64,000 nucleotides of DNA from Armatimonadota bacterium (GTDB taxonomy: Bacteria > Armatimonadota > Fimbriimonadia > Fimbriimonadales > Fimbriimonadaceae): the NCBI GenBank assembly GCA_020161505.1, contig JAIUNY010000002.1, positions 186,001-250,000 on the forward strand, given 5' to 3'. Positions 1 through 64,000 of the stretch are shown here, in pieces; positions within the stretch are counted from its first letter, which is position 1; each line of letters opens with the position of its first letter. A program made the translations under genes and the position numbers. The notes beneath the pieces were generated by a model. That model was not told the origin of the DNA. It ran no database searches and saw only the letters and a program-made list of their open reading frames with translations.

Positions 1-279
1 AAGGGAAGCGTCCGCGCGCTCGATATCGTGTGCCGCAATGGCAGCACGGGATTCGGCGTGATTCTCCCTGTCACCGGGCTCAGCGTGAGCAAGCTCGCCG
101 AGCGCATTCAGGCCAAGTCCGATAAGTGGCTCATCACCCGAGCGAACGGAGCCGGAGCGCTCAAGATTCGTTACGGATACGGCACGGTGCCCGAAGATGC
201 CAAATCAGTGAGTGATCTCCTCAAGATCGCCTACACACGAGCCCAAGGCCACGGCGACCAATCGCAGAAGGCCGCATAA
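1..279 (+). CDS. C-terminal part of a degenerate GGDEF-domain protein (partial)
   Basis: The frame is open from base 1, so only the last 92 residues are visible and the start lies outside the window. The fragment has the layout of the second half of a diguanylate cyclase domain: a CRNGSTGFGVILP segment where active enzymes have R-GGDEF-x-vilp, then a helix, a beta strand ending in IRYGYGTVPEDAKSV (the usual IG-x-AxxP-D-G-x-S region), and a final helix. The GGDEF core reads GSTGF, so the metal- and GTP-binding residues are missing and cyclic di-GMP synthesis is unlikely. It may be a regulatory or GTP-sensing remnant. The missing N-terminus could carry a sensor domain. Family assignment rests on this short pattern only. 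Confidence 0.6.
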   Translation, partial: KGSVRALDIVCRNGSTGFGVILPVTGLSVSKLAERIQAKSDKWLITRANGAGALKIRYGYGTVPEDAKSVSDLLKIAYTRAQGHGDQSQKAA

Positions 280-310
280 ATCCAACTTCTCCGACCGAAA
301 AGCTCACACG

Positions 311-341
311 GGGTCCCTTTCTCCAGGGGGCCCTCTTTTTG
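311..341 (+). terminator. Rho-independent terminator after the GGDEF gene
   Basis: A 7-bp stem (GGGTCCC at 311-317 pairing with GGGGCCC at 327-333, one G-T pair) is followed by TCTTTTTG. It lies about 30 bases past the stop of the upstream gene and before the start of the DsbA-like gene. Confidence 0.8.
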
Positions 342-351
342 TTCAGTGAGT

Positions 352-357
352 TAGAAT
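352..357 (+). promoter_or_regulatory. -10-like box just upstream of the DsbA-like gene
   Basis: TAGAAT ends six bases before the ATG at 364, and there is no Shine-Dalgarno sequence between them. The spacing suggests a leaderless transcript. I see no convincing -35 box. Confidence 0.4.
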
Positions 358-363
358 ATCGCT

Positions 364-954
364 ATGACGATTGCCGTCGCTCACGACATCATCTGCCCTT
401 GGTGCTGGATTGGAATGCACCAGGCGCATCGCCTCCACCGAGAGTTCGGCGTGACGTTCGATTGGCAAGCGTATGAGCTGATGCCCGAGAATCTGCCCTA
501 CTCTCCCTCATCTCCTGACCCCGAGAAGCCGGCGGATCGTACCCCGACTCCCTCCCGTTTTCAACTCGCCTTGGCCGCCAGCTCCGTTCCCAAGCCGACC
601 GGCGTTCGACCAGACGAACCTCGGTCGCACAACGTCCTGGAATCGCTGGAGTTCGCCAAAGAGGTCGGCACCCACGACGCTTGGATGGCCCGCCTTTACA
701 CCGCCTACTGGATGGTCGGCGAAAACGTGAATGACCTTGGTGTCATGCGCAAGCTCGCCGAAGGGCAATTCAAAGAGGTTGATCGCATGATCCAAGCGGT
801 CGAGAACCGCGAGTTCGATGCCCGCATCATCAAGTTCGATGACGACGCCTATGCCGCTGGGATTTACAATGTCCCAACGTTCATCATCAATGGCGAGAAG
901 TTTGCCGAGCAACCCTACGTGGTGCTTGCCGACGCAGTTCGAGCCGCCCTGTGA
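364..954 (+). CDS. DsbA-family thiol oxidoreductase (FrnE-like)
   Basis: This 196-residue protein belongs to the DsbA/2-hydroxychromene-2-carboxylate isomerase thioredoxin-fold family. Residues 6-18 hold the beta strand and active site HDIICPWCWIG, with a CPWC redox pair. The cis-proline region is YNVPTFIINGEKF near residues 165-180, which matches the FrnE pattern GVxGVPtFvi. The middle is helical, as expected for the family insertion. It has no signal peptide, so it acts in the cytoplasm, probably on disulfides or a glutathione-type substrate. The ATG is preceded by a -10-like box but no ribosome-binding site. Its stop overlaps the next start by four bases, so the two genes are cotranscribed. 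Confidence 0.85.
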   Translation: MTIAVAHDIICPWCWIGMHQAHRLHREFGVTFDWQAYELMPENLPYSPSSPDPEKPADRTPTPSRFQLALAASSVPKPTGVRPDEPRSHNVLESLEFAKEVGTHDAWMARLYTAYWMVGENVNDLGVMRKLAEGQFKEVDRMIQAVENREFDARIIKFDDDAYAAGIYNVPTFIINGEKFAEQPYVVLADAVRAAL

Positions 955-1625
955 CCAGCGTCTATCCCGATCTGACTTTTCCTCCCGCACCGGAGGATCG
1001 GCCGACCGTGTTCATGAACATGGTTGCAACCATCGACGGCAAAATTCTTTCCGGCGAGCGGGACGAGACCGTCTATGATCTCGGCTCCGATCTTGACCAT
1101 GCGACGATGAAGCAAATCCAGGCAGAAGCGGATGCGGTTCTGATTGGAATGGGGTCGCTTCTCGCCACCCCGGGGCTGACCTACAATGCTCGACTGTGGC
1201 GATTCGTGGCCACTCGCACGGGTCGGGTGAACGCAACCGATCGATTCTGGAACGAACCAGATCCTGACCGAGCCTTTGCCATCACGCCGATTGAAACAGC
1301 GGCGGTCCTCCCTGAAGGGATTCAGTCGATTTCGATGGGGGAGGGGGACGTGGACTGGGCGATGGTCTTCCGCTCTTTTCGCGAGGATATGGGTATCGAA
1401 AGGCTGCTGGTTGAGGGAGGTTCTGATCTCAACGCGGCCTTGCTAAAGCTTGATCTTGTGGACGAGCTTTTCCTGACCCTGGCGCCCAAGATCAAGCTCG
1501 GACGCGACGTGCCCACCTACGCCGATGGTGAGCCTCTTGACCGGGCCGCCATCCAGAATTACGATCTTGTCACTTGTCTTCCCGTAGAAGGAGAAGTCTT
1601 CTTGCGCTACCGACGTCGCCGATGA
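951..1625 (+). CDS. RibD C-terminal domain reductase (dihydrofolate-reductase-like fold)
   Basis: This 224-residue protein is the reductase half of RibD as a single domain: an N-terminal strand FMNMVATIDGKI, the NADPH-binding region ADAVLIGMGSLLATPG, and the conserved LLVEGGSDLNAALLKLDLVDEL segment near residue 150. It has no deaminase domain. It could supply the 5-amino-6-ribosylamino-uracil phosphate reductase of riboflavin synthesis, or be one of the many RibD-like reductases of unknown substrate. A riboflavin synthase lies far away at 41205. The GTG start overlaps the DsbA-like stop (GTGA), so translation is coupled. Confidence 0.85.
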   Translation: MTSVYPDLTFPPAPEDRPTVFMNMVATIDGKILSGERDETVYDLGSDLDHATMKQIQAEADAVLIGMGSLLATPGLTYNARLWRFVATRTGRVNATDRFWNEPDPDRAFAITPIETAAVLPEGIQSISMGEGDVDWAMVFRSFREDMGIERLLVEGGSDLNAALLKLDLVDELFLTLAPKIKLGRDVPTYADGEPLDRAAIQNYDLVTCLPVEGEVFLRYRRRR

Positions 1626-1662
1626 AAATCGGTTTCGTGCAGGGCGATTTCTGAGCACATCC

Positions 1663-2823
1663 ATGCCATCTCGACGCCGCACCCGCGATCCCCTGCGCCC
1701 GCTCGTCTATCTCTTGAGAAACCTCGGGAAAACCGGGCCGCTCATGGGCGTCATTGTTCTCGCGGTGATGCTGATCTCTGGCATCGTCAGCCTCATCAAC
1801 TCCATTCCGCTCAGCATCAAGACGATCTACAGCTACAGCCGCAATTACTTGGGCGTGACGCCTCGCGGCAATGCCGAGCAGACGCCGGTACTCAAGCAGG
1901 TCTTGGAATCAGAGGCACCCGTGCCCCTGGAGCGCGTGATGCTGGTGCGCGGCAGCGACATCGAAGTCAAAAGCATTGTTGGTAACTGGCCGTTTGTCGT
2001 GCTCGGACTCAAGCAGGATGACTTGGCTTACTACATGAAGCGCATGGGCGGAGGTCGTCTGGAGGGGCGGATTCCGAAGCCGGGGGAACCTGAAGTGCTG
2101 GTGAGCGAGCCTCTGGCTCGGAACCTCGGCCTCAAAATGGGCGATGCCTTGATGAAGCCGGAAGAGACCACCGCCTACTCACCGTTTGAAGTGAAAATAG
2201 TCGGCATCGTTCAGACCGACGAGTGGTACGCCGTCTCCTCGATTGAATACTACCGGGCCAACCATTTTCCGCCGACAGACGCCATCCTCGCCTTCGCCCC
2301 TGACCTTAAGCAGCAAGCCCAACTCGATTCTTGGGCCACCGACCGCTTTGAAGGCGAGCAGGCGAGACTCTTCACTTATCAGGAATTGGAAGAGCAGGCC
2401 GACACGATGTTTTCCATCCTGTATCAGATCCTGAATGTTGTCATTGGCACCCTCGTCGTGGTGATTACCCTGATGATGGGGATGCTGATGAACATCTACC
2501 TGAGCCAGCGTGTTCAGGAATTTGGCCTCCTGCAGGCGCTCGGATACACCAAGAGATCCATCCTCAGCCGGGTGCTGGCAGAGACAACGCTCGTCGTGAT
2601 CGGAGGCTGGGTGCTCGGGATGTTGGTTGCGTATTCCCTGCTGAACTTGGTGAAATCCCGGCTCATGGATCCCCAGGCGTTTGCCCTCAACACCCTCGAT
2701 CAGGCGGCTTACCTCTACACCATCCCGATTCCCGTAGCCATCTGCTTGGTGGCGGTGTTCACCGTGGTGGGGCGATTCCACAGCTTCGACCCCGTGGGAG
2801 TGGTCGAACGGAGGCTCGTATGA
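1663..2823 (+). CDS. ABC transporter permease, FtsX/MacB type
   Basis: This 386-residue membrane protein has the FtsX/MacB topology. One transmembrane segment lies near residues 25-48, followed by a large extracytoplasmic domain to about residue 250. Three membrane helices then form the FtsX core (around 255-278, 300-328 and 348-370), including the typical QRVQEFGLLQALGYTKRSIL coupling-helix segment. Such permeases export lipoproteins, peptides or drugs, or transmit signals, and work with a LolD/MacB-like ATPase. That ATPase is the next gene, which starts four bases before this stop. The substrate cannot be told from sequence. Confidence 0.9.
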   Translation: MPSRRRTRDPLRPLVYLLRNLGKTGPLMGVIVLAVMLISGIVSLINSIPLSIKTIYSYSRNYLGVTPRGNAEQTPVLKQVLESEAPVPLERVMLVRGSDIEVKSIVGNWPFVVLGLKQDDLAYYMKRMGGGRLEGRIPKPGEPEVLVSEPLARNLGLKMGDALMKPEETTAYSPFEVKIVGIVQTDEWYAVSSIEYYRANHFPPTDAILAFAPDLKQQAQLDSWATDRFEGEQARLFTYQELEEQADTMFSILYQILNVVIGTLVVVITLMMGMLMNIYLSQRVQEFGLLQALGYTKRSILSRVLAETTLVVIGGWVLGMLVAYSLLNLVKSRLMDPQAFALNTLDQAAYLYTIPIPVAICLVAVFTVVGRFHSFDPVGVVERRLV

Positions 2824-3467
2824 TCGAACTCGCCCAAGCCTCGCTGGTGTATCAAGACCACGGGCGCGACGTTTTTGCCTGCCGGGAGATTGATCTGACG
2901 CTTGGGGATGGCGAGTTTCTGGGGATTCTCGGCCCGAGCGGATCGGGAAAGAGTTCTTTGCTCTATCTCATGAGTGGGCTCAAAATACCGTCGCTCGGCG
3001 AGGTGAAGTACCAAGGAAAGGGGCTGAACTCGCAATCGGACCATGCCCGCGCCCAGATCCGGCTGCGTGACTACGGCTTTGTCTTTCAGCATCCGTTTTT
3101 GGTTGGCTACCTCTCGGCACTGGAGAATGTGTTGATCGCCTTTCCGCATGAGGATCGGGAAGAAGAGGCCGTGGCGTTGCTCGGTGAGCTCGGCTTGAGC
3201 GAGCATCTTGACCGCTTGCCCCACCAGATGAGCGGAGGCCAGCGGCAGCGAGTCTGTGTCGCCCGGGCATTGCTCGGTTCGCCCCGTGTAATCTTCGCCG
3301 ACGAGCCCACCGCGGCTCTCGACCACACCAACGGTCTCGCCGTGATGGAACGGCTAAATCAGCACCGCGGCGCAGGGGCTCTCGTCGTCGTCACCCACGA
3401 CCCGTCGATGCTCGATCAAGCCGACCGAATCATCCGCATCGAGGACGGCCGGATCGTCGAGGGCTAG
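2820..3467 (+). CDS. ABC transporter ATP-binding protein (LolD/MacB type)
   Basis: This 215-residue ATPase has all ABC motifs: Walker A GPSGSGKSS near residue 39, Q-loop VFQHPFLVG near 88, signature MSGGQRQR near 138, Walker B VIFADEPTAAL near 158, and the H-loop VVVTHDPSM near 190. It energises the permease encoded just upstream, with a four-base ATGA overlap. The family usually exports lipoproteins or macrolides. No periplasmic adaptor gene sits beside it. Its TAG stop lies in a CTAG shared with the stop of the HNH gene on the other strand. Confidence 0.93.
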   Translation: MIELAQASLVYQDHGRDVFACREIDLTLGDGEFLGILGPSGSGKSSLLYLMSGLKIPSLGEVKYQGKGLNSQSDHARAQIRLRDYGFVFQHPFLVGYLSALENVLIAFPHEDREEEAVALLGELGLSEHLDRLPHQMSGGQRQRVCVARALLGSPRVIFADEPTAALDHTNGLAVMERLNQHRGAGALVVVTHDPSMLDQADRIIRIEDGRIVEG

Positions 3468-4005
3468 TTATTACACCGCCGGAGACACGCGGCCAATTCG
3501 TCGGCTCGCCCCATGAGGTCTAAGATCTTCGCTCGGATGTCAAGGTACTCGGAGTACGCAGCCGGATTTCTGGCCCGAATTTCCTCCGTCCTTTCCATGC
3601 GTGCCTCCACTAGTTGCGCAATCGGGAAGAGTCTTCCGAGAATGGCCTCGGGATCAGTACAGTTCTTCTCGACGAAAGAGCGCCAGTGCTTTCCGCCCTT
3701 CGCCGAATTGCATGCGGAGCAGGATGGAACAAGATTCGCCACCGTGTGACCGTATCCGGAGTATTCGCCTGCACGAACCGTCGGAAAAAGATGATCCCAC
3801 GTGGTTGCCTCCGACCACAATAGACGCAGCAAGGTTCGTCGGGGATCTGACCAAGGCTCAACAGCTGGTCGTGAACGGCTTTGGCTGAAAACGCCTCTAC
3901 CCCGGCCCGGGCAGCGGCAAACATGTGACTGACCGTCGTCTTCCGCTTCCGAATGATTGAGTACGGCTGGAGGTGTGACTTTGCGCCTGCAATCAGACTC
4001 TTCAT
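3464..4005 (-). pseudogene. HNH endonuclease gene broken by a frameshift
   Basis: Two overlapping minus-strand frames together make one HNH protein of about 180 residues. The upstream frame runs from the ATG at 4003-4005 to CCVYCGR. The downstream frame resumes near 3811 with EATTWDHLFP and continues through LVPSCSACNSAKGGK to the stop at 3464. Joined, they give a CxxC...WDH...N...CxxCNxxKG zinc-HNH fold. One extra base near 3811-3813 would join them, so this is a one-base deletion, a sequencing error or, less likely, programmed frameshifting. If functional, it would be a small DNA nuclease of the restriction-associated type. No methylase or restriction partner is nearby. A strong palindrome lies just upstream at 4022-4050. 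Confidence 0.75.
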
Positions 4006-4021
4006 GCTGCGAGCGTAGCCC

Positions 4022-4066
4022 CTAATCTCCGCAACTTTTGCGGAGATTAGCCCGGTTAATCTCCGC
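4022..4066. repeat. 13-bp palindrome plus third half-site upstream of the HNH gene
   Basis: CTAATCTCCGCAA at 4022-4034 and its exact reverse complement at 4038-4050 are separated by three bases. A further TTAATCTCCGC copy follows at 4056-4066. The palindrome is 17 bases from the HNH start codon, where a repressor operator would be expected. Confidence 0.75.
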
Positions 4067-4151
4067 ATCCCGATCCACGCCCAGGAAAATCGGCCCAATC
4101 CTGGCACCCAGGCACAAGACTTGCCGTCGTATTTGGAGCAACCAAAAACAT

Positions 4152-4194
4152 CGGGACCTGAGATGTGGAAAATTGCACAAATTTTCTGGTCCCG
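4152..4194 (+). ncRNA. Nested stem in the speD leader (candidate regulatory RNA element)
   Basis: CGGGACC (4152-4158) pairs perfectly with GGTCCCG (4188-4194). Inside it GAAAATT (4168-4174) pairs perfectly with AATTTTC (4180-4186) around a GCACA loop. This leaves a nine-base internal bulge, TGAGATGTG, on the 5' side and a single T on the 3' side. A stem-bulge-stem of this kind is typical of structured RNA. It matches no riboswitch consensus I can recall. Strand and function are inferred from the downstream speD gene. Confidence 0.4.
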
Positions 4195-4450
4195 GTATCA
4201 TGGTTGGAGCGTCGGCAAACGGGCAGCCGGGAGCAGGCGCCAAAGGATGAGGACCTTCCCCCTTTAATCGAAGGAGGAACAGGTCACGGCACTGGTGCGT
4301 TTACGTACGGCGGTGTCTGGATCTGTCGGGTTTCACGAACGGTCTGCGGGGCCTCATCTTAGTCCGTTCGGTCGGGTTTCTCCCAGGGCCGGCATCTGCA
4401 ACGGAGCAGTCGCTGGTACAGGAACCGGGAACCTTTTGAGGGAAACACGA

Positions 4451-5062
4451 TTGGCTACCTTGAATATGCTCATCCTCGCCGCGCTGGGCGCGGTTGCCGT
4501 TCCTCTGTCTTCGCGACAGAGCATGACCAAGAAAATCTGGACCGCGATCAAGAATCTCGTTGCAAAGCCGAAGGCCGCTGTGGCCCCGCCGCTCATCGAC
4601 AACGACAAAGGCTGGCAGCTCATCCACAGCGATGACGCCAACAAATTTGAGCGCTGGATCAGCGAAGACCCCGAGGGTCTGCCGTATCTGAAAGGCGAAG
4701 AGCACTCGCTCGGCTCCCACATCCTCATCGAACTCTTTGGTTGCGACCAAAAGAGTCTCGAAAACGAGGCCAGTGTCGGAACCGCCATGCGCGATGCCGC
4801 CATCGCCAGCGAAGCCACGGTCGTCACCGATTCCTTCCACGAGTTCAAGCCCTACGGCGTCTCGGGAGCGGTGATCATCCAGGAATCGCACTACACCATC
4901 CACACCTGGCCGGAGCATGGCTACGCAGCGGTTGACCTGTTCTACTGCGGCGGCACCATCTACGTCGACCAAGCCATCGAGGTTCTGCGCGAGCAATTCA
5001 AGCCAACCAAGATGAAGTTCCTCGTCGTCCGACGCGGACTGCAAAGCGAAGTCGAAGGCTAA
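4451..5062 (+). CDS. speD: S-adenosylmethionine decarboxylase proenzyme, prokaryotic type
   Basis: SpeD makes decarboxylated S-adenosylmethionine, the aminopropyl donor for spermidine. The protein cuts itself before a serine that becomes the pyruvoyl cofactor. Here that site is the Glu-Ser bond in IQESHYTIHTWPEHGYAAVD, and the catalytic His and Cys follow in HTWPEHG and LFYCGG. The core begins at SLGSHILIELFGC. About 75 residues precede it, longer than the usual short N-terminus. I chose TTG at 4451 because GAGGG lies eight bases upstream; ATG at 4466 or 4523 is also possible. With the TTG start the N-terminus has a hydrophobic stretch, MLILAALGAVAVPL. speE follows after a terminator. Confidence 0.9.
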   Translation: MATLNMLILAALGAVAVPLSSRQSMTKKIWTAIKNLVAKPKAAVAPPLIDNDKGWQLIHSDDANKFERWISEDPEGLPYLKGEEHSLGSHILIELFGCDQKSLENEASVGTAMRDAAIASEATVVTDSFHEFKPYGVSGAVIIQESHYTIHTWPEHGYAAVDLFYCGGTIYVDQAIEVLREQFKPTKMKFLVVRRGLQSEVEG

Positions 5063-5084
5063 GCTGGCCCCGCAAGGTTGGATC

Positions 5085-5124
5085 GATCCCCTGTGCACTA
5101 AGTGCGCAGGGGATCTTGCTTTTT
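5085..5124 (+). terminator. Terminator between speD and speE
   Basis: A 14-bp stem, 5085-5098 with 5102-5115 (one G-T pair), closes a three-base loop and is followed by TTGCTTTTT. It lies 22 bases after the speD stop, so speE probably needs readthrough or its own promoter. Confidence 0.85.
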
Positions 5125-5172
5125 CAGCCCCCCGGACCCCCGACCACCGCTTGGTATCCTGCGACCGTTGCC

Positions 5173-6114
5173 ATGGCCGACCGACTGTTCTCCCAAAGCA
5201 CAGGCATGTTCATTGCCGAAACCCATACCGATGCCGTGACCTGGTTCTTCTCGGTCGATAAATTCCTCGTCGAAGGAAAAACCCAGTACCAGCAGTACCA
5301 AATCGTGGATATGCCGACGTTCGGCAAAACGCTGTTCCTCGACTACAAAATCCAGTCGAGCCTCCTTGACGAATACGTCTACCACGAGAGCATGGTGCAA
5401 CCTGCGATGACCCTCCACCCCAATCCAGAAAAGGTTCTGGTCTGCGGAGGCGGCGAAGGCAGCACCCTCTGGAACGCCCTGCAGCACAACACCGTCAAGT
5501 CCGCCACCATGGTCGACCTCGATGAAGAACTCATCGACATGGTGAAGGTTCACATGCCGGAATGGCACCGAGGCGCCTTCGAGGATCCCCGAACCACCCT
5601 TGTCCACCAAGATGCCCGCAAGTGGGTGGAAGACCACAAAGGCGAGAACTACGATGTCATCCTGAGCGACCTTCCTGGCCCGATCGAAGGCGGCCCCGCC
5701 CTCTATCTCTACACCAAGGAGTATTTCCAGCACGTCGCCGAAGCCCTCAGCGATGATGGGGTCTTTGTTCTTCAATCCGGTGCCTGCAACGAAACCTATC
5801 CCTATTGCTTCGCCTGCGTCCACCAAACCCTGGAAGCCCTCAAGGAAGTCTTCCCCGTGGTGCGCGGATACTACGGGCTGGTCACCACCTTCCAAATGCC
5901 GTGGGGATTCATCCTGGCCAGCAAGAGCCACGATCCGCTTGACCTCACGCCCGAGGAAATTGCCAAGCGATTCGAAGCCCGAGGCGTGACGAGCAATCGC
6001 TACTACACCCCGCGATTCCACCACGCCATGTTCACCCTGCCGGACTATATGTACCGCGAGATTGCAAAGGGCCGAGTCCTCACCGACGCGGAACCTTTTA
6101 TTTGGGATGCCTAG
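5173..6114 (+). CDS. speE: Spermidine synthase (polyamine aminopropyltransferase)
   Basis: This 313-residue enzyme transfers the aminopropyl group of decarboxylated S-adenosylmethionine to putrescine. It shows the family blocks: an N-terminal beta domain with QQYQIVDMPTFGKTLFLDYK, the YHESMVQPAM motif, the nucleotide-binding VLVCGGGEGSTLWNAL, the acidic VDLDEELI, and the catalytic loop DVILSDLPGPIEGGPA. The gatekeeper Asp of SDLPGP is present. ATG at 5173 is chosen because the alignment blocks start soon after it. Its supply gene speD lies just upstream. No putrescine-forming decarboxylase or agmatinase is in the window. Confidence 0.93.
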   Translation: MADRLFSQSTGMFIAETHTDAVTWFFSVDKFLVEGKTQYQQYQIVDMPTFGKTLFLDYKIQSSLLDEYVYHESMVQPAMTLHPNPEKVLVCGGGEGSTLWNALQHNTVKSATMVDLDEELIDMVKVHMPEWHRGAFEDPRTTLVHQDARKWVEDHKGENYDVILSDLPGPIEGGPALYLYTKEYFQHVAEALSDDGVFVLQSGACNETYPYCFACVHQTLEALKEVFPVVRGYYGLVTTFQMPWGFILASKSHDPLDLTPEEIAKRFEARGVTSNRYYTPRFHHAMFTLPDYMYREIAKGRVLTDAEPFIWDA

Positions 6115-6122
6115 TCACTCTA

Positions 6123-6178
6123 AGGAGAGCCGGAAGTTTCACCAATAGCATAAGCACTGGTACAATTCCGGTTCTCCT
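6123..6178. repeat. 13-bp inverted repeat enclosing a promoter
   Basis: AGGAGAGCCGGAA (6123-6135) and TTCCGGTTCTCCT (6166-6178) are complementary except for one G-T pair. The 30 bases between them hold the promoter at 6138-6166. The arms may be a repressor site or a leader hairpin. Confidence 0.65.
6138..6166 (+). promoter_or_regulatory. Sigma-70-like promoter of the small gene at 6192
   Basis: TTCACC (-35-like, 4 of 6 matches) and TACAAT (-10, 6161-6166) are 17 bases apart. AAGGATG follows as a ribosome-binding site before the ATG at 6192. Confidence 0.55.
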
Positions 6179-6191
6179 GAAGGATGAAACA

Positions 6192-6515
6192 ATGAAGTTT
6201 CGAAAGCTGTATTGGGTCACGGAGCAGGTCGGTCAAGACGGCTCCTCGGAAGTCGTCGCCGTTTTCACCTCCATCTTTGACTTGCGCAACAAAGGTCTGC
6301 GCTGGGATGCCGAGATTGACCGCAAAGCCGCTCTCCGAGTCACCCTCGTGAAGCTGGATTCCTCCCGCAAGCCATTTGGCACGTGGCAATCCCCGGATTT
6401 CACTGGGATGCGAGAAGCCCTCGATCCGTTCGTCGAATCCGGCGAATTCGACGGCCCGTCCTGCGACCAACTCGTCGAAGATCTCAAGAACTTCTGCGCC
6501 GCTCCGGCTGGGTAG
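6192..6515 (+). CDS. Small protein of unknown function (107 residues)
   Basis: I do not recognise this protein. It starts MKFRKLYWVTEQVGQDGSSE, is soluble, has no signal peptide or membrane segment, and looks like an alpha/beta fold. A central strand-rich part is followed by a helical C-terminus ending in LVEDLKNFCAAPAG. ATG at 6192 is chosen because AGGATG lies ten bases upstream and a good promoter precedes it. It stands alone between speE and rhuM, and the inverted repeat around its promoter suggests specific control. Its codon use and base composition look like those of its neighbours, so it is probably a real lineage-specific gene. Confidence 0.65.
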   Translation: MKFRKLYWVTEQVGQDGSSEVVAVFTSIFDLRNKGLRWDAEIDRKAALRVTLVKLDSSRKPFGTWQSPDFTGMREALDPFVESGEFDGPSCDQLVEDLKNFCAAPAG

Positions 6516-6547
6516 TCGCGGATACCGCCTCCTTCGCTTGAAGGACC

Positions 6548-6587
6548 AAAGCTAGGTAGACTCATGTATATGAGTGAGCCTAGCTTT
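6548..6587. promoter_or_regulatory. 40-bp double palindrome covering the rhuM start codon
   Basis: AAAGCTAGG (6548-6556) and CCTAGCTTT (6579-6587) are perfect inverted arms. ACTCAT (6560-6565) and ATGAGT (6570-6575) are inner arms around the same centre. Both possible rhuM start codons, 6564 and 6570, lie inside it. It could be an autorepression operator or an mRNA hairpin that hides the start. Confidence 0.7.
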
Positions 6588-7592
6588 CTCTTGTTTGAAT
6601 CGTCCCCAGGCAAGCCAAGGATTCTGGTCAGGCTTCAAGACGACACGGTCTGGCTTTCTCAGGCACAGCTGGCCGATCTGTTTCAGACAACCAAACAGAA
6701 CATCAGCCTCCACATCAGGAATATTTTTGAAGAGGGTGAGCTGGAGGAGGGTTCAGTTGTCAAGGAATACTTGACAACTGCCGCCGACGGAAAATCGTAT
6801 CAGGTACTCCACTACGATCTGGACGTCATCATCTCTGTCGGTTACCGCGTGCGGTCCCATGTGGGCACTCAGTTCAGGCGCTGGGCTACCGCTCGATTGC
6901 GTGACTACATTGTCAAAGGCTTTGCCCTCGACGACCAACGACTCAAGGAACAGGCGACGGTCGGAGACTACTTCGACGAGCTCCTTGAGCGAATCCGGGA
7001 TATTCGGAGCTCCGAGAAGCTCCTCTACAAGAAAATCCGCGACATCTGCGCCCTCAGCCTCGACTACGACTCATCTTCAACAGACTCGAATCTCTTCTTT
7101 GCCAAGGTGCAGAACAAGTTCCATTTTGCGGTTTCTGGGATGACCGCCGCGGAGATCGTTCGAACTCGCGCGAATGCAACCCAGCCGAATATGGGATTGA
7201 CCTCGTTCTCCGGTGAGGTGGTCCGCAAGAAGGATATCTCCACCGCCAAAAACTACTTGTTGGTCCACGAAATCGAGACCCTCAATCTGCTTGTTTCGCA
7301 GTTTCTCGACTTCGCTGAACTTCAAGCCAAGCTTCAAAAGGCGGTTCGGATGTCGGACTGGCTGGATCGTTTGGACCAAATTTTGCAGATGAACGGCCTT
7401 GCCATTCTCAACGATGCCGGACAAATCTCAGCCCGGGTCTCGGAAGACCATGCTCGTGCAGAGTATGCGCTCTTCGACGCCTCTCGCAAAGAAATGCAGT
7501 CGCGACATCTCGAGGATCAACCGGACGTTGTCGCAGAACTCGAATCAGCAGTGCAGTCGCTTAGGCGTCGCCCGCCTTCAAGGAAGAGTTAG
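6564..7592 (+). CDS. rhuM: RhuM family protein
   Basis: This 342-residue protein matches the RhuM (virulence RhuM) family. The N-terminal segment VRLQDDTVWLSQAQLADLFQTTKQNISLH is a winged-helix-like DNA-binding region. The Bro-N/KilA-like core has the hallmark block DLDVIISVGYRVRSHVGTQFRRWA near residues 95-118. A helical coiled C-terminal half follows. The family was first noted in a Salmonella pathogenicity island but is widespread on mobile or defence-associated DNA; its biochemical role is unknown. The start could be ATG 6564 or 6570. It stands alone, without the Fic/Doc partner that RhuM genes often accompany. Confidence 0.88.
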   Translation: MYMSEPSFLLFESSPGKPRILVRLQDDTVWLSQAQLADLFQTTKQNISLHIRNIFEEGELEEGSVVKEYLTTAADGKSYQVLHYDLDVIISVGYRVRSHVGTQFRRWATARLRDYIVKGFALDDQRLKEQATVGDYFDELLERIRDIRSSEKLLYKKIRDICALSLDYDSSSTDSNLFFAKVQNKFHFAVSGMTAAEIVRTRANATQPNMGLTSFSGEVVRKKDISTAKNYLLVHEIETLNLLVSQFLDFAELQAKLQKAVRMSDWLDRLDQILQMNGLAILNDAGQISARVSEDHARAEYALFDASRKEMQSRHLEDQPDVVAELESAVQSLRRRPPSRKS

Positions 7593-7608
7593 ACTCGAGG
7601 CATCCATG

Positions 7609-7645
7609 CAAAAACTCCCCCGCGCCCGATGGAGCGCGAGGGAGT
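7609..7645 (-). terminator. Terminator of the parvulin-type lipoprotein gene
   Basis: Read on the minus strand, a 12-bp stem with one mismatch (arms around 7614-7626 and 7634-7645) is followed by TTTTTGC. It lies about 27 bases past the stop at 7672. Confidence 0.75.
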
Positions 7646-7671
7646 CGAGTGCTTAGCCTGAAGATACAGGC

Positions 7672-8688
7672 TTACTGATTCCCGCCCGGGAGACGGACGT
7701 CTTGCGTCTTTTTCAGTTGCTCTTCGAACCGCGACCACAGCTGCTTCAGACTGTCGTCATCCACCGTGATCTTGGCTTCGCGGAGGCGCTTGGACATCTC
7801 GTCGCGAAGGCTCTTGCCTTCGGAACCGCGTTGAACCGCCAGGGCGCGCTTCACAAACTCGCGGCGAGTGGCCGTGATGTCTTGTTTGCGGCTTTCCGTC
7901 TTGCGGACGATGTAGAACTTGCCGATTTGGTTTGCCGTGCCGAGCTGAATCCACTCAGTGGCCTTGTCGGCCGGAGTCTTTTCAACTGCGCCGCGGATCG
8001 GACCGTTCAGTTCCGTGAAAGGAACGCCCGTCGGGAATCGGTTAGCCCCGAATCGACCGTTGCTGGCCTTGGCTTCCGGATCCAAGCTCATCGCCGCAGC
8101 GACATCTTGGAACTTCTTGCCCTTGGCGAGTTCGGCATCCACAGCGGCCTTTTTGTCCGAAGTCGTCAGAATCCAGAACATTTCAGCGCGGGCTGGATCG
8201 GTGAACTCTTGTGGGTTAGCCTTGATGTACTGCTCAACCTCAGAATCTGTGACCGTGATGCCCTTCATCAGAATGCGCTGTTGGGCAAGTTCGAGCTCAA
8301 CCTGAGACCGAATGCCTTCCATGCTCATGCCGCGAGCCTGAAGCTGCTTGACATAGGTCGTCTGCAACTCGTTGCGCATCTTGATCTCCTTGTCGATATC
8401 CTCCTTGCTCGGAGTGACACCTTCTTCCTTGGCCATCTGAAGCAAAAGCTTGCGAACCACAAGGTCTTGCATGGCTTGGAAGCCGAGGGTATCGGCAACT
8501 TGGAGCTCGACCGGTTGGCCATCCACCACAACGCGAACTGTGGGCTTGGCTTCCAGGTACTCCATCATCTCGGTTTGAGTGATGTCGAGGCCGTTGACTT
8601 TGGCGATGCTACTCGTTTTCTGTCCGCAACCCGTCATGGCAAACGCGGCGACCATGAGCGAGGCGACAAGCAATCCGTTGACTTTCAT
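7672..8688 (-). CDS. Parvulin-type (PpiC/PrsA-like) peptidyl-prolyl isomerase lipoprotein
   Basis: This 338-residue exported protein begins MKVNGLLVASLMVAAFAMTGC, a lipoprotein signal with lipobox MTGC, so it is anchored outside the cytoplasmic membrane. A SurA/PrsA-like N-terminal helical chaperone domain (about 30-165) precedes a parvulin-like domain (about 170-275), marked by AEMFWILTTSDKKAA, MSLDPEAKASNGRFG and a C-terminal GKFYIVRKTESRKQ strand. The canonical parvulin active-site residues are poorly preserved, so it may be mainly a chaperone for exported proteins. ATG at 8688 is chosen because it begins the signal peptide. It is monocistronic, with its own terminator. Confidence 0.8.
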   Translation of the reverse strand: MKVNGLLVASLMVAAFAMTGCGQKTSSIAKVNGLDITQTEMMEYLEAKPTVRVVVDGQPVELQVADTLGFQAMQDLVVRKLLLQMAKEEGVTPSKEDIDKEIKMRNELQTTYVKQLQARGMSMEGIRSQVELELAQQRILMKGITVTDSEVEQYIKANPQEFTDPARAEMFWILTTSDKKAAVDAELAKGKKFQDVAAAMSLDPEAKASNGRFGANRFPTGVPFTELNGPIRGAVEKTPADKATEWIQLGTANQIGKFYIVRKTESRKQDITATRREFVKRALAVQRGSEGKSLRDEMSKRLREAKITVDDDSLKQLWSRFEEQLKKTQDVRLPGGNQ

Positions 8689-8799
8689 AATGCTGGCTCG
8701 TACTTTGAATCCGACAGGTGATATGGAACTCGCGCCCCTCGTGTGAGCGGAGATCATAGAATCTTGAACACCGACGCGGCACAAAGTGTGCCACAAATC

Positions 8800-9036
8800 T
8801 CAGGCTGAGATGTCCAGGCCATCTGACTCAGCATCAACGGCCTGGGGCGAATGCCCCGTCTTTTTACTAGGTTCTTCCGACTCTTCTCCGGTATGAGACA
8901 GCTCCACCGAGTCATGAGCAGATTCATCCTGGGCACGTTCTTCTTTCGGCTTTCTTTGCCGATCACCCCAGGGTTTGGGTTGGATGATTGTGGGTTGCAG
9001 GGCCAAAGTCTTCTGGATGCGATCGATGTCCCCCAT
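8800..9036 (-). CDS. Small hydrophilic protein downstream of the sigma factor (78 residues)
   Basis: I cannot assign a family. The protein starts MGDIDRIQKTLALQPTIIQP, becomes strongly charged and low in complexity (many Glu, Asp, Ser and Lys), and ends GLDISA. It has no membrane segment and is probably mostly disordered. The start at 9036 is well supported because a near-perfect AAGGAGGTGT ribosome-binding site lies just upstream. It begins 38 bases after the sigma-factor stop on the same strand, so the two are probably cotranscribed. A role as sigma-factor partner or flagellum-related small protein is only a guess from position. Confidence 0.7.
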   Translation of the reverse strand: MGDIDRIQKTLALQPTIIQPKPWGDRQRKPKEERAQDESAHDSVELSHTGEESEEPSKKTGHSPQAVDAESDGLDISA

Positions 9037-9073
9037 CGGGACACCTCCTTCCCTCTCACCAAAGTCCACTCAG

Positions 9074-9859
9074 TTAGGCAACATGCGGCACGCCTTCTTC
9101 GCGCAAGAAATTACGCAGACGGCCCATGGCCTGAGTGTGCAGTTGATAAACCCGGCTCTCGCTCACGCCGAGCACCTTGCCAATCTCCTTGAAGGTCAAC
9201 CCTTCAAAGTAGTAAAGCGCAATCACTAATCGTTCGCGCTCCGGAAGTCGATCCACGCCCGCCGCCATGATCCTTCGGAGCTCTTTGCCCTCCAACTGAC
9301 CATCCGTGTCGGCGTCCTCATCAACAATCATCTCCACAAAGTGGATGTGATCGTCGCCATCGCTGGATCCGCCTCCCACAATGTCATCCAAGCTGTAAAC
9401 GTTGGTACGGCCCATCCGCACCATCAGCTCACTGACTTCTTGCTCCGTGATGCCCATGTAGTCGGCAAGCTCACGCGGGCTGGCGGGGTGTCCGAGCTCA
9501 GTTTCCATCTTCTGGATCGCGCGGTCCAGAGCCTTCAGCTTCTCGCGAATCGAGCGGGGAACCCAGTCTTCATCGCGAAGCATCTCTAGGATCGCACCTC
9601 GAATGAGGGCAATCGCGTAGGTTTCAAACTTCACATCGCGCGTCGGATCGTATTGATCCACGCTCTTGATCAACCCAATGACGCCCGCACTGACCAAATC
9701 ATCTCGGTCAAGACCGTTCGGCACGCTGGTCACCAATCGACCCGCCGTGATCTTCACCAAGTAGGAATAGTGATTGATCAGTTCCACGCGAGAATCTGGG
9801 CTCTTGTAAACCTTGTATTCAATCCAGGTTCTCTGCAGTTGGTCTTGGGTCAGGGGCAT
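9074..9859 (-). CDS. RNA polymerase sigma factor of the FliA/WhiG (sigma-28) family
   Basis: This 261-residue sigma factor has regions 2, 3 and 4. Region 2 includes LINHYSYLVKITAGRL, DLVSAGVIGLIKSVDQYD and FETYAIALIRGAILEMLRDEDWVPRS; the DW-VPR part is diagnostic of sigma-28. Region 3 includes LGHPASPRELADYMGI. Region 4 includes LPERERLVIALYYFEGLTFKEIGKVLGVSESRVYQLH, a complete helix-turn-helix. FliA controls late flagellar genes and WhiG controls sporulation, but no flagellar gene is in the window, so its regulon is unknown. It lies between two small genes on the same strand and starts 18 bases after the upstream small membrane protein. Confidence 0.93.
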   Translation of the reverse strand: MPLTQDQLQRTWIEYKVYKSPDSRVELINHYSYLVKITAGRLVTSVPNGLDRDDLVSAGVIGLIKSVDQYDPTRDVKFETYAIALIRGAILEMLRDEDWVPRSIREKLKALDRAIQKMETELGHPASPRELADYMGITEQEVSELMVRMGRTNVYSLDDIVGGGSSDGDDHIHFVEMIVDEDADTDGQLEGKELRRIMAAGVDRLPERERLVIALYYFEGLTFKEIGKVLGVSESRVYQLHTQAMGRLRNFLREEGVPHVA

Positions 9860-9877
9860 AAGTGGGGACTCCAGTCT

Positions 9878-10102
9878 TTAGGCTGCTTCTGCGTCAGGAG
9901 ATTCTTTGTCCTGCCGTTCCAGCACGGCGCTCATGCGTCGCGGCGACATGCGCTGCGAAATGCCCTCCCAGACAGCACCGACCACGTGGCCGATCGCAAA
10001 AGCTACCAAAGCACGGACGATTGTCGTGACCGGTTCGATTCCGTTCAGCAAACACACCGTCAGAGCAGTGAGAGCCGTCAAGGCTCCGATCAACTTGGAC
10101 AT
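9878..10102 (-). CDS. Small membrane protein upstream of the sigma factor (74 residues)
   Basis: I do not recognise a family. Residues 5-22 (IGALTALTALTVCLLNGI) and 30-47 (RALVAFAIGHVVGAVWEG) are hydrophobic and probably form two membrane helices. A charged cytoplasmic tail ends DKESPDAEAA. ATG at 10102 is supported by TTGGAGGAATTGC directly upstream. It is the first gene of a three-gene unit with the sigma factor and a 78-residue protein. In sigma-28 loci small membrane proteins can be anti-sigma or flagellar assembly factors, but the sequence shows no such motif. Confidence 0.7.
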   Translation of the reverse strand: MSKLIGALTALTALTVCLLNGIEPVTTIVRALVAFAIGHVVGAVWEGISQRMSPRRMSAVLERQDKESPDAEAA

Positions 10103-10255
10103 GCAATTCCTCCAAGGTGTTCAGCGCATAACGTTCTCACAGTGGAAATACTGGGTCGATTGCCCCGGAAACCTTAGAGTGATCCGCGAACTTTTGCGCC
10201 AAATCTCTGAAATCTTCGTGAAGCACCCTATCGGAAACTTCGCTTTCAGCCATTG

Positions 10256-10273
10256 ACCACGGATTTCCGTGGT
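10256..10273. repeat. 18-bp palindrome after the PhnP-like gene
   Basis: ACCACGGA TT TCCGTGGT is a perfect palindrome just past the stop at 10277. The two-base centre and weak T-run make a classic terminator uncertain. It may still mark the 3' end. Confidence 0.5.
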
Positions 10274-10276
10274 GCT

Positions 10277-11044
10277 TTAGAACGGGACTCTCAGGCCGTC
10301 ATAGGCCAGGTTGATCCCCGAAGGAAGCTCGGAATCAGTGCGGAAATGATCGTAATCATCGCTGAGATGAGTGAAAAAAGTCTGCTTCGCCCCGATTTCC
10401 GCCGCGACTTCCAACGCTCGCTCATAGTGGAAGTGATTCGGATGAGGCGCATACCGAACCGCATCGAGGATCAACGTATCAAGCCCCTGGAGCAGGGCCA
10501 CATTCTCATCTGAAATCGAGCTCACATCTGTAATGTAAGCAACATTGTTCACCCGCAGGGCCAGGCACGGAACCTTGCCATGCTCCACCCAAAAGAGCCG
10601 CAAACTCATGCCGCCGACTTCCAAAACGTCGGGAACCTCCCGAAACTCAAACCGCGGCACCCAGATTCCTGGCGGAAAATCCGCGAAGGCGTAGGGAAAA
10701 ATTCGCCGGATGTCCTCCTGGTAGCGTGGCGCCGTGTAGATCGGCATCTCGCGCTGATACTTCAGGCAAAACGCCCGCAGATCATCCATCCCCATCACAT
10801 GGTCCGCATGAGTGTGGGTGATGAGCACCGAATCGATGTCGTAAATGCGCTCACGAACGAGCTGGATCCGCATCTCCGGGGCGCAATCGACGAGAACGTT
10901 CCCGGTTGGCCCAAGCAAGCACACACTGCTCCTCGTTCGGTGATTCTTGGGCTCGGCGAGATACTCCTCCGGATATTCCTTCCCCGGAGTCGGCACGCCA
11001 TTGCTGGTGCCCGACCCCAGAACCACCAGAGTGCCGGATCCCAT
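10277..11044 (-). CDS. Metallo-beta-lactamase-fold hydrolase, PhnP-like
   Basis: This 255-residue enzyme has the PhnP/MBL signature. The N-terminus is LVVLGSGTSNGVPTPG, the metal motif is ITHTHADHVMGMDDL near residues 75-90, and downstream ligands lie in YITDVSSIS and in THLSDDYDH. PhnP hydrolyses 5-phosphoribosyl 1,2-cyclic phosphate in phosphonate breakdown, and relatives are general cyclic phosphodiesterases. No phn C-P lyase genes are near, so the exact substrate is uncertain. It lies directly downstream of the DnaA-domain-like gene with six bases between them, so it is probably cotranscribed with that gene. Confidence 0.88.
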   Translation of the reverse strand: MGSGTLVVLGSGTSNGVPTPGKEYPEEYLAEPKNHRTRSSVCLLGPTGNVLVDCAPEMRIQLVRERIYDIDSVLITHTHADHVMGMDDLRAFCLKYQREMPIYTAPRYQEDIRRIFPYAFADFPPGIWVPRFEFREVPDVLEVGGMSLRLFWVEHGKVPCLALRVNNVAYITDVSSISDENVALLQGLDTLILDAVRYAPHPNHFHYERALEVAAEIGAKQTFFTHLSDDYDHFRTDSELPSGINLAYDGLRVPF

Positions 11045-11050
11045 TCCGCG

Positions 11051-11659
11051 TTAGCCCTGAAACGTGCGCTCAAGCACCTTCAGCGCAATAAACGTGCTCG
11101 GGAGCTCGGTGTACTGAGCAATTCTCTCGAGGCAGCGTGCGTAGTTGCGCTCAGCAAGGTCATCGGTAATCGGCGTTTCGACCAAAGCCTGCGCCACGAT
11201 TTCGATTGCATCCATCAGGTATCGAGCCCGGTTCTGAGGCAGCGACCGGTTGTTCATCGACGCAAACTTGCGGCTGAGATCCTCGTAAATGGACTCCCAA
11301 CTCTTGCCCGCCAGAACCTCGGCTTTCTGCCGAGCGAGGGCCATTTCTTGGAGCTTGCGCCGCTCTTCAGCCCGCTTTTTCTCCGTCTCCCAATCGGTGA
11401 TGCTCGTGCCATTGATGACCACGAGCTGGTGCCGCCCGTTGAGCAGCCGGGACATTGTGGACTCAATGGCGTTGCGGGATTGAGGAAGGCGTAGGTGGCC
11501 AATCAACTCACTGTCGCCACTTGGGAGGCCAAGAACAAACTGTCCGTCCTCTTCGGTGATCGGCACGCAGGCCTTGAGGGCGGTCCATACACCCACCCCG
11601 GTGACACTCCCCATGATTTCGGGCAGGGCCTCCTTCCAGATCTCCTCGACATTTGGCAT
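11051..11659 (-). CDS. Protein with a DnaA-domain-I-like N-terminus
   Basis: This 202-residue protein is not a known enzyme. Its first 85 residues follow the DnaA N-terminal pattern: EEIWKEALPEIMGSVTGVGVW, then a strand-rich QFVLGLPSGDSELIGHL, a helix NAIESTMSRLLNG and a final strand LVVINGT. Full DnaA then has AAA and DNA-binding domains. Here a charged coiled stretch (KKRAEERRKLQEMALARQKAEVL) and a helical domain replace them. DnaA domain I binds DnaB, DiaA or other partners, so this may be a replication-control adaptor. That is inference. It starts with ATG at 11659 and is followed closely by the PhnP-like gene. Confidence 0.7.
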   Translation of the reverse strand: MPNVEEIWKEALPEIMGSVTGVGVWTALKACVPITEEDGQFVLGLPSGDSELIGHLRLPQSRNAIESTMSRLLNGRHQLVVINGTSITDWETEKKRAEERRKLQEMALARQKAEVLAGKSWESIYEDLSRKFASMNNRSLPQNRARYLMDAIEIVAQALVETPITDDLAERNYARCLERIAQYTELPSTFIALKVLERTFQG

Positions 11660-11694
11660 CCTCGTCCATTATGCGGCTTTGCGGTCGCTTTGGT

Positions 11695-12123
11695 CTATGG
11701 GGGCGGGGAGCGCCAGTCGATGAGAACGATATCAAAACCCACTGATTGAACCGCGGCATAGTGGCGGACGTTGCCTGTCACCAGCACGGAGCTGGTTGAG
11801 AGTGCTGTCGCTGCGATGAGGGGATCGGCACTTCCGATTGGACTTCCTGCAATCCTCAGTTCCGCACGGATCTTGGCAGCCAAGCGATAGTCGCTGCGTG
11901 TCGGAGTGAGCTCGATCTGGTCAAAAAGGAACTGCGCAAAGTGCCCGAGTTGGCTAGCCGCCCTCCTTGAATGCAACCCGTAGAGTATTTCGTAGACCGT
12001 CACACTGGAGATAAAAATCTCGCCACCCGCAGCGATAGCTGCTTTGAAATTCTGAGCGACTGTCTGGTCTTTCCCTTTGAGGATTTCCGACAAGATGTCG
12101 GTATCAATGAGCCACGAAGTCAA
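11695..12123 (-). CDS. vapC: PIN-domain ribonuclease toxin (VapC family)
   Basis: This 142-residue PIN protein has the acidic active-site residues of VapC: LIDTDILSEIL at the start, the conserved Glu in SVTVYEILYGL near residue 45, and GSADPLIAATAL near 100 followed by LVTGNVRHY. Such toxins cleave tRNA or rRNA when freed from their antitoxin. The gene uses a TTG start that overlaps the stop of the antitoxin gene (TTGA), a coupling typical of type II toxin-antitoxin pairs. The C-terminus ends in WRSPPP. Confidence 0.9.
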   Translation of the reverse strand: MTSWLIDTDILSEILKGKDQTVAQNFKAAIAAGGEIFISSVTVYEILYGLHSRRAASQLGHFAQFLFDQIELTPTRSDYRLAAKIRAELRIAGSPIGSADPLIAATALSTSSVLVTGNVRHYAAVQSVGFDIVLIDWRSPPP

Positions 12124-12359
12124 GTAACTCCGTTTCGCTTCACCCGTTCTCCCATCGCAATCTCTAAGGCGTCGTCGATTACCTTTCGATCTTCACTGGC
12201 TGAGAATGCGCCGAGGAGCACCATGGGGTCGTCCCCGACGTGCGTGAAGCTCAGTCCGCGTTCAAGCACCATCTGCAGGACTTGCTCCACCGGGAGGCAA
12301 AGCGTGCCGGCGAGTTCCCGAATTCTGGACTCAATTTGCGGCGTAAGCTCGATGTTCAT
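12120..12359 (-). CDS. Antitoxin partner of the PIN toxin
   Basis: This 79-residue protein precedes and overlaps the vapC-like gene. MNIELTPQIESRIRELAGTL looks like a ribbon-helix-helix or short DNA-binding start. The C-terminal half (ASEDRKVIDDALEIAMGERV) resembles the toxin-binding tail of VapB-type antitoxins. I chose ATG at 12359 because GAGGAG lies eight bases upstream. Like other antitoxins it should repress its own operon and neutralise the nuclease. It is not a close match to a named antitoxin family that I can recognise. Confidence 0.75.
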   Translation of the reverse strand: MNIELTPQIESRIRELAGTLCLPVEQVLQMVLERGLSFTHVGDDPMVLLGAFSASEDRKVIDDALEIAMGERVKRNGVT

Positions 12360-12413
12360 TGTAATTGCTCCTCTGCCCATTGTGACGAAAACACTGGTCG
12401 CAGCGTTGCCGCC

Positions 12414-12962
12414 TCAGCCCCCCGGCTGATACGGCGTCACCTGCGGCGCTGCGCGCAATGTTCTATCGAACGAACACAACCAGCGGCCCTGGTACCGAAC
12501 CGTCCCCTGCAGACCCTCGCCCATCTGTTGGTACACCGCCACATCCGTGCGGAACTCGTGCCGATCCCCGTTCGGGAAAGCCATCTGCACAAAGAAAGTC
12601 AGATCCTCAGGATCAAACTGACTGAAGTCCTCCACCTTCGTGCGATCTTTCATCTGCGCCCACATCGCGACAACATAGGCATTCGTTGCCGTCATGATCG
12701 GCTGCTTCTCATCGCGGATCGTCACCTGGCGCCAACCCACCGCGATCGCGGCAATGAACAAAAGAATGCCCAGCCCAAAGACCGCACTCGGCATCGTCAC
12801 CGCCCAAAACGCCTGGAGCTCCTGGCGCTGATCCTTTGTCGCCGAGGCAGCAAAGAGGAACCACAGCACAGACCCAAGAAGGCAGAGAATGGCGGTCGTC
12901 ACCAGCCCAGCGACAATCTTCTGTTGCTTGCTCTCAAACACGGTCACTCTATGGTACGGCAT
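12414..12962 (-). CDS. Two-helix membrane protein of unknown function
   Basis: This 182-residue protein has two strong membrane segments, around residues 18-40 (AGLVTTAILCLLGSVLWFLF) and 58-78 (PSAVFGLGILLFIAAIAVGW). A soluble domain of about 100 residues follows, with VEDFSQFDPEDLTFFVQMAF and GEGLQGTVRYQGRWLCSF. That layout resembles small membrane-anchored proteins with an OB-like or DUF2500-like outer domain, but I cannot name the family. ATG at 12962 is preferred over the upstream TTG. It stands alone between the VapBC genes and the divergent lrp gene. Confidence 0.6.
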   Translation of the reverse strand: MPYHRVTVFESKQQKIVAGLVTTAILCLLGSVLWFLFAASATKDQRQELQAFWAVTMPSAVFGLGILLFIAAIAVGWRQVTIRDEKQPIMTATNAYVVAMWAQMKDRTKVEDFSQFDPEDLTFFVQMAFPNGDRHEFRTDVAVYQQMGEGLQGTVRYQGRWLCSFDRTLRAAPQVTPYQPGG

Positions 12963-13069
12963 CGGGCCGAGATTCGCCAAGGCCGCCCCCCAACCATCGC
13001 ACCACGTGAATCTACCGGGAAAGATGAATATTAAGCCTTATTCTCCTGCGATTTCTCATTTTTACGGCA

Positions 13070-13075
13070 TATAAT
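13070..13075 (+). promoter_or_regulatory. -10 box (TATAAT) directly upstream of the Lrp gene
   Basis: A consensus TATAAT ends seven bases before the ATG at 13083. There is no ribosome-binding site between them, so the transcript is probably leaderless. The -35 region is weak. Confidence 0.55.
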
Positions 13076-13082
13076 TTCATGC

Positions 13083-13568
13083 ATGGCCCACGACGCGATA
13101 GATGATGCCATTCTCTCCATCCTGCAATTCGAGGGGCGGATTACCAATGCCGAACTCGCCCAGCGCGTCAGGCTGACTCCCGGGCCCACTCTCGCTCGTG
13201 TCAACAAGCTGGAATCCGCAGGGGTCATCCAAGGGTATGTCGCCCAACTCGACCGGGAGGAAATGGGCTGGCCGATCACCGCGTTCGTCGCCGTGATCCT
13301 GCATCAGCACGGGCGAGGGCCCTGCGGAGACTTCGTTCGCGCCGTCTCCGATCTCCCCGAAGTTCTGGAGTGCCACCACATTGCCGGGGCCGAGGACTAC
13401 CTCCTCAAAGTCGTCGCCCAAAGCCCACGCCAGTACGAGGAGTTTGTCATGGCCAAGCTCACCGCGATCCCGGTGGTTCAGCGGATCAATACGACGATCG
13501 TGCTGAGCACGGCCAAGGAAACGCTTGCCTTGCCCATTGCCGCACCCGTGCTCGGAGACCCTTCGTGA
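13083..13568 (+). CDS. Lrp/AsnC family transcriptional regulator
   Basis: This 161-residue regulator has an N-terminal winged helix (DAILSILQFEGRITNAELAQRVRLTPGPTLARVNKLESAGVI) and the Lrp linker strand QGYVAQLDREEMGWPITAFV. A C-terminal RAM ligand-binding domain includes VLECHHIAGAEDYLLKVVA and the usual NTTIVLSTAKETLAL end. Lrp proteins sense amino acids and often control nearby transport or metabolism genes. Here the MarC-family gene starts within its stop codon, so the two form an operon and the regulator may control it. Confidence 0.92.
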   Translation: MAHDAIDDAILSILQFEGRITNAELAQRVRLTPGPTLARVNKLESAGVIQGYVAQLDREEMGWPITAFVAVILHQHGRGPCGDFVRAVSDLPEVLECHHIAGAEDYLLKVVAQSPRQYEEFVMAKLTAIPVVQRINTTIVLSTAKETLALPIAAPVLGDPS

Positions 13569-14197
13569 ACGCAGCCATCGCGGACTTCGGAATTGTCGCC
13601 TTCTCGTCCTTGCTCGGGATGCTGAATCCCGTGGGAGCCGCCCCGGTGTTCCTCGCCATGACTCACGGCATGGCCAGGGATCGCCACCGAGTCGCAGTGC
13701 GGGCCTCCATTGCCGCCCTCATCGCGCTCATCCTCTTCGCTGCGGCGGGAGCCGCCGTTTTCCGATTCTTCGGCGTCACGGTTCCCGCCTTCCAAATCGT
13801 GGGAGGACTTCTCTTCCTCACCTCCGGCCTCAAGAATCTCAACGGAGTCATCACGGATTCTGAGGCTGAGGTCGTCACCGGAGATCCTTCCGTGGTTCCG
13901 CTCGGCATCCCGGTGGTTGCGGGGGCAGGGTCACTTTCGACCGTGATGGTGCTCTCGGGCCAAGCGCGAACCCAAATCGATCAGGCCGTACTCGCTGGCG
14001 CGATCGTGCTCGCGATGGTCGCGACGCTCCTCGTCCTTCTCGCCGCGCCGTTTCTCATCAATCGGCTCGGCAACAAAGGGCAGGAGATCATCATCCGACT
14101 CACCGGCCTCCTCACTGCCGTGATCGGAGTCCAGTTCATCATCAATGGAGGCACCACCGTGCTCAAAGATCTGCTTCGGGCGATCCAAGCGGGGTGA
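13565..14197 (+). CDS. MarC family integral membrane protein
   Basis: This 210-residue protein has six hydrophobic segments in the MarC/UPF0056 pattern. The N-terminal motif SSLLGMLNPVGAAPVFLAMT is diagnostic. Further segments include GGLLFLTSGLKNL, PLGIPVVAGAGSLSTVMVL and IIIRLTGLLTAVIGVQFIING. The family was once linked to multiple antibiotic resistance but its function is unsettled; some members move amino acids. GTG at 13565 overlaps the Lrp stop (GTGA), and it shares that promoter. Pairing with an Lrp regulator fits an amino-acid-related role. Confidence 0.9.
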   Translation: MNAAIADFGIVAFSSLLGMLNPVGAAPVFLAMTHGMARDRHRVAVRASIAALIALILFAAAGAAVFRFFGVTVPAFQIVGGLLFLTSGLKNLNGVITDSEAEVVTGDPSVVPLGIPVVAGAGSLSTVMVLSGQARTQIDQAVLAGAIVLAMVATLLVLLAAPFLINRLGNKGQEIIIRLTGLLTAVIGVQFIINGGTTVLKDLLRAIQAG

Positions 14198-14256
14198 GCC
14201 CAAATCCTGGGTCGCCTGCGACCCTCCAGCCGTCAACCATGTAGAGTGCGATAAGC

Positions 14257-14892
14257 ATGGAGCTCCTGACCAACCTCGACCAACGCCTCGGCGATCTGGC
14301 CGCGCAGCATGGCGCGGTGGTCTATCTCGTGCTCTTTGCCATCGCCTTCTCGCAAACCGGTCTGCTTCTCGGCCCAGCGATCCCCGGAAACACCGTGATC
14401 TTTGCCACCGGGATGCTCGCGAGCGGAGCCGACCCGATTCTCGGCTGGCCCCTCGCCGCCGGGAGTCTGTTCGCTGGCGGTGCTGTCGGAAATGTCGCCA
14501 ACTACGCTCAAGGGCACAAATTTGGACGAGCGGTTTTCGAGCGAAGAGAGACCGGGATGATCTCCCGCGAAAGCCTCGACAAAACCGACGCTTTTTTTGC
14601 AAAGCACGGTCGCTGGACAATGATTCTCAGCCCGTTCGTGCCCTTTGTTCGGAGCTTTGCCCCGTTCATCGCAGGAGTCGGGCGGATGCATCTGCCGCCG
14701 TACCTCACTTGGGGAGCCATCGGCGTTGCGGTTTGGGTGGTCGCGATGATGCTGGCCGGGTCTGCGCTGGGTCAGGTGCCCTGGATTCGCGAGAACATCG
14801 GTCTGGCGCTGATTCTGATTTTCGCCATCGTCAGCGCCCAGATCGGACTCGCCATTTACCGGAAATCCCGGGCCAAGGTCACCGCTCGCTGA
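14257..14892 (+). CDS. DedA family membrane protein
   Basis: This 211-residue protein fits the DedA/SNARE-associated fold. It has the N-terminal AIAFSQTGLLLGPAIPGNTV segment, a re-entrant loop rich in Gly, the ...HGRWTMILSPFVPFVRSFAPFIAGVGRM block near residues 118-145, and a C-terminal helix. The conserved Arg in FVPFVRSFAPF, needed in DedA flippases, is present. DedA proteins move undecaprenyl phosphate or phospholipids across the membrane. It follows the MarC gene by 60 bases. Its stop overlaps the end of the RNase E/G gene on the other strand by 14 bases. Confidence 0.92.
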   Translation: MELLTNLDQRLGDLAAQHGAVVYLVLFAIAFSQTGLLLGPAIPGNTVIFATGMLASGADPILGWPLAAGSLFAGGAVGNVANYAQGHKFGRAVFERRETGMISRESLDKTDAFFAKHGRWTMILSPFVPFVRSFAPFIAGVGRMHLPPYLTWGAIGVAVWVVAMMLAGSALGQVPWIRENIGLALILIFAIVSAQIGLAIYRKSRAKVTAR

Positions 14893-16684
14893 GCAGACCC
14901 TTGCCCGGAATCACCACATCGGCAACCGCGAAACTGCGCCGGATGTCTTGCAGAACCACCTTCACGCGCTGACCCGCCAGGTCATGCCCGTCGAGAAGCT
15001 CCACATAGTAGCCATCGTCCGTCCAACCGATGGACTTGAAGACACCCTCTGCCGTCGCGGTGCGCACGTTGCATTCCAGCACCTGCGCGCGTCGGAAGCC
15101 CATGATCTTTTTGTCGAACTGCTCGATGCTGCCCTCGATGATCTCGAACTCGTCGATCTCAAAGTCGAAGTTCGCGCGTAGATAAAGTCCGCGCTTGAGT
15201 TCGTGCTCAAGCTCCTCGATCGCCTCACCGTCCGCGCCGATGAGGTTTTCGACCACCGCCGGGTGGCACTCCACGAAGAACGCATTGCCCGCTTCATGCA
15301 AGCGACGTCGCATGGCGCGCTCAATCCAGAGGCTGACCGTGTCGGTGCTCGGAATCCGGCCTCGGCCCTCGCAGGTCGGACACAGACTCGTGATGAGCTC
15401 CGTCACGCTCTCGCCGGTACGCTTCCGGGTGATCTCCACGAGACCGAGCGAGCTCACTCGACCGACCCTCGTCCGAGCCCGGTCGCGCTCGAGAGCCTTG
15501 GTGAAGTGATCCATCAACTTCTTCTTGTCGTTGGCATCCTCCATGTCGATGAAGTCGATGACAATGATCCCGCCCATGTCGCGCAGACGCAGCTGACGGC
15601 AGACCTCATCGGCGGCCTCAATATTGGTGCGCAGAATCGTGTCGCTGAGGCTTGTCGTACCGACTTGCTTGCCCGTGTTAATGTCGATCGCGGTCAAGGC
15701 TTCCATCTGATCGATGATCAAGGAGCCACCGGTTTTCAGGTTCACCTTGTGCTCAAGCAGCGTGTCGAGATCCTTTTCGATGTTGTAGTGGTCGAAAATC
15801 GGCTCGTCTTTGTCGTAGAGCGTAATCTTGTCCTTGAGCTTGGGCGCGACCATGCCCGCTACCAAGCTGACCTTCTCGTACTCCTCCGGATCATCAATCA
15901 CCAGGCGGTCGATTTCGTCGCCAAACACATCGCGGATCGTGCGATAGAGCAGCGTTTGGTCGCGGTGAACGACGGCAGGAGCGCGGAATCGCTTCGCTCC
16001 TTCGAGCACCTGGCCCCACAGCTGCTGCAGGAACAAAATGTCCGCGCGCAGTTCGGCCTCGGTGCGGCCTTCGCATTCCGTGCGCATCACCAGACCAAAC
16101 CCGGTCGGCATCAGCTTTTCGCCAATTTTGCGCAGACGCTCACGCTCTTTGCGGTCTTCGATCTTCCGGCTGACCCCGAGGTGATTGCCTTCCGGCATCA
16201 GCACCACATAACGACCCGGAAGGCTGATCCGTGTCGTGACACGAGCCCCCTTGGTGCCGCGCGGGCCCTTGGTGACCTGAACCATCAGCTCCTGGCCCGG
16301 CTTGATCAATTCCTTGATCTTGCGGCGACGGAGTTCGCTGCGCCGGACACTCGCCGGGCTGGAATCGCCTCCGTCATCCGGGATAATGTCGCCGACATAC
16401 AGGAACGCATTGCGCTCCAGGCCGATATCGACAAATGCTGCGTCCATGCCAGGCAGAACGTTCTGGACAATGCCTTTGAAAATCGATCCGACAACCCGTT
16501 CTTCCCGCTCCACGCGGTACTCCATCAGCTTTTTGTCTTCGAGAACGGCAATGCGCGTCTCGCGGCTCGTGCTGTTCACGAGAATCTCAATGACGTTGGG
16601 TCGGGCAGTGGCCGGAGCCACTCGAGTGCGCGGTGCGCGTTGAGTCGGGGCCTTGCGTGCCCGCGACGGGGTTTTCTTTTTCAC
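14879..16684 (-). CDS. Ribonuclease E/G family endoribonuclease
   Basis: This 601-residue enzyme has the RNase E/G layout. An S1 domain lies in the first 180 residues (EERVVGSIFKGIVQNVLPGMDAAFVDIGLERNAFL), followed by the RNase H-like and 5'-sensor parts. The catalytic core holds the metal aspartates in LTAIDINTGKQVG and IIVIDFIDMED, and the zinc-link is CPTCEGRGR. A C-terminal KH-like part and an S1/TRAM-like tail follow. It cuts mRNA and processes rRNA. The C-terminus lacks the long degradosome scaffold of E. coli RNase E. GTG at 16684 is chosen because GTAGGAG lies 11 bases upstream and a Lys/Arg-rich N-terminus follows. Confidence 0.94.
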   Translation of the reverse strand: MKKKTPSRARKAPTQRAPRTRVAPATARPNVIEILVNSTSRETRIAVLEDKKLMEYRVEREERVVGSIFKGIVQNVLPGMDAAFVDIGLERNAFLYVGDIIPDDGGDSSPASVRRSELRRRKIKELIKPGQELMVQVTKGPRGTKGARVTTRISLPGRYVVLMPEGNHLGVSRKIEDRKERERLRKIGEKLMPTGFGLVMRTECEGRTEAELRADILFLQQLWGQVLEGAKRFRAPAVVHRDQTLLYRTIRDVFGDEIDRLVIDDPEEYEKVSLVAGMVAPKLKDKITLYDKDEPIFDHYNIEKDLDTLLEHKVNLKTGGSLIIDQMEALTAIDINTGKQVGTTSLSDTILRTNIEAADEVCRQLRLRDMGGIIVIDFIDMEDANDKKKLMDHFTKALERDRARTRVGRVSSLGLVEITRKRTGESVTELITSLCPTCEGRGRIPSTDTVSLWIERAMRRRLHEAGNAFFVECHPAVVENLIGADGEAIEELEHELKRGLYLRANFDFEIDEFEIIEGSIEQFDKKIMGFRRAQVLECNVRTATAEGVFKSIGWTDDGYYVELLDGHDLAGQRVKVVLQDIRRSFAVADVVIPGKGLLSER

Positions 16685-16868
16685 GTTTCGTAAATCTCCT
16701 ACCCTCGAATTGGTTCGAGGCTCATCCGGGGTCAAGAATGTGCATCAAGCGAAGCGGCCAGAAAAGATCAACGCGATTCGCTCGGAACGGACTCGCCCGC
16801 ACCGGAATGAGTGAAGGATACCTGTGGAAAACTCTCTCCCGCTGGGCCGACGCGGCATGAGTGCCTCG

Positions 16869-17810
16869 TTATCGCACAAGCAGGGGCTGGTCGAGGCGAA
16901 GCGCGAACGGTGATGCCACGTTCGCCACCTGCTTCATCCCGTAGGATTGATACCCCTTGTTCACGGCTTCAATGGCCGCGTCGATGCTCAGTTTGGGATT
17001 CTTCTTCAGGATGTCGGTCAGGAGCATCGTGAAGAGTCCCCCCTCTTCGTCCGTTTGGGTTTGGACTTCCAGTGCCTCTTGACCTTCTTTGGAAGCCGCA
17101 ACAAAGAGATCAACCCCGGCTCTGAATCCAGGCTTTTGGGTTTCGCTGTCGGCAATACGCGGCTGCATCGAGGCAACCGTCGATTGGCTCCACACCGCAC
17201 TGGGCTTGACCGAAGCGTCAATCAACTTCGATTTCACTGACCGAAATGGCCCGGGGCTCATCTTCATGCCCCCGCTGAAGCAGGAATCGAAGATGAAAAC
17301 CGTGTTGATTCCCTTGCTGTTCAGATCCTTGCGCCAGGTGTAAAGCTTGTCATCCGGCATCGCCACCCCATCGGGCAGCAAGATCATCTCCTGCTTGCCA
17401 TCCGCTTCGGAGGGGTCATCTACTTGGATGCCATGACCGCTGTAGTAGAACACAATCGTGTCGCCCACACGGAGCCGACCCGCCACGCCTTTGAATGTCG
17501 ATTCCACCGTAGACGCGCTCAAAGCCTTCTCGACCCCCGCGTCCTTGGAAGCCATTCGGGCCGGAGATTCTGACAAGATGAACAGATCTGAACGCTGGAC
17601 GCCGTACTGACCACGCAAGATATCCGCCATGCGATACGCATCAAACGCCGCACCCGGCAGACTGTAATCCTGAGGCAATCCTTTCAACCCCTCGATCGCA
17701 CTGTAATCGGATGCTCCGACCAGCACCGCGTACGTCCGGGCATGAGCCATCCCCGAAAGGCACGCCAAGGCGAGCATCGCCCCGATTCCGTAGGTTGTTC
17801 GTCGTTTCAT
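16869..17810 (-). CDS. Secreted caspase-like (peptidase C14) protease
   Basis: This 313-residue protein begins with a clear signal peptide (AMLALACLSGMAHA, cleavage near residue 24) and then a caspase/metacaspase fold. The first strand is TYAVLVGASDY. The catalytic His is in DTIVFYYSGHGIQ near residue 125 and the catalytic Cys in VFIFDSCFSGG near 178; both are intact. C14 bacterial proteases cut after Arg, Lys or Asp in self-processing, toxin or death systems, but exported ones have few known targets. It is monocistronic and downstream genes are divergent, so context gives no substrate. Cotranslational export suggests a role in the envelope. Confidence 0.9.
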   Translation of the reverse strand: MKRRTTYGIGAMLALACLSGMAHARTYAVLVGASDYSAIEGLKGLPQDYSLPGAAFDAYRMADILRGQYGVQRSDLFILSESPARMASKDAGVEKALSASTVESTFKGVAGRLRVGDTIVFYYSGHGIQVDDPSEADGKQEMILLPDGVAMPDDKLYTWRKDLNSKGINTVFIFDSCFSGGMKMSPGPFRSVKSKLIDASVKPSAVWSQSTVASMQPRIADSETQKPGFRAGVDLFVAASKEGQEALEVQTQTDEEGGLFTMLLTDILKKNPKLSIDAAIEAVNKGYQSYGMKQVANVASPFALRLDQPLLVR

Positions 17811-17972
17811 CGCAAGTCTCTTTCTTCTCTAACGCTTATCACGCGAGAACAGAACGTTTGTATGGTGCTTTCGCGCATTCTTGCCGGAGAGGCGCCTCAA
17901 AGTCTAGCTTCGAGCGATCATTCGCCCCCGTAGGCCGGGCATCCTGGTTCGCTATACTGACGGGCAAGCGTC

Positions 17973-18836
17973 ATGCGGATTGCCGATGTCCTGGGTCAAC
18001 CCGGGCCCCACTTCTCCTTTGAATTCTTCCCGCCCAAAACCAATGCCGGGGAGCAATCGCTGTTTCGCGCCATCACCAGCCTCAAGGAGTTCGATCCCAG
18101 CTTTGTCAGCGTCACATGCGGCGCCGGAGGTTCCACCCGACGCAAAACGATCGAATGGGCCAGGCGTATCCGCGACGAAATCGGCATCGAGCCCCTCGTC
18201 CACATGACGTGTCGCGGAGTGGGACAGGACGAACTCTCCGACTCCTTGGGCGAGCTGGAATCCAGCGAGCTTCACAACGTTCTCGCTCTGCGCGGAGATC
18301 ACCCACTCGACGAAGAAAACACGCAGGAATCAGCCTGTCTCTTTGCATCCGACTTGATCTCTCGGGTGAAAACCCATCTGCCCAGTGCCTGTGTTGTGGC
18401 CGCCTGCTACCCAGAGACTCACACCGAAGCCGCCTCGCGGACCAGCGATCTGGAGTTCATGAAAGCTAAAGCCGATGCCGGTGCAGAGGTCTTCATCACC
18501 CAACTGTTTTTTGACAACGACAAGTACTTCCAATTCGTCGGACGCGCCCGCACGATGGGGATCACCCAGCCCATCATCCCTGGCATCATGCCGATCCAAA
18601 ACGTCGAGCAGATCAAGCGATTCACCCAGATGTGCGGGGCCTCGATCCCCAAGCACCTGATGACGCTTCTGGAGCAGTACAAGGACACGAGTTCCGCCGT
18701 GTTTTACATCGGAGTCGCTCACGCGATCGCCCAAGCCGATGAGTTGCTGCGCAATGGAGTTCCTGGCATCCACTTCTACACCCTCAACAAATCCCCTGCC
18801 ACCCGTTTGGTGGTCGAAGCCTTGAGGAATCGTTAA
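17973..18836 (+). CDS. metF: 5,10-methylenetetrahydrofolate reductase
   Basis: This 287-residue TIM-barrel flavoprotein makes 5-methyl-tetrahydrofolate for methionine synthesis. It has the MetF marks FEFFPPKTNAGEQ near residue 15 with the catalytic Glu, SVTCGAGGST near 50, HNVLALRGDHPL near 95, FITQLFFDNDKYF near 170, and the folate-binding PGIMPIQNVEQIKRF. The length matches bacterial MetF without the C-terminal regulatory domain found in eukaryotes. It stands just upstream of the divergent-promoter region of rel and shows no neighbour in methionine metabolism. Confidence 0.95.
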   Translation: MRIADVLGQPGPHFSFEFFPPKTNAGEQSLFRAITSLKEFDPSFVSVTCGAGGSTRRKTIEWARRIRDEIGIEPLVHMTCRGVGQDELSDSLGELESSELHNVLALRGDHPLDEENTQESACLFASDLISRVKTHLPSACVVAACYPETHTEAASRTSDLEFMKAKADAGAEVFITQLFFDNDKYFQFVGRARTMGITQPIIPGIMPIQNVEQIKRFTQMCGASIPKHLMTLLEQYKDTSSAVFYIGVAHAIAQADELLRNGVPGIHFYTLNKSPATRLVVEALRNR

Positions 18837-18867
18837 GTTTCGCGTGCCGAGGCCCGAGCTTTCCGTC

Positions 18868-18873
18868 TATAAT
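18868..18873 (+). promoter_or_regulatory. -10 box upstream of rel
   Basis: TATAAT lies 75 bases before the rel start, in the spacer after metF. A GAAGGAGG ribosome-binding sequence sits 14 bases before the start codon. The -35 match is poor. Confidence 0.4.
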
Positions 18874-18948
18874 CACTATCCCTGAGGATGATTCGCGAAT
18901 CTTCGCAATCGGCCCTTTCAACGGCGAAGGAGGCCCGGGGCACCTTCT

Positions 18949-21183
18949 ATGTCCGACTCCATCGGCCTCTCGGAGCCTGCCCAGCGTGGGCTGGATGAGA
19001 TGCTCGCCGTTCACCGCGAGCACTGGCCCAACTGTGACAGCACCCTCATCGAACGCGCCGTCCGCCTGGCTGATCTGGCCCACGAAGGCCAGCTTCGGAA
19101 ATCCGGCGAACCCTATATTGTCCACCCGCTTCATGTTGCCAAAATTGTCGCCGAGCTTGGCATGGACAGCGAGTCCGTCGTTGCCGCCATCCTCCACGAT
19201 GTCCTCGAAGACACCCCGATCCCCGCAGAAGATCTCAAGCGCGATTTCGGCGACGAAATCTGCCAGATGATCGAAGGCGTCACCAAGCTCAAGCTCCAGA
19301 TCAACCCCGAGGCGAGTGCCCGGCAAAAAGCCGCCGCCGAAACCGCCCGGGCGGCGGAAAGCCTGCGCAAACTCCTCCTGGCGATGGCCGCTGACCTGCG
19401 CGTCATGGTCATCAAACTCGCGGATCGGCTTCACAACATGCGCACGCTCGGGGCGATGCCCCCCGAGAAGCAGACCCGGATCGCGAACGAGACCTTGGAG
19501 GTCTACGCCCCCATCGCGGCGCGGCTCGGGATTTGGCAGATCAAGTGGCAGCTTGAGGATCTTGCGTTCAAAATCCTCCACCCCGACGAGTACCAGAGCA
19601 TCAAGGAGCGTGTCTCGAAATCCCGCCAAGACCGGGAGGATGAGCTGGAGGAGGTCGAGCGCATTCTCAACGAAACCCTCGCCGAGAAGGGGCTGGCGAC
19701 CGCCAAGGTCTCCGGGCGACCCAAGCACCTCTACAGCATCTACAACAAGCACGTCAAGCAGAACGTCCCGTGGGAAGAGATCTTCGACCTCATCGCGGTG
19801 CGGGTGATCTGCCAACACCCTCACGAGTGCTATCTCGCCCTCGGGCTCGTTTACGAACTCTGGCGACCCATCCCTGGCCTGTACAGCGACTACATCCAAA
19901 CTCCGAAGCCGAACGGCTATCAATCGCTCCACACCAAGGTCGTCGGGCCGCGAGGTGAGCCGCTCGAAGTGCAAATCCGCACCAAGCAGATGCACGAAAT
20001 CGCGGAATTCGGCATCGCCGCTCACTGGACTTACAAGGAAGGCAAGGACGACGGCAAGGATGTCGCCGCTGTGCGCTTTGCCAACCTGCGCAAGCAACTC
20101 TTTGACTGGAGCAACGACAACCAAACCTCCAGCGACTTCCTGAGCAGCGTCAGCACCGACCTTTTTGCCGAGCAGGTCTTTGCCTTCACTCCGGGTGGCG
20201 ATGTCATTGACATGCCCCGCGCCTCGACTCCGATCGACTTCGCCTTCCGCGTTCACACGAACCTCGGCGAGCGGATGGTTGGCGCGAAAATCAACGGTCG
20301 AATCGTGCCCCTGAGCACGGAAATCGTCAACGGCGATGTCATCGAGATCATCACCCGGAACAACGCCAAGCCGAGCCTCGATTGGTTAGAACACGCCAAA
20401 AGCGCGCACGCCCGAAGTAAAATTCGCGCCTATTTCCGTCGCCGCGACCGCGCGATGATTGTCCAACGCGGGCGCGATGCCCTTGAAAAAGAGCTTCGCC
20501 TGGTCGGGCTCGACCCCCGGATGTACATGGGCGACGAGACGATGAAAACCGTTCTTAAAGCGGTGCGAGACAGCGAGAATATCGACGATGTCTTCGCCCG
20601 GATCGGCGAGGGCCTGACGAGTGTTCACTCGATCGTTGACCGAATCCGCACGCAGGTGCGCCAAAACATGCCGGAATCCGCCGCGCCGATGGCTGCTCCG
20701 GTGGCAAAAAAAGTGCCGGAGCCCACGCTCATCACGGGCGGAATCGACAACGTCATGGTCAAGCGGGCCCGATGTTGCCAGCCAGTGCCGGGCGAGGATG
20801 TCATCGGTTACGTCACTCGGGGCCGTGGAATCATGATCCACCGGCGACTCTGCCCCGATGCGCTGGCCCTCGCCGAGGCCACCCCCGACCGCATCACCGC
20901 GATCAAATGGGAGAAAGCCGAGGGGCTCAGCTACCCGGTCGATCTTCTCATCATCTGCGTCAACCGCCAGGGTCTGCTCATGGACATCATGACGATCTTC
21001 GGCGAGAGCAAGACCAACGTTGTCGGCGCGAAGGTCAAGACATCGCCCAGTAACACGGCGGAAATTGAAGTCACGATTGATGTGAAGGACACCCAGCATC
21101 TGCGCGACTTGATGACCAAAATCAGCCATTTCCGCGATGTGATCTCGCTCCTGCGGGTGTTTGGTCGGGGCGGTAAGAAGTGA
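18949..21183 (+). CDS. rel: Bifunctional (p)ppGpp synthetase/hydrolase (RelA/SpoT)
   Basis: This 744-residue long-form RSH protein has all domains. An HD hydrolase domain (about 60-200) holds the intact ILHDVLEDT metal motif. The synthetase domain (about 230-360) has RPKHLYSIYNKH, DLIAVRVIC and GYQSLHTKVVGPRGEPLEVQIRT. The TGS domain includes VFAFTPGGDVIDMPRASTPIDFAFRVHT, and a helical and zinc-finger part leads to a C-terminal ACT domain (about 670-744). It makes and removes the stringent-response alarmone in response to starvation. The downstream dtd gene overlaps its stop, a pairing seen in many bacteria. Confidence 0.96.
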   Translation: MSDSIGLSEPAQRGLDEMLAVHREHWPNCDSTLIERAVRLADLAHEGQLRKSGEPYIVHPLHVAKIVAELGMDSESVVAAILHDVLEDTPIPAEDLKRDFGDEICQMIEGVTKLKLQINPEASARQKAAAETARAAESLRKLLLAMAADLRVMVIKLADRLHNMRTLGAMPPEKQTRIANETLEVYAPIAARLGIWQIKWQLEDLAFKILHPDEYQSIKERVSKSRQDREDELEEVERILNETLAEKGLATAKVSGRPKHLYSIYNKHVKQNVPWEEIFDLIAVRVICQHPHECYLALGLVYELWRPIPGLYSDYIQTPKPNGYQSLHTKVVGPRGEPLEVQIRTKQMHEIAEFGIAAHWTYKEGKDDGKDVAAVRFANLRKQLFDWSNDNQTSSDFLSSVSTDLFAEQVFAFTPGGDVIDMPRASTPIDFAFRVHTNLGERMVGAKINGRIVPLSTEIVNGDVIEIITRNNAKPSLDWLEHAKSAHARSKIRAYFRRRDRAMIVQRGRDALEKELRLVGLDPRMYMGDETMKTVLKAVRDSENIDDVFARIGEGLTSVHSIVDRIRTQVRQNMPESAAPMAAPVAKKVPEPTLITGGIDNVMVKRARCCQPVPGEDVIGYVTRGRGIMIHRRLCPDALALAEATPDRITAIKWEKAEGLSYPVDLLIICVNRQGLLMDIMTIFGESKTNVVGAKVKTSPSNTAEIEVTIDVKDTQHLRDLMTKISHFRDVISLLRVFGRGGKK

Positions 21184-21632
21184 GAGCGGTGGTTCAGCGC
21201 GTGTCGTCTGCGTCCGTGGTGGTGGATGGTCAGGTGGTGGGACGCTGCGGGCGCGGGTTCTTGGTGCTGGTCGCCGCGTCCGTTGATTCAACCGAGGCTC
21301 AAGCGGTGGCTCTCGCGGATCGGGTTGCCGGCTTGCGAGTCTTCAACGATGATGCGGGCAAGATGAACCTCGCGCTCAAGGATCTGCCTGAATCGGAGGC
21401 GGCGGAGGTGCTTGTGGTGAGCCAGTTCACGCTGTATGGAGACGTCTATTCCTCCCGTCGCCCAAGCTTCGTCAAGTCCGCCGGATACGAGCGCGGACTC
21501 GAGCTCTACGAGCTTTTCGTCGAGTCCTTGCGGCCCTTGGTTCGCGGAGTCGAGACCGGGGTCTTCGGAGCCAGCATGGAAGTCTCCCTCGTCAACGACG
21601 GGCCAGTGACTCTCGTCATTGATGCGAAGTGA
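21180..21632 (+). CDS. dtd: D-aminoacyl-tRNA deacylase
   Basis: This 150-residue protein removes D-amino acids wrongly loaded on tRNA. It has the Dtd core: the start MRAVVQRVSSASV, the catalytic-loop motif SQFTLYGD near residue 80, and the C-terminal NDGPVTLVID motif near 140. GTG at 21180 overlaps the rel stop by four bases, so translation is coupled. Length is normal for the family. Its own 3' end overlaps the start of the downstream lipoprotein gene by 11 bases. Confidence 0.94.
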   Translation: MRAVVQRVSSASVVVDGQVVGRCGRGFLVLVAASVDSTEAQAVALADRVAGLRVFNDDAGKMNLALKDLPESEAAEVLVVSQFTLYGDVYSSRRPSFVKSAGYERGLELYELFVESLRPLVRGVETGVFGASMEVSLVNDGPVTLVIDAK

Positions 21633-23034
21633 CGGGCATTTGAAAATCATTGTCTGGATCGTTAGCCCGCCGCGAACAACCACCGCGTTGATCCCGTCAA
21701 ATACAACCACGGGGGAACAATTTCTTGTTCGTCTCGGGGTCACTCCAGTTTTGGCTCTCGGACTAAGTTTTGCTCTTGGCTGCGGCGGCGAAGGCGTTCC
21801 TCAGACCCCACCACTGGTTGATCCGACTTCAGTCAGCGGTCGCACCGGATTCAACACGTATGCCACAGCAAACCAGGAGCTTGGCGACGACTTCGCTCGG
21901 GCCGTCAACTTGACAGCCGGTTTGAAAAGCTCCTTCGTTCGTTCCGACATGCAATGGCTAGACTTTCACGACTACAGAGACTACGAAAACAACGGATACT
22001 CGACCGCGCAGACGCCCCGCTGGCTCGCCCGGATGCAGAAGGTGATTCAGTCTGGTCAAACACCCTTCATCACTTTGAAGACCGATTTTAGGGAGCCGGA
22101 CGGTGCGAAGTTTGAGTGGCCCCGGAACGCATTCTGGCGCGCAAGTTTCGTTGATTTCGTGTCGAACGGCCTGGCTACATTCGCACAGCGCTTCCCGCAG
22201 GTTACTCCGATCGTGATGATCAGCAATGAACCATCAAACTCGCCAGACTGGAACAACCCCACCTACCGGCAATCCTACGCGCAGATAGTTAGAGACCTCC
22301 GTCAGCGGCTCAATTCTGACGGTCGTAGAGTTGTCCTGCTACTCAGCTCGGTGAACAACAATAGTTCTCTTATTCGGCCTCACGCCTTCTCGAACTATCT
22401 TCAATGGGCCAGAAGCGAGGGACTCGATGACCTTGTTGATGGCTACAGTGTTCACACATACCTCGGCTCGGTGACCGGTTCTTTTCCGGAAGAGAACATC
22501 GAGGAAGTCAATCAGTTCGCGACCGCTGCAGGCAAACCAGTCTTCGCGACAGAGCTCGGATACAATTCCGTCGGTTATCGAAACAACTATCACGGGTCTG
22601 GAGTGACGGAGCTGATTTGGGCAAAAAGAATCTTTCTGTCTTCTCTGCTATTCGACACGAAGGCCAATATCTTCTATGAAGTCAGAGACCGGCTGGACGC
22701 ACCCGACTACATTTTCACGCCAGGATCAGGCTTCTGCAGAGGGCTTGACGCAGGAAAAGGATGCGCTTTCGAGGGAGGAGGAAACGAAGCCAGCTACGGG
22801 TTCTACGAACAAGACTTGGATCCAAAGCCGACGGCTATTTGGCTCCAACGTTTCATGGAGTTGTACGGGAACTGGTCACGCGATTCTGGTGGACGGGACT
22901 CAGCGAACCCCAACCACTGGTGGATTCGGCTAAGGTCCCCTCGCGGTGAAACGATCACGATCCGGTGGTCACAAAATCAGTCCGCAGCGACCACCGATGC
23001 GCCATTCGATCCTGTCGTACCAGGCGTCAGCTGA
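21622..23034 (+). CDS. Exported lipoprotein with a clan GH-A glycosidase-like domain
   Basis: This protein has a lipoprotein-like signal (PVLALGLSFALGC, lipobox ALGC) but about 40 residues lie before it. No ATG, GTG or TTG sits at the expected place in the frame, so the true start is unclear. ATG at 21622 is the first option; TTG at 21640 or 21688 are others. After the signal comes a TIM-barrel-like domain of about 400 residues with the two glutamates expected of clan GH-A: VMISNEPSNS near residue 202 (acid/base) and FATELGYNS near 310 (nucleophile). The substrate cannot be told. Its composition looks more AT-rich than its neighbours, which could mean transfer. Confidence 0.7.
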   Translation: MRSDGHLKIIVWIVSPPRTTTALIPSNTTTGEQFLVRLGVTPVLALGLSFALGCGGEGVPQTPPLVDPTSVSGRTGFNTYATANQELGDDFARAVNLTAGLKSSFVRSDMQWLDFHDYRDYENNGYSTAQTPRWLARMQKVIQSGQTPFITLKTDFREPDGAKFEWPRNAFWRASFVDFVSNGLATFAQRFPQVTPIVMISNEPSNSPDWNNPTYRQSYAQIVRDLRQRLNSDGRRVVLLLSSVNNNSSLIRPHAFSNYLQWARSEGLDDLVDGYSVHTYLGSVTGSFPEENIEEVNQFATAAGKPVFATELGYNSVGYRNNYHGSGVTELIWAKRIFLSSLLFDTKANIFYEVRDRLDAPDYIFTPGSGFCRGLDAGKGCAFEGGGNEASYGFYEQDLDPKPTAIWLQRFMELYGNWSRDSGGRDSANPNHWWIRLRSPRGETITIRWSQNQSAATTDAPFDPVVPGVS

Positions 23035-23056
23035 CTTCGAGAACTTACATCCTCTC

Positions 23057-23092
23057 GTCTACCATTTTCTTGGACCCAGGAAAATGGTAGAC
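23057..23092. terminator. 13-bp perfect stem in the convergent spacer
   Basis: GTCTACCATTTTC (23057-23069) is an exact reverse complement of GAAAATGGTAGAC (23080-23092), and the loop extends the stem by CTTGG/CCAGG. It lies between the 3' ends of two convergent genes, so a bidirectional terminator is likely. It has no long T-run outside the stem. Confidence 0.65.
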
Positions 23093-23122
23093 ATCGTGCC
23101 AGGCTGCTCTGCAGCAAAGAAG

Positions 23123-23518
23123 CTAGCCCCCCACCGCAGCGATCCACTGGCGGAGGTTGTAGTAACTTGTCACCCGGATGATCTGACCATTTCGGCACTC
23201 GAAAAACGCCGCTGCGGGAATCGCGTACTTCTGCCCCGTCGCCTTCGGAAGACCAGAATCCGTCGCCAGATACTCCCCGGAACACAGAAACTCTGCGGCC
23301 CCGATTGCGCCGTTCTCCATCACGACCAACTCCGTGATCTGCTCGCGGTAGCACCGATCCATGTGGGCCTTGAACGCCCGAAACTTGTCCTTCCCTACCT
23401 CGCGGCCGCCCTCATTGATGTCGTGAATCACATCTTCGCTAAGCAGCGCCAGCATCCCCTCCGCATCATGGCGATTGAAAGCGTCGAAGTAGGCGTGGAT
23501 CAGTTCGGCAGTGGTCAT
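23123..23518 (-). CDS. NTF2-like/SnoaL-like protein
   Basis: This 131-residue protein has the cone-shaped NTF2/ketosteroid isomerase pattern. The N-terminal helix LIHAYFDAFNRHDAEGMLALL is followed by the strand segment DVIHDINEGGREVGKDKFRAF, and later strands are IPAAAFFECRNGQIIRVTSYY. SnoaL-like proteins are cyclases, isomerases or small ligand binders. No active-site residue fixes the role here. ATG at 23518 is preferred over the GTG three bases upstream. It is convergent with the lipoprotein gene and divergent from the unknown gene at 23625, and is not part of a clear operon. Confidence 0.8.
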   Translation of the reverse strand: MTTAELIHAYFDAFNRHDAEGMLALLSEDVIHDINEGGREVGKDKFRAFKAHMDRCYREQITELVVMENGAIGAAEFLCSGEYLATDSGLPKATGQKYAIPAAAFFECRNGQIIRVTSYYNLRQWIAAVGG

Positions 23519-23624
23519 CACCCTCTTTTACCGAAAGACAGGGGCATCCTCACGGGCCAGGCAAGCAGATCTGCCCTTTCAAGTTCCCAAAATCCGCCCG
23601 TGATTTGCTATCCTAGTAAGAATT

Positions 23625-25319
23625 ATGGTGTCCCTGCTCGTCGCGACTCTCGCCTTGGCACCGACTCAGACCGCGTCGATTCCCCCGATCCTGGCCCCCA
23701 TGTTGGTTGGTCAGACGAGTCGACCTGGCGGATCCATCACCTTTGGCCGATCTCCTGAGATGGTCGCCCCGCAAGGACGCGCGATTTTCCAGGTTGCCGT
23801 CGAGCCACCGAGTCGGGGAGGGATGCGCGTTACCGTCGAAATCATCGCCCCTGACAACAACCAAGACACTCTCCAAATCGAGCCGGACAAGGATGGAAAA
23901 TTTGATTTCACCCTCCTCGCGAAAATCAATTCGGGGCGATACAAAATCATCGTCAAAGGGTACGACGGCACTCCGCTGGATACTCGATACGTCGAGGTTA
24001 CGCCTTGGAACTCGGTGAACGACCAGGTTCAAACCCGGATCACCAATATCCGGCGTCACACAGGGGACATCATTCGGGCGGGGCGGACTTTGATCGGGCA
24101 GCTGCCAGACGGACCCAAGAAAACTGAGCTCCAAAAGAAACTTACCGATATCGAGGCGGCTCACGGCAAGATCGTCGCGAAGATGCCCATTTTCCAACGG
24201 TTGACCGCCAATACGATGGCTCTTGCCGAGCAAGCCCCCGAGGCTGCACCTGCCATTGCCGACGCACTTACCTCACTCGGCGAATGGTCCACCGAAGCGA
24301 AGGATGAAGAAGCACGGCTCGCCGAACTGAGCACGAAGCTGCGCACCAAGTCCACGATCTGCGATGGGCTTGATAACACCATGGAGGCTCTGCAACTGGT
24401 CTCCAACGTGATGATCTTCGTTACTTCCCCGGAGAAAATCTTCCTGAACCTTTGTCTGGAGAAGATCTTCCCCATGGCAGAAGCCTCCAACAACGGCAGT
24501 GATCGCGCGAAATTTGCCCTCAGCGAGGCTCGCAAGGAGGCAACCGCCTTTGCTGCTGACGGCAAGGACGGGATCACCGGGAGCCTTGTCGGGCTTCTCG
24601 GTGACTGCGTTGCATTCGCTGCCTCTCAAGTCTTCAACAACTACTGCACCGTCGTCGAAGGCCCAATCAAGGCAGAGTTCTCGGTTGATGCCAAGGAAGG
24701 CGGCAAAAGTTACTGGAAGTACAAGCTGATTCTGGAAGGCAAACTCAAACTGTGGAGCGACAAGAACGCCCCCAACGAAGCCCAGGGACGGCCATTCAGC
24801 GGTCGACTGGAGGGCAACACCACCAAGCTCGAATTTTTCGAAGATATTTTCCTCGTCGAGCCCATGCCGAAAGGAAGCACGCTCCTTATGCGGCGCCGAA
24901 TTTCACCGCGAGTGATCTCGTCAAACTCTGCAAACGAGCCCGTAGGCGTAGGTCAATTCGGACGCATCGTCGGGGTTCCGGGATACTTCGACATCCGCTA
25001 CCTCGCGTGGATGAACGAGGAGCGCCTCAGCTTCAAGCAAGACTACGTGATCAAAGACTTTGGGCCAACTTACAAGAACGCGATGGTCTTTGTAGCCGCT
25101 ACCCCTGGCGGACTCCTCCCCGTCATGCAGAGCTTCGACTTCCCGATCCAAAAGGCCGCCTGGATTATCGACCGAGCCACAAAGGGTCCGTTCGAGATTC
25201 CTCTGACTCGAGAAGGCGACAAGGCAGTGGCGAAAAAGACAATCACCCGCGAAGAGGTCACAGGGAACGGCACCATTGACGTGAAGTGGGTGCTCACCTA
25301 CGATCTGAAGCAGAAATGA
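23625..25319 (+). CDS. Large exported protein of unknown function (564 residues)
   Basis: I do not recognise this protein. A short signal peptide (MVSLLVATLALAPTQTASI) precedes a beta-sandwich-like domain (about 45-125, with VTVEIIAPDNNQDTLQIEPD). Then comes a long helical part (about 130-250, with coiled KLTDIEAAHGKIVAKM and AKDEEARLAELSTKL). The C-terminal 300 residues include KLKLWSDKNAPNEAQG and a strand-rich end. The layout recalls an adhesin or scaffold on the outside of the cell. No catalytic motif stands out. A -10-like TATCCT lies nine bases before the ATG. Confidence 0.65.
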   Translation: MVSLLVATLALAPTQTASIPPILAPMLVGQTSRPGGSITFGRSPEMVAPQGRAIFQVAVEPPSRGGMRVTVEIIAPDNNQDTLQIEPDKDGKFDFTLLAKINSGRYKIIVKGYDGTPLDTRYVEVTPWNSVNDQVQTRITNIRRHTGDIIRAGRTLIGQLPDGPKKTELQKKLTDIEAAHGKIVAKMPIFQRLTANTMALAEQAPEAAPAIADALTSLGEWSTEAKDEEARLAELSTKLRTKSTICDGLDNTMEALQLVSNVMIFVTSPEKIFLNLCLEKIFPMAEASNNGSDRAKFALSEARKEATAFAADGKDGITGSLVGLLGDCVAFAASQVFNNYCTVVEGPIKAEFSVDAKEGGKSYWKYKLILEGKLKLWSDKNAPNEAQGRPFSGRLEGNTTKLEFFEDIFLVEPMPKGSTLLMRRRISPRVISSNSANEPVGVGQFGRIVGVPGYFDIRYLAWMNEERLSFKQDYVIKDFGPTYKNAMVFVAATPGGLLPVMQSFDFPIQKAAWIIDRATKGPFEIPLTREGDKAVAKKTITREEVTGNGTIDVKWVLTYDLKQK

Positions 25320-25385
25320 TCCTCGGTGCCTGGGGGTTCGGCGTGCAACCCCCAGGCCAGCGGGTCGTCTAGGTTAGCACGAGCC

Positions 25386-26492
25386 ATGTGGACGAGCCTC
25401 ATTCTTGCCGCAACCCTTGCCCCGAGCGCAACAACCCGGAAGATGGAGGATCTGAGCCCTCCGGGAACCCGGCCCTTCCGGATGGGATTCACCCCGTGGC
25501 CAAGCGACCTCAGCATCGAAGGAATGCAGCAGTCGGAGAAGTATCTCGCGAGCAATGGCGATCTCTTCTCTCTCATGCTCATCGGCGGAATCCCTTGGGA
25601 TGAGGCTCTGGCGGGAAAGCCCTACTCAGCGGATGTCGAGCGCACGTTGAGCACCAAACCGCCCAAGGGGCAGCAGCTCTTCCTCTCCATCTCTCCCCTC
25701 GGGATGGATCGCGCGACCCTTGCCCCGGCGTGGGGCGAGCGCGACAACATGCCCCTCTCCGAAAAGTGGAAGTCCAAGCCGTTTGATGACCCGGAGGTGA
25801 TCAAGGCTTTCACCCGTTTTTGTCTGGATGCCACCCAGCGGCTGAAGCCGGATGCGTTGGCCATCGGCGTCGAATCGAACGCCTTGCTGAGCTTCAATCC
25901 CAATGCGTGGCCGGCCTACAAGCGGCTCCACCGAGCTGCCTATCAGGCGATCAAGAAAGCGCATCCCCGTCTCCCTGTTTTCTTGACCACCGAGGTGAAT
26001 CACTACCTGGAACGCGCCACCGAGGCCAAGGGGACAAAACAGAAAACCGAGGTGGCGGATCTGATGCGATCAAGCGATTGGTTCGCGATGAGCTACTACC
26101 CTCACATGAGTTACGACACCGTGTGGCCGATCCCCGCCACGTTCTTCGACTTTGCGCGGGGCTTTGGCAAACCGGTTGCCGTCAGCGAAACCGGTATGAC
26201 TTCGCAACCTGTCGCCCCATCGGGAATCCCTCTCGACGGCTCACCGGCCAAGCAAGATCAGTACTACCAAGTGCTCCTCGATACCGCTCAAAAGCATCGG
26301 TACAAGTTCGTGGTCACCTTCGCCACCACCGATTTCGACCGCCTGATCCCCAAGCTCCCCGAATCCGCTCGCGAACTCGCCAAGATCTGGATGCACTGCG
26401 GCCTGCAATCGGGATCAGGAGAGGTGAAACCGGCCGGTAAACGATGGAACGAAACCTTCCGCCAGCCTCTGAACGCGCCGAACGGACTCTGA
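25386..26492 (+). CDS. Exported glycosidase-like protein (clan GH-A type)
   Basis: This 368-residue protein starts with a hydrophobic signal-like segment (MWTSLILAATLAPSATT). A TIM-barrel-like domain follows, with two glutamates at positions expected for a retaining glycosidase: IGVESNALLSF near residue 160 and VAVSETGMTSQP near 265. Between them lies DWFAMSYYPHMSYDTVWP, as in arabinogalactan endo-beta-galactosidases (GH53) and related families. Substrate and family number cannot be fixed. ATG at 25386 is chosen because it begins the signal peptide. It is the second such protein here, with an unknown exported protein between them. Confidence 0.65.
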   Translation: MWTSLILAATLAPSATTRKMEDLSPPGTRPFRMGFTPWPSDLSIEGMQQSEKYLASNGDLFSLMLIGGIPWDEALAGKPYSADVERTLSTKPPKGQQLFLSISPLGMDRATLAPAWGERDNMPLSEKWKSKPFDDPEVIKAFTRFCLDATQRLKPDALAIGVESNALLSFNPNAWPAYKRLHRAAYQAIKKAHPRLPVFLTTEVNHYLERATEAKGTKQKTEVADLMRSSDWFAMSYYPHMSYDTVWPIPATFFDFARGFGKPVAVSETGMTSQPVAPSGIPLDGSPAKQDQYYQVLLDTAQKHRYKFVVTFATTDFDRLIPKLPESARELAKIWMHCGLQSGSGEVKPAGKRWNETFRQPLNAPNGL

Positions 26493-26503
26493 CTCCACTC
26501 GCG

Positions 26504-26509
26504 TAGAAT
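26504..26509 (+). promoter_or_regulatory. -10-like box before the small partner gene
   Basis: TAGAAT lies seven bases before the GTG at 26517. AGGAATC between them could act as a weak ribosome-binding site. Confidence 0.4.
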
Positions 26510-26516
26510 AGGAATC

Positions 26517-26681
26517 GTGAGACGCACCGACTTGATGGACACCTCGGTGGAGGCGCACAAACGCATGATCCTGCTTCTGCGCGCAAAGGGGCCAGAGTGG
26601 CGACTGCGTCGAACATTTGAACTCAGCGAGGAACTCAAGTTGCTCGTCAACGCGCTCAAAAAGTCGGTTGGGAGCAAGTGA
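26517..26681 (+). CDS. 54-residue partner of the nucleotidyltransferase
   Basis: A short GTG-started frame encodes a basic, helical protein beginning MRRTDLMDTSVEAHKRMILL and ending NALKKSVGSK. Its stop overlaps the GTG of the nucleotidyltransferase gene by four bases (GTGA), and a -10-like box stands directly upstream. That is the layout of a two-gene operon in which a small DNA-binding or antitoxin-like protein precedes an enzyme. I cannot name its family. The composition and coupled start make it likely to be real. Confidence 0.6.
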   Translation: MRRTDLMDTSVEAHKRMILLLRAKGPEWRLRRTFELSEELKLLVNALKKSVGSK

Positions 26682-27256
26682 CTCTTTTTGGCACTCTGAT
26701 TGAAGTTGTTGCGGCTCTGGAGGCCTCTGAGATTCCTTACGTCGTGGGGGGATCGGTCGCGAGCTCAACCTGGGGCAAACAGCGTGCGACTCAGGATATT
26801 GATATCGCGGTCTTCCTGCGCGTCGATCAAGTACAAAAGCTGCGCGCGAATCTGCCCGAACACTATTTGATGGAAACCGGCGAGCTGGAGGAATATGCGA
26901 GAAGCGCTCGGGACTTCCAGTGCGGCCAGATTTTGCACATGTTGCATGTTGATCGAGTCGATCTCTTCGTGCTCGAAGATACGGAATTCAATCGAAGCCG
27001 TCTCTCCCGCGCGATTGAGGCGAGGCTCCTTCCCGATGTCGTGGTGAGAGTCTCCTCTCCTGAAGACATCATCATCACCAAACTTCGGTGGTACGAACTC
27101 GGACGCGGGATCAGTGATCGGCAGTGGAACGATCTGGTGCTCGTGATCGAGACGCAAGGTGACGACCTCGATTGGACTTATCTTGAGAAATGGGCCGCCC
27201 ACTTCGGCCTCGCTGAACTCCTTGCCGAAGCCAAAGCCGAAGCTATTCAGCCTTAA
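26678..27256 (+). CDS. Nucleotidyltransferase-fold protein (AbiEii/DUF6036-like)
   Basis: This 192-residue protein has the polymerase-beta-type nucleotidyltransferase signature: YVVGGSVASSTWGKQRATQDIDIAVF near residues 20-45, where GGS and DID supply the Ser/Asp active-site residues. A third acidic strand, VDRVDLFVLED, lies near 95. Nucleotidyltransferases of this kind act in type IV toxin-antitoxin pairs (AbiEii) or modify antibiotics or tRNA. The gene is coupled to the 54-codon gene upstream. It is not followed by a HEPN partner. GTG at 26678 is the start. Confidence 0.8.
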   Translation: MTLFGTLIEVVAALEASEIPYVVGGSVASSTWGKQRATQDIDIAVFLRVDQVQKLRANLPEHYLMETGELEEYARSARDFQCGQILHMLHVDRVDLFVLEDTEFNRSRLSRAIEARLLPDVVVRVSSPEDIIITKLRWYELGRGISDRQWNDLVLVIETQGDDLDWTYLEKWAAHFGLAELLAEAKAEAIQP

Positions 27257-27305
27257 CCTTCTGCGCCGAGCTAAACATCACGCGTTCCTCGGCGTCTCGA
27301 CCGAC

Positions 27306-28208
27306 ATGAAGCCGGGAATCCTCCTCCTCGCCCTCTTTGCGGTGACGACCGCGATCCTCGCTGCGCCCCGGCTGATCCCGCAGGCCGACCCCGATCTCCG
27401 AGAGCTCGAGTCCGATGGACGCACCCGCACCTATGTGGTTCGTCACCCGGAGAAGACCAAGGGTGACAAGAAGCTTCCGGTTCTCATCGTGTTGCACGGA
27501 GGCGGAGGCAATGCCAAGAACGCCGAGGAGATGACCCAACTCACCCCCTTTGCCGCCAAGAACAACTTCATCGTGGTGTACGCCAACGGAACCGGAGCCA
27601 GGCGAAGCCCGTTTCTCACCTGGAATTCCGGTAACTGCTGCGCCTACGCCTACGAAAACAAGGTCGATGACATCGACTTTATCAGCAAGATGATTGATGC
27701 CCTGGTGCAGGATGAGAACGCGGATCCCAAGCGCATCTATGTCACCGGGATGAGCAACGGCGGCATGATGACTCACCGCGTGGGCGTGGAACTCAGCGAT
27801 AAAGTGGCCGCTATCGCGCCCGTCGCCGCCGCCCTCAACTGCGATCTCCAAACGGGCTCACCGGTGCCGATTCTCATGATCCACGGAGATGCCGACCAGC
27901 ACGTTCTCATCGGTGGCGGGAAGACGACAAAGGGTGTCGAATCTGAGCGTGTTGATCTCTCGATGGCGGAGGGTGTGAAATGGTGGCTCAAGCGGAATGG
28001 GAATGATGCCAAAGCAGTGTCCTCCCGGCAGGGGATTCTCACGCTGACCACCTACGGCGGCACGTTCCCCGTACAAACGGCGGTCATTGCAGGGGAAGGT
28101 CACACCTGGCCCGGCGGTCAGGCCTGGCGCAACGCAGCCGATCAACCGACGCAAGAAGTCAGCGCGAACCAGCTGATCTGGGATTTCGTGAAGCAATTCG
28201 AGCGGTGA
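27306..28208 (+). CDS. Exported alpha/beta-hydrolase esterase (LpqC/feruloyl-esterase type)
   Basis: This 300-residue protein has a signal peptide (ILLLALFAVTTAILAAPRL) and an alpha/beta-hydrolase fold of the polyhydroxybutyrate depolymerase/LpqC group. It has the oxyanion-hole strand VLIVLHGGGGNAKNAE, the nucleophile Ser in YVTGMSNGGMMTH near residue 155, the acid in IHGDADQHV and the His in GEGHTWPGG. The triad is complete. Relatives cut feruloyl or acetyl esters of plant polysaccharides, or depolymerise PHB. ATG at 27306 starts the signal peptide. Confidence 0.88.
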   Translation: MKPGILLLALFAVTTAILAAPRLIPQADPDLRELESDGRTRTYVVRHPEKTKGDKKLPVLIVLHGGGGNAKNAEEMTQLTPFAAKNNFIVVYANGTGARRSPFLTWNSGNCCAYAYENKVDDIDFISKMIDALVQDENADPKRIYVTGMSNGGMMTHRVGVELSDKVAAIAPVAAALNCDLQTGSPVPILMIHGDADQHVLIGGGKTTKGVESERVDLSMAEGVKWWLKRNGNDAKAVSSRQGILTLTTYGGTFPVQTAVIAGEGHTWPGGQAWRNAADQPTQEVSANQLIWDFVKQFER

Positions 28209-28283
28209 GGTCCCGTTTTTCGGCCCCTCGGAGAGAGAGCGGAACCTTTCTGCAATTCTGTTTTTATATGGTATAGGTATAGA

Positions 28284-28532
28284 ATGGCACTCAATATCAA
28301 GAACGAGGAGACGGCGCGGGTGGTCGCCCAACTTGCCGAGGCGACTGGAACCTCCTTGACCGAAGCCATTCGCATCGCCGTTACCGAAAAACTAGAGCGT
28401 ATGCAGTCTCTGGAGGAGAAAGTGGAGCGAATTCTGGCCATTGGACGGGATAGTGCTGCCCGCATGTCGGCGCAAACCAAAGCGGTCGACCATGGCGATT
28501 TGCTCTACGGAGAGGACGGCTTACCGAAGTGA
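28284..28532 (+). CDS. vapB: VapB-type antitoxin
   Basis: This 82-residue protein begins MALNIKNEETARVVAQLAEATG, a pattern seen in the Rv0623-like VapB antitoxins, and has a short DNA-binding helical part. The toxin-binding tail is GDLLYGEDGLPK. It overlaps the vapC gene by four bases. A run of TATAGGTATAG repeats directly upstream of the start could be its promoter/operator. It should bind and block the PIN toxin and repress the operon. Confidence 0.88.
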   Translation: MALNIKNEETARVVAQLAEATGTSLTEAIRIAVTEKLERMQSLEEKVERILAIGRDSAARMSAQTKAVDHGDLLYGEDGLPK

Positions 28533-28921
28533 TCATCGACTCCTCGGCTCTCATCGCACTCCTTCGGAACGAGCCGGATGCGGAAGAATTGGTTCTGAAG
28601 ATGGTCACGGCAGAAACACCCCTTAGGCTCTCGGCTGCAAGCTATGTGGAGGTTGGCGCCGTCATCGACAGCCAAAGAGACCCCATCCTCAGCCGCCGGA
28701 TGGATGAAGCGATCAGGGCCCTCGGCATTCAACTTGAGCCGGTCAGTATCGCTCAAGCAACCATCGCTCGTGAGGCGTATCGTGACTTCGGAAAAGGATC
28801 AGGGCACAAAGCAGCCCTCAATTTTGGTGATTGCCTCAGCTATGCGCTCGCGAAAGAAATGGGTGAACCCTTGCTTTTCAAGGGCGATGACTTTTCCCAC
28901 ACTGACCTCGCTCAAAACTGA
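28529..28921 (+). CDS. vapC: VapC-type PIN ribonuclease toxin
   Basis: This 130-residue PIN-domain protein opens MIIDSSALIALLRNEPDAEE with the first catalytic Asp. It continues with the acidic residue in AASYVEVGAVIDS and the motif LNFGDCLSYALAKEMGEPLLFKGDDF, which carries the remaining acidic residues. Such toxins cut RNA, commonly initiator tRNA or rRNA loops. GTG at 28529 overlaps the antitoxin stop. Its 3' end overlaps the convergent acetyltransferase gene by ten bases. It is the second VapBC pair in the window, and its sequence is unlike the first. Confidence 0.92.
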   Translation: MIIDSSALIALLRNEPDAEELVLKMVTAETPLRLSAASYVEVGAVIDSQRDPILSRRMDEAIRALGIQLEPVSIAQATIAREAYRDFGKGSGHKAALNFGDCLSYALAKEMGEPLLFKGDDFSHTDLAQN

Positions 28922-29688
28922 TCGCTCATGAACATCTGGGGGAGACTTGGGAAGTGGCGGCCCATGAGGATCAGTTCCTCTTTCTCCTCGAGCAAAGGAA
29001 CGCCCACGACCTTGGCCATCGACCGCAGTCCATACCACTCGGTGCCGTGATGCACGGGCCAGGCGTGGGTTGCCTCCTCCACAATCGCCTCTCGGCACAG
29101 GCTCGCCTCGCACCCGATGTACCCCCGGCGGCCCATATCGAGGCACTCCCGATACACGAACTGCCAGTATCGCCACCTTCGCTCATCTCGCCGGAGCCGA
29201 GCGTCATCTTGTGATGCCCACTCCGCATACCGGCTCTGAACCTCCGCCAAAGGCAAACCCTGACCCCACGGACGAGGATCACTCACCCGGATTGCGCCCT
29301 TCACCACGTGGTCCAGCACCTCGAACCCCACCCGCTCATAGAGCACGGTCTTGTGGGCAAACAGAATCGCCGGGCCTTCGCCCGCCTGTTCCGACTGCGA
29401 CAAGACTTCGCGCAGAAGAGTCTCCGCATACCCCTTGCCCCGAGCAGAATCGTCCGTTCCAACCCCCGCAATCCCAATCGCCCGGCCCCACCCAAAGTCC
29501 AGCGGAGTCGTTGTCAAAATCGACTTCATCGAGCCGTTTTGGATGAACGCCCACTTCCGATTAAGGTCGTAAAACGGCTCCGAGTAGAAGATCGCCGAGG
29601 CCCGCCCCACATCAAGATGAAAGACGCGGCAGAGCAGACTCAAGAAAGTCGCGGCTTCCGCCTCCCGAATCGGTCGAATCTCCGTCAT
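28912..29688 (-). CDS. GNAT N-acetyltransferase (Eis-like)
   Basis: This 258-residue protein has a GNAT acetyl-CoA-binding part in GVGTDDSARGKGYAETLLREVL near residues 72-95. The N-terminal half (MTEIRPIREAEAATFLSLLCRVF) and the AILFAHKTVLYERVGFEVLDH strand resemble Eis-like enhanced intracellular survival acetyltransferases. A long second domain follows, ending in the mixed strands LILMGRHFPSLPQMFMS. Eis proteins acetylate amines of drugs or proteins. The substrate here is unknown. It follows cdaR by nine bases on the same strand and may belong to the cdaA operon. Confidence 0.75.
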   Translation of the reverse strand: MTEIRPIREAEAATFLSLLCRVFHLDVGRASAIFYSEPFYDLNRKWAFIQNGSMKSILTTTPLDFGWGRAIGIAGVGTDDSARGKGYAETLLREVLSQSEQAGEGPAILFAHKTVLYERVGFEVLDHVVKGAIRVSDPRPWGQGLPLAEVQSRYAEWASQDDARLRRDERRWRYWQFVYRECLDMGRRGYIGCEASLCREAIVEEATHAWPVHHGTEWYGLRSMAKVVGVPLLEEKEELILMGRHFPSLPQMFMSDQF

Positions 29689-29696
29689 CGTTTTTC

Positions 29697-30608
29697 TTAA
29701 CGTTTCACCACTTGAACTCGCACCGTCACGGTGGATTGTTCCGATGTCGTGCCCTCGGGAATCACGAGCTTGACTTCAAAAGTGCGGTTCTCTCGCAGGG
29801 CCGAGATCGCCAAAGCCTCGGTGCGGATGGCGGTGAGTTGGCTCACAATTTCGCTCGGGCCGTTTAGCGGAATGCGTTGCGGAATCACCGTGATCTCACC
29901 GAGCTGGAATCCGGGCGCAGCCGATCCGCTCCACTCCACGATCACCGGGACATCCCGGCTCGCGGGAGCCGCGACCACCGCCGGCGAAACGGTCACCTTG
30001 CCAGGCTCGGCGGTCACCGCAGGAACGGGCTGGCCTTCCTTGTCCAAAATCTCCAAAGCGCGTGAGACGGTTGTTCCTGGCCTCGCTGCGGGGAGATCAA
30101 GCGTCACCTGAACCTGAGCCACTCGGCTGAGCATGCTCACCGGCCCGGACAGAACCACCCGCTCGGGTTGCGTACTCGCTCCCTCAAAACGCAGACCTTC
30201 GATCGGCGTGCCCGTCGTCACAATCTTCACGTCCCGCTCCGCTGATTCCACCTTTTCGGCGCGAACCAGAACGGCAGGCTTCAAGGTTCGAAATTCAAGC
30301 TGAGCATCCGCAGGAGCGCGGATTGAGATCGGCACCCTTTGGGATCCCTCTTTGAGCTTGGCCAGATCGACCACCGCCTCCACCCGCGAAGTTTCGAGCC
30401 GGTTGAGGGCCTGAAGTGTTCCGCTTGCCACCACCGTCACCGATTCCATCTCAGGGAATGCATAGAGCTCGGCCGGACGATTCTCCAACCGGACGATGAC
30501 ATTGAACTCCCGCTCCCGGCCTGGTTCGAAAAGCGGTTGAACCTGGAACCACATCAGCACGGCAATGAAAATCGACGCCACGCCCAGGAGCACATCTTCG
30601 CGCTTCAT
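29697..30608 (-). CDS. cdaR: YbbR-domain protein, regulator of the diadenylate cyclase
   Basis: This 303-residue protein has one N-terminal membrane helix (VLLGVASIFIAVLMWFQV) and then a series of beta-rich YbbR repeats. These repeats sit outside the membrane in CdaR proteins and tune the activity of CdaA. The cdaA gene lies directly upstream with a four-base overlap. The order cdaA-cdaR matches that of Firmicutes and many other bacteria, in which glmM often follows. No glmM is beside it; the next gene on this strand is an acetyltransferase. Confidence 0.88.
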   Translation of the reverse strand: MKREDVLLGVASIFIAVLMWFQVQPLFEPGREREFNVIVRLENRPAELYAFPEMESVTVVASGTLQALNRLETSRVEAVVDLAKLKEGSQRVPISIRAPADAQLEFRTLKPAVLVRAEKVESAERDVKIVTTGTPIEGLRFEGASTQPERVVLSGPVSMLSRVAQVQVTLDLPAARPGTTVSRALEILDKEGQPVPAVTAEPGKVTVSPAVVAAPASRDVPVIVEWSGSAAPGFQLGEITVIPQRIPLNGPSEIVSQLTAIRTEALAISALRENRTFEVKLVIPEGTTSEQSTVTVRVQVVKR

Positions 30609-31513
30609 CGCGGGTCACCTGCCTGCACGGTTTCTTCTGCCTCCACTTCTGTTGCTTCGACTTCCGGTTCGCCTTTCCGGCGTGAACTGAACGGGCTCAC
30701 CAACCGCTTCTTGGTCGCGCGCTGGGTCTGCAGCAGCTCAGTCAATCGGGTGCGCAGAGCTTCGGCGGATCGCAGAACCTCGTGCTCACCGTCAACCGCC
30801 AACGAAATCGAGCCCCGTTCCTCACTCACAATCAGAACCACGCAGTCCGACTGCTCGCTCACTCCGAGACCCGCGCGATGGCGCATGTGATACTGCGCCC
30901 CAATCTTGCTCGATTCGCTCAGAGGCAACCGACACGCCGCCGCCAAAACTTCTTTGTCCCGAATCAGCACCGCACCATCGTGCAGAGGATTACCTTCATA
31001 AAAGATCGCGCCGAGCAGCGGAGCCGTGACCAATCCATGCACGGGGCTCCCTGTTTGGGCCACGTCGTCAAGCCGGTTGCTGCGTTCAATCACGATGAGC
31101 GCCCCAGTCTTGCTTTGGGCGAGTTCTTCGGCAGCCTTTACGATCTCTTCCAGCGTGCCATCCGCTAGATCAGACTCTCCGCCGATCAAGCGATCAGACC
31201 AAATGCCAAATCGTGCGAACCCATCAAGCGCCTGCCGGAGCTCGGGCAAGAAAAGAATCACCAGGGCGACGGGAGCAAGAAGGGTGGCCTTGTCGAGAAT
31301 CCAGTGCAGCGTACGCAGACCCAGAGTGTCGCTGAGCGCCAGGGCGGCCACAAATACGCCGATCCCCATCACGACCCGCCACGCCCGGGTGCCTCGAACC
31401 AGCTTGAGAAGACGGAAAATGACAAACGCGACCAACAGAATGTCGATCACGTTCACCAGCCCCTTCCAAGACGGCTCAAAAAGAACCGCCAACTGCTCGA
31501 TGACGTCGTTCAA
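30605..31513 (-). CDS. cdaA: Diadenylate cyclase (cyclic di-AMP synthase)
   Basis: This 302-residue enzyme has the CdaA layout. Three membrane helices lie in the first 95 residues (IDILLVAFVIFRLLKLV; VVMGIGVFVAALALS; APVALVILFLP). A cytoplasmic DisA_N cyclase domain follows, with the nucleotide-binding motifs NPLHDGAVLIRD and QYHMRHRAGLGVSEQSD. These DGA and RHR motifs are the catalytic hallmark. Cyclic di-AMP controls potassium uptake and osmotic balance. It starts with TTG at 31513. A basic C-terminal tail (TKKRLVSPFSSRRKGE) follows the cyclase domain and is longer than usual. Confidence 0.94.
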   Translation of the reverse strand: MNDVIEQLAVLFEPSWKGLVNVIDILLVAFVIFRLLKLVRGTRAWRVVMGIGVFVAALALSDTLGLRTLHWILDKATLLAPVALVILFLPELRQALDGFARFGIWSDRLIGGESDLADGTLEEIVKAAEELAQSKTGALIVIERSNRLDDVAQTGSPVHGLVTAPLLGAIFYEGNPLHDGAVLIRDKEVLAAACRLPLSESSKIGAQYHMRHRAGLGVSEQSDCVVLIVSEERGSISLAVDGEHEVLRSAEALRTRLTELLQTQRATKKRLVSPFSSRRKGEPEVEATEVEAEETVQAGDPR

Positions 31514-31581
31514 AGCTCTCGGTTCGAGTTTAACACTCTCGGGCCCTGATTCAACCGGACAGAACCAGCCAAAATCGTCCC

Positions 31582-32685
31582 GTGGATTCAGAAACGCCGA
31601 AACGATCCCTTGATGAGATTCGCGCCGACATCGACTCAGTCGATTCGGAACTGATCCACCTCCTTGAAAAACGCGTCCAACTCGCCCGAGAAGTCGGCCT
31701 CGTCAAGGGGGTCAGCAACAAGCCGTACTTCACGCCGGAGCGGGAGCGGCAGGTTTACGAGCGGCTGAGTCTCAGTGCCTCTGGCCTCCTGAATGCGCAG
31801 CAGATCACCAGCATCTTCCGCGAAATCATCAGCGCCGCGCGATCCGCCGAAAAGCCGATGCAAATCGCCTACTGGGGCCCCGAGGGAACCTTCAGCCATA
31901 TGGCAGCGGTGCAAGCCTTCGGGCGCAGCGTGGAGCTTCAGCCGGTTTACAACATCCGCGAAGTCTTCCTCGCCGTCGAACGCGGGCAAGCTGACTACGG
32001 CGTCGTTCCCATCGAAAACTCCATCGCCGGTGTTGTGCCAGAAACCCTCGACGTCTTCCCCCACACTGACGTCAAGATCGTCAGCGAAACCTTCCTCGAC
32101 GTGAACCACCACCTCGGGTCCACCGCCGATTCACTCGACCAAATCGAGCGGGTTTACGCAGGTCCGCAACCCGCCGCTCAATGCCGACAGTGGCTCCGCG
32201 ACCACCTGCCGAATGCGAGCATCGTGGAAGTCGTGCCCACCTCGACCAGCGCGATCAAGGCGGCCCAAGACCCGAACGGAGCCTGCATCGTCAATGAGGT
32301 TTGCCTGGAGCTCTACGGACTCCACGCCCTCGCCAGCCATATCCAAGATGTCAGCGGAAACCGAACGCGATTCGTCGTGCTGGGTTACAACGAACCCTCG
32401 CCGAGCGGGAGCGACAAAACCAGCCTGATGTTCAAAGTGCGGAACCGTCGCGGTGAGCTCTACCGTATCCTCGGGTGCTTTGTCGAGAACGAAGTCAACC
32501 TCACCATGATCGAGAGCCGGCCCGATCCGCGGAGCACCTTCCAGTACGTTTTCTACATCGACATGGAAGGCCACCGAAACGAAACCTCGGTGATGCGCGC
32601 GATCAACGATCTGCGCAGCGTCGCGATTGAGACGATTATTCTCGGCAGCTATCCCAGCTACGACGCTGGACTGCAGAGTCTGTGA
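31582..32685 (+). CDS. pheA: Bifunctional chorismate mutase/prephenate dehydratase
   Basis: This 367-residue protein makes phenylpyruvate from chorismate in two steps. The AroQ chorismate mutase domain covers residues 8-88 (DEIRADIDSVDSELIHLLEK). The dehydratase domain (about 95-270) begins AYWGPEGTFSHMAA, with VVPIENSIAGVV and the catalytic NRTRFVVLG motif. The ACT domain (about 282-355) includes LYRILGCFVENEVNLTMIESRP, whose ESRP binds phenylalanine for feedback control. GTG at 31582 is the start. It is divergent from cdaA and overlaps the downstream acetyltransferase gene. Confidence 0.95.
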   Translation: MDSETPKRSLDEIRADIDSVDSELIHLLEKRVQLAREVGLVKGVSNKPYFTPERERQVYERLSLSASGLLNAQQITSIFREIISAARSAEKPMQIAYWGPEGTFSHMAAVQAFGRSVELQPVYNIREVFLAVERGQADYGVVPIENSIAGVVPETLDVFPHTDVKIVSETFLDVNHHLGSTADSLDQIERVYAGPQPAAQCRQWLRDHLPNASIVEVVPTSTSAIKAAQDPNGACIVNEVCLELYGLHALASHIQDVSGNRTRFVVLGYNEPSPSGSDKTSLMFKVRNRRGELYRILGCFVENEVNLTMIESRPDPRSTFQYVFYIDMEGHRNETSVMRAINDLRSVAIETIILGSYPSYDAGLQSL

Positions 32686-33233
32686 TGATCCTGTTTGAAA
32701 CCGAACGCCTCATCGTCCGAACCTGGAACCCCGAAACCGATGCTCCCCAGGCCTTCGAGTTTTACGGCGATCTGCGCGTGATGCGCTGGCTCGGGGCAGT
32801 ACCAAAGGCGTTTGAGTCGGTGGAGCAAGTGCGAGCCCGCCTGGAACAACACGCTGCCAAATTCATCGAAAAGCCCGATGAAGGCCTTTTCCCCGTCGTG
32901 CGCAAATTAGATGACAAAGTCATCGGCGGTGTGATCTTCCGAGAACTCCCCGATGCCGAGGGCAACGGAACCGGAGATGTCGAGATCGGCTGGCATTTCG
33001 CCGTCGAAGCATGGGGTCAGGGGTTCGCAACGGAAGCTGCTCGCGGCCTGATCGTCTGGGGTGCGAGCCACCATCCGAACCTCACCGAAGTCTGGGCGAT
33101 CGCCTACCCGGAGAACGTGAAGTCTCTGGCTGTCATGCAGCGACTCGGCATGACCCCCGTCGGGATGACCAACAAGTACTACGGCATCGAGGCGATGAGC
33201 TATTGCCTCGCTCTGCCGCTCCAGAATCAGTAA
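32685..33233 (+). CDS. GNAT acetyltransferase (RimJ/RimL type)
   Basis: This 182-residue protein has the RimJ/RimL pattern. It has the N-terminal FETERLIVRTWNPETDA and the acetyl-CoA loop VEIGWHFAVEAWGQGFATEA near residue 95. The C-terminal NVKSLAVMQRLGMTPVGMTN is typical of the family, which acetylates N-termini of ribosomal proteins or small amines. The exact target is unknown. Its ATG lies within the pheA stop (TGATG), so it is translationally coupled. The 3' end overlaps hisG on the other strand by seven bases. Confidence 0.9.
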   Translation: MILFETERLIVRTWNPETDAPQAFEFYGDLRVMRWLGAVPKAFESVEQVRARLEQHAAKFIEKPDEGLFPVVRKLDDKVIGGVIFRELPDAEGNGTGDVEIGWHFAVEAWGQGFATEAARGLIVWGASHHPNLTEVWAIAYPENVKSLAVMQRLGMTPVGMTNKYYGIEAMSYCLALPLQNQ

Positions 33234-34135
33234 ATGACCTTGTTGAGGGGATATTCGACGATTCCCGTGGCCCCGGCGCGGTGAAGCGCAGGAATGAGAT
33301 CGCGGGAGTCCTTCTCACCCAGAATCACTTCCAGTGCCACCCAATTCTCGTCCGCCAGAGGACTAATCGTGGGGTTCTGGAGAGCCGGCAGCACGGCGCG
33401 AATCTCATCCATCTTCGCCCGAGGAACGTTCATCTTGAGGCCAACCAACCGACTCGCATTGATCGCCCCGGTGAGCAGAATCCCCAGATTCTCCAGCTTT
33501 TGCCGCTTCGCCGGATCTTCCCACGCCGCGTGATTCGCGACAAACCGAGTTGTCGAGGTCAAGAGCGTCTCGATGATCCGCAAGTTGTGGGCACGCAGAC
33601 TGGAACCCGTTTCCGTGTTCACAACAATCGCCTCCACCAACTCCGGAACCTTGACTTCGCAGGCTCCCCAACTGAATTCAGTCTTGACCTTCACGCCCTT
33701 TTCCGCAAAGTAGCGCGAGGCCAGCCGGACGTACTCGGTGGCAATCGTCTTGCCCTCCAAGTCCTCGGCTTTTTGGTACGGGCTGTCGTTGTGAACGGCC
33801 AGAACGACACGAATCGGGTTCTGGGTGAGCTTGCTGTAGCGCAGCTCGCAAATTTCTCGCAGATCCGCGCCGCAATCTTGGATCCAGTCGTAGCCGGTGA
33901 GACCCGCATCAATCAGGCCATCTTCCAGATAGCGCGGCATCTCCTGCGGACGGAGCAAAACCGGCTCGATCTCCTCGTCATCAATCACCGGATGGTACGA
34001 GCGGGATGCCACTTTGACACTGAAGCCAGCACGCTCAAACAGTTGAAACGTGGCTTCCTGAAGACTCCCTTTGGGGACACCCAATCGCAAGACCATGGGG
34101 GCAAGGTACCTGCGAGGCTGTTTCATGCTAGGCAC
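33227..34135 (-). CDS. hisG: ATP phosphoribosyltransferase, long form
   Basis: HisG starts histidine synthesis by joining ATP and PRPP. The protein has the HisG core (LRLGVPKGSLQEATFQLFERAG, DAGLTGYDWIQ, IATEYVRLASRYF and the PRPP loop VEAIVVNTETGSSL) and a C-terminal regulatory ACT-like domain (residues about 215-300). It is therefore the hexameric, feedback-inhibited long form, not the HisZ-dependent short form. GTG at 34135, with GAGGG five bases upstream, gives 302 residues; ATG at 34126 and 34096 are alternatives. No other his genes are close. Confidence 0.93.
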   Translation of the reverse strand: MPSMKQPRRYLAPMVLRLGVPKGSLQEATFQLFERAGFSVKVASRSYHPVIDDEEIEPVLLRPQEMPRYLEDGLIDAGLTGYDWIQDCGADLREICELRYSKLTQNPIRVVLAVHNDSPYQKAEDLEGKTIATEYVRLASRYFAEKGVKVKTEFSWGACEVKVPELVEAIVVNTETGSSLRAHNLRIIETLLTSTTRFVANHAAWEDPAKRQKLENLGILLTGAINASRLVGLKMNVPRAKMDEIRAVLPALQNPTISPLADENWVALEVILGEKDSRDLIPALHRAGATGIVEYPLNKVIY

Positions 34136-34168
34136 GGGGACCCTCGCACCGTAGCCAGAGTCCTACAA

Positions 34169-34196
34169 GTCTGAGGCCCCGGAAACGCCCTCAGAC
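34169..34196. repeat. 8-bp stem in the hisG-purS divergent spacer
   Basis: GTCTGAGG (34169-34176) and CCTCAGAC (34189-34196) are perfectly complementary with a 12-base loop. They end four bases before the CAGAAT -10-like box of purS, so this may be an operator for purS, or for both genes. Confidence 0.5.
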
Positions 34197-34200
34197 GTGC

Positions 34201-34206
34201 CAGAAT
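34201..34206 (+). promoter_or_regulatory. -10-like box upstream of purS
   Basis: CAGAAT ends six bases before the purS ATG at 34213. No ribosome-binding site fits between them. Confidence 0.35.
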
Positions 34207-34212
34207 GGCGGC

Positions 34213-34446
34213 ATGGTCACGGTGCGCGTCCTCGTCTCCCTCAAGCCCTCGTTGCTCGATTCTGCCGGGCGCACGGTGACAAATTCGCTCAAAGGGCTCC
34301 ACTTCGACGAAGTCCACAACGCCCGAATCGGCAAGACTATCACCCTCACGATGGAAAGCTACGACGAAGACCGCGTGAAGGCGATGTGCGAAAAGCTCCT
34401 CGCCAACCCCGTGATCGAGGACTACACGATCGAGGTTCTGCCGTGA
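34213..34446 (+). CDS. purS: PurS subunit of FGAM synthetase
   Basis: This 77-residue protein joins the PurQ and PurL subunits of phosphoribosylformylglycinamidine synthetase, the fourth step of purine synthesis. It shows the short PurS pattern VTVRVLVSLKPSLLDSAGRTV, LHFDEVHNARIGKTITL, and the end VIEDYTIEVLP. Length is as expected. Its stop overlaps the purQ start (GTGA). The ATG at 34213 is only six bases from a -10-like box. The large PurL subunit gene is not in the window. Confidence 0.93.
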   Translation: MVTVRVLVSLKPSLLDSAGRTVTNSLKGLHFDEVHNARIGKTITLTMESYDEDRVKAMCEKLLANPVIEDYTIEVLP

Positions 34447-35126
34447 GAGTCGCGGTTCTCCAATTTCCGGGTAGCAACTGCGATCAAGATGCCCTCTGGT
34501 CACTCCGCGACGACATGGGAGTCCAGGCCGAATATGTGTGGCACGAGGGCGATTCTCTCGCCGGATTCGATGCGGTTTTTGTCCCCGGTGGCTTCACCTA
34601 TGGCGACTATCTGCGCTGCGGAGCCATCGCCGCGCGATCCCCGATCATGGCCGAAGTGAAGCGATTCGCCGCCGACGGACGCCTTGTCATCGGGGTCTGC
34701 AACGGGTTTCAAACCCTTACCGAGTCCGGACTGCTTCCCGGCGCCCTGGTGCGAAACGAGGAGCAAAAGTTCGTCTGCACCACCATCCAACTCGCGGCGG
34801 TCAACAAGACGAGCGCTTGGACAAGCCAAGTCAACAAGGTTCTCAACATCCCCATCGCCCACGGAGAAGGCCGCTACATCTGCGACGACGACACCCTGAA
34901 GTCGATGCAAGATCACGATCAGATCGCCTTCCTCTACGTGGATCCGCACGGCGAGCCCAAGGAAAGCGCCAACCCCAATGGCAGCGTCGCGAACATCGCG
35001 GGAATCCTCAATGCCCAGGGCAATGTGCTCGGCATGATGCCCCACCCGGAGCGAGCCACCAAGCAAATTCTCGGGGAAATCGACGGCCAACTGATCCTTT
35101 CCGCTTTTCAACGCGTCCTCGCCTAA
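34443..35126 (+). CDS. purQ: PurQ glutaminase subunit of FGAM synthetase
   Basis: This 227-residue class I glutamine amidotransferase supplies ammonia to PurL. It has VAVLQFPGSNCDQDAL at the N-terminus, the substrate block DAVFVPGGFTYGDYLRCGAIA, the nucleophile Cys in LVIGVCNGFQTL near residue 86, and the catalytic His-Glu pair in GMMPHPERATK near the C-terminus. GTG at 34443 overlaps the purS stop, so the two are coupled. No purL follows; the next gene is an NlpC/P60 peptidase after 50 bases. Confidence 0.95.
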   Translation: MRVAVLQFPGSNCDQDALWSLRDDMGVQAEYVWHEGDSLAGFDAVFVPGGFTYGDYLRCGAIAARSPIMAEVKRFAADGRLVIGVCNGFQTLTESGLLPGALVRNEEQKFVCTTIQLAAVNKTSAWTSQVNKVLNIPIAHGEGRYICDDDTLKSMQDHDQIAFLYVDPHGEPKESANPNGSVANIAGILNAQGNVLGMMPHPERATKQILGEIDGQLILSAFQRVLA

Positions 35127-35175
35127 CTGGGAACATTCTCCACCTCAGGAGAAAATTGCCCATAATACGAAAGTT

Positions 35176-35988
35176 ATGCACGCGACGCGACGATGGATGG
35201 TGGTGCTGGCGGCCTTCGGCTGTCTGCTGAACCTCGCCATGGCCGCGCCTCAAGCTCAGGCGACGGCGAAATCTGACCCCAACATGCGCAAGATTGGCAT
35301 CCTTGGCCAATCCATCGAGAAAACGAAGATTTTCGCCTCGATGAACGAACGGGGTCGCACGGTTTGGGATGATCTGAAGGCGTACCAGTATCTGGTCGTC
35401 AACGAGACCAAGTACGACAAGTGGCTCGCCGTTCTCCTGCAAAACGGCAAAACCGGCTACATCCTCACCGAGAAAGTGGCGATTCTGCCCTACGATGTCG
35501 AGGTTCCGAAGAACTTCAACTTCACTTCCCGCTCCAGCAACTCACGTACCGGAAATCGATCTGGCGGCATCCGTCCGAGCGGAAATCCAACTGGCACTCC
35601 CAAAAGCAAGCAAGAGATGCTGGAATACAGCTTCAAGTACATGGGAACGCCTTACAAATGGGGCGGCAACGATCTGGTGCGCGGCATCGACTGCAGCGGA
35701 TTTGTGAAGGAACTCTTCGAGATGATTGGCGAAGACCTCCCCCGAACCGCCCGCGAGCAAGCTCGCGTTGGTCAGAAGATCGAGCGAATCGAAGATCTCC
35801 AGCCCGGCGATCGCCTCTACTTCTGGGATAAGAAGCGCAACATGATCGGGCACACCGGCATCTTCCTCGGCTTCTTCGCTGACGGCGGCGCGTATTTCAT
35901 CCACAGCAGCAGCAACAACAAAGGCGTCGATACCGACGATCTGCGCAATCAAAAGTGGCGCAACATGCTTGTCGGCGCACGCCGCTGA
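35176..35988 (+). CDS. Secreted NlpC/P60 cell-wall peptidase
   Basis: This 270-residue protein has a signal peptide (MVVLAAFGCLLNLAMA) and an SH3-like wall-binding part (about 40-110, YQYLVVNETKYDKWLAVLLQNGKTGYI). A flexible Ser/Arg-rich linker leads to the NlpC/P60 peptidase domain (about 150-270). Its catalytic Cys is in RGIDCSGFVKELF, the His in MIGHTGIFLG and the third polar residue near YFIHSSSNN. Such enzymes cut stem-peptide bonds in peptidoglycan. It has its own terminator and a -10-like CATAAT nine bases before the start. Confidence 0.92.
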   Translation: MHATRRWMVVLAAFGCLLNLAMAAPQAQATAKSDPNMRKIGILGQSIEKTKIFASMNERGRTVWDDLKAYQYLVVNETKYDKWLAVLLQNGKTGYILTEKVAILPYDVEVPKNFNFTSRSSNSRTGNRSGGIRPSGNPTGTPKSKQEMLEYSFKYMGTPYKWGGNDLVRGIDCSGFVKELFEMIGEDLPRTAREQARVGQKIERIEDLQPGDRLYFWDKKRNMIGHTGIFLGFFADGGAYFIHSSSNNKGVDTDDLRNQKWRNMLVGARR

Positions 35989-36011
35989 GTTCGAGCTCTC
36001 TCGACACCCGG

Positions 36012-36050
36012 ATCTTCGCCAAGGCCCCTCGCCTGGCGGAGATCTTTTGT
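36012..36050 (+). terminator. Terminator after the NlpC/P60 gene
   Basis: ATCTTCGCCA (36012-36021) pairs with TGGCGGAGAT (36034-36043) with one G-T pair, and CTTTTGTT follows. It lies 24 bases after the stop. Confidence 0.8.
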
Positions 36051-36150
36051 TAAACCACCCACCGCAACTCTCCACGACCTAGGCGCAGGTCCCGCTTGGA
36101 TTCGCCGACCTTAACCTGGCGTCTACCCATTTTTATCGGCCAGGTCCCGA

Positions 36151-36180
36151 TGTCACCGATTGTTAACGAATTGTTAACAA
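36151..36180 (+). promoter_or_regulatory. Tandem PHO-box-like repeats upstream of pstS
   Basis: ATTGTTAACGA (36159-36169) and ATTGTTAACAA (36170-36180) are direct repeats with an 11-base period, and TGTCACC at 36151 is a weaker third copy ten bases before. PhoB/PhoP boxes consist of tandem repeats with this period, and this one sits 35 bases before a phosphate transporter gene. Confidence 0.6.
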
Positions 36181-36214
36181 TCCCCCCGTACGCTTTTGCT
36201 CGCGAGGCGATTCT

Positions 36215-37249
36215 ATGAGCATTCCTAGCATTGTGAAAATTTTCGGGGCCACTGTGGCGGCCTCTCTTCTCCTGATCGGTTGCGGTGCCTCCGGTGGCGG
36301 CTCCGCGGCGGGCGGGGCGTCGACCAGCGGCGCAGCGGCGGGCACGTCGGTCAGTGGCAAGCTGAACATCGACGGATCCAACACCGTTTCCCCGATTGCA
36401 ACCGCTCTTGTCGAGCTTTACAACGCGGAAAACAAGGACGTCGAGATCTCCGTTGGGAGTGCCGGAACCGGTGCGGGCATGGGCAAGTTTGAAAAGGGCG
36501 AAATCGAAATCGCCAACGCCAGCCGACCGATCAAGGACTCGGAAATCGAGAAGCTCGCTGCCGCGAAGATCGACTTCATGGAGATCCCGATCGCCCACGA
36601 TGGCATCTGCATCGTGGTCAACCCGCAAAACGAGTGGCTCAAGGACATCACCATCGAGCAACTGAACAAGATCTGGAACAAGGATTCCAAGGTGAAGATG
36701 TGGAGCGAGGTCGACCCGAGCTGGCCCGCCGAGCCAATCCAACTCTACGGCCCGACCGATGCTCACGGCACCTATGAGTTCTTCAATGAAGTCGTGAACG
36801 GCGACAAGGAAAATGTCCGACCGGACTATTCCCAACAAGCTCAGTACGACACCCTGATCACTTCGGTCGCCAACGAAAAGAACGCCCTCGGCTATGTCGG
36901 TTTCGCTTTTGTTGAGCAAAATCGCGACAAGCTCCGCGTCGTTCCCGTGAATGGACTCGAGCCGACGGCTGAGACCATTCTCGATGGCAGCTACAAGCCG
37001 TTCTCGCGACCTTTGTTCATGTATGTGAGCGCCAAGGCCTATACAGAGAACCCGGCTGCGAAGTCCTTCGTTGAGTTCGCTCTCGGCGCTAAGAATGCCG
37101 AAGCCGTCCAAGCCGCCGGATATGTCCCCATGAGTGGGGAAAACTTGGCTGCCGTCAAGGCTCGCGTTGACGCAGGCAAGACCGGTAGCATCTTCTCCAC
37201 TGCCGCCGCCGGACTCTCGGTCAGCGAAGTGTTGAAGAACGCTCAGTAA
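36215..37249 (+). CDS. pstS: Phosphate ABC transporter substrate-binding lipoprotein
   Basis: This 344-residue protein has a lipoprotein signal (ATVAASLLLIGC, lipobox LIGC), a Gly/Ser/Ala linker, and a type II periplasmic-binding fold. Phosphate-contact motifs are LNIDGSNTVSPIATAL near residue 50, GSAGTGAGMGKF near 90, and LYGPTDAHGTYEFFNEV near 178. It fetches phosphate at the outer face for the PstCA permease encoded next. PHO-box-like repeats upstream suggest induction at low phosphate. The ending (AAAGLSVSEVLKNAQ) is Ala-rich. Confidence 0.93.
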   Translation: MSIPSIVKIFGATVAASLLLIGCGASGGGSAAGGASTSGAAAGTSVSGKLNIDGSNTVSPIATALVELYNAENKDVEISVGSAGTGAGMGKFEKGEIEIANASRPIKDSEIEKLAAAKIDFMEIPIAHDGICIVVNPQNEWLKDITIEQLNKIWNKDSKVKMWSEVDPSWPAEPIQLYGPTDAHGTYEFFNEVVNGDKENVRPDYSQQAQYDTLITSVANEKNALGYVGFAFVEQNRDKLRVVPVNGLEPTAETILDGSYKPFSRPLFMYVSAKAYTENPAAKSFVEFALGAKNAEAVQAAGYVPMSGENLAAVKARVDAGKTGSIFSTAAAGLSVSEVLKNAQ

Positions 37250-37265
37250 GGCAGCTGACAAAATC

Positions 37266-38264
37266 ATGGCTCTGGCAGATCGAATGACTGAAGAAGCATC
37301 CGCATCGGCCAGAGCCTTTTCTCCTGCGGGAGGCAAGTGGCAAGGACGGCACCTTGCCCAGTTCATCATCAAGGGACTCTGTTTCCTCTGTGCCGCCCTT
37401 TCCGTGCTGGCAACCGTCGGCATCATCTTTATCCTCTTTTCGGAGTCGATTCCGTTCTTCCAGCACACTCCGTTCCTGAACTTCGTCACGGGTCGGGAGT
37501 GGAACATGATGGGTTCGGAGAAGGTTTTTGGCGTCCTGCCCCTTCTCACGGGAACGCTTCTCATCACCCTGGGCTCGGGAATCGTGGCGATCCCCCTCGG
37601 GCTGTTTGTCGGCATCTACCTCGCCGAATATGCCCACGCCAACGTGCGAAAGGTTCTCAAGCCGATGCTTGAACTTCTCGCGGGAGTGCCTTCCGTCGTC
37701 TTTGGCTACTTCGCCCTTTCTTTGGTCACTCCGGCTTTGCGCGGTGGAAGCGATTTCCTCGCTGAAGTTCTCCCGACGCTGAGTCCGATGCTCCCTCAGT
37801 TCCGACCGGCGAACGCAGCGGCCGGTGCGATTGTCGTCGGATTTATGACTCTGCCCCTCGTCGCGAGCCTCTGCGAAGATGCTCTCAGCAGCGTGCCCAA
37901 GGCTCTGCGGGAAGCGGCCTATGGTCTCGGATGCACCAAGGCCGAGGTGATTTCCAAGATCGTCATCCCCAGTGCTCTGAGCGGCATCGTCGCCTCGTTC
38001 ATCCTTGCGCTTTCCCGCGCGGTTGGAGAGACCATGGCAGTCACCATTGCCGCAGGTTCCTCACCCCGGCTCACGTTCAACCCTGGCGATGAAGTGATGA
38101 CGATGACGGCCCAGATCGTCAACATCAGCAAAGGCGACATCAGCCGCGGCGACATTCGATATCAGAGCATCTTTGCCATTGGGTTGACCTTGTTCGTCGT
38201 CACCTTTACGCTTAACATCATTGCTCAGCGTCTGGTGCGCAAGATGGCACGGGGGAACGGCTGA
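37266..38264 (+). CDS. pstC: Phosphate ABC transporter permease PstC
   Basis: This 332-residue membrane protein has six predicted helices and the PstC marks: the start-side HLAQFIIKGLCFLCAALSVLA helix, the IPLGLFVGIYLAEYAHANVRK segment, the PSVVFGYFALSLVTPAL region, and the EAA loop LREAAYGLGCTKAEVISKIVIPSALSGI near residue 220. It forms the channel with PstA, encoded next with a one-base overlap (TGATG). ATG at 37266 lies 17 bases after pstS. No ATPase gene follows the permeases. Confidence 0.93.
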   Translation: MALADRMTEEASASARAFSPAGGKWQGRHLAQFIIKGLCFLCAALSVLATVGIIFILFSESIPFFQHTPFLNFVTGREWNMMGSEKVFGVLPLLTGTLLITLGSGIVAIPLGLFVGIYLAEYAHANVRKVLKPMLELLAGVPSVVFGYFALSLVTPALRGGSDFLAEVLPTLSPMLPQFRPANAAAGAIVVGFMTLPLVASLCEDALSSVPKALREAAYGLGCTKAEVISKIVIPSALSGIVASFILALSRAVGETMAVTIAAGSSPRLTFNPGDEVMTMTAQIVNISKGDISRGDIRYQSIFAIGLTLFVVTFTLNIIAQRLVRKMARGNG

Positions 38265-39145
38265 TGACTCCCACCTTCCTCACGACTTCTGCCCTTGGCA
38301 AGAAGCGCCGACGCAAGGATTCGATCTTCAAAGCAATCTGCGCCATCGCGGCGCTGACGGCAGTCAGCATTCTCGTGGTCCTGATTGCGAAGGTCATCAT
38401 GGATGGCATTGGGCGCGTGAGCCTTCAGTTCATCACCTCCATGCCCAGCCAGATGTTCCCGAGCAAGGCGGGCATCCTTGGCCCACTGGTCGGGAGCCTG
38501 CTCGTCATGGTGCTCACGATCCTCTTCGTGGTTCCGGTCGGAGTTGCGGCGGCGATCTACCTCGAAGAGTTCACTCCGAAGAAAAACGCTTTCATTCGAT
38601 TCATTCAGGTCAATATCAGCAACCTCGCCGGCGTGCCTTCAATTGTCTTTGGCATGCTTGGCCTGGCGGTTTTTGTCACCATGATGGGGCTCGGGAAGAG
38701 TGTCCTCACCGGTGCCCTCACCATGAGCATCCTCGTGCTGCCCATGGTGATTCTCGTCACCCAAGAAGCCCTGAAGGCTGTTCCCAAGGCGTACCGGGAG
38801 GCGAGCCTCGCTCTCGGCACAACGCAATGGCAAACCATTCGCCGCGCCGTGTTGCCCAGTGCTCTGCCGGGCATTCTCACCGGGATCATCCTCGCGGCGA
38901 GCCGGGCAATTGGAGAGACCGCGCCGCTGATCGTGGTGGGCGCGGTTGGCTATCTGAACTTTGTCCCCGCCAAACTGGACGATAAGTACACGGTTCTGCC
39001 GCTCCAGATCCTCGATTGGATCGGTCAGCCTCGACAGGATTTCCGGATCGGTGCCGCCGCCGCGATCCTTGTTCTGATGGCGATGCTCCTGATCCTCAAC
39101 TCCGCCGCGATCATTATCCGGGCCCGCGCGCTGAAGAAGGTTTAA
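38264..39145 (+). CDS. pstA: Phosphate ABC transporter permease PstA
   Basis: This 293-residue membrane protein has the PstA pattern: an N-terminal helix FKAICAIAALTAVSILVVLI, GILGPLVGSLLVMVLTILFVVPVG, the EEFTPKKN loop, PSIVFGMLGLAVFV, and the EAA loop YREASLALGTTQWQTIRRAVLPSALPGI near residue 170. It ends in a basic RARALKKV tail. It pairs with PstC. The next gene begins ten bases downstream and is a methyltransferase, where pstB and phoU would usually be. Confidence 0.93.
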   Translation: MTPTFLTTSALGKKRRRKDSIFKAICAIAALTAVSILVVLIAKVIMDGIGRVSLQFITSMPSQMFPSKAGILGPLVGSLLVMVLTILFVVPVGVAAAIYLEEFTPKKNAFIRFIQVNISNLAGVPSIVFGMLGLAVFVTMMGLGKSVLTGALTMSILVLPMVILVTQEALKAVPKAYREASLALGTTQWQTIRRAVLPSALPGILTGIILAASRAIGETAPLIVVGAVGYLNFVPAKLDDKYTVLPLQILDWIGQPRQDFRIGAAAAILVLMAMLLILNSAAIIIRARALKKV

Positions 39146-39154
39146 TCTTCCCTG

Positions 39155-39898
39155 ATGGCAGACCCTGGGCTCAGTTTTGGCCCCATCGCCCCGCATTACG
39201 ACGTCCTGATGGCTGACGTGCCTTACGACATGTGGGCGGGTTACTATCGTCTGCTGTTGAGCCAGCACGGACTCGATCCCGACCGGGTGCTCGATGTGGC
39301 CTGTGGAACCGGTTCCGTCGCCGAGCTTTTGTGCGATTCGGGCTACGAAATGACCGGTTTTGATCTCAGCGAAGCGATGATCGAGCGGGCTCGGGCCAAA
39401 GCCCTCGCCAAGGAACTTCCGATTGAGTATCACGTCGCCGATGCCACCACCCTGGATCTCGGGAAGACGTTTGAGGGGGCTTACTCCTTCTTCGACAGCC
39501 TGAACTACATTGCCTCTCTCGCGGGATTTCGGGCGGCGATTGAGCGGGTTGGCGCGCATTTGGAGCCGGGCGGGAGCTTTGTGTTTGACCTCAACACCGC
39601 CTACGCCTTTGAGCAACGCATGTTCGACCAGAAGGAGAAGCGCAAGAAAGCAAAGATTCGCTACGAGTGGAAAGGCGAGTACGACCGCGAGACGAGGATG
39701 ATCCGCGTAGAGATGGAGTTTGAGCGGGACGGCGAAATCTTCCACGAGGTTCATGTCCAGCGGGCGCACTCCATGAACGAAGTTCATGAGGCTCTGCGTG
39801 ACGCAGGATTCGACTGGGTGAAAATCTACGATAGCTACACTCTGGATGCCCCGGCCAAGTCCAGCGATCGGATTCATGTGATTGCGACGAAGTCTTAA
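39155..39898 (+). CDS. Class I SAM-dependent methyltransferase
   Basis: This 247-residue protein has the Rossmann-like methyltransferase fold: motif I VLDVACGTGSVAELL near residue 40, motif II GFDLSEAMIERA near 65, the post-II ADATTLDL, and motif III FDSLNYIAS. The C-terminal part (YEWKGEYDRETRMIRVEMEF) is beta-rich and found in methyltransferases that act on small molecules or peptides. Its substrate is unknown. It is in the pst unit (ten-base spacing to pstA), which may only reflect cotranscription. Confidence 0.88.
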   Translation: MADPGLSFGPIAPHYDVLMADVPYDMWAGYYRLLLSQHGLDPDRVLDVACGTGSVAELLCDSGYEMTGFDLSEAMIERARAKALAKELPIEYHVADATTLDLGKTFEGAYSFFDSLNYIASLAGFRAAIERVGAHLEPGGSFVFDLNTAYAFEQRMFDQKEKRKKAKIRYEWKGEYDRETRMIRVEMEFERDGEIFHEVHVQRAHSMNEVHEALRDAGFDWVKIYDSYTLDAPAKSSDRIHVIATKS

Positions 39899-39900
39899 CT

Positions 39901-39937
39901 TGGTGAAATATTCACCATTGAGTGGGTAATATTTCAC
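39901..39937. promoter_or_regulatory. Palindromic operator-like site upstream of the DUF4143 ATPase gene
   Basis: TGGTGAA-ATA-TTCACCA (39901-39917) is a palindrome. GTGAAATATT (39903-39912) recurs as its reverse complement AATATTTCAC at 39928-39937, six bases from the start codon. These nested symmetries look like an operator. Confidence 0.6.
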
Positions 39938-39942
39938 GATCC

Positions 39943-41187
39943 ATGGAAGGATTGACTCCTCGATTCGTTGAATCTGCTCTGACGGATGCCTGCTCGGATA
40001 CGCCGGTGGTGGTGGTGCAGGGGCCTCGGCAGTGCGGCAAAACCACCCTGGTTCAGCAGCTTGATCTGCCCTACGTCACGCTCGACGACGGTCTGGCCCT
40101 CGATGCCGCTACCTCGAATCCGGAAGGATGGCTCGCAGCCTACGACAACCGGCTGATCATTGACGAAGTTCAACGCGCACCCACTCTCGCCCGTGCGATC
40201 AAGGCCCGGGTGGATAAGCGACGGCTCGCCGGGAGTTTCGTCCTCACTGGCTCGACCAACATCCTCCTTCTCCCTCGGCTCGCCGACTCCCTCGCCGGAC
40301 GGATGGAGGTCATCACCCTTTGGCCGCTCTCCTGGGCAGAAATGAATGACTCCCGCGTCTCATTTGCCGATCGAGTGTTCACCCAATGGCCGCCCAAACT
40401 CCATGCCGGCGAGCATGTCAGTGACGATGAGATCGCCCAGCGTATCCTGGCCGGCGGATTTCCCGAACCGATGAGCCGGGCGAAGCCGCAGCGGCGCGAA
40501 GCCTGGTTCCAAGCCTACATCCGCGCCCTCCTCGACCGAGACGTGCGCGATCTCGCGGAAATCGAGGGCCTGAACCAACTGCCGCGTCTGCTTCGATCCT
40601 TGGTCAGAAGCCTCTACGAGCCCACGAATGTGCTCGCTCTCAGCCGGGAAACCGGCATTGCCGCAACCACCCTCACCCGGTACCTCAGCCTCCTCGAAGG
40701 GGTGTTTCTCGTCAAGAGCGTCCCCGCCTGGACAGCCCTCGGCTCGGGAAAAGCGGCGAAAACGGCCCGTCTTGCCGTGGTGGATTCCGGCGTGGCTTGC
40801 CATCTCGACGGAGTTCGAGTCGTGGCGGATCTCACTCCCGCGCACTGGGAAAACGCAGTGGTCATGGAGCTGACCAAGCAGCTCAGCTGGAGCCAGGTCA
40901 GCCACGAAGTCATGCATTTCCGATCCATTCGGCAATACGCTCTGCCCGCCGTGCTCCAGGCTGCGGATGGTCGTCTCGTGGGAGTTTCGGTTTGCACCTC
41001 GGCACTCGCCAGTCCCTCTGATTTCAAAGCACTTGAGTACTTCGCCGATGTTGCGGGCGACGATTTCCACGCGGGCGTCGTGCTCACCATGGGCAACACC
41101 GTGCAGCGCGTCAGCGAGAAACTCACCGCCATGCCCGTTTCTGCCTTGTTTGAGAGAAGTTTCTGGACCTCATCAGACTCCGACTAA
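39943..41187 (+). CDS. AAA-type ATPase with DUF4143 domain
   Basis: This 414-residue protein has an AAA domain with Walker A VVQGPRQCGKTTL near residue 22, Walker B RLIIDEVQRAP near 72, and a sensor-type SFVLTGSTNILLL near 98. A C-terminal DUF4143 winged-helix domain includes LYEPTNVLALSRETGIAATTLTRYLSLLEGVFLVKSVPAW. Members are widespread in bacteria and archaea and their function is unknown; a role in DNA or stress response has been suggested. ATG at 39943 directly follows an operator-like palindrome. It is separate from the neighbouring ribE gene by 17 bases. Confidence 0.9.
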   Translation: MEGLTPRFVESALTDACSDTPVVVVQGPRQCGKTTLVQQLDLPYVTLDDGLALDAATSNPEGWLAAYDNRLIIDEVQRAPTLARAIKARVDKRRLAGSFVLTGSTNILLLPRLADSLAGRMEVITLWPLSWAEMNDSRVSFADRVFTQWPPKLHAGEHVSDDEIAQRILAGGFPEPMSRAKPQRREAWFQAYIRALLDRDVRDLAEIEGLNQLPRLLRSLVRSLYEPTNVLALSRETGIAATTLTRYLSLLEGVFLVKSVPAWTALGSGKAAKTARLAVVDSGVACHLDGVRVVADLTPAHWENAVVMELTKQLSWSQVSHEVMHFRSIRQYALPAVLQAADGRLVGVSVCTSALASPSDFKALEYFADVAGDDFHAGVVLTMGNTVQRVSEKLTAMPVSALFERSFWTSSDSD

Positions 41188-41192
41188 ACCTC

Positions 41193-41198
41193 CACAAT
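41193..41198 (+). promoter_or_regulatory. -10-like box before ribE
   Basis: CACAAT ends six bases before the ribE ATG at 41205, with no ribosome-binding site in between. Confidence 0.35.
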
Positions 41199-41204
41199 AG
41201 AGCC

Positions 41205-41792
41205 ATGTTTACGGGATTGGTTCAAGCGGTGGGCACGGTTCGGAGCCTCCAGAACCTGGTACTCACGGTGGACACACCCACCTCGGCTTGGCCGAACGAT
41301 CCCTGGCAACTCGGCGAAAGTGTTGCGGTTCAGGGATGCTGCCTCACTGTGGTGGACTCCTCTGATGGGTTGCGGTTCGATCTCAGTGAGGAAACCCTCG
41401 CTCGAACCAGCCTGGGCCAGCTGGCCGCAGGTTCCAAAGTGAATCTCGAACGGGCGATGCGTCCGATGGATCGACTAGGCGGGCACATCGTCCAGGGGCA
41501 TGTCGATGGGCTGGCGAAAGTGGTCTCGGTTCAAGAACTGCAGGGCTCGTGGGAGTTTCGGTTTGAAGTTCCGGCAGGGGGAGAACGGTACCTGATCGAC
41601 AAAGGGTCTGTGTGCCTCGATGGAGTCTCCTTGACCGTGGTGAACCCGGCGGGTTCACTCTTTGCCGTTGCCGTGATCCCTCACACCTACGAGGTCACGT
41701 CCCTCTCCGATCGCCAAGCCGGAGATGTCGTCAATCTGGAGTACGACGTGCTGGCGAAGCATGTCGAGAAGCTGCTGGAAAGCAGGAATTGA
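41205..41792 (+). CDS. ribE: Riboflavin synthase, alpha chain
   Basis: This 195-residue protein converts two molecules of 6,7-dimethyl-8-ribityllumazine to riboflavin. It has two lumazine-binding repeats. The first starts MFTGLVQAVGTVRSL and contains ESVAVQGCCLTVVDS; the second starts GHIVQGHVDGLAKVV and contains GSVCLDGVSLTVVNPAGSLF, with VIPHTYEVTSL. The family's N-terminal MFTG(L/I)V motif is intact, so the enzyme should be active. No other riboflavin genes are adjacent. It could work with the RibD-C reductase at 951. Confidence 0.95.
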   Translation: MFTGLVQAVGTVRSLQNLVLTVDTPTSAWPNDPWQLGESVAVQGCCLTVVDSSDGLRFDLSEETLARTSLGQLAAGSKVNLERAMRPMDRLGGHIVQGHVDGLAKVVSVQELQGSWEFRFEVPAGGERYLIDKGSVCLDGVSLTVVNPAGSLFAVAVIPHTYEVTSLSDRQAGDVVNLEYDVLAKHVEKLLESRN

Positions 41793-41846
41793 CGGGTGGG
41801 TTGCATCCGGCTCCATCATCCTCAGCCCCGTCCAAGCCAACGGGTT

Positions 41847-41875
41847 TTGGCCCCTTGGCGCAAATTTGCTACAAT
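41847..41875 (+). promoter_or_regulatory. Sigma-70-like promoter before the CNNM/CorC gene
   Basis: TTGGCC (41847-41852) and TACAAT (41870-41875) are exactly 17 bases apart. A leader of about 70 bases leads to the ATG at 41950. Confidence 0.6.
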
Positions 41876-41949
41876 AGCTCCATCGTAATGGATCCAGTTC
41901 CTTTATGTAGGCGGAAGGTGCGCGAGGCACGCAGGATGGTCTCGCCCTG

Positions 41950-43263
41950 ATGAGCGATAGTGTTTTGTTGCTGGTCAGCATTCTCCTGTTCTTTGCGTCG
42001 GCGTTCTTCGTCGCGGCGGAATACGCCATTGTCTCTGCGCGCAAGGAGAAACTCGAACCCGCGGCTAAGAAAGGGAGCCCGCTTGATCGCCTGGCGATCA
42101 AGGCTCTAGAGAGCCAGAGCCGGTACGTGGCAGGGACTCAGGTTTGCATCACATTCCTTGGCATTGCGATTGGTGCGGTGCTGGAGCCTGCGCTCACGGC
42201 GAAGCTGGAGCCCTTCTTCCCCGATGTCATCCCCGACTGGGCGGTGAGCATGGTCTCGATCCTTGTGGTCAGCTATCCCCTGGTCGTGATTGGGGAGCTC
42301 GTGCCGAAGTACGTCACGCTTCAATTCCCCGAGGCGATTTTGCGCTTCGTCATCGGCCCGATGCGCATCCTCGTCGTGCTCCTGAAGCCGATCATCTGGC
42401 TGTTCGAGAAGTCTGGGGTGCTTGTGATGAAGCTGCTCAGGGTCAAGGTCTCCGACGATAGTCCGGTGATCTCGCGGGAGGAACTCTACTATCTCATTCG
42501 CGCTGGACAAGAGGGCGGCGGCCTGCAGGAAGACCAGGCGGAGTTTGTGAGCAAAACCCTCCGCCTCGATGAGCTCGATGCAGAAGATGCGATGCTCCAC
42601 CGGCTCGACATCAAGTGGCTCGACGCGAATCTGAGCAAAGAGCAGGTGCTCGAAAAGCTCACCGATATCCCCCATAGCCGCATCCCGGTATGCCGAGGAG
42701 ATATTGATGATGTGGTCGGGATTGTGTATCTCCACGACATCGTGATCAACCTCGGTGATCCAAGTTTCGATCTGGTTAAGCTCGCTCGGGAGCCAATTTA
42801 TGTCCCGGAGAGCCTGACCCTGAACCGCCTGGTTGAGATCATGCGGGATCACAAGAGCCAGATTGCGATCGTTCAAGATGAGTACGGCGGAACGCGCGGC
42901 CTGGTCACGCTGGAAGACATCATCGAAGAGGTTTTCGGTGATCTGGAAGACACGAAGGAGAGCGAACGTCCGACGATTGAGCGCACAAGCGCAGGGCGAG
43001 TCAGCGCGCGGGGCGATGTCCGCTACGACGAACTTCTCGACTTCCTGGACCTGGAGCCGGATGAGAGCGAATTCACCACGGAATCACTCGCTGAGGTGCT
43101 GATGAACAGCCTCGGGCGAACCGCGAAAATCGGGGATACGGTGGATCTTCCGGTGGGTCGGCTCCGAGTGGAGCAGCTTGCCCAGCGACGGATCACGCGG
43201 GTGGGCGTGTACCTGCGGAGCGATGTCGTTTCCGCGCAGGAAGAAGCTCCGGCGAAGCGCTAG
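41950..43263 (+). CDS. CNNM/CorC (HlyC) family membrane protein with CBS domains
   Basis: This 437-residue protein has an N-terminal DUF21 membrane domain with four helices (VLLLVSILLFFASAFFVAAEYAIV; GTQVCITFLGIAIGAVLE; WAVSMVSILVVSYPLVVIGELVPKYV; ILVVLLKPIIWLF). Two CBS domains (about 205-330) include MLHRLDIKWLD, SRIPVCRGDIDDVVGIVYLHD and SQIAIVQDEYGGTRGLVTLED. A C-terminal CorC/HlyC transporter-associated domain ends the protein. The family exports or regulates magnesium or cobalt. A good promoter lies upstream. Its stop shares CTAG with the convergent gene. Confidence 0.92.
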   Translation: MSDSVLLLVSILLFFASAFFVAAEYAIVSARKEKLEPAAKKGSPLDRLAIKALESQSRYVAGTQVCITFLGIAIGAVLEPALTAKLEPFFPDVIPDWAVSMVSILVVSYPLVVIGELVPKYVTLQFPEAILRFVIGPMRILVVLLKPIIWLFEKSGVLVMKLLRVKVSDDSPVISREELYYLIRAGQEGGGLQEDQAEFVSKTLRLDELDAEDAMLHRLDIKWLDANLSKEQVLEKLTDIPHSRIPVCRGDIDDVVGIVYLHDIVINLGDPSFDLVKLAREPIYVPESLTLNRLVEIMRDHKSQIAIVQDEYGGTRGLVTLEDIIEEVFGDLEDTKESERPTIERTSAGRVSARGDVRYDELLDFLDLEPDESEFTTESLAEVLMNSLGRTAKIGDTVDLPVGRLRVEQLAQRRITRVGVYLRSDVVSAQEEAPAKR

Positions 43264-43829
43264 GTTCGCTTCATCTCTGCTTCAAGTGCCTGGAGCCAGG
43301 CTTCGGCTTCGGCGGGGGCTGAGAACTTGATCCTGATCGACTCCGCGGGCATCGACGCAAAGGTCTCGCCGACCATCTTCTGATATTTGCGCACCCGGGT
43401 GAGGCTCCAGAGGATGATGTTTTCTCTGTGAAAGAAAGTCTTGAACCCCTCTCGAGAGTGCCCCCAGAGCAGTTCGCGCTTCACGATTCGACGAATCGTT
43501 CGGCCAATGATGCGGGGGCCGACGATTCGGTAGCCGTAATCCAGCCAGATGAGCGTATCAATGCGCCCCATCACGATGTCGCGGACACTCCCGTAGTTCC
43601 CATCGGCCACCCAATCTTCCTCGCTGATCGCATGTCGTACCTGGTTGCGGAATTCCTCGTCAGGTAGCGGAACCATGCCGGGCTGCCAGTTGATCGCGTC
43701 GAACTCCACGTATTCGTAGTCGAGAATGCCGGCAAGACGCTTCGCAAACGTCGATTTCCCACTCCCCGAAACTCCTCGGACATTGATCCGCCGACCCACG
43801 CGGCGCGGAGGAAGGGAGCCTGCATTCAC
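43260..43829 (-). CDS. P-loop NTPase, adenylate-kinase-like (topology-modulation type)
   Basis: This 189-residue protein has the Walker A loop VRGVSGSGKSTFAKRLAG near residue 18 and a kinase-like start. It resembles FlaR/topology-modulation proteins and small adenylate/shikimate kinases: VEFDAINWQPG, EDWVADGNYGSVRDIVMGRIDTLIWLDY and the lid-like RTIRRIVKRELLWGHSREG. Its substrate is unknown. GTG at 43829 is preceded by a TAAGGT box six bases upstream. It is divergent from the S9 peptidase gene. Confidence 0.75.
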   Translation of the reverse strand: MNAGSLPPRRVGRRINVRGVSGSGKSTFAKRLAGILDYEYVEFDAINWQPGMVPLPDEEFRNQVRHAISEEDWVADGNYGSVRDIVMGRIDTLIWLDYGYRIVGPRIIGRTIRRIVKRELLWGHSREGFKTFFHRENIILWSLTRVRKYQKMVGETFASMPAESIRIKFSAPAEAEAWLQALEAEMKRT

Positions 43830-43876
43830 GCGAAGACCTTACCCCGCAAGCCCGGCGCGGCGGTAACCTGCCAGGC

Positions 43877-45874
43877 ATGTCGAAGCGACCTTTCGTGCCG
43901 GAAGACTTGAAGTCACTGGCGTTCCTCAGCGACCCCCAGCTTTCGCCCGATGGATCGACGGTGCTCTACGCCCAAGGCAAGCTGAATGAGAAGAACTCGC
44001 TCGCTCCGCAGATCTGGGCGGTCAATGTGGAGTCGGCGGAGGCAAAGCAGCTCACTCAGCATGAAAAGGGGCATGGCCAAGCGCGGTGGTCGCCTTGTGG
44101 TGGATGGATTTCGTTCGTCAGTGGTCGCGGAGGATCGGCGCAGATCTGGTTGATGCCCTGGCGAGGTGGCGAAGCCAAAGCGCTCTCGAAGCTCGATGAA
44201 GGCAGTATCGGCGAGACGAAGTGGTCGCCGGATGGACGGTGGATCGCTTTCACCTATCGACCGACTCACCCCGATCGAACGAGCAAGGCAAAGAAGGAGC
44301 GCGACGAGAAGGGTCTCTCCACGCCAGCCTGGGAGATCGAGACTCTGTGGTACCGGCTCGATGGCGATGGATATTTTGGGCAGCAGCGGTACGCAATCCA
44401 CTTGATCGAGGTCGCCACCGGCGAGACGAAGGAGATCTACTCGGCGGGCAAGCTGGGTTCGTTCGGGTTCGACTGGCTTCCCGACAGCTCGGGCCTCGCC
44501 GTGATTCGCGCGGCGAGCGACAATCCTCTGATTGACGATCCGAGCGATCAGGTGTATCTGGTTGGGCTTGATGGGGCCGAGAAGCAGGTGACGAACCTCG
44601 TCTCGGGTGGACGCGGGAATCCCGCGGTTTCGCCCTGCGGCGGCTTCGTCTCCTATCTCGCTAACTTGGATGCCAAGGATGTCTGGGGGGTACGCAATTC
44701 AAGGCTCTACGTGCTGGATTTGAAAAGCGGTGTCGAACAGTGCTTGACTCCCGAGGAACCTCTGTGTCTCGATGCGGCCACGCTCACCGACACGAGCGCG
44801 GATGGCGCGACGCTCAACACCTGGTCGCGAGATGGGTCGAAAATCTATGTGAAGGTGGCGGTGCAAGGCACGGTTCAGCTGGGTTCGGTTGACGTGGCGA
44901 ACGGTGGGCTGACCCTTCTCACCGAAGGTCAACACGTACTCGGATTCGGCGGTTTCAGTGCCGATGGAACCAAGCTCGGGGTCACACGCGGGGCTCCGAC
45001 TCAGGTGAGCGAGGTCGGCGTCGTCTCGCTGGGAGAAACCACGGAAATCCGTGAACTCACGAGTGTAAACCGAGAGTTTCTCGCCACGGTGGAATTGGCG
45101 GAGCCAGAAGAACTTTGGCTCGATTCCACCGGAGGGACGAGGGTTCAGGCTTGGGTGATGAGGCCTTCAAAGGGTGGAATCACGCCAGGAATCCTCGAAG
45201 TCCACGGTGGACCGCACACCCAGTACGGGCTGGGCTTCTTTGTTGAGTTCCAGAGCCTGGTGAGCGCGGGATACACCGTGGTCTTCAGCAATCCGCGCGG
45301 ATCCAAGGGCTACAGCGAAGAACACACCGCTGCCATCGAACGCGATTGGGGCAATGCGGATTGGGATGACATCCAAACCGTGACGAACTGGATGCTGAGC
45401 GACCCCCACATCGACTCCAAACGCGTGGCCATCATGGGGGGAAGCTACGGCGGATACATGACGAACTGGGCGGTCGGGCACAGTGGTGTCTACAAAACCG
45501 CCATCACCGACCGCTGTGTGAGCAACTGGGTGAGCATGGCGGGCAATAGCGACTTCCCCCTGGCTCGCGATGACTACTTTGGAGGATACGCCTGGGGCGA
45601 CCTTGAGAAGATTCGCGAGATGTGGCGGCAATCGCCGATTTCCTACTTCGACAAGGTGCGCACGCCGATGCTCGTCATCCACAGCGAGGGCGATCTGCGG
45701 TGCAATGTCGAGCAAGGCGAGCAGGTCTTCCACGCATTGCAAGCGCAAGGAATCAAGAGCAAGTTCATCCGGTATCCGGTGGAAACCAGCCACGGATTGA
45801 GCCGAACTGGGCCGGTTGACTTGCGGATCCACCGCATCCACTCGATCCTCAGTTGGTATCAGGAGACCCTGTAG
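43877..45874 (+). CDS. S9 family peptidase (acylaminoacyl-peptidase-like)
   Basis: This 665-residue protein has an N-terminal beta-propeller (about 10-400, with repeats such as DPQLSPDGSTVLYAQGK, ARWSPCGGWISFVSGR and TKWSPDGRWIAFTYRP) and a C-terminal alpha/beta-hydrolase domain. The catalytic Ser is in AIMGGSYGGYMTNW near residue 524, the Asp in IHSEGDLRCNVEQGEQ near 607, and the His in VETSHGLSR near 642. It cuts short peptides or N-acylated peptides. It lacks a signal peptide and is probably cytoplasmic. The downstream AlbA_2 gene begins eight bases after it, with an AGGAG site overlapping the end. Confidence 0.93.
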   Translation: MSKRPFVPEDLKSLAFLSDPQLSPDGSTVLYAQGKLNEKNSLAPQIWAVNVESAEAKQLTQHEKGHGQARWSPCGGWISFVSGRGGSAQIWLMPWRGGEAKALSKLDEGSIGETKWSPDGRWIAFTYRPTHPDRTSKAKKERDEKGLSTPAWEIETLWYRLDGDGYFGQQRYAIHLIEVATGETKEIYSAGKLGSFGFDWLPDSSGLAVIRAASDNPLIDDPSDQVYLVGLDGAEKQVTNLVSGGRGNPAVSPCGGFVSYLANLDAKDVWGVRNSRLYVLDLKSGVEQCLTPEEPLCLDAATLTDTSADGATLNTWSRDGSKIYVKVAVQGTVQLGSVDVANGGLTLLTEGQHVLGFGGFSADGTKLGVTRGAPTQVSEVGVVSLGETTEIRELTSVNREFLATVELAEPEELWLDSTGGTRVQAWVMRPSKGGITPGILEVHGGPHTQYGLGFFVEFQSLVSAGYTVVFSNPRGSKGYSEEHTAAIERDWGNADWDDIQTVTNWMLSDPHIDSKRVAIMGGSYGGYMTNWAVGHSGVYKTAITDRCVSNWVSMAGNSDFPLARDDYFGGYAWGDLEKIREMWRQSPISYFDKVRTPMLVIHSEGDLRCNVEQGEQVFHALQAQGIKSKFIRYPVETSHGLSRTGPVDLRIHRIHSILSWYQETL

Positions 45875-45881
45875 GAGCCGC

Positions 45882-47276
45882 GTGCGGCGGCGATTTGTTC
45901 CTGGTCGAGGGGTGGTGAAGCTGACAAAAATCGAACGCCCCCCTCAATTCGACGGCCCGGCCCACGCGGCGGAATTCCTCCTCCTGCTCATCGATGGGGG
46001 ACTGGACGAGATGGCGACATCTCGTCGGAAACATCTTCCGCCGGAGACGAAGCCGGAGATGAGAGCGCGGCTGGTTCGAGTTGCCCAGAAGCTGCTGGTG
46101 CTTCGGGCTCTGGATTGCCTCCGATGGATCGACTTTCCGCCGCAACTTTCCTATCTCGATGCGGTGAACGACCAGTGGGTGAAGGGGCCTTATACGATCT
46201 TCCAGGCCCTGCACCATCTTTGGCATCTGGGGTTTGCGGAGCCCTCGAAGATTCGTCGCATCACCAGCCGAGGGAGGTTTGGCAGCATCCCTTACTTGGG
46301 CGACTCGCTGGAGGATCGAGCGTTTTCGGAATCTCAAATCACCTGGAATGACGAGGTTTTGCTTGCTCCCGAGGGGATGATTGCCTCGCTGGTCGCGGCG
46401 ATTGGCACTCTGAGCCTGGGCGATGACTTGGGCGCGATCATCGGCAAACTCCACACATTTGATGAAACGGGCGACGTGCCAGAGCATCGGCTGTGTCTGA
46501 TGGGATTGGGCGATGATCGAGAAGCGATGCTGCTCTCCACCAGCGGCGGCGGATCGGCGATTGCTTCGCTCCGGGCGGCGAATTTGCCGGAGCACAGCTT
46601 GTTCCGCATCATCGGCTCTCAGGTCAGATGGCTCTGCTCGGATGAGGAGTCGGCGCGTGTGCTGCGCTGGCGGCTGATCGTGCACCTGGCGGAAGCGGCG
46701 AAGGCACCCCGCGAATTGCCGGACTTGCTCGACAGAGTCACTGTGATGCCGAGCCACGCCTTTTTCCCAGAAGGCCCTCGGCAAGAGTACAAAGCCACCT
46801 ACGAAGCCGACTCCCGCACATCGACCAAGAATCCCCACAACCGGCTCGCCTGCCTGAAGACGATCTGTGGCTTTTTGAATGCGGAGGGCGGCACGCTCAC
46901 GATTGGGGTGACCGACGAGGGAGAAGTGCTCGGCCTCGGGGCTGACTTTGCCCTGATCAACGATGACGCCAAGGCCGATACCTTCGAACTCCGGCTCCGG
47001 GAGGCGATGAAAAACCATCTGGATCCCTTGCCGCTGAACCTGGTGGAGGTCGCCTTTCCCGAGGCCTTCGGGCGGACGATCTGTGAGGTTCGTGTGGCGA
47101 AAGCACCCTCGCCGACCTATCTTGGCTACAAAGATTTGAAGTCCGGCGAGGCCAAGCGCGAACTCTTTGTCCGGGACGGCAATCGCACGATTGCTCTGCG
47201 CGGCGCCCATCTGGAGCAATTTCTCGCCGGAAATTGGGACGGCTCGACCCAGGAAACCAGCTCCGACGAGACCTGA
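45882..47276 (+). CDS. Protein with C-terminal AlbA_2 (Schlafen-type) domain
   Basis: The last 160 residues match the AlbA_2/Schlafen DNA/RNA-binding fold: EGPRQEYKATYEADSRTSTK, then LACLKTICGFLNAEGGTLTI, GVTDEGEVLGL, and a final strand with LFVRDGNRTIAL. The N-terminal 300 residues are unlike any domain I know, mostly helical with an acidic start. GTG at 45882 has AGGAG four bases upstream; GTG at 45912 is an alternative. AlbA_2 proteins occur in defence and stress contexts. It is cotranscribed with the S9 peptidase gene. Confidence 0.75.
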   Translation: MRRRFVPGRGVVKLTKIERPPQFDGPAHAAEFLLLLIDGGLDEMATSRRKHLPPETKPEMRARLVRVAQKLLVLRALDCLRWIDFPPQLSYLDAVNDQWVKGPYTIFQALHHLWHLGFAEPSKIRRITSRGRFGSIPYLGDSLEDRAFSESQITWNDEVLLAPEGMIASLVAAIGTLSLGDDLGAIIGKLHTFDETGDVPEHRLCLMGLGDDREAMLLSTSGGGSAIASLRAANLPEHSLFRIIGSQVRWLCSDEESARVLRWRLIVHLAEAAKAPRELPDLLDRVTVMPSHAFFPEGPRQEYKATYEADSRTSTKNPHNRLACLKTICGFLNAEGGTLTIGVTDEGEVLGLGADFALINDDAKADTFELRLREAMKNHLDPLPLNLVEVAFPEAFGRTICEVRVAKAPSPTYLGYKDLKSGEAKRELFVRDGNRTIALRGAHLEQFLAGNWDGSTQETSSDET

Positions 47277-47333
47277 ATCCGCGCCAAGTCGCGTGCCTGT
47301 GCCAAACTAATCCGAACTGAAACAGGTGCAACG

Positions 47334-48836
47334 ATGCCGCATGTCTCACTAAACATTCCCGCGATTGGCGAAGGCCTTCAAGAAGCCCGTGTTGTAAAGC
47401 TCCTCAAGCAGCCTGGGGATCGGGTGAAGCGAGACGAGCCGATCTACCAAATGGAGACGGACAAAGCGGTGATGGACGTGGAATCCAGCCACGACGGCAT
47501 TGTGGTTCAGTGGCTCGCCAAAGAAGATGATGTCCTCGCCATTGGGGCTCCGATTCTCGTGCTTGATTCGGCGGAGCCCGGTGAGGCGCCGGTGGCTACC
47601 CCGACTCAGGTTGACGAGGCTCCAGCGGTCAGCGATGGCGCGGTCGCCCTGCAAATCCCCGCGATCGGTGAAGGGCTCCAGGAGGCCCGTTTGGTCGCCA
47701 AGCTCAAGCAAGTCGGCGAGATGGTGAAGCGCGACGAAACGATTTACCAGATGGAAACCGACAAAGCCGTGATGGATGTCGAATGCCCCTACGAAGCGGT
47801 GATCGTGGAGTGGCTCGCCGAAGTCGACGCCGTGCTCCCCATCGGGGCGGATGTCGTGCGCATCCAGACTTCCGATGCAGTTTCCACTGGTGCCGCAGCG
47901 CCTGCAGCCGCAGCAGCTCCCGCGGCCCAAGCTTCGGCCCCCGCGACGGCACCCAAGCTCGCTCCAGGCGAGCGTCGGCGCGATATTCCCCCGCGCACCC
48001 GAGCTTACGCGAAGCAAAAAGGTATCCCGGAAGATGAGCTTGCCGTGATTCCTGCGAAGGGATCCAAGCTGATGCCCGAGGACATCGATGCCTGGGTGGC
48101 AGGGCATTCCGACGAGACCCCGGCGGCCAAGAAGGGCGACTCTGGTGGACGCACCTATTCCGAAGCTCCAATGGCCTCGCGCCAGAGAGTGCTGAGCAGC
48201 CGACTGGTTCGAGGGAATCAGGTTGTGGTGCCTGGCATGATGTCGGTGGTGTGCGATTGGCGAGGCGTCGAATCGCTCCGCGCCGCGTACAAGGCCAAGG
48301 GCGGCGACTTCCAGCCGAGCACTTTCACGATGTTCGCCTATGCGGTCGCTCTTGCCGCGAAGAATCACCCGATTGTCCGCTCCACGATGATCGGCGATTC
48401 CACCGTGCGCACCTACGATCACCTCCAGCTGGGAATCGCGGTGGCTCTGCCGGGCGATCAGCTGGTGGTTGCGGTCGTTGAGAACTCAGATGCTCTCGAT
48501 TGGGAAACCTTTGCCTTCACCACCCGAGAGAGAATCAATCTTGCTCGGGATGGTCAGGATCAGGCCAACGAGTCGGTGACCCTGAGCATTACGAACATGC
48601 AGGCCTATGGCATTCGCGATGCGATGGCGGTAGTTGTCCCGCCCGGCGTCGCGACGATCTTCCTCGGCGAGGCCCACAACGCGCTGGATCAGTCGGGCCA
48701 AGATCCGAAAATCATCCGCGCCGCGAACGTCGGGATCACGATTGACCACCGGCTGATCAATGGGGTCGGTGGGGCGGAGTTCCTCAACGCGATTCGCGCG
48801 AACGTAGAAGGAATTCAGGACCTCATCAAGATCTGA
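47334..48836 (+). CDS. Dihydrolipoamide acyltransferase (E2) with two lipoyl domains
   Basis: This 500-residue protein is the E2 core of a 2-oxoacid dehydrogenase complex. Two lipoyl domains (about 3-78 and 103-178) each carry a lipoylated Lys in YQMETDKAVMDVE. An Ala/Pro-rich linker, a peripheral-subunit-binding domain (about 217-255, IPPRTRAYAKQKGIPEDEL) and an acyltransferase domain follow. The catalytic His motif is IDHRLINGVGG, with Asn where most E2s have Asp. The next genes suggest a branched-chain 2-oxoacid complex, but pyruvate or 2-oxoglutarate E2 cannot be excluded. No E1 or E3 gene is next to it. Confidence 0.9.
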   Translation: MPHVSLNIPAIGEGLQEARVVKLLKQPGDRVKRDEPIYQMETDKAVMDVESSHDGIVVQWLAKEDDVLAIGAPILVLDSAEPGEAPVATPTQVDEAPAVSDGAVALQIPAIGEGLQEARLVAKLKQVGEMVKRDETIYQMETDKAVMDVECPYEAVIVEWLAEVDAVLPIGADVVRIQTSDAVSTGAAAPAAAAAPAAQASAPATAPKLAPGERRRDIPPRTRAYAKQKGIPEDELAVIPAKGSKLMPEDIDAWVAGHSDETPAAKKGDSGGRTYSEAPMASRQRVLSSRLVRGNQVVVPGMMSVVCDWRGVESLRAAYKAKGGDFQPSTFTMFAYAVALAAKNHPIVRSTMIGDSTVRTYDHLQLGIAVALPGDQLVVAVVENSDALDWETFAFTTRERINLARDGQDQANESVTLSITNMQAYGIRDAMAVVVPPGVATIFLGEAHNALDQSGQDPKIIRAANVGITIDHRLINGVGGAEFLNAIRANVEGIQDLIKI

Positions 48837-48851
48837 GGTGAGGTGCCCACG

Positions 48852-49568
48852 ATGAGCAAACCAGTAATTGCGATTTCGGTCAGTGCCATGACCAGCCCGA
48901 AGAATAACAGACCATTCGGTCGATATTATCTGGAGCGCGACTATGTGGATCGCGTGATCGCGGCGGGAGGCGCGCCGGTTTTGATCCCACCGGGGACTGA
49001 AGTCGAGTCGATTGCGCCGTTTATCGACGGCTGGGTGATCCCCGGCGGCAATGACATTGACGCCGCGCTATGGGGCGAGCCGAACCATCCTGAAGTCGAA
49101 AACGAGTATTCGGGACGCACCGAAACCGAGCGACACCTCTTTGGCCAGATCCACCCTTCAGCCCCGATTCTGGGCATCTGCTATGGATGCCAGCTCATGA
49201 ATGTCCTCCACGGCGGCTCGCTGATTCAGCACTTGCCCGACATCTTGGGGGGAGACTATCACCGGGGCGATCCGATTCAGGATTACCGAGTTGAGCCAGG
49301 CACCCGGCTCGCAGGGATCGTCGGCGAGCACGCGCAGGGTAAGAGTTGGCATCACCAGGCCGTTGATCGTATTGGAGATGGTCTGAAACCCGTCGCCTGG
49401 CATGAAGACGGCACGATTGAGGCTCTGGAAAGCACGGAAGGCCGATGGTTGGTCGGCCTCCAGTGGCACCCCGAGCGCACGGAGCTGCCGGAATCGGAGA
49501 AGCTCTTCGAGGCATTCATGGAAGCGGTGCGAGAGTTTAAGATCAGTCGGTCTGGAGTTCCCGCGTGA
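48852..49568 (+). CDS. Class I glutamine amidotransferase-like hydrolase (peptidase C26)
   Basis: This 238-residue protein is a gamma-glutamyl hydrolase of the PuuD type. It has WVIPGGNDIDAALWGE near residue 58, the nucleophile Cys in ILGICYGCQLMN near 100, the downstream His in QGKSWHHQAVD and the catalytic His-Glu pair in LQWHPERTE. It may free 4-aminobutyrate or other amines from gamma-glutamyl compounds. ATG at 48852 is preferred over the upstream GTG because GAGGT stands eight bases before it. The BCCP gene overlaps its stop by four bases. Confidence 0.88.
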   Translation: MSKPVIAISVSAMTSPKNNRPFGRYYLERDYVDRVIAAGGAPVLIPPGTEVESIAPFIDGWVIPGGNDIDAALWGEPNHPEVENEYSGRTETERHLFGQIHPSAPILGICYGCQLMNVLHGGSLIQHLPDILGGDYHRGDPIQDYRVEPGTRLAGIVGEHAQGKSWHHQAVDRIGDGLKPVAWHEDGTIEALESTEGRWLVGLQWHPERTELPESEKLFEAFMEAVREFKISRSGVPA

Positions 49569-50011
49569 AGTGGCTCGTGAACGGCGAGGAATCAGCTCTC
49601 CCGGTCGCCGAGGGGGTTTCTGTCGTGCCAAGTGGGGGGATCTTGAGGGTGAACTCGGCGCGAGGGAGCGGATCGGCGGTGGCCGTGAAGCATGGCGACA
49701 CCACCTACGTTTCGTACCAAGGCCAAGTATACGAAGTCAAAAAGAAGCCGCCAGTTGGATCGGCTCATCAAGCGGCGAGTTCCGCCGAAGCTCGGGCCCC
49801 GATGCCGGGAATGATTGTCGAAGTCTGCGTGGCGGTGGGGGATGTCGTCCACACGGGATCGAAGCTGATGGTGCTGGAAGCGATGAAGATGCAGCAGCCT
49901 ATTCTTGCCGGAATGGACGGCACGGTGGAACTGATCGGAGCCGCCGTCGGCGACCAAGTGAGTGATTCAGACTTATTGGTCAAAATTACTCCGCCCGCCG
50001 AGGAGGCCTGA
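49565..50011 (+). CDS. Biotin carboxyl carrier domain protein
   Basis: This 148-residue protein ends in a biotinyl domain with MVLEAMKMQQPILAGMDGTV; the Lys of EAMKM is the biotinylation site. Its N-terminal half resembles the acidic-to-mixed start of carrier subunits in acyl-CoA carboxylases (for example the 3-methylcrotonyl- or propionyl-CoA type), not the longer AccB. GTG at 49565 overlaps the C26 stop. An HMG-CoA lyase gene follows by two bases after an AGGAGG site, which links it to leucine degradation, where methylcrotonyl-CoA carboxylase comes just before HMG-CoA lyase. No carboxylase subunits are next to it. Confidence 0.85.
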   Translation: MKWLVNGEESALPVAEGVSVVPSGGILRVNSARGSGSAVAVKHGDTTYVSYQGQVYEVKKKPPVGSAHQAASSAEARAPMPGMIVEVCVAVGDVVHTGSKLMVLEAMKMQQPILAGMDGTVELIGAAVGDQVSDSDLLVKITPPAEEA

Positions 50012-50012
50012 C

Positions 50013-50915
50013 GTGTCCGAGCTCAGGATCATCGAAGTCGGCCCCCGCGACGGCTTGCAAAACGAGCCCACCCCCATTCCGCTTGAGGTGAAGGCGCGGT
50101 TCATTGCGAATCTGATTGAGGCGGGAGCCAAGGAGATCGAAGTCACGAGCTTCGTCCATCCGAAGTGGGTGCCGCAGCTCGCGGATGCGGATGAGCTCCT
50201 CGCCACGATCCCCAGGCCGGAAGGCGTGCACTTTTCTGCTCTGGTTCCCAATCGGCGCGGGCTCGATCGGGCGCTTGCCAGCGGGGTGAACCGCATCGCG
50301 CTCTTTACCGCCGCCAGCGAGGCCTTCACGACCAAGAACATCAACATGACGATTGCGGAATCGCTCGCCGAGTTCCGCGCCGTCGCCGATGCTTTCCGTG
50401 AAGCGGTGCCGAATGCGTTCATTCGCGGCTACGTGAGCACGGTGGTCGAGTGCCCCTTCGCTGGGCCCGTGGCGCCGAGTCAGGTGAAAGAAGTTATAGA
50501 TCATTTGATCCAGATTGGTGTGGACGAGATCAGCCTGGGCGACACGATCGGCGTCGCGATCCCGGACGACATCCAGCGACTCGCCGATGCCCTTGAACCC
50601 GCGCTTTCCCCAAGCCAAACTGCTTGGCATTTCCATGACACGCGGGGCACCGCAATGGCGAACGTCGCGGCCATGGTCGAGCGCGGTTACCGGGCTTTCG
50701 ATGCCAGCGCAGGAGGCCTCGGAGGCTGCCCCTACGCCCCAGGCGCGGGCGGAAACCTCGCCACTGAGGATCTGATCTACTACCTCGAACGCAAGGGTCT
50801 GGCTACCGGTTGGGATCTGGATCGGTTGGTCCAGGCAGGCTCGGAGGTTTTTGCCCACCTGAACCGTCCGTCTGCATCGCGGGTTCATCAGGCTGTTTTG
50901 GCGGCTTGTAGGTAA
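50013..50915 (+). CDS. mvaB: Hydroxymethylglutaryl-CoA lyase
   Basis: This 300-residue enzyme cleaves HMG-CoA to acetyl-CoA and acetoacetate, the last step of leucine degradation. It has the HMGL core: RIIEVGPRDGLQNEP at the N-terminus, the VTSFVHPKWVPQLADA block, the HFHDTRGTA metal motif near residue 207 and the signature loop GLGGCPYAPGAGGNLATED, which contains the catalytic Cys. The start is GTG at 50013 with AGGAGG six bases upstream. Its 3' end overlaps by 113 bases the presenilin-like gene on the other strand. Confidence 0.95.
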   Translation: MSELRIIEVGPRDGLQNEPTPIPLEVKARFIANLIEAGAKEIEVTSFVHPKWVPQLADADELLATIPRPEGVHFSALVPNRRGLDRALASGVNRIALFTAASEAFTTKNINMTIAESLAEFRAVADAFREAVPNAFIRGYVSTVVECPFAGPVAPSQVKEVIDHLIQIGVDEISLGDTIGVAIPDDIQRLADALEPALSPSQTAWHFHDTRGTAMANVAAMVERGYRAFDASAGGLGGCPYAPGAGGNLATEDLIYYLERKGLATGWDLDRLVQAGSEVFAHLNRPSASRVHQAVLAACR

Positions 50916-51792
50916 GCGAGTTGTAGACGCCGAACCCTGCCATCGCGAGGGCAATCACCGTGACGCCCCACGTCGCCTGGCGCTCTTCCTTGTTCATCGT
51001 GAATTCTTTGCGGTTCACCAGGAGGACGGTGAGGCCAATCGGCACGAGCGCGGGGAGCGAAATCCGGAACCCAAGCACGAGGAGCATGTATCCGACGAGT
51101 ACCGGGCCAAGCCACTTCGCCGTCGCCCGCGCTTGCATGCCGTACCGGAAAATGCACGCAAAGAGCATTGCGGCAATAAATAGATCAGCCGGTCCAATAT
51201 AGGCGAGATCAAAAGTTCCGACCGGGACGGTCTGTCCTGAAGCGGGAGCGGCCTTGACGCCAGGTACCGCCACGCCAAGGGCGCCGACAATCTCCGGGTT
51301 ATCTTTGACGATCTTTGCCTGCGGGGTAAAAGGCGTCAGGATCAGGAATGCATCCATCCCGGCGAGGAAGATCGCGATGGGAAGAATCATGTTCTTCTCT
51401 CGAATCAGGATGGAAACAAGCGCACCCAATCCCAGGCACCAGAACATGACGCCGGTCTGCATGAAGGCACTCGCGAAGACTTGCGGCGCGCCCTCGAGCT
51501 TAAGAGACCGAATAATCAAAAACATCCCGGCGTGCAGCACCACACCCACGAGCAGCGGAACCCAGGCCTGCTTGGCCGTCCACGAATGAGCCGCCGCGTA
51601 GAACAGCCCATAAATCGGCAACCCGACGAAGATCACCGTGTTGAGCATGGAAAGCCCCAGCGCGACCGCCGGGGGAGCAACCACAAAGCCAAGAATGATG
51701 CGGAGCACCAGCAGAACCGCGACAACGATTCCGAACGTGACAAAAGGCTTCTGCGGCCGCCAGGAATCGCTGGTCACCACGTTAGAGGACAT
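50803..51792 (-). CDS. Presenilin/signal-peptide-peptidase-like membrane protein (candidate intramembrane aspartyl protease)
   Basis: This 329-residue protein has eight or nine hydrophobic helices. It shows the signature elements of the A22 aspartyl protease family in order: Asp147 in FLAGMDAFLILTPF, Asp203 in AYIGPADLFIAAML, and Pro247-Ala-Leu in ISLPALVPIG. The Asp-to-Asp gap (56 residues) and Asp-to-PAL gap (44) match archaeal and human presenilins. The two flanking stretches also align with presenilin. It differs by having GPAD for the GxGD motif and GMD for YD. That might reduce activity or reflect a distinct subfamily. A soluble Pro/Asp-rich tail follows. ATG at 51792 overlaps the GT4 gene by 11 bases. 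The substrate is unknown. Confidence 0.6.
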   Translation of the reverse strand: MSSNVVTSDSWRPQKPFVTFGIVVAVLLVLRIILGFVVAPPAVALGLSMLNTVIFVGLPIYGLFYAAAHSWTAKQAWVPLLVGVVLHAGMFLIIRSLKLEGAPQVFASAFMQTGVMFWCLGLGALVSILIREKNMILPIAIFLAGMDAFLILTPFTPQAKIVKDNPEIVGALGVAVPGVKAAPASGQTVPVGTFDLAYIGPADLFIAAMLFACIFRYGMQARATAKWLGPVLVGYMLLVLGFRISLPALVPIGLTVLLVNRKEFTMNKEERQATWGVTVIALAMAGFGVYNSLTYKPPKQPDEPAMQTDGSGGQKPPSLPGPTDPDPNR

Positions 51793-52966
51793 GGATGCCC
51801 GCCCTCACGTCAGCCGGCTCGCCCATTGCGGCGTGGTAGATGTCTGTGATCCGACGCACCATGTTCGGCAAAGAATACTCCCGAGCGTCGATCGTCGCAT
51901 GCTCGCTGAGGTGATTGTAGAGCGATTCATCGCTGAGAAGCCGCTTGATGGCGCGCGACATCATGGCGGAATCATTGCTGACCAGAAGCCCGTTCCGTCC
52001 ATCGGACACCGCGTCGCCCGCGCCTCCGGCATGCACGACGACGCTGGGCAGGCCATAGGACATGGCCTCCATCACCACAAGGCCCTGCGTTTCTGTCATC
52101 GAAGGGAAGACAAAGAGATCGGCAGCGGCAAGGTACGGATCAACTTTCTCTCGCGGGACAAAGCCGAAGAATCGGCATCGATCCCCGATGCCGAGGTCGC
52201 TCGCCATGCGGCGATAAGTCTCTCGAGCTGGGCCATCGCCGACCACCCAGAGGAGCGTGCGCGGGTCATCGCGCATCACCTGAGCGGCGGCTTGGAAGAG
52301 CAGGGAGAGGTTCTTCTCCACCGCGATACGACCCACATAGAGCATCACTTTCTGCTCGGGTCGGGCACCGAGTTTGGCCCGGATCGAAGCCTGATTCAAC
52401 GACTTGGCGACGGGAATCCCTGTCGGCACGACACTGATCGGGGTGCGAATATTGTGGCGTTGCAGCCACCGGGAGCTTGCATCGCTCGGCGTGATCACGT
52501 GGTCGACGTTGTTGTAGTAAAAGTTCGTGTGCTTCGCGATCTTGTAGCGCGTGTATCGCTTGGGAAGCACCGGGATATAGTGAGCGTATTTGTCGTACAG
52601 CGTGTGGTACGTCGACACGATGGGAATCTCGTGTGATTCCGCCCACCTCAGGCCGACCATTCCGACGGTAAACGGCGTGTGCGTATGGATGACGTCGAAC
52701 CGATGCTTTCGGAACTCGCGGAGCATGGGATAGAACGGCGGCACGGAGAGGGGATATCCCTTTGCAAAGGGTGTGAGAAGCGCGCCGAATCGGTGAACGT
52801 TCGGATCTTGCTCGTGATGCCCCGGGAATCCGGAGCAGAAGAGATGGACTGAGTGGCCTTGCTCGCGCAGACCCTTCATCAGCCCATCAATGCTGACGCT
52901 GACGCCGTTGAGAATGGGCAGAGCACTGTCGCTGAAAAGCGCAATCGAAAGTGGTCGGCCCGGCAA
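51782..52966 (-). CDS. GT4-family glycosyltransferase
   Basis: This 394-residue protein has a GT-B fold: the N-terminal part starts ALFSDSALPILNGVSVSIDG, and the C-terminal nucleotide-binding part has MLYVGRIAVEKNLSLLFQA near residue 215 and the E-x7-E motif in TETQGLVVMEAMSYG near 305. The motif HTHTPFTVGMVGLRWA and the N-terminal NGVSVS resemble diglycosyl-diacylglycerol or phosphatidylinositol glycosyltransferases. It could make a membrane glycolipid. TTG at 52966 follows the HTH gene stop by nine bases. It overlaps the presenilin-like gene, so the three share an operon. Confidence 0.88.
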   Translation of the reverse strand: MPGRPLSIALFSDSALPILNGVSVSIDGLMKGLREQGHSVHLFCSGFPGHHEQDPNVHRFGALLTPFAKGYPLSVPPFYPMLREFRKHRFDVIHTHTPFTVGMVGLRWAESHEIPIVSTYHTLYDKYAHYIPVLPKRYTRYKIAKHTNFYYNNVDHVITPSDASSRWLQRHNIRTPISVVPTGIPVAKSLNQASIRAKLGARPEQKVMLYVGRIAVEKNLSLLFQAAAQVMRDDPRTLLWVVGDGPARETYRRMASDLGIGDRCRFFGFVPREKVDPYLAAADLFVFPSMTETQGLVVMEAMSYGLPSVVVHAGGAGDAVSDGRNGLLVSNDSAMMSRAIKRLLSDESLYNHLSEHATIDAREYSLPNMVRRITDIYHAAMGEPADVRAGIHVL

Positions 52967-52975
52967 CTGGATGGC

Positions 52976-53491
52976 TTACTCCTCCGGCAGGCGGCCGTGC
53001 TCTTCTACAAATCGAACGACACCGCTGAGGCGGAATCGGCGTTGACCACCCTTGGTGCGGTGGTGTCGGAGCCAACCTCGGTTGGTGTAGCGTCGAACCG
53101 TGGCGGGGCACACTCCGAGCAGACGAGACGTCTCCTCCAGCGTGAGCTCAGGATCGAGGAGGCGGCGGATCAGATCTTCGCGGGTCTCCTTGAAATCGCC
53201 TTGGTAATACTTGCTGGTGACATCATCGTTGAAGAATCCACCCAAGAACTCGATGTTCTTCGGCAGGTTCTCGAGAATCACCTTGAGATCGTCGTCCAGC
53301 ACCGTGCTCGCCGGGGTTTCGGCTTTCTTGCGCGGGCGGGGTGCGCTCAGTTTGGTTTTGCGGAATCGAGATCGCTTGGTCTCATTTCCGTTTGCCTCGG
53401 ACGCCTTTCCGTTCTTCTTCCCTTCTCCGGACTTGTCCAGAAAAGCATTCTCGATATAAGCAAGGGGATCAAATTCCTTCGTCGTCGGCAT
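52976..53491 (-). CDS. Helix-turn-helix DNA-binding protein (MerR/excisionase-like)
   Basis: This 171-residue protein has a basic, probably disordered N-terminal half (KKNGKASEANGNETKRSRFR and PRPRKKAETPA). The C-terminal part is ETREDLIRRLLDPELTLEET, then SRLLGVCPATVRRYTNRGWL and RHHRTKGGQRRFR, which is a MerR-type helix-turn-helix with the wing. Such domains bind DNA in regulators, anti-terminators and excisionases. ATG at 53491 is preferred over a TTG eight codons upstream. It lies just before the GT4 gene and probably controls this unit. Confidence 0.8.
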   Translation of the reverse strand: MPTTKEFDPLAYIENAFLDKSGEGKKNGKASEANGNETKRSRFRKTKLSAPRPRKKAETPASTVLDDDLKVILENLPKNIEFLGGFFNDDVTSKYYQGDFKETREDLIRRLLDPELTLEETSRLLGVCPATVRRYTNRGWLRHHRTKGGQRRFRLSGVVRFVEEHGRLPEE

Positions 53492-53542
53492 AGCAGTGGG
53501 ACATATATTACACAAATCTCGCGCAGGCCCTGGCCCCCTTGG

Positions 53543-54553
53543 TCACAGAATGAGCATTGAATCGCCAAAAGAAAGGAAGCGATACCGTAGATTTACTGCC
53601 TCCCGGTAGGCGGCCATGACGGAATCTCGCGTGGCGAGGGCGCTGATCATGGCCATCATGGTGGTTCGAGGCATGTGGAAGTTCGTGAACATGCCGTCGA
53701 TGATCTGCCATTTGTAGCCGGGCGTGATGAAAAGTCGGCTCTCCTCGGAGCCAGTGCGAAGGGCTCGGCGGCCGGTGGCGAAGGTTTCGAGAGTGCGAAC
53801 CGAGGTTGTGCCGACAGCGATGATGCGGCCACGGCATGCCGCAACGGCATCGGCGGTGAGCTGGCTGACTTCGCACCGCTCTCCATGCATGATGTGGTCA
53901 ATCAGGTCATCGACTTGGAGCGGCCGAAAGGTATCGAGGCCGACATCGAGGGTGACTTGGGCGAGCTTAATGCCTTTTTTGTCTAATTGATCTAATATCT
54001 CCTCGGTAAAGTGGAGACCTGCGGTCGGTGCGGCGGCACTGCCGGGAGTCGATGCGATGACCGTGTTGTACCGGGTGCCATCGTGCATCACGGTGTGGAT
54101 GTAAGGCGGCAGTGGAACGCGACCGTGGGCGGCGAGGGCTTCGCGCCAACCTTCCTGGGTTTCGAACTGAATGGAGCGCTGCCCGCCCTCATGCTCCGCG
54201 GTAACCGTGCCTTGCAAGCCACCCGGGAACTCGATCTTTGCCCCGATCCTCAGCCGCTTGGCAGGCTTGACAATGGCGCGGAAGCAACCCTCGGATTCCT
54301 CGCGTAGGAGCAGGGTTTCGACCTGTCCCCCCGTGGGCTTTTCTCCGAAGAGCCGGATCGCGGAGACTCGGGTGTTGTTCATCACCAGGAGATCGCCGGA
54401 TTCCAGCAGCTCCAAGACATCCCGGAACTGCCGGTGGTGGATCGACCCCGTTTGCCTCTCCAAATGCAGAAGGCGGCTCGCCGCGCGATCCTCGAGCGGA
54501 ACTTGGGCAATCAGTTCCTCCGGGAGATCGTAGTCGAAGTCGCTGGCTTTCAT
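53543..54553 (-). CDS. queA: S-adenosylmethionine:tRNA ribosyltransferase-isomerase
   Basis: QueA adds the cyclopentene ring of epoxyqueuosine to tRNA wobble G. The 336-residue protein has MKASDFDYDLPEELIAQVP at the N-terminus, RLLHLERQTGSIHHRQFRDV, LVMNNTRVSAIRLFG near 58, the PTAGLHFTEEIL region near 165 and GTTSVRTLE near 245, with the final IGDSMLIL-like end (FGDSMLIL). Length and order match the family. It is followed by a 51-base gap before the HTH gene and overlaps the HAD hydrolase start by four bases. Confidence 0.95.
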   Translation of the reverse strand: MKASDFDYDLPEELIAQVPLEDRAASRLLHLERQTGSIHHRQFRDVLELLESGDLLVMNNTRVSAIRLFGEKPTGGQVETLLLREESEGCFRAIVKPAKRLRIGAKIEFPGGLQGTVTAEHEGGQRSIQFETQEGWREALAAHGRVPLPPYIHTVMHDGTRYNTVIASTPGSAAAPTAGLHFTEEILDQLDKKGIKLAQVTLDVGLDTFRPLQVDDLIDHIMHGERCEVSQLTADAVAACRGRIIAVGTTSVRTLETFATGRRALRTGSEESRLFITPGYKWQIIDGMFTNFHMPRTTMMAMISALATRDSVMAAYREAVNLRYRFLSFGDSMLIL

Positions 54554-55269
54554 CGCGGGAGTCCGAGGTGGGGGAGGAGATCGCGCAGATCGGCGAGTCG
54601 GTGGGCTTCAGAGGCCTCAAGAGATCGGTCAATCAAAAAAGGCTTTGCCCCAACATTTCGTGCGCCCTGGATGTCCGCGATCGGGTCATCGCCGACGTGC
54701 ACCACAGCTCCAGGGAGCACGCTCAGACGCTCGAAGGTGAGCTCAAACAGTAAGGGATCAGGCTTCTCAACTCCTTCCTCCAGAGACGCGACGATGATGT
54801 CGCAGTAGTCCGTGATTCCGAGCATGCGACACGTCCGGTGCAAACTCACATCCCAGTTGCTGATGATGGCGATCCGAATTCCTGCGGCTTTCAGCGCCTC
54901 CAACGTAGGGATGGAGTCCTCGAAGAGGGAGAAAATGTCGCTTCCGGACGAAAACATTCGATCCATCGCATGGTCGTAGACGCCGTGCGCCAGGGACGGA
55001 TCGAGGCCGAGCGATTCAAGCCAATCCTTGCCAATTTCCAGCCAGAAAGCATCGCAGATCGCTTCGCTCCGCTGAAGGTTCAGTTCTTGGAAATGCCCCC
55101 ACCGGGAGCGTAAGAGCCGACCATATGCTTCGCCGGCGACAAGGGGATCGCCAAGGGGAACACCGGTAACCAAGGCGGATTCCACGGCAATCTGGGCGGG
55201 ATTCCAGTTGACATCAATCAGGGTGCCGGCGGCATCAAACGTGATGACTTCTGGGTGGAAATCCAGCAT
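54550..55269 (-). CDS. HAD-superfamily hydrolase
   Basis: This 239-residue protein has HAD motif I VITFDAAGTLIDV near residue 10, in which the second Asp of DxD is replaced by Ala (DAAGT), as in many HAD members. Motif II is IISNWDVSLH near 132, motif III lies around VEKPDPLLFELTF near 165, and motif IV is VHVGDDPIADIQGARN near 185. It is probably a phosphatase for a small sugar or nucleotide. ATG at 55269 overlaps the tdk stop (TGATG); it overlaps queA by four bases at its end. Confidence 0.88.
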   Translation of the reverse strand: MLDFHPEVITFDAAGTLIDVNWNPAQIAVESALVTGVPLGDPLVAGEAYGRLLRSRWGHFQELNLQRSEAICDAFWLEIGKDWLESLGLDPSLAHGVYDHAMDRMFSSGSDIFSLFEDSIPTLEALKAAGIRIAIISNWDVSLHRTCRMLGITDYCDIIVASLEEGVEKPDPLLFELTFERLSVLPGAVVHVGDDPIADIQGARNVGAKPFLIDRSLEASEAHRLADLRDLLPHLGLPR

Positions 55270-55856
55270 CACCGCGACCCGCGCCCTTTGGGCTTCTTGA
55301 TCTGGTGGCAGGCTCGGCACCGGGCCTCGTAACTCTCCGTAGCGCCAATCAGAACGATGGGCTCGTCCCAGGCGGCGGGCTTTCCTTCGACAATCCGCTG
55401 GGTGTGGCTCGCGGGACGGCCGCACTTGATGCAGATCGCGCGAAGCTTGATGACGTCATCGGCAACCGCGAGCAGATCGGGCATCGGGCCAAAGGGTTGA
55501 CGGCGAAAATCTTGGTCGAGTCCTGCGCAGACAACCTCGACTCCCCGGTCAGCAAGCTCGCTGGCAAGCTCAACGACTGATCGGTCAAAAAACTGAACTT
55601 CCTCAATGCACACGTAGTCCGTGTCTTTGTCGATCGCCTTGCGCAGCTCCTCGACGCCCTTGACGGGTACCGAAGGGTGTTTGACGCCCATGTGGGTGAC
55701 CACCATTTCGTCGTCGTAGCGGGAATCAATGGCGGGCTTGAACACCTGAACCTTCTTTTTCGCATAGAGAGCACGGCGGGCGAGCCGGATCAGCTCCTCG
55801 CTTTTGCCTGCGTACATGCTCCCGCAGACCACGGTTAGTTGTCCCAGCTTCTTCAT
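55269..55856 (-). CDS. tdk: Thymidine kinase
   Basis: This 195-residue type II enzyme phosphorylates thymidine for salvage. It has the Walker A loop VVCGSMYAGKSEELI near residue 9, VFKPAIDSRYDD, the Walker B/lasso region YVCIEEVQFFD near 80, and the zinc site CIKCGRPA plus CRACHQI near the C-terminus. Length is normal for bacterial Tdk. It follows the zinc-ribbon gene with a four-base overlap, so the cluster FmdB-tdk-HAD-queA is one coupled operon. Confidence 0.95.
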   Translation of the reverse strand: MKKLGQLTVVCGSMYAGKSEELIRLARRALYAKKKVQVFKPAIDSRYDDEMVVTHMGVKHPSVPVKGVEELRKAIDKDTDYVCIEEVQFFDRSVVELASELADRGVEVVCAGLDQDFRRQPFGPMPDLLAVADDVIKLRAICIKCGRPASHTQRIVEGKPAAWDEPIVLIGATESYEARCRACHQIKKPKGRGSR

Positions 55857-56179
55857 TCGTCGGTTCCCAATCCTTCCATTTCCGCCTCGAAGCGTTCCTC
55901 CAGATCATCACTGAAGTCGTCATCGGCGGCGCGCCCCATCTCTTTCACCAGCTCCCGAGTGGCGGCTCCCGAGGAGGGCTCACTCATGCCGTCGATCTGC
56001 TCGGCAAGCTCGTCATACCGAGCCGATTCGCTTCGCCCGCGTCGGAATCGGCTGACCTTCTTTTCCAGATCAGTCGATCCACAATGTTCGCAAGCGATCT
56101 CACCTGGAGTCTGAATCATCCCAACCAGATGCACCGAAACCTTGTGGCACGATGAACACTCGTACTCAAAGAGCGGCAT
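55853..56179 (-). CDS. FmdB-family zinc-ribbon protein
   Basis: This 108-residue protein starts MPLFEYECSSCHKVSVHLVG, with the CxxC pair of an FmdB zinc ribbon, and has the second pair in IACEHCGSTDLEKKVSRF. The family is regulatory or a putative zinc carrier of unknown function. The C-terminal 50 residues are acidic and helical (DDLEERFEAEMEGLGTDE). ATG at 56179 is chosen because the zinc ribbon begins there. It is the first gene of a coupled run with tdk, HAD and queA. Confidence 0.88.
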   Translation of the reverse strand: MPLFEYECSSCHKVSVHLVGMIQTPGEIACEHCGSTDLEKKVSRFRRGRSESARYDELAEQIDGMSEPSSGAATRELVKEMGRAADDDFSDDLEERFEAEMEGLGTDE

Positions 56180-56288
56180 GGAAGGCACAGGATACCGAGT
56201 TTCGGAAATCAGGAATCCGGCGGTGAATCGCGAATTTATTGAAGCCCGGGAGCAGTCCATCGCGTAAGGCGGAGTAGGGGCAAGTGGG

Positions 56289-57260
56289 ATGATCGGCGCG
56301 GCATACGTGATGGCAGTTTGGATGGTAGGGCCCTTTGGAGTGGTCAAGCCAGCCGATTTTCCGCGCTGGCAGACGGTGTACGAAGCCGAGCTCACCCTGG
56401 CTTTTCCCGGCAAACTTCAACCCGTGGGTCTGCCGCGCGATTTGGCTCCTCCGATGCGACTCGCGGCTCTGCGCACGGAGGGTCCTGCTTCGTGGATCGC
56501 CGAGAGCGGGGAGCGTCGCCTGCAGATTGATGTGGTTCCCGGCGGAGTATTGCCGACCCAGGAATCCATTCCGGCCGGGGCTCGGCTCCGATCCCAGGTG
56601 GTGAATGGGCGCACTCTCACGCTCGTGACAGCTCTGGATGCGGAATCCGGGGGCCGGGTGACAGAAATCCATGCTCTGCAAGGGGGCAAGCGGGTGACCT
56701 GCACGCTCTGGGTGCCGATTCCGGATCGGGCCGGTCGCGAAGTGGTTGAACGCGCTATTCTCTCGATGAACTTTGGGCTGGGCTGGAGAGTCCGCGGCGA
56801 GGGTGAGTTTTCCCGCTTCCGCACCGCCGAACCCTCGATCTCGCTGCGTCTTCCCGCCGTCCCTGCTAGCACCTGGATTCCGAATCCAAGCGGGGGATTC
56901 GGGGAGGCCCTGCACACCTGGCTCAATATCTCGGGCGAGATCAACTTCGACCTTTGGCTTTTTCAAGATGAAGCAGGGACGCTTGACCCTCGGGCCATGG
57001 CGGAGCGGCAGATGAAGGAGTTCGGTGAGCGCAACAAGAACACGATGCTCGGCCTGCGCCAATCCACCTTCGTCTGGAACGGACTCTCCGGGCACTCGGT
57101 GAAAGCCTTGCGGGTCAGTGGTGGTCAGAAGTGGTGGACGGAGTACCGCTACGTGCGCAGCGGAGACCTGGTGCTCTCGATGGAAGTCGATACCGCAGCG
57201 GCGATCGGCGGCGAGTATGCGCGGGATCAGATCCTGCGCAGCCTCTCGTTTGGCTCATGA
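56289..57260 (+). CDS. Exported protein of unknown function (323 residues)
   Basis: I do not recognise this protein. It has a short N-terminal hydrophobic segment (MIGAAYVMAVWMVGPFGVV) that may be a signal anchor. Two beta-rich domains follow. Repeated features include RLAALRTEGPASWIAESGER, GRTLTLVTALDAESG and SGEINFDLWLFQDEAG. The two halves look alike in the pattern LAFPGKL...WIAESG and ISLRLPA...WIPNPSG, which suggests an internal duplication. No catalytic residue set stands out. Its end overlaps tsaE by six bases. Confidence 0.6.
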   Translation: MIGAAYVMAVWMVGPFGVVKPADFPRWQTVYEAELTLAFPGKLQPVGLPRDLAPPMRLAALRTEGPASWIAESGERRLQIDVVPGGVLPTQESIPAGARLRSQVVNGRTLTLVTALDAESGGRVTEIHALQGGKRVTCTLWVPIPDRAGREVVERAILSMNFGLGWRVRGEGEFSRFRTAEPSISLRLPAVPASTWIPNPSGGFGEALHTWLNISGEINFDLWLFQDEAGTLDPRAMAERQMKEFGERNKNTMLGLRQSTFVWNGLSGHSVKALRVSGGQKWWTEYRYVRSGDLVLSMEVDTAAAIGGEYARDQILRSLSFGS

Positions 57261-57662
57261 AGTCGGTGGGGTGAAGGTGAACCGGCGCGTGGTTTCGTCG
57301 ACCGTTTCGATGGAGACCTGCCAGCAGGTACCCGGGGTGACGGTGTTTCCGAGACGATCCGGCCACTCGATGAAGCAGAGGTGATCCTCCAGGTAATCCT
57401 CCAGACCGACCCCCGCCGCGCTCGTCAGTCGATACAGGTCGGCATGGAGCACCGGTGGATTCGTGGCATAGGTTTGGAGAAGAGTGAACGTTGGCGAGCG
57501 CACCGGATCTTCCCATCCGAGAGCCCGGAGGATTGATCGCACGAACGTGGTCTTGCCCGCGCCAAGGTCTCCGGTGAGGAGGATAGTGTCGCCCGCCTGC
57601 CACAGCGCGAGCATCTCTCCCGCCAGAGCAGGGAGGTCGGCTTCGGTGGCTTGGCGGATCAT
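57255..57662 (-). CDS. tsaE: tRNA threonylcarbamoyladenosine biosynthesis ATPase
   Basis: This 135-residue P-loop protein has Walker A in ILLTGDLGAGKTTFVRSIL near residue 33, the SPTFTLLQTYATNPPVLHADLYRL block with the catalytic Glu/Asp residues, and LCFIEWPDRLG near the C-terminus. TsaE works with TsaB and TsaD to load carbamoyl-threonine on A37 of tRNA. ATG at 57662 is chosen because the conserved core starts soon after. tsaB and tsaD are not adjacent. Its end overlaps a convergent gene by six bases. Confidence 0.92.
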   Translation of the reverse strand: MIRQATEADLPALAGEMLALWQAGDTILLTGDLGAGKTTFVRSILRALGWEDPVRSPTFTLLQTYATNPPVLHADLYRLTSAAGVGLEDYLEDHLCFIEWPDRLGNTVTPGTCWQVSIETVDETTRRFTFTPPTS

Positions 57663-57708
57663 CGGCGGCACGGGGAGATTATGGAGGATCGCGGCGGTGC
57701 ACCGTTCC

Positions 57709-57858
57709 TTCACTCGCATTCGCTCCTTCACTCACTGACTCTGTGCATCGCGAACTGACGTGCCGGGTGCGCGGTCGGAGGCTTCAACCTTGTTCTGACC
57801 GTCACCTGGTCGAGTCATCGCCCAAGTCGAGGCGAGTGAAGGAGCGAATGCGAGTGAA
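57709..57858. repeat. 150-bp element with perfect 25-bp inverted arms
   Basis: The arms at 57709-57733 and 57834-57858 are exact reverse complements. The left arm holds TCCTTCACTC twice (57706-57715 and 57724-57733). TGACTC (57736-57741) and GAGTCA (57812-57817) add an inner match. The element lies between tsaE and tatD and has no gene inside. It could be a MITE-like unit, a boundary hairpin or a regulatory cruciform. Confidence 0.75.
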
Positions 57859-57867
57859 CGACCCGGC

Positions 57868-58632
57868 TCAGAAACCGAAGAACTTCTCGGCGTTGCGCGT
57901 GGTCGCCGCCGCGCACTCTTCTGGGGTGATCCCAAGAGCAGCGGCGAGGGCTTCATTGACATAGGTGACGTAGCTCGGCCGGTTTCGCTTGCCCCGATAC
58001 GGCACGGGGGCCATCCATGGGGCGTCCGTTTCGATGACAATCCGCTCGGGGCCGAGGAAGCGCATCACGTCCCGCAGACCGTCGCTCTTCGGATAAGTGA
58101 CGGGGCCATCCACGCCAAAAAGTCCACCGAGATCAAGCCCGCGCCGCGCATCCTCGACCGTGCCCGCGAAGCAGTGGAACAGATAGGGCACCGTCTTCGG
58201 GCGTTTCTCCAGGACATCGAGAAGATCGCTCTCCGCTTCGCGGCAATGGAAGATCACGGGGCAATTGCGACTTTCTGCGAGATCAAGCTGATCCAGCAGC
58301 GCCCGATACTGTTCCTCCCGCGTGCTGAAATCCCAGTGATAGTCCAGCCCAATTTCACCCAGGGCCACCGCCTTGGGCTGATCGAGCTGCTCGATCAACA
58401 GGTCCAAACTCTCGCGCGTGTAGTCTTTGGTGCTTGTGGGATGCCAGCCGATGGCGGCATAAACGCTCTCGAACTGCTCGCTGATCTCCATCGCCCGAGC
58501 GTTCATCTTTGGATCGACGCCGACGACCACCAGCTTGTCAATCCCCGCCGCGTGGGCTTCGGCGATCGCTTCGCTCGGATCGGGGAAGGCTTTGGTGTCG
58601 TTGAGATGGCAGTGGGTGTCGATCAAACGCAT
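57868..58632 (-). CDS. tatD: TatD-family metal-dependent DNase
   Basis: This 254-residue TIM-barrel hydrolase has the TatD metal ligands: IDTHCHLND at the N-terminus, ALGEIGLDYHWDF near residue 85, PVIFHCREAESDL near 122, LFHCFAGTVEDA near 145 and VIETDAPWMAPV near 200. TatD enzymes degrade DNA and may repair it. ATG at 58632 is the likely start, with TTG/ATG options to 58665. The gene follows the inverted-repeat element and is divergent from the membrane protein gene at 58741. Confidence 0.93.
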   Translation of the reverse strand: MRLIDTHCHLNDTKAFPDPSEAIAEAHAAGIDKLVVVGVDPKMNARAMEISEQFESVYAAIGWHPTSTKDYTRESLDLLIEQLDQPKAVALGEIGLDYHWDFSTREEQYRALLDQLDLAESRNCPVIFHCREAESDLLDVLEKRPKTVPYLFHCFAGTVEDARRGLDLGGLFGVDGPVTYPKSDGLRDVMRFLGPERIVIETDAPWMAPVPYRGKRNRPSYVTYVNEALAAALGITPEECAAATTRNAEKFFGF

Positions 58633-58740
58633 GGCTCTCGGCTCCACCATACCTGCGGGGATCACGATTGGCCAGGGAGATTCTCCCGGGACGCGGGCAA
58701 CCAGGGGGCGTCTTCGGCGTATCCTTGCAATGGATCATTC

Positions 58741-59667
58741 ATGGCCTCCAGTAAGCTGAAACGCGAATACCCTTACCTTGCCGCCTATCTCGACCACGAG
58801 ATCGCCAGCCCGAGCGTGGCGGCATCCGAGAAGATCATGGGGATGGGCTGCGTCGGGCTTGGATTGGGCGCACCGCTCGTGGGGCTCCTCGGCGCAATCG
58901 GGGTTTCGGCAGCAACCAGCAACATCGGATTCGGAATTCTTGGCGGAGCGGTGGCTTTCGTCGCCGCGTTAGGGCTCGGGGGCACCATGCTCGCGAAGAA
59001 AGTCAAGGCATCTCAGCAACCAGCTTCTGAGGAAGATCGGCTCTTGCGCGAAGCAATGGGATCCCGATCGGCGCTCCTGGATCTCGACAAGAACAAGAAG
59101 CTGACCAAATGGTTAGATCCCGTGGCGGCTCAACTCCTGGAGGCAGGATCCTACCACTGGTCACGCGTGCGCACCACCCTCGACGCTTCAGCATGGACTC
59201 ACGGCGATGTTCCGGGCCACTGGAAAGCCCTCCGGGAAAAAGCTCTCACCGGTGCCGATGTGGCGATGGCGGAGCTCCTGATCCTCGCCTCCGGCTGCGT
59301 CGGCGAACCGATGAAAAATCGCAAGGATGAATGGAACAGTATCGTCGAGGACTTTGTCAGCCTGGATATCGAAGATGCTCTGCGCGGACTGAGCAAAGCG
59401 ACCAGCAATCACCCGAATCAATACCGGTACACCAGCCCCAACACCCGCGATATCTTTGATCCCGGAAAGCGGATTGCCGAACGCCTGAAGGATCTAGCCG
59501 ATGAGGTGCAAAACGCCACACCTCGAGTGCTTGCCGAAACAAGCAATACCCTCTCGATTCCCGGGGCCACCACTGGCTACGCAACCGAGAGTTTGGATGT
59601 GCTTTTGGGCGAAATCAAAGCCGTTCGACAAGCCGAAAAGGAACTTCACGAAGAGCAACAGACCTAA
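58741..59667 (+). CDS. Two-helix membrane protein of unknown function (308 residues)
   Basis: I do not recognise this protein. Residues 34-90 hold two Gly-rich hydrophobic helices (GMGCVGLGLGAPLVGLLGAIGV and GFGILGGAVAFVAALGLGGTML). The rest is soluble: a helical domain with ASEEDRLLREAMGSRSALLDL, an ELLILASGCVGEP segment, and a C-terminal coiled part (LLGEIKAVRQAEKELHEEQ). A 5-bromo-4-chloro-type or hydrolase motif is absent. The N-terminal YPYLAAYLDHEIAS may be a targeting or membrane-surface helix. It is divergent from tatD and lies just before the sugar-nucleotide gene. Confidence 0.6.
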   Translation: MASSKLKREYPYLAAYLDHEIASPSVAASEKIMGMGCVGLGLGAPLVGLLGAIGVSAATSNIGFGILGGAVAFVAALGLGGTMLAKKVKASQQPASEEDRLLREAMGSRSALLDLDKNKKLTKWLDPVAAQLLEAGSYHWSRVRTTLDASAWTHGDVPGHWKALREKALTGADVAMAELLILASGCVGEPMKNRKDEWNSIVEDFVSLDIEDALRGLSKATSNHPNQYRYTSPNTRDIFDPGKRIAERLKDLADEVQNATPRVLAETSNTLSIPGATTGYATESLDVLLGEIKAVRQAEKELHEEQQT

Positions 59668-59755
59668 CCTTCAAAAAACTGGTAGGCCCACTGCATTTTT
59701 GCCCCCGTTTCATCCCTCACCTCAAGGATAATCCAAGGTGGGTTAGGTGCTGACA

Positions 59756-62284
59756 ATGGGGTCGAACAATACACTGGACGGAGTCAAGGCAGTCGTGATG
59801 GCAGGAGGCGAAGGCAGCCGCCTTCGGCCCCTGACGGTGAATCTGCCCAAACCGCTTGTCCCGGTGGTCAATCGCCCGATTATGGAGCACATTGTCGAGC
59901 TCCTCAAAACGCACGGCATCACCGATATCGTCACGACTCTCCACTATTTGGCAGACGAAATCCAAAGCTATTTTGGGGATGGCGCTGACTTTGGCGTGAA
60001 CATCACGCACTCCATCGAAGACATCCCTCTCGGCACGGCAGGAAGCGTCAAGCAAGCCGAGATCATGCTGAAAGAAGGCACCTTCATCATCATCAGCGGA
60101 GATGCCCTCACAGATTGCGACCTCACCGCCGCCGTGAACTTCCACCGTGAGAAAAAGAGCCTGGCCACGCTTGTCCTCTCCCGAGTGCCCAACCCGCTGG
60201 AGTTCGGGATTGTCATCACCGATGGCGATGGCAAAGTCGAGCGATTCCTGGAGAAGCCAGGCTGGGGTGAGGTGTTCAGCGATACCGTCAACACCGGCAT
60301 CTACATCCTGGAGCCGGAGATTTTCAACTACGTCAAGCCCCGCGAGAATGTCGACTGGAGCAAGGATGTGTTCCCGCAACTTCTCGCCGAGAACGCCCCG
60401 ATGTACGGCTACATCATGGAGGGCTACTGGTGCGATGTCGGGACGCTTGAGCAGTATCAGGAAGCCCAAATGCACATGCTGGAGGGTCAAACCACGCTGG
60501 ATCTTCCCGGAGAGCTTGTGGCTCCCGGAATCTGGGTCGGCGAGAACACCATCATCGACGATCAAGCGGATCTGAAGGGTCCGATCATCATCGGCAGCAA
60601 TACGCGCATCAAGCGAGGCGCGCGACTCACGCCAGGATCAGTCGTCGGCAACAGTTGCCTGCTGGAAGAAAACGCGGTCGTCGATAATTCTGTGATCTGG
60701 GATCGCTGCTATCTGGGCAACGATACAGAGTGCCACGGGGCGATCGTCGCCAATCGGGTGACGATCAAGCGCGAATCGCGGGTGCAAGACGGAGCCGTGA
60801 TTGGGGATCGATGTCTCATCGACGTCGGCTCCACGATCCGACCTCGCGTGAAGATCTGGCCGGACAAGACCATCGAACGGGGCTCCACCGTGACGATGTC
60901 GCTGGTGGTGGGCAACAAGTGGCGCGGCAACCTCTTCCGAGATCTCGGCGTGGCTGGGCTCAGCAACATCGAAATCACGCCGGAATTTGCGACGCGGCTC
61001 GGACTGGCGTTTGGATCTCAATTCCCCGAAGGCACCACGATTCTCGCCGCCCGAGATTCCGCGCGCAGCAGCCGCATGGTCAAGCGTTCCGTGATGGCCG
61101 CCTTGCTGAGCACAGGCTGCCAAGTGGTGGATATGCACGGGCTCCCTGTGCCGATTCTCCGCCACTTTTTGAAGCAGTCGCCCGCCGTCGCGGCGGTGAA
61201 TTGCCGCAAACTGCCTGGAAACAATCGCCTGAGCCTTGTTGAGTTCTTCGACAAAACGGGTGGTTACATGCCCCGCACACAGGAGCGCAAGGTTGAAGCA
61301 GCCTTCTTCCGCGAAGACTTCCACCGAGCTGACCCCGAGAACTTGGGCGTTATCGAAGAACCTATCCAACCGGTTGAAAGCTATGCACGCGATTTTCTCA
61401 CTGCTCTGCCGGATCTGCGCACCGAGCGACGCCCCCGCATCATCGTTGACTACGGCTACTCGTCGGTCTCGCCGATCTTCCCTTCCATCCTCGCTCAAGC
61501 GGGAATCGAAGCGATTAGCCTGAATAGTTTCAACGATGCCCGATCTGCACCCCGTCGCCCCGAAGAGGTGCAGAACCACCTCACGAATCTCCAGCAGATT
61601 GTCGCCTCGCTCGGCTACGACCTCGGCGTTTTGGTGACGAATGAGGGTGAAACCATGTCGGTGGTGGACGACCACGGCCTGGTACTGGCGGGGAACACGC
61701 TCTTTGCCGCTCTCTGCACCCTGGTCGCCCGAACTCAGCCGGGGGCGCATATCGTGATGAGCGTCACTGCTCCGGGGAGACTGGAGGAGATGCTGCTCTC
61801 CCAGGGCGTCACCGTCAGTCGAGCGAGATCCGGTGTGCGCGACATGATGCACGAAGTGCAGACCTCCAAGGCACGATTCGCCGGGAATGAGAGCGGCGGA
61901 TTCATCTTCCCCCGACTGCACCCTGGATTCGATGCGATGTTTGCCCTGGCGAACATGGTCAAAATGCTCCAACTGGAGCAGATCAAGCTCAGCGAAATCG
62001 TGCGCGATCTTCCTGAATTCCATCTTGCCTTTGCCACGGTGGATTGTCCGTGGGATGCCAAAGGCACGGTCATGCGGAAGCTCGCCGAGTCTCGCCATCC
62101 TGACCAAAAGGTGGAGCTTGTGGATGGAATCAAGCTCTACGATGAAGACTCTTGGGTGCTCGTCCTCCCAGATAGCTTTGAACCCGTGTTCCACGTTTTC
62201 GCTGAGAGCGAGTCGCTCGCGCAAAGTCAACAGATGGTTGGAGAATACAGCCAGCTTGTTGAGGAGATGAAAGCCGCTCCGTGA
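59756..62284 (+). CDS. Nucleotidyltransferase fused to a degenerate phosphohexomutase domain
   Basis: This 842-residue protein has an N-terminal sugar-nucleotide pyrophosphorylase domain (about 10-245, with [25 protein letters not shown] and the metal motif SGDALTDCD), a left-handed beta-helix with hexapeptide repeats (about 255-380), and a C-terminal phosphomannomutase/phosphoglucomutase-like region (about 400-830). In the mutase region the catalytic TASHNP loop is replaced by [13 protein letters not shown] near residue 480, and the metal loop DGDADR by TNEGETMS near 630. The mutase is therefore probably inactive and may be regulatory. It should make GDP-mannose or a related nucleotide sugar for glycans. 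Confidence 0.85.
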
Positions 62285-63207
62285 GCCGGGTTGGCCCCGT
62301 TTTTGGTGCAGGAGCCGTCGCTGCGCTCCTGGTAGGAGGAGTTTTTGTGCTCGATTCTGCCGAGGCCAAGTCGCGCCAAGATCCTCTCCCGGAGATACGC
62401 CGATCCGAAGCACCAACTCCGCGTGTCACCAAACGTCTTGGCAACCGACAGGGAGCCGTTTTGGTGCTCATGTATCACAAGATCGGGCCGAAAGAAGCCT
62501 ACATGGTGCGATCAAAAGCAAACTTCGAAAAGGATCTCGATCGGCTCTACAGGCTCGGATATCGTCCTGTGACCTTGGAGGAATATAGCCAGAACCGCAT
62601 GCCACTGCCAAGAGGGGCATCTCCTGTGGTGCTGACCTTTGATGACTCGGATCCGACGCAATTCCGACTTAAACCAGATGGTTCAATTGATCCGAACTGC
62701 TTTGTCGGAGTCTGGGCAAAGTTCGCCAAGAAGTATCCGGACTTTCCTGTCAAGGGTACGTTTTTCATCCTGCCCAACGGACCATTTGGGCAGAGCAAGC
62801 TTGCCGCCAAAAAACTGGAGATGCTTCGTGGATGGGGATCAGAAATCGGCTCCCATACAATGACCCACACCGCACTGAATACTCTCACCGATGCCAAAGT
62901 CAGCTGGGAACTCGGAGCCTCTTACGAATACATCGCGAAACTGGGCTTCACGGCCCGATCTTTTGCGACTCCCTACGGCATTGCGCCCAAGAATCGCACG
63001 CTCCTGAAGCGAGCCACCTGGAATGGCCGTACATACGGATACGAGAACATCGTCCTTGCCGGATCATCGCCAGCGCCCTCCCCGCTTTCGAGAAAGCTCG
63101 ACCGAACTAGAATTCCCCGCGTCAAAGCCTACGGCGGAGAGCTTGGGATCAACGACTGGCTGACCAAAATGAAGCAAGGGAAGCCCAAACCTTACGTACA
63201 ACCATGA
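62281..63207 (+). CDS. Polysaccharide deacetylase (NodB-type) with membrane anchor
   Basis: This 308-residue protein has an N-terminal hydrophobic segment ([21 protein letters not shown]) that exports or anchors it. A NodB domain follows, with the metal motif [11 protein letters not shown] near residue 120, the histidine pair [10 protein letters not shown] near 196, and [12 protein letters not shown] near 232. Such enzymes remove acetyl or other groups from peptidoglycan or polysaccharide. The start codon GTG overlaps the upstream stop by four bases, and the HD gene overlaps its own stop by four, so the three are coupled. This links it to envelope glycan synthesis. Confidence 0.9.
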
Positions 63208-63893
63208 TCACCCCCGAAACGACTCCCATCAAGCCGGTCACTCTCAAAGATGTGAAGGCCAACCATAAGGTGAAAACCCTCATCGACGGAGCCAATGAGC
63301 TTCTGCGGGCAATGGGTTACACCGAGCATGGCCATCGACACGTTGGCATCGTCAGTGGGATCACCAAGCACATCATGGAGAACCTGCACATGCCGGAGCG
63401 CGAAATCGAACTGGGGCAAATCGCGGCCTATATGCATGACATTGGCAACGTGATCAATCGCCAGGATCACCCGATCAGCGGAGCCAATATCGCCTTCACC
63501 ATTCTCAACGAAATGGGAATGCCGCCCGAGGAAATTGCCCCCATCCTCGGTGCCATTGGCAATCACGAAGAACTCGTGGGAACACCGATCAGTGTGATGT
63601 CCGCCGCCTTGATCGTCGGAGATAAAAGCGATGTCCACCGCTCCCGCGTCCAGAACCCGATCCTGGAGACCTTCGATATCCATGACCGAGTGAACTACGC
63701 AGTCGAGCGCAGCCGGGTCGAGATGTTCCCCGATACCAAGACCATCCGGCTTGAACTGGTGATCGACACCCAGTTCGCGAGCGTGATGGAGTACTTCGAG
63801 ATATTCCTCAGCCGGATGCTGATGTGCAAGAAAGCCTGTGCTCTCTTCGGCTACCGGTTCAGCTTGCAAGCCAACGGAACGCTCCTTGAATAG
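63204..63893 (+). CDS. HD-domain phosphohydrolase
   Basis: This 229-residue protein has the HD motifs: the first His in EHGHRHVGIVSG near residue 44, the HD pair in AAYMHDIGNVINRQDH near 77, a conserved His in IGNHEELVG near 115, and the last Asp in ALIVGDKSDVHRSR near 135. It resembles stand-alone HD hydrolases that act on nucleotides or small phosphoesters. A C-terminal alpha/beta domain (VIDTQFASVMEYFEIFLSRM) follows. It is the last gene of the sugar-nucleotide/deacetylase run. The substrate is not known. Confidence 0.88.
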   Translation: MITPETTPIKPVTLKDVKANHKVKTLIDGANELLRAMGYTEHGHRHVGIVSGITKHIMENLHMPEREIELGQIAAYMHDIGNVINRQDHPISGANIAFTILNEMGMPPEEIAPILGAIGNHEELVGTPISVMSAALIVGDKSDVHRSRVQNPILETFDIHDRVNYAVERSRVEMFPDTKTIRLELVIDTQFASVMEYFEIFLSRMLMCKKACALFGYRFSLQANGTLLE

Positions 63894-63894
63894 C

Positions 63895-63927
63895 AAAAGC
63901 CGCCCCCACCAAAGGGTGGGGACGGCT
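63895..63927 (-). terminator. Terminator for the gene entering from the right edge
   Basis: AGCCGCCCCCACC (63898-63910) pairs with GGTGGGGACGGCT (63915-63927) with one mismatch. Read on the minus strand, the stem is followed by TTTT. It lies just past the stop of the minus-strand gene that runs off the window. Confidence 0.7.
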
Positions 63928-63948
63928 GAGTCTTCTCCTCGGAATCTC

Positions 63949-64000
63949 TTACTTCGGCGGATTCGATCGAAGGGTGATCTCTTTGCCTTCGTTCTTCATC
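63949..64000 (-). CDS. C-terminal fragment of a gene running off the right edge
   Basis: A minus-strand frame ends in TAA at 63949-63951 and reads MKNEGKEITLRSNPPK before it leaves the window. The start is outside or may be the ATG at 63999. A terminator lies directly downstream. The fragment is too short to identify. Confidence 0.45.
   Translation of the reverse strand, partial: MKNEGKEITLRSNPPK

Follow-up and report, generated by a model that had tools for sequence, protein, structure and literature searches.

A conserved, covarying RNA in the speD leader of the Fimbriimonadaceae

The speD leader of an Armatimonadota bacterium contains a conserved and covarying RNA, which our computations found in a single copy per genome and exclusively at the speD position. 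The DNA analyzed, hereafter the window, is a 64,000-nt stretch of contig JAIUNY010000002.1 (GenBank assembly GCA_020161505.1, positions 186,001 to 250,000 of the forward strand). In this window, speD is located at 4451–5062 on the forward strand, encodes an AdoMet decarboxylase domain (Pfam PF02675, 127.6 bits) and begins with a TTG codon assigned by alignment. The next gene, speE (5173–6114, forward strand), encodes spermidine synthase (Pfam PF01564, 130.6 bits). SpeD has an N-terminal extension of about 90 residues (4451–4717) with a hydrophobic start, which is seen throughout the family. SAM decarboxylase, which commits SAM to polyamine synthesis, is an enzyme known to be under tight control. 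We consider that the folded leader of about 165 nt, together with the region pairing with the RBS, is probably a cis-regulator of SpeD synthesis specific to the Fimbriimonadaceae, acting most likely on translation initiation.

Structure and distribution of the speD leader RNA

Comparison of related sequences gives us high confidence that positions 4209–4375 form a structured RNA tied to speD. On the forward strand, P1 (4209–4240) is formed by GCGUC (4209–4213) and GGCGC (4236–4240) and contains a smaller stem, P1b (4219–4222/4227–4230). A long-range stem, P2 (4246–4255/4349–4358), encloses three hairpins, P3 (4257–4278), P4 (4279–4326, with an apical stem at 4295–4299/4304–4308) and P5 (4327–4346, pairing 4327–4331 with 4342–4346). 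The MFE structure of the window calculated from 4209 contained P1, P1b, P2, P3, P4 and a helix at the Shine-Dalgarno (SD) sequence and start codon; P5 was missing from it and was recovered by the alignment tests. A possible pseudoknot (4336–4370) joins CGAAC in the P5 loop (4336–4340) to GUUCG (4366–4370).

These helices were examined in alignment A1, which comprises 21 window-type (group A) leaders, including three near-identical pairs, aligned by sequence alone. RNAalifold predicted 44 pairs in A1, with two-sided changes in 29 of them. A fixed structure of 45 pairs (P1b, P2–P5 and the pseudoknot) was then counted on A1: 90.3% of its cells were paired, compared with 35–44% when the partners were slid by 1–3 columns, two-sided changes numbered 154 cells versus 28–43, and none of 500 column shuffles reached any of these measures. 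In a tree-aware null of our own, constructed in the manner of R-scape, two of 17,020 pairs were significant at E < 0.05; both belonged to P2, the stem with the strongest covariation, which supplied four of the top five pairs. When the two strands of each helix were swapped among 18 leaders, a leader's own strands were favored for P2 (z −8.7), P3 (z −7.7) and P4 (z −6.3), none of 5000 permutations matching the result in each case, and for P5 the value was z −2.75. P3 and P4 were thus recovered by RNAalifold, strand swapping, the window MFE and the fixed-structure count alike. The pseudoknot gave z −0.18 in the same test, despite 90.5% of its cells being paired; since the strands of P1 and of the pseudoknot hardly vary, neither can be judged by swapping, and the pseudoknot is best regarded as possible, being compatible with the alignment but not independently supported. 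RNAalifold found no pairs in the 3′ domain when leader types were mixed. In 4209–4375, the leader of a metabolic gene accordingly carries a folded domain that is both conserved and covarying, one of the features expected of a riboswitch.

A covariance model of group A leaders (R1) gave 22 strong matches (99.6–158.5 bits), one per genome, among 113 genomes of the order. All were in the family Fimbriimonadaceae, phylum Armatimonadota, and all 22 were located 62–160 nt upstream of speD; 21 of them had trained the model, so that this search tests exclusivity and not recall. There were also four weak R1 matches, one of which precedes speD by 109 nt in genome G029. Genome G119 carries a second, divergent speD-like gene (contig C5:214104–214439, 41% identity), at which no R1 match was listed. 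A second model (R2), built from the 5′ domain of the type B leader, detected 35 family matches of at least 38 bits, in as many further genomes and all upstream of speD; with three weaker matches included, 37 of 38 were upstream of speD, and no match was found outside the Fimbriimonadaceae at E ≤ 1e-8. The 25 weakest R2 matches (16.8–22.8 bits) were left aside. Together, types A and B account for 57 of the 78 speD-bearing genomes of the family. They share a GCGYC stem start just past the promoter, the long-range stem, a hairpin and the TTG start codon, and a GGGUUUCUC-like strand occurs in many leaders of both types. Strand swapping of the type B long-range stem gave z −2.4 (52 of 5000 permutations). 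In two short speD leaders, L081 and L082, the middle domain has apparently been deleted, whereas the motifs of the 5′ and 3′ ends remain; these two are natural deletion variants of the leader. A repeat element was rejected as an identity for the leader: searching its own genome at E ≤ 0.001 returned a single match, and the further matches sought at E up to 10 were weak (best E 0.006 over 25 nt).

That each genome has one copy of the leader, and at one gene only, suits autoregulation as well as metabolite sensing, and the RNA could be a platform on which a regulatory protein, either SpeD itself or another RNA-binding protein, represses or activates speD translation. The hairpin loops and lengths in A1 also vary more widely than those of a typical compact aptamer. 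However, several internal positions of the leader are invariant, as in an aptamer, and no candidate protein was identified; a protein platform seems unlikely to us.

The inverted repeat at 4139–4206 and the speD promoter

A sequence-only reading of the window had drawn attention to a hairpin at 4152–4194, described as two perfect 7-bp stems nested with a nine-base bulge and a five-base loop about 260 bases before speD, and had raised the possibility of a lineage-specific RNA regulator. The outer stem (CGGGACC, 4152–4158/GGTCCCG, 4188–4194), the inner stem (GAAAATT, 4168–4174/AATTTTC, 4180–4186) and the five-base loop (4175–4179) are exactly as described, and the distance from the end of the hairpin to the TTG codon at 4451 is 257 bases. 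The supposed bulge is a 9×1 internal loop, in which nine bases are unpaired 5′ of the inner stem and one base 3′ of it. The hairpin extends outward through CAACCA (4139–4144) and TGGTTG (4201–4206) into an imperfect inverted repeat at 4139–4206, which relatives do not retain. The structure as originally drawn for these 43 nt has an energy of −14.3 kcal/mol, compared with −19.7 kcal/mol for the MFE structure, which uses a different inner stem. A second set of nested perfect 7+7 stems is present at 5505–5544 (two in the whole window), and such stems occurred in 11 of 30 dinucleotide-shuffled windows (mean 0.7), so that the pattern by itself is not rare. The segment 4136–4208 folds at −30.2 kcal/mol, versus −16.1 ± 2.9 kcal/mol in shuffles (z −4.9; reached by 0 of 200), and an equally stable fold was found in two of 457 sampled 73-nt windows with a GC content of at most 0.52.

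The hairpin overlaps a sigma-70-like promoter. On the forward strand, a −10 box (TATCAT, 4196–4201), a counterpart of which is found ahead of the RNA in relatives as well, is preceded at a 17-nt spacing by a −35-like hexamer (TTGCAC, 4173–4178); the scan itself scored TGCACA (4174–4179) with TATCAT at a 16-nt spacing, giving 9 of 12. The −10 box is directly adjoined by the right arm of the hairpin, whose inner loop falls on the −35 hexamer. In 53 related leaders, from which types without a recognized 5′ motif were left out, a sigma-70-like promoter is situated 6–9 nt before the first RNA stem. The best −35/−10 pair averaged 8.95 of 12 in the 22 group A leaders and 9.87 in the 31 group B leaders, compared with 4.6 in shuffled upstream DNA, and the spacer was 17 nt in 39 of the 53. 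From the position of the promoter in the window and the 6–9-nt gap in relatives, transcription of speD would begin at about 4207–4210, past the hairpin. The sequence-only reading had itself named a start downstream of 4194 as evidence against its proposal.

Conservation follows the same boundary. A blastn search of 4110–4470 against 101 genomes, in 76 of which speD was located, detected 12 relatives at E ≤ 1.6e-6 apart from the genome itself. These leader matches adjoin speD, and all 12 at the relatives' speD locus start at window position 4193 or beyond. Among seven same-genus leaders, the left-arm sequence GGGACC was present in six and the right-arm sequence GGTCCC in none. Because the right arm abuts the −10 box, the promoter occupies this position in relatives and the right arm is not conserved, the hairpin is, as far as sequence can tell, promoter DNA and not an RNA element. 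The covariation analysis that had been suggested for speD leaders yielded significant pairs in P2 of the downstream RNA, and the hairpin was not conserved; a lineage-specific RNA does exist in this leader, at 4209–4375 and not where it had been placed.

The repeat may have a function as DNA. If a protein bound the dyad at 4139–4206 over the promoter, it would act as an operator controlling speD transcription, and could do so alongside the leader RNA. The dyad spans the region from −35 to −10, its folding score (z −4.9) is unusual, and GGGACC (4153–4158, forward strand), a possible protein site, is found in the six same-genus relatives mentioned; in addition, promoters of this genus have no good −35 hexamer, as might be expected if an activator were required. 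On the other hand, GGTCCC is absent from all seven relatives and the distance between GGGACC and the −10 box varies, being 37 nt in the window and 25 or 35 nt in same-genus relatives, and we assign the operator a low probability. That the hairpin is a transcribed regulatory RNA, as first proposed, is most improbable: despite its stable fold, it lacks conservation, lies across the promoter and was drawn with an inner stem that differs from the MFE.

Other features were observed nearby. The 9-mer TTTTCCACA, which we take to be a near DnaA-box, lies inside the promoter repeat (4164–4172, minus strand) and also near the promoters of some relatives; 9-mers of this type occur twice in the window versus 0.4 expected, a number equaled in nine of 100 shuffles. 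On the minus strand at 3464–4005 is an HNH-endonuclease-like gene (21.0 bits, slightly below the cut-off), seemingly split across two frames near 3830. Tandem palindromes, TAATCTCCGCAA/TTGCGGAGATTA, are located directly upstream of it at 4022–4067 and are possibly its operator.

Predicted start-site pairing and upstream open reading frames

Between the folded domain and speD, the window contains a putative anti-SD strand (GUUUCUC, 4376–4382, forward strand) and the SD region GAGGGAAAC (4438–4446, forward strand). In the MFE structure, 4376–4380 pairs with 4442–4446 and 4368–4374 pairs with 4448–4454, so that the SD sequence and the TTG codon are buried. Pairing of the SD/start region with an upstream strand showed a weak excess over shuffles in group A (0.49 vs 0.35), where just three of 19 leaders were in the top 5% of their shuffles, and no excess in B/C, the sister types giving 0.50 vs 0.47. 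For the window itself, 16 of 60 shuffles were as high. A strand-swap permutation test of the SD and anti-SD strands across leaders gave no signal, and the GUUUCUC motif is absent from several group A leaders. Start-site sequestration is therefore a prediction for the window that lacks statistical support across relatives. Control by termination was rejected, as no terminator-like site occurs in 4209–4450; a strong terminator-like site is present 3′ of speD, at 5085–5115.

We infer with moderate confidence that the leader RNA acts on the initiation of speD translation. The speD mRNA would start at about 4207–4210 with P1, followed by P2 around P3, P4 and P5 and possibly by the P5-loop pseudoknot, and a short region 3′ of the folded domain would pair with the RBS and start codon. 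The pseudoknot strand (4366–4370) and the start helix share bases 4368–4370 and are thus mutually exclusive. The folded domain may respond to its own pathway, through SAM, decarboxylated SAM or spermidine, and our confidence in any particular ligand is low. Such a signal would shift the balance between the pseudoknot, through GUUCG at 4366–4370, and the helix burying the SD sequence and start codon; a folded domain stabilized by the signal could either free or trap the speD start.

Sister-type leaders differ from those of group A in their upstream reading frames. An ATG-initiated ORF of at least 40 codons that ends near the speD start was found in 33 of 39 sister-type leaders, compared with 6.8 expected (for example L047, L075, L163 and L175), and in one of 19 group A leaders, compared with 2.3 expected. 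These counts exclude incomplete or different leaders (L052, L080, L081, L082, L160, L186, L188 and L189), near-duplicates (L053, L064, L142, L173, L177, L182, L033, L035 and L046) and loci L083–L100, all of which are outside the family. The long ORF begins past the 5′ strand of the long-range stem. Four of the 39 leaders (L070, L077, L157 and L180) have no ATG in the stretch, leaving 35 for a test of openness: the ORF was open in 34 of these versus 16.3 expected, and its frame contained one stop over about 1,106 codons, the two remaining frames having 37 and 33, although openness is favored here by picking the ATG with the longest ORF. The three codon positions change equally, and the peptide accordingly shows no sign of selection.

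A second type of upstream start was seen at position −4 of the speD TTG codon, where UUG or GUG occurs in 43 of 47 B/C leaders and 16 of 22 group A leaders (KTGATTG at the speD start, as in L050, L061 and L163). It opens an out-of-frame mini-ORF, mostly of 9–10 codons, that ends within speD. The mini-ORF is no longer than 12 codons in 43 of 43 B/C and eight of 16 group A leaders, compared with 35% inside speD. Its stop codon is TAG in 45 of 46 cases, and in 45 of 45 this TAG is built from a speD codon ending in T and the AG of the serine codon after it, AGC or AGT; elsewhere in speD, AGC or AGT makes up 154 of 555 serine codons, a comparison in which the TAG itself dictates the AG. In the genus of the window, the mini-ORF start has been lost from six of eight leaders, among them that of the window, where the −4 codon is ACG.

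These observations bear on the idea that ribosomes, by translating an upstream ORF, expose or occlude the speD start, in the manner of orf34 of Salmonella speF. The excess of long ATG ORFs, their single stop and the 9–10-codon mini-ORF at −4 favor it in relatives. However, no amino-acid constraint was seen in the long ORF, group A has no excess of such ORFs, and there is no consistent SD-led ATG or GTG upstream ORF in group A and none in the window, which has also lost the −4 start. A conserved leader peptide was rejected for window-type leaders on the ORF counts, and leader-translation control is largely refuted for the window itself; as an account of this leader we judge it very unlikely.

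Relation to known leaders and significance

At the gathering score, Rfam 15 gave no match anywhere in the window, which bears out the earlier remark that no known riboswitch was recognizable. A permissive scan of 3500–5200 (E up to 10) returned three matches far below gathering, one of which overlaps the hairpin at 4152–4194 on the minus strand; in 20 related loci there were three sub-threshold matches, none in a speD leader. SAM-I (RF00162) was absent from all 85 family genomes and present in three of 14 control genomes, as judged by the SAM-I covariance model and not by a separate model of the 13 published spermidine variants. Known riboswitches were thus rejected for the speD leader. In the open-licence literature, we found no riboswitch work on Fimbriimonas or Armatimonadetes and no noncoding-RNA work on Armatimonadota, and the main text of the genome-scale noncoding-RNA papers checked contains neither speD nor Armatimon-. 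Within that literature, the Fimbriimonadaceae speD leader RNA is apparently undescribed so far.

Four known systems offer comparisons. The odc1 (uORF-25-1) motif of alpha-proteobacteria is a pseudoknotted leader of ornithine decarboxylase in which the RBS is sequestered and the main start is UUG; it consists of one long hairpin with a pseudoknot between the 5′ end and the loop, with two nucleotides between its start codons and a conserved peptide of 11 aa (PMC8632094). The speD leader resembles it in that it is structured, precedes a polyamine gene and has a possible pseudoknot, putative RBS burial and a UUG start, and relatives of the window carry a second UUG/GUG start just upstream that opens a short out-of-frame ORF. 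It differs in gene (speD), phylum and its five-stem fold, and the start codons of the relatives are one nucleotide apart, with a mini-ORF of 9–10 codons. The tandem UUG starts and short peptide of odc1 are not found in the window (−4 is ACG), nor is its single extended hairpin with a 5′-end/loop pseudoknot, the architecture here having five stems. The spermidine riboswitch, a SAM-I variant, acts by termination and controls polyamine genes including speD (PMC10853860); the speD leader shares the downstream gene with it, but not the RF00162 match or a terminator-like site in 4209–4450. In the speF leader of Salmonella, translation of orf34 unmasks the RBS (PMC6386406). That leader is likewise a long structured one of a polyamine gene, and unmasking by an upstream ORF may occur in the sister types, but the window has no such ORF and the peptide sequence of the sister types is not conserved. 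The fungal SDC motif, an 11-bp hairpin upstream of SAM decarboxylase, lowers translation (PMC5640933); it too is a structured RNA directly before the gene of the same enzyme, and as a single hairpin it is structurally dissimilar to the five-stem RNA.

A wider proposal, which we regard as tentative and rather doubtful, is that the speD mRNA of the Fimbriimonadaceae gave rise to a riboswitch of a new class, sensing SAM, decarboxylated SAM or spermidine, and that its sister versions also carry an upstream ORF, long but sequence-free, as well as a tandem-start, out-of-frame mini-ORF of 9–10 codons that competes with the SpeD start. The speD leader RNA is in any event a testable object in the search for additional bacterial sensors of polyamines or SAM that have no relation to SAM-I. 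For the Armatimonadota, an almost unstudied phylum, a leader model with exact helices is now defined, and the relatives of the window constitute a natural series of leaders in which the folded RNA, the upstream ORF and the tandem-start mini-ORF are variously present or absent.
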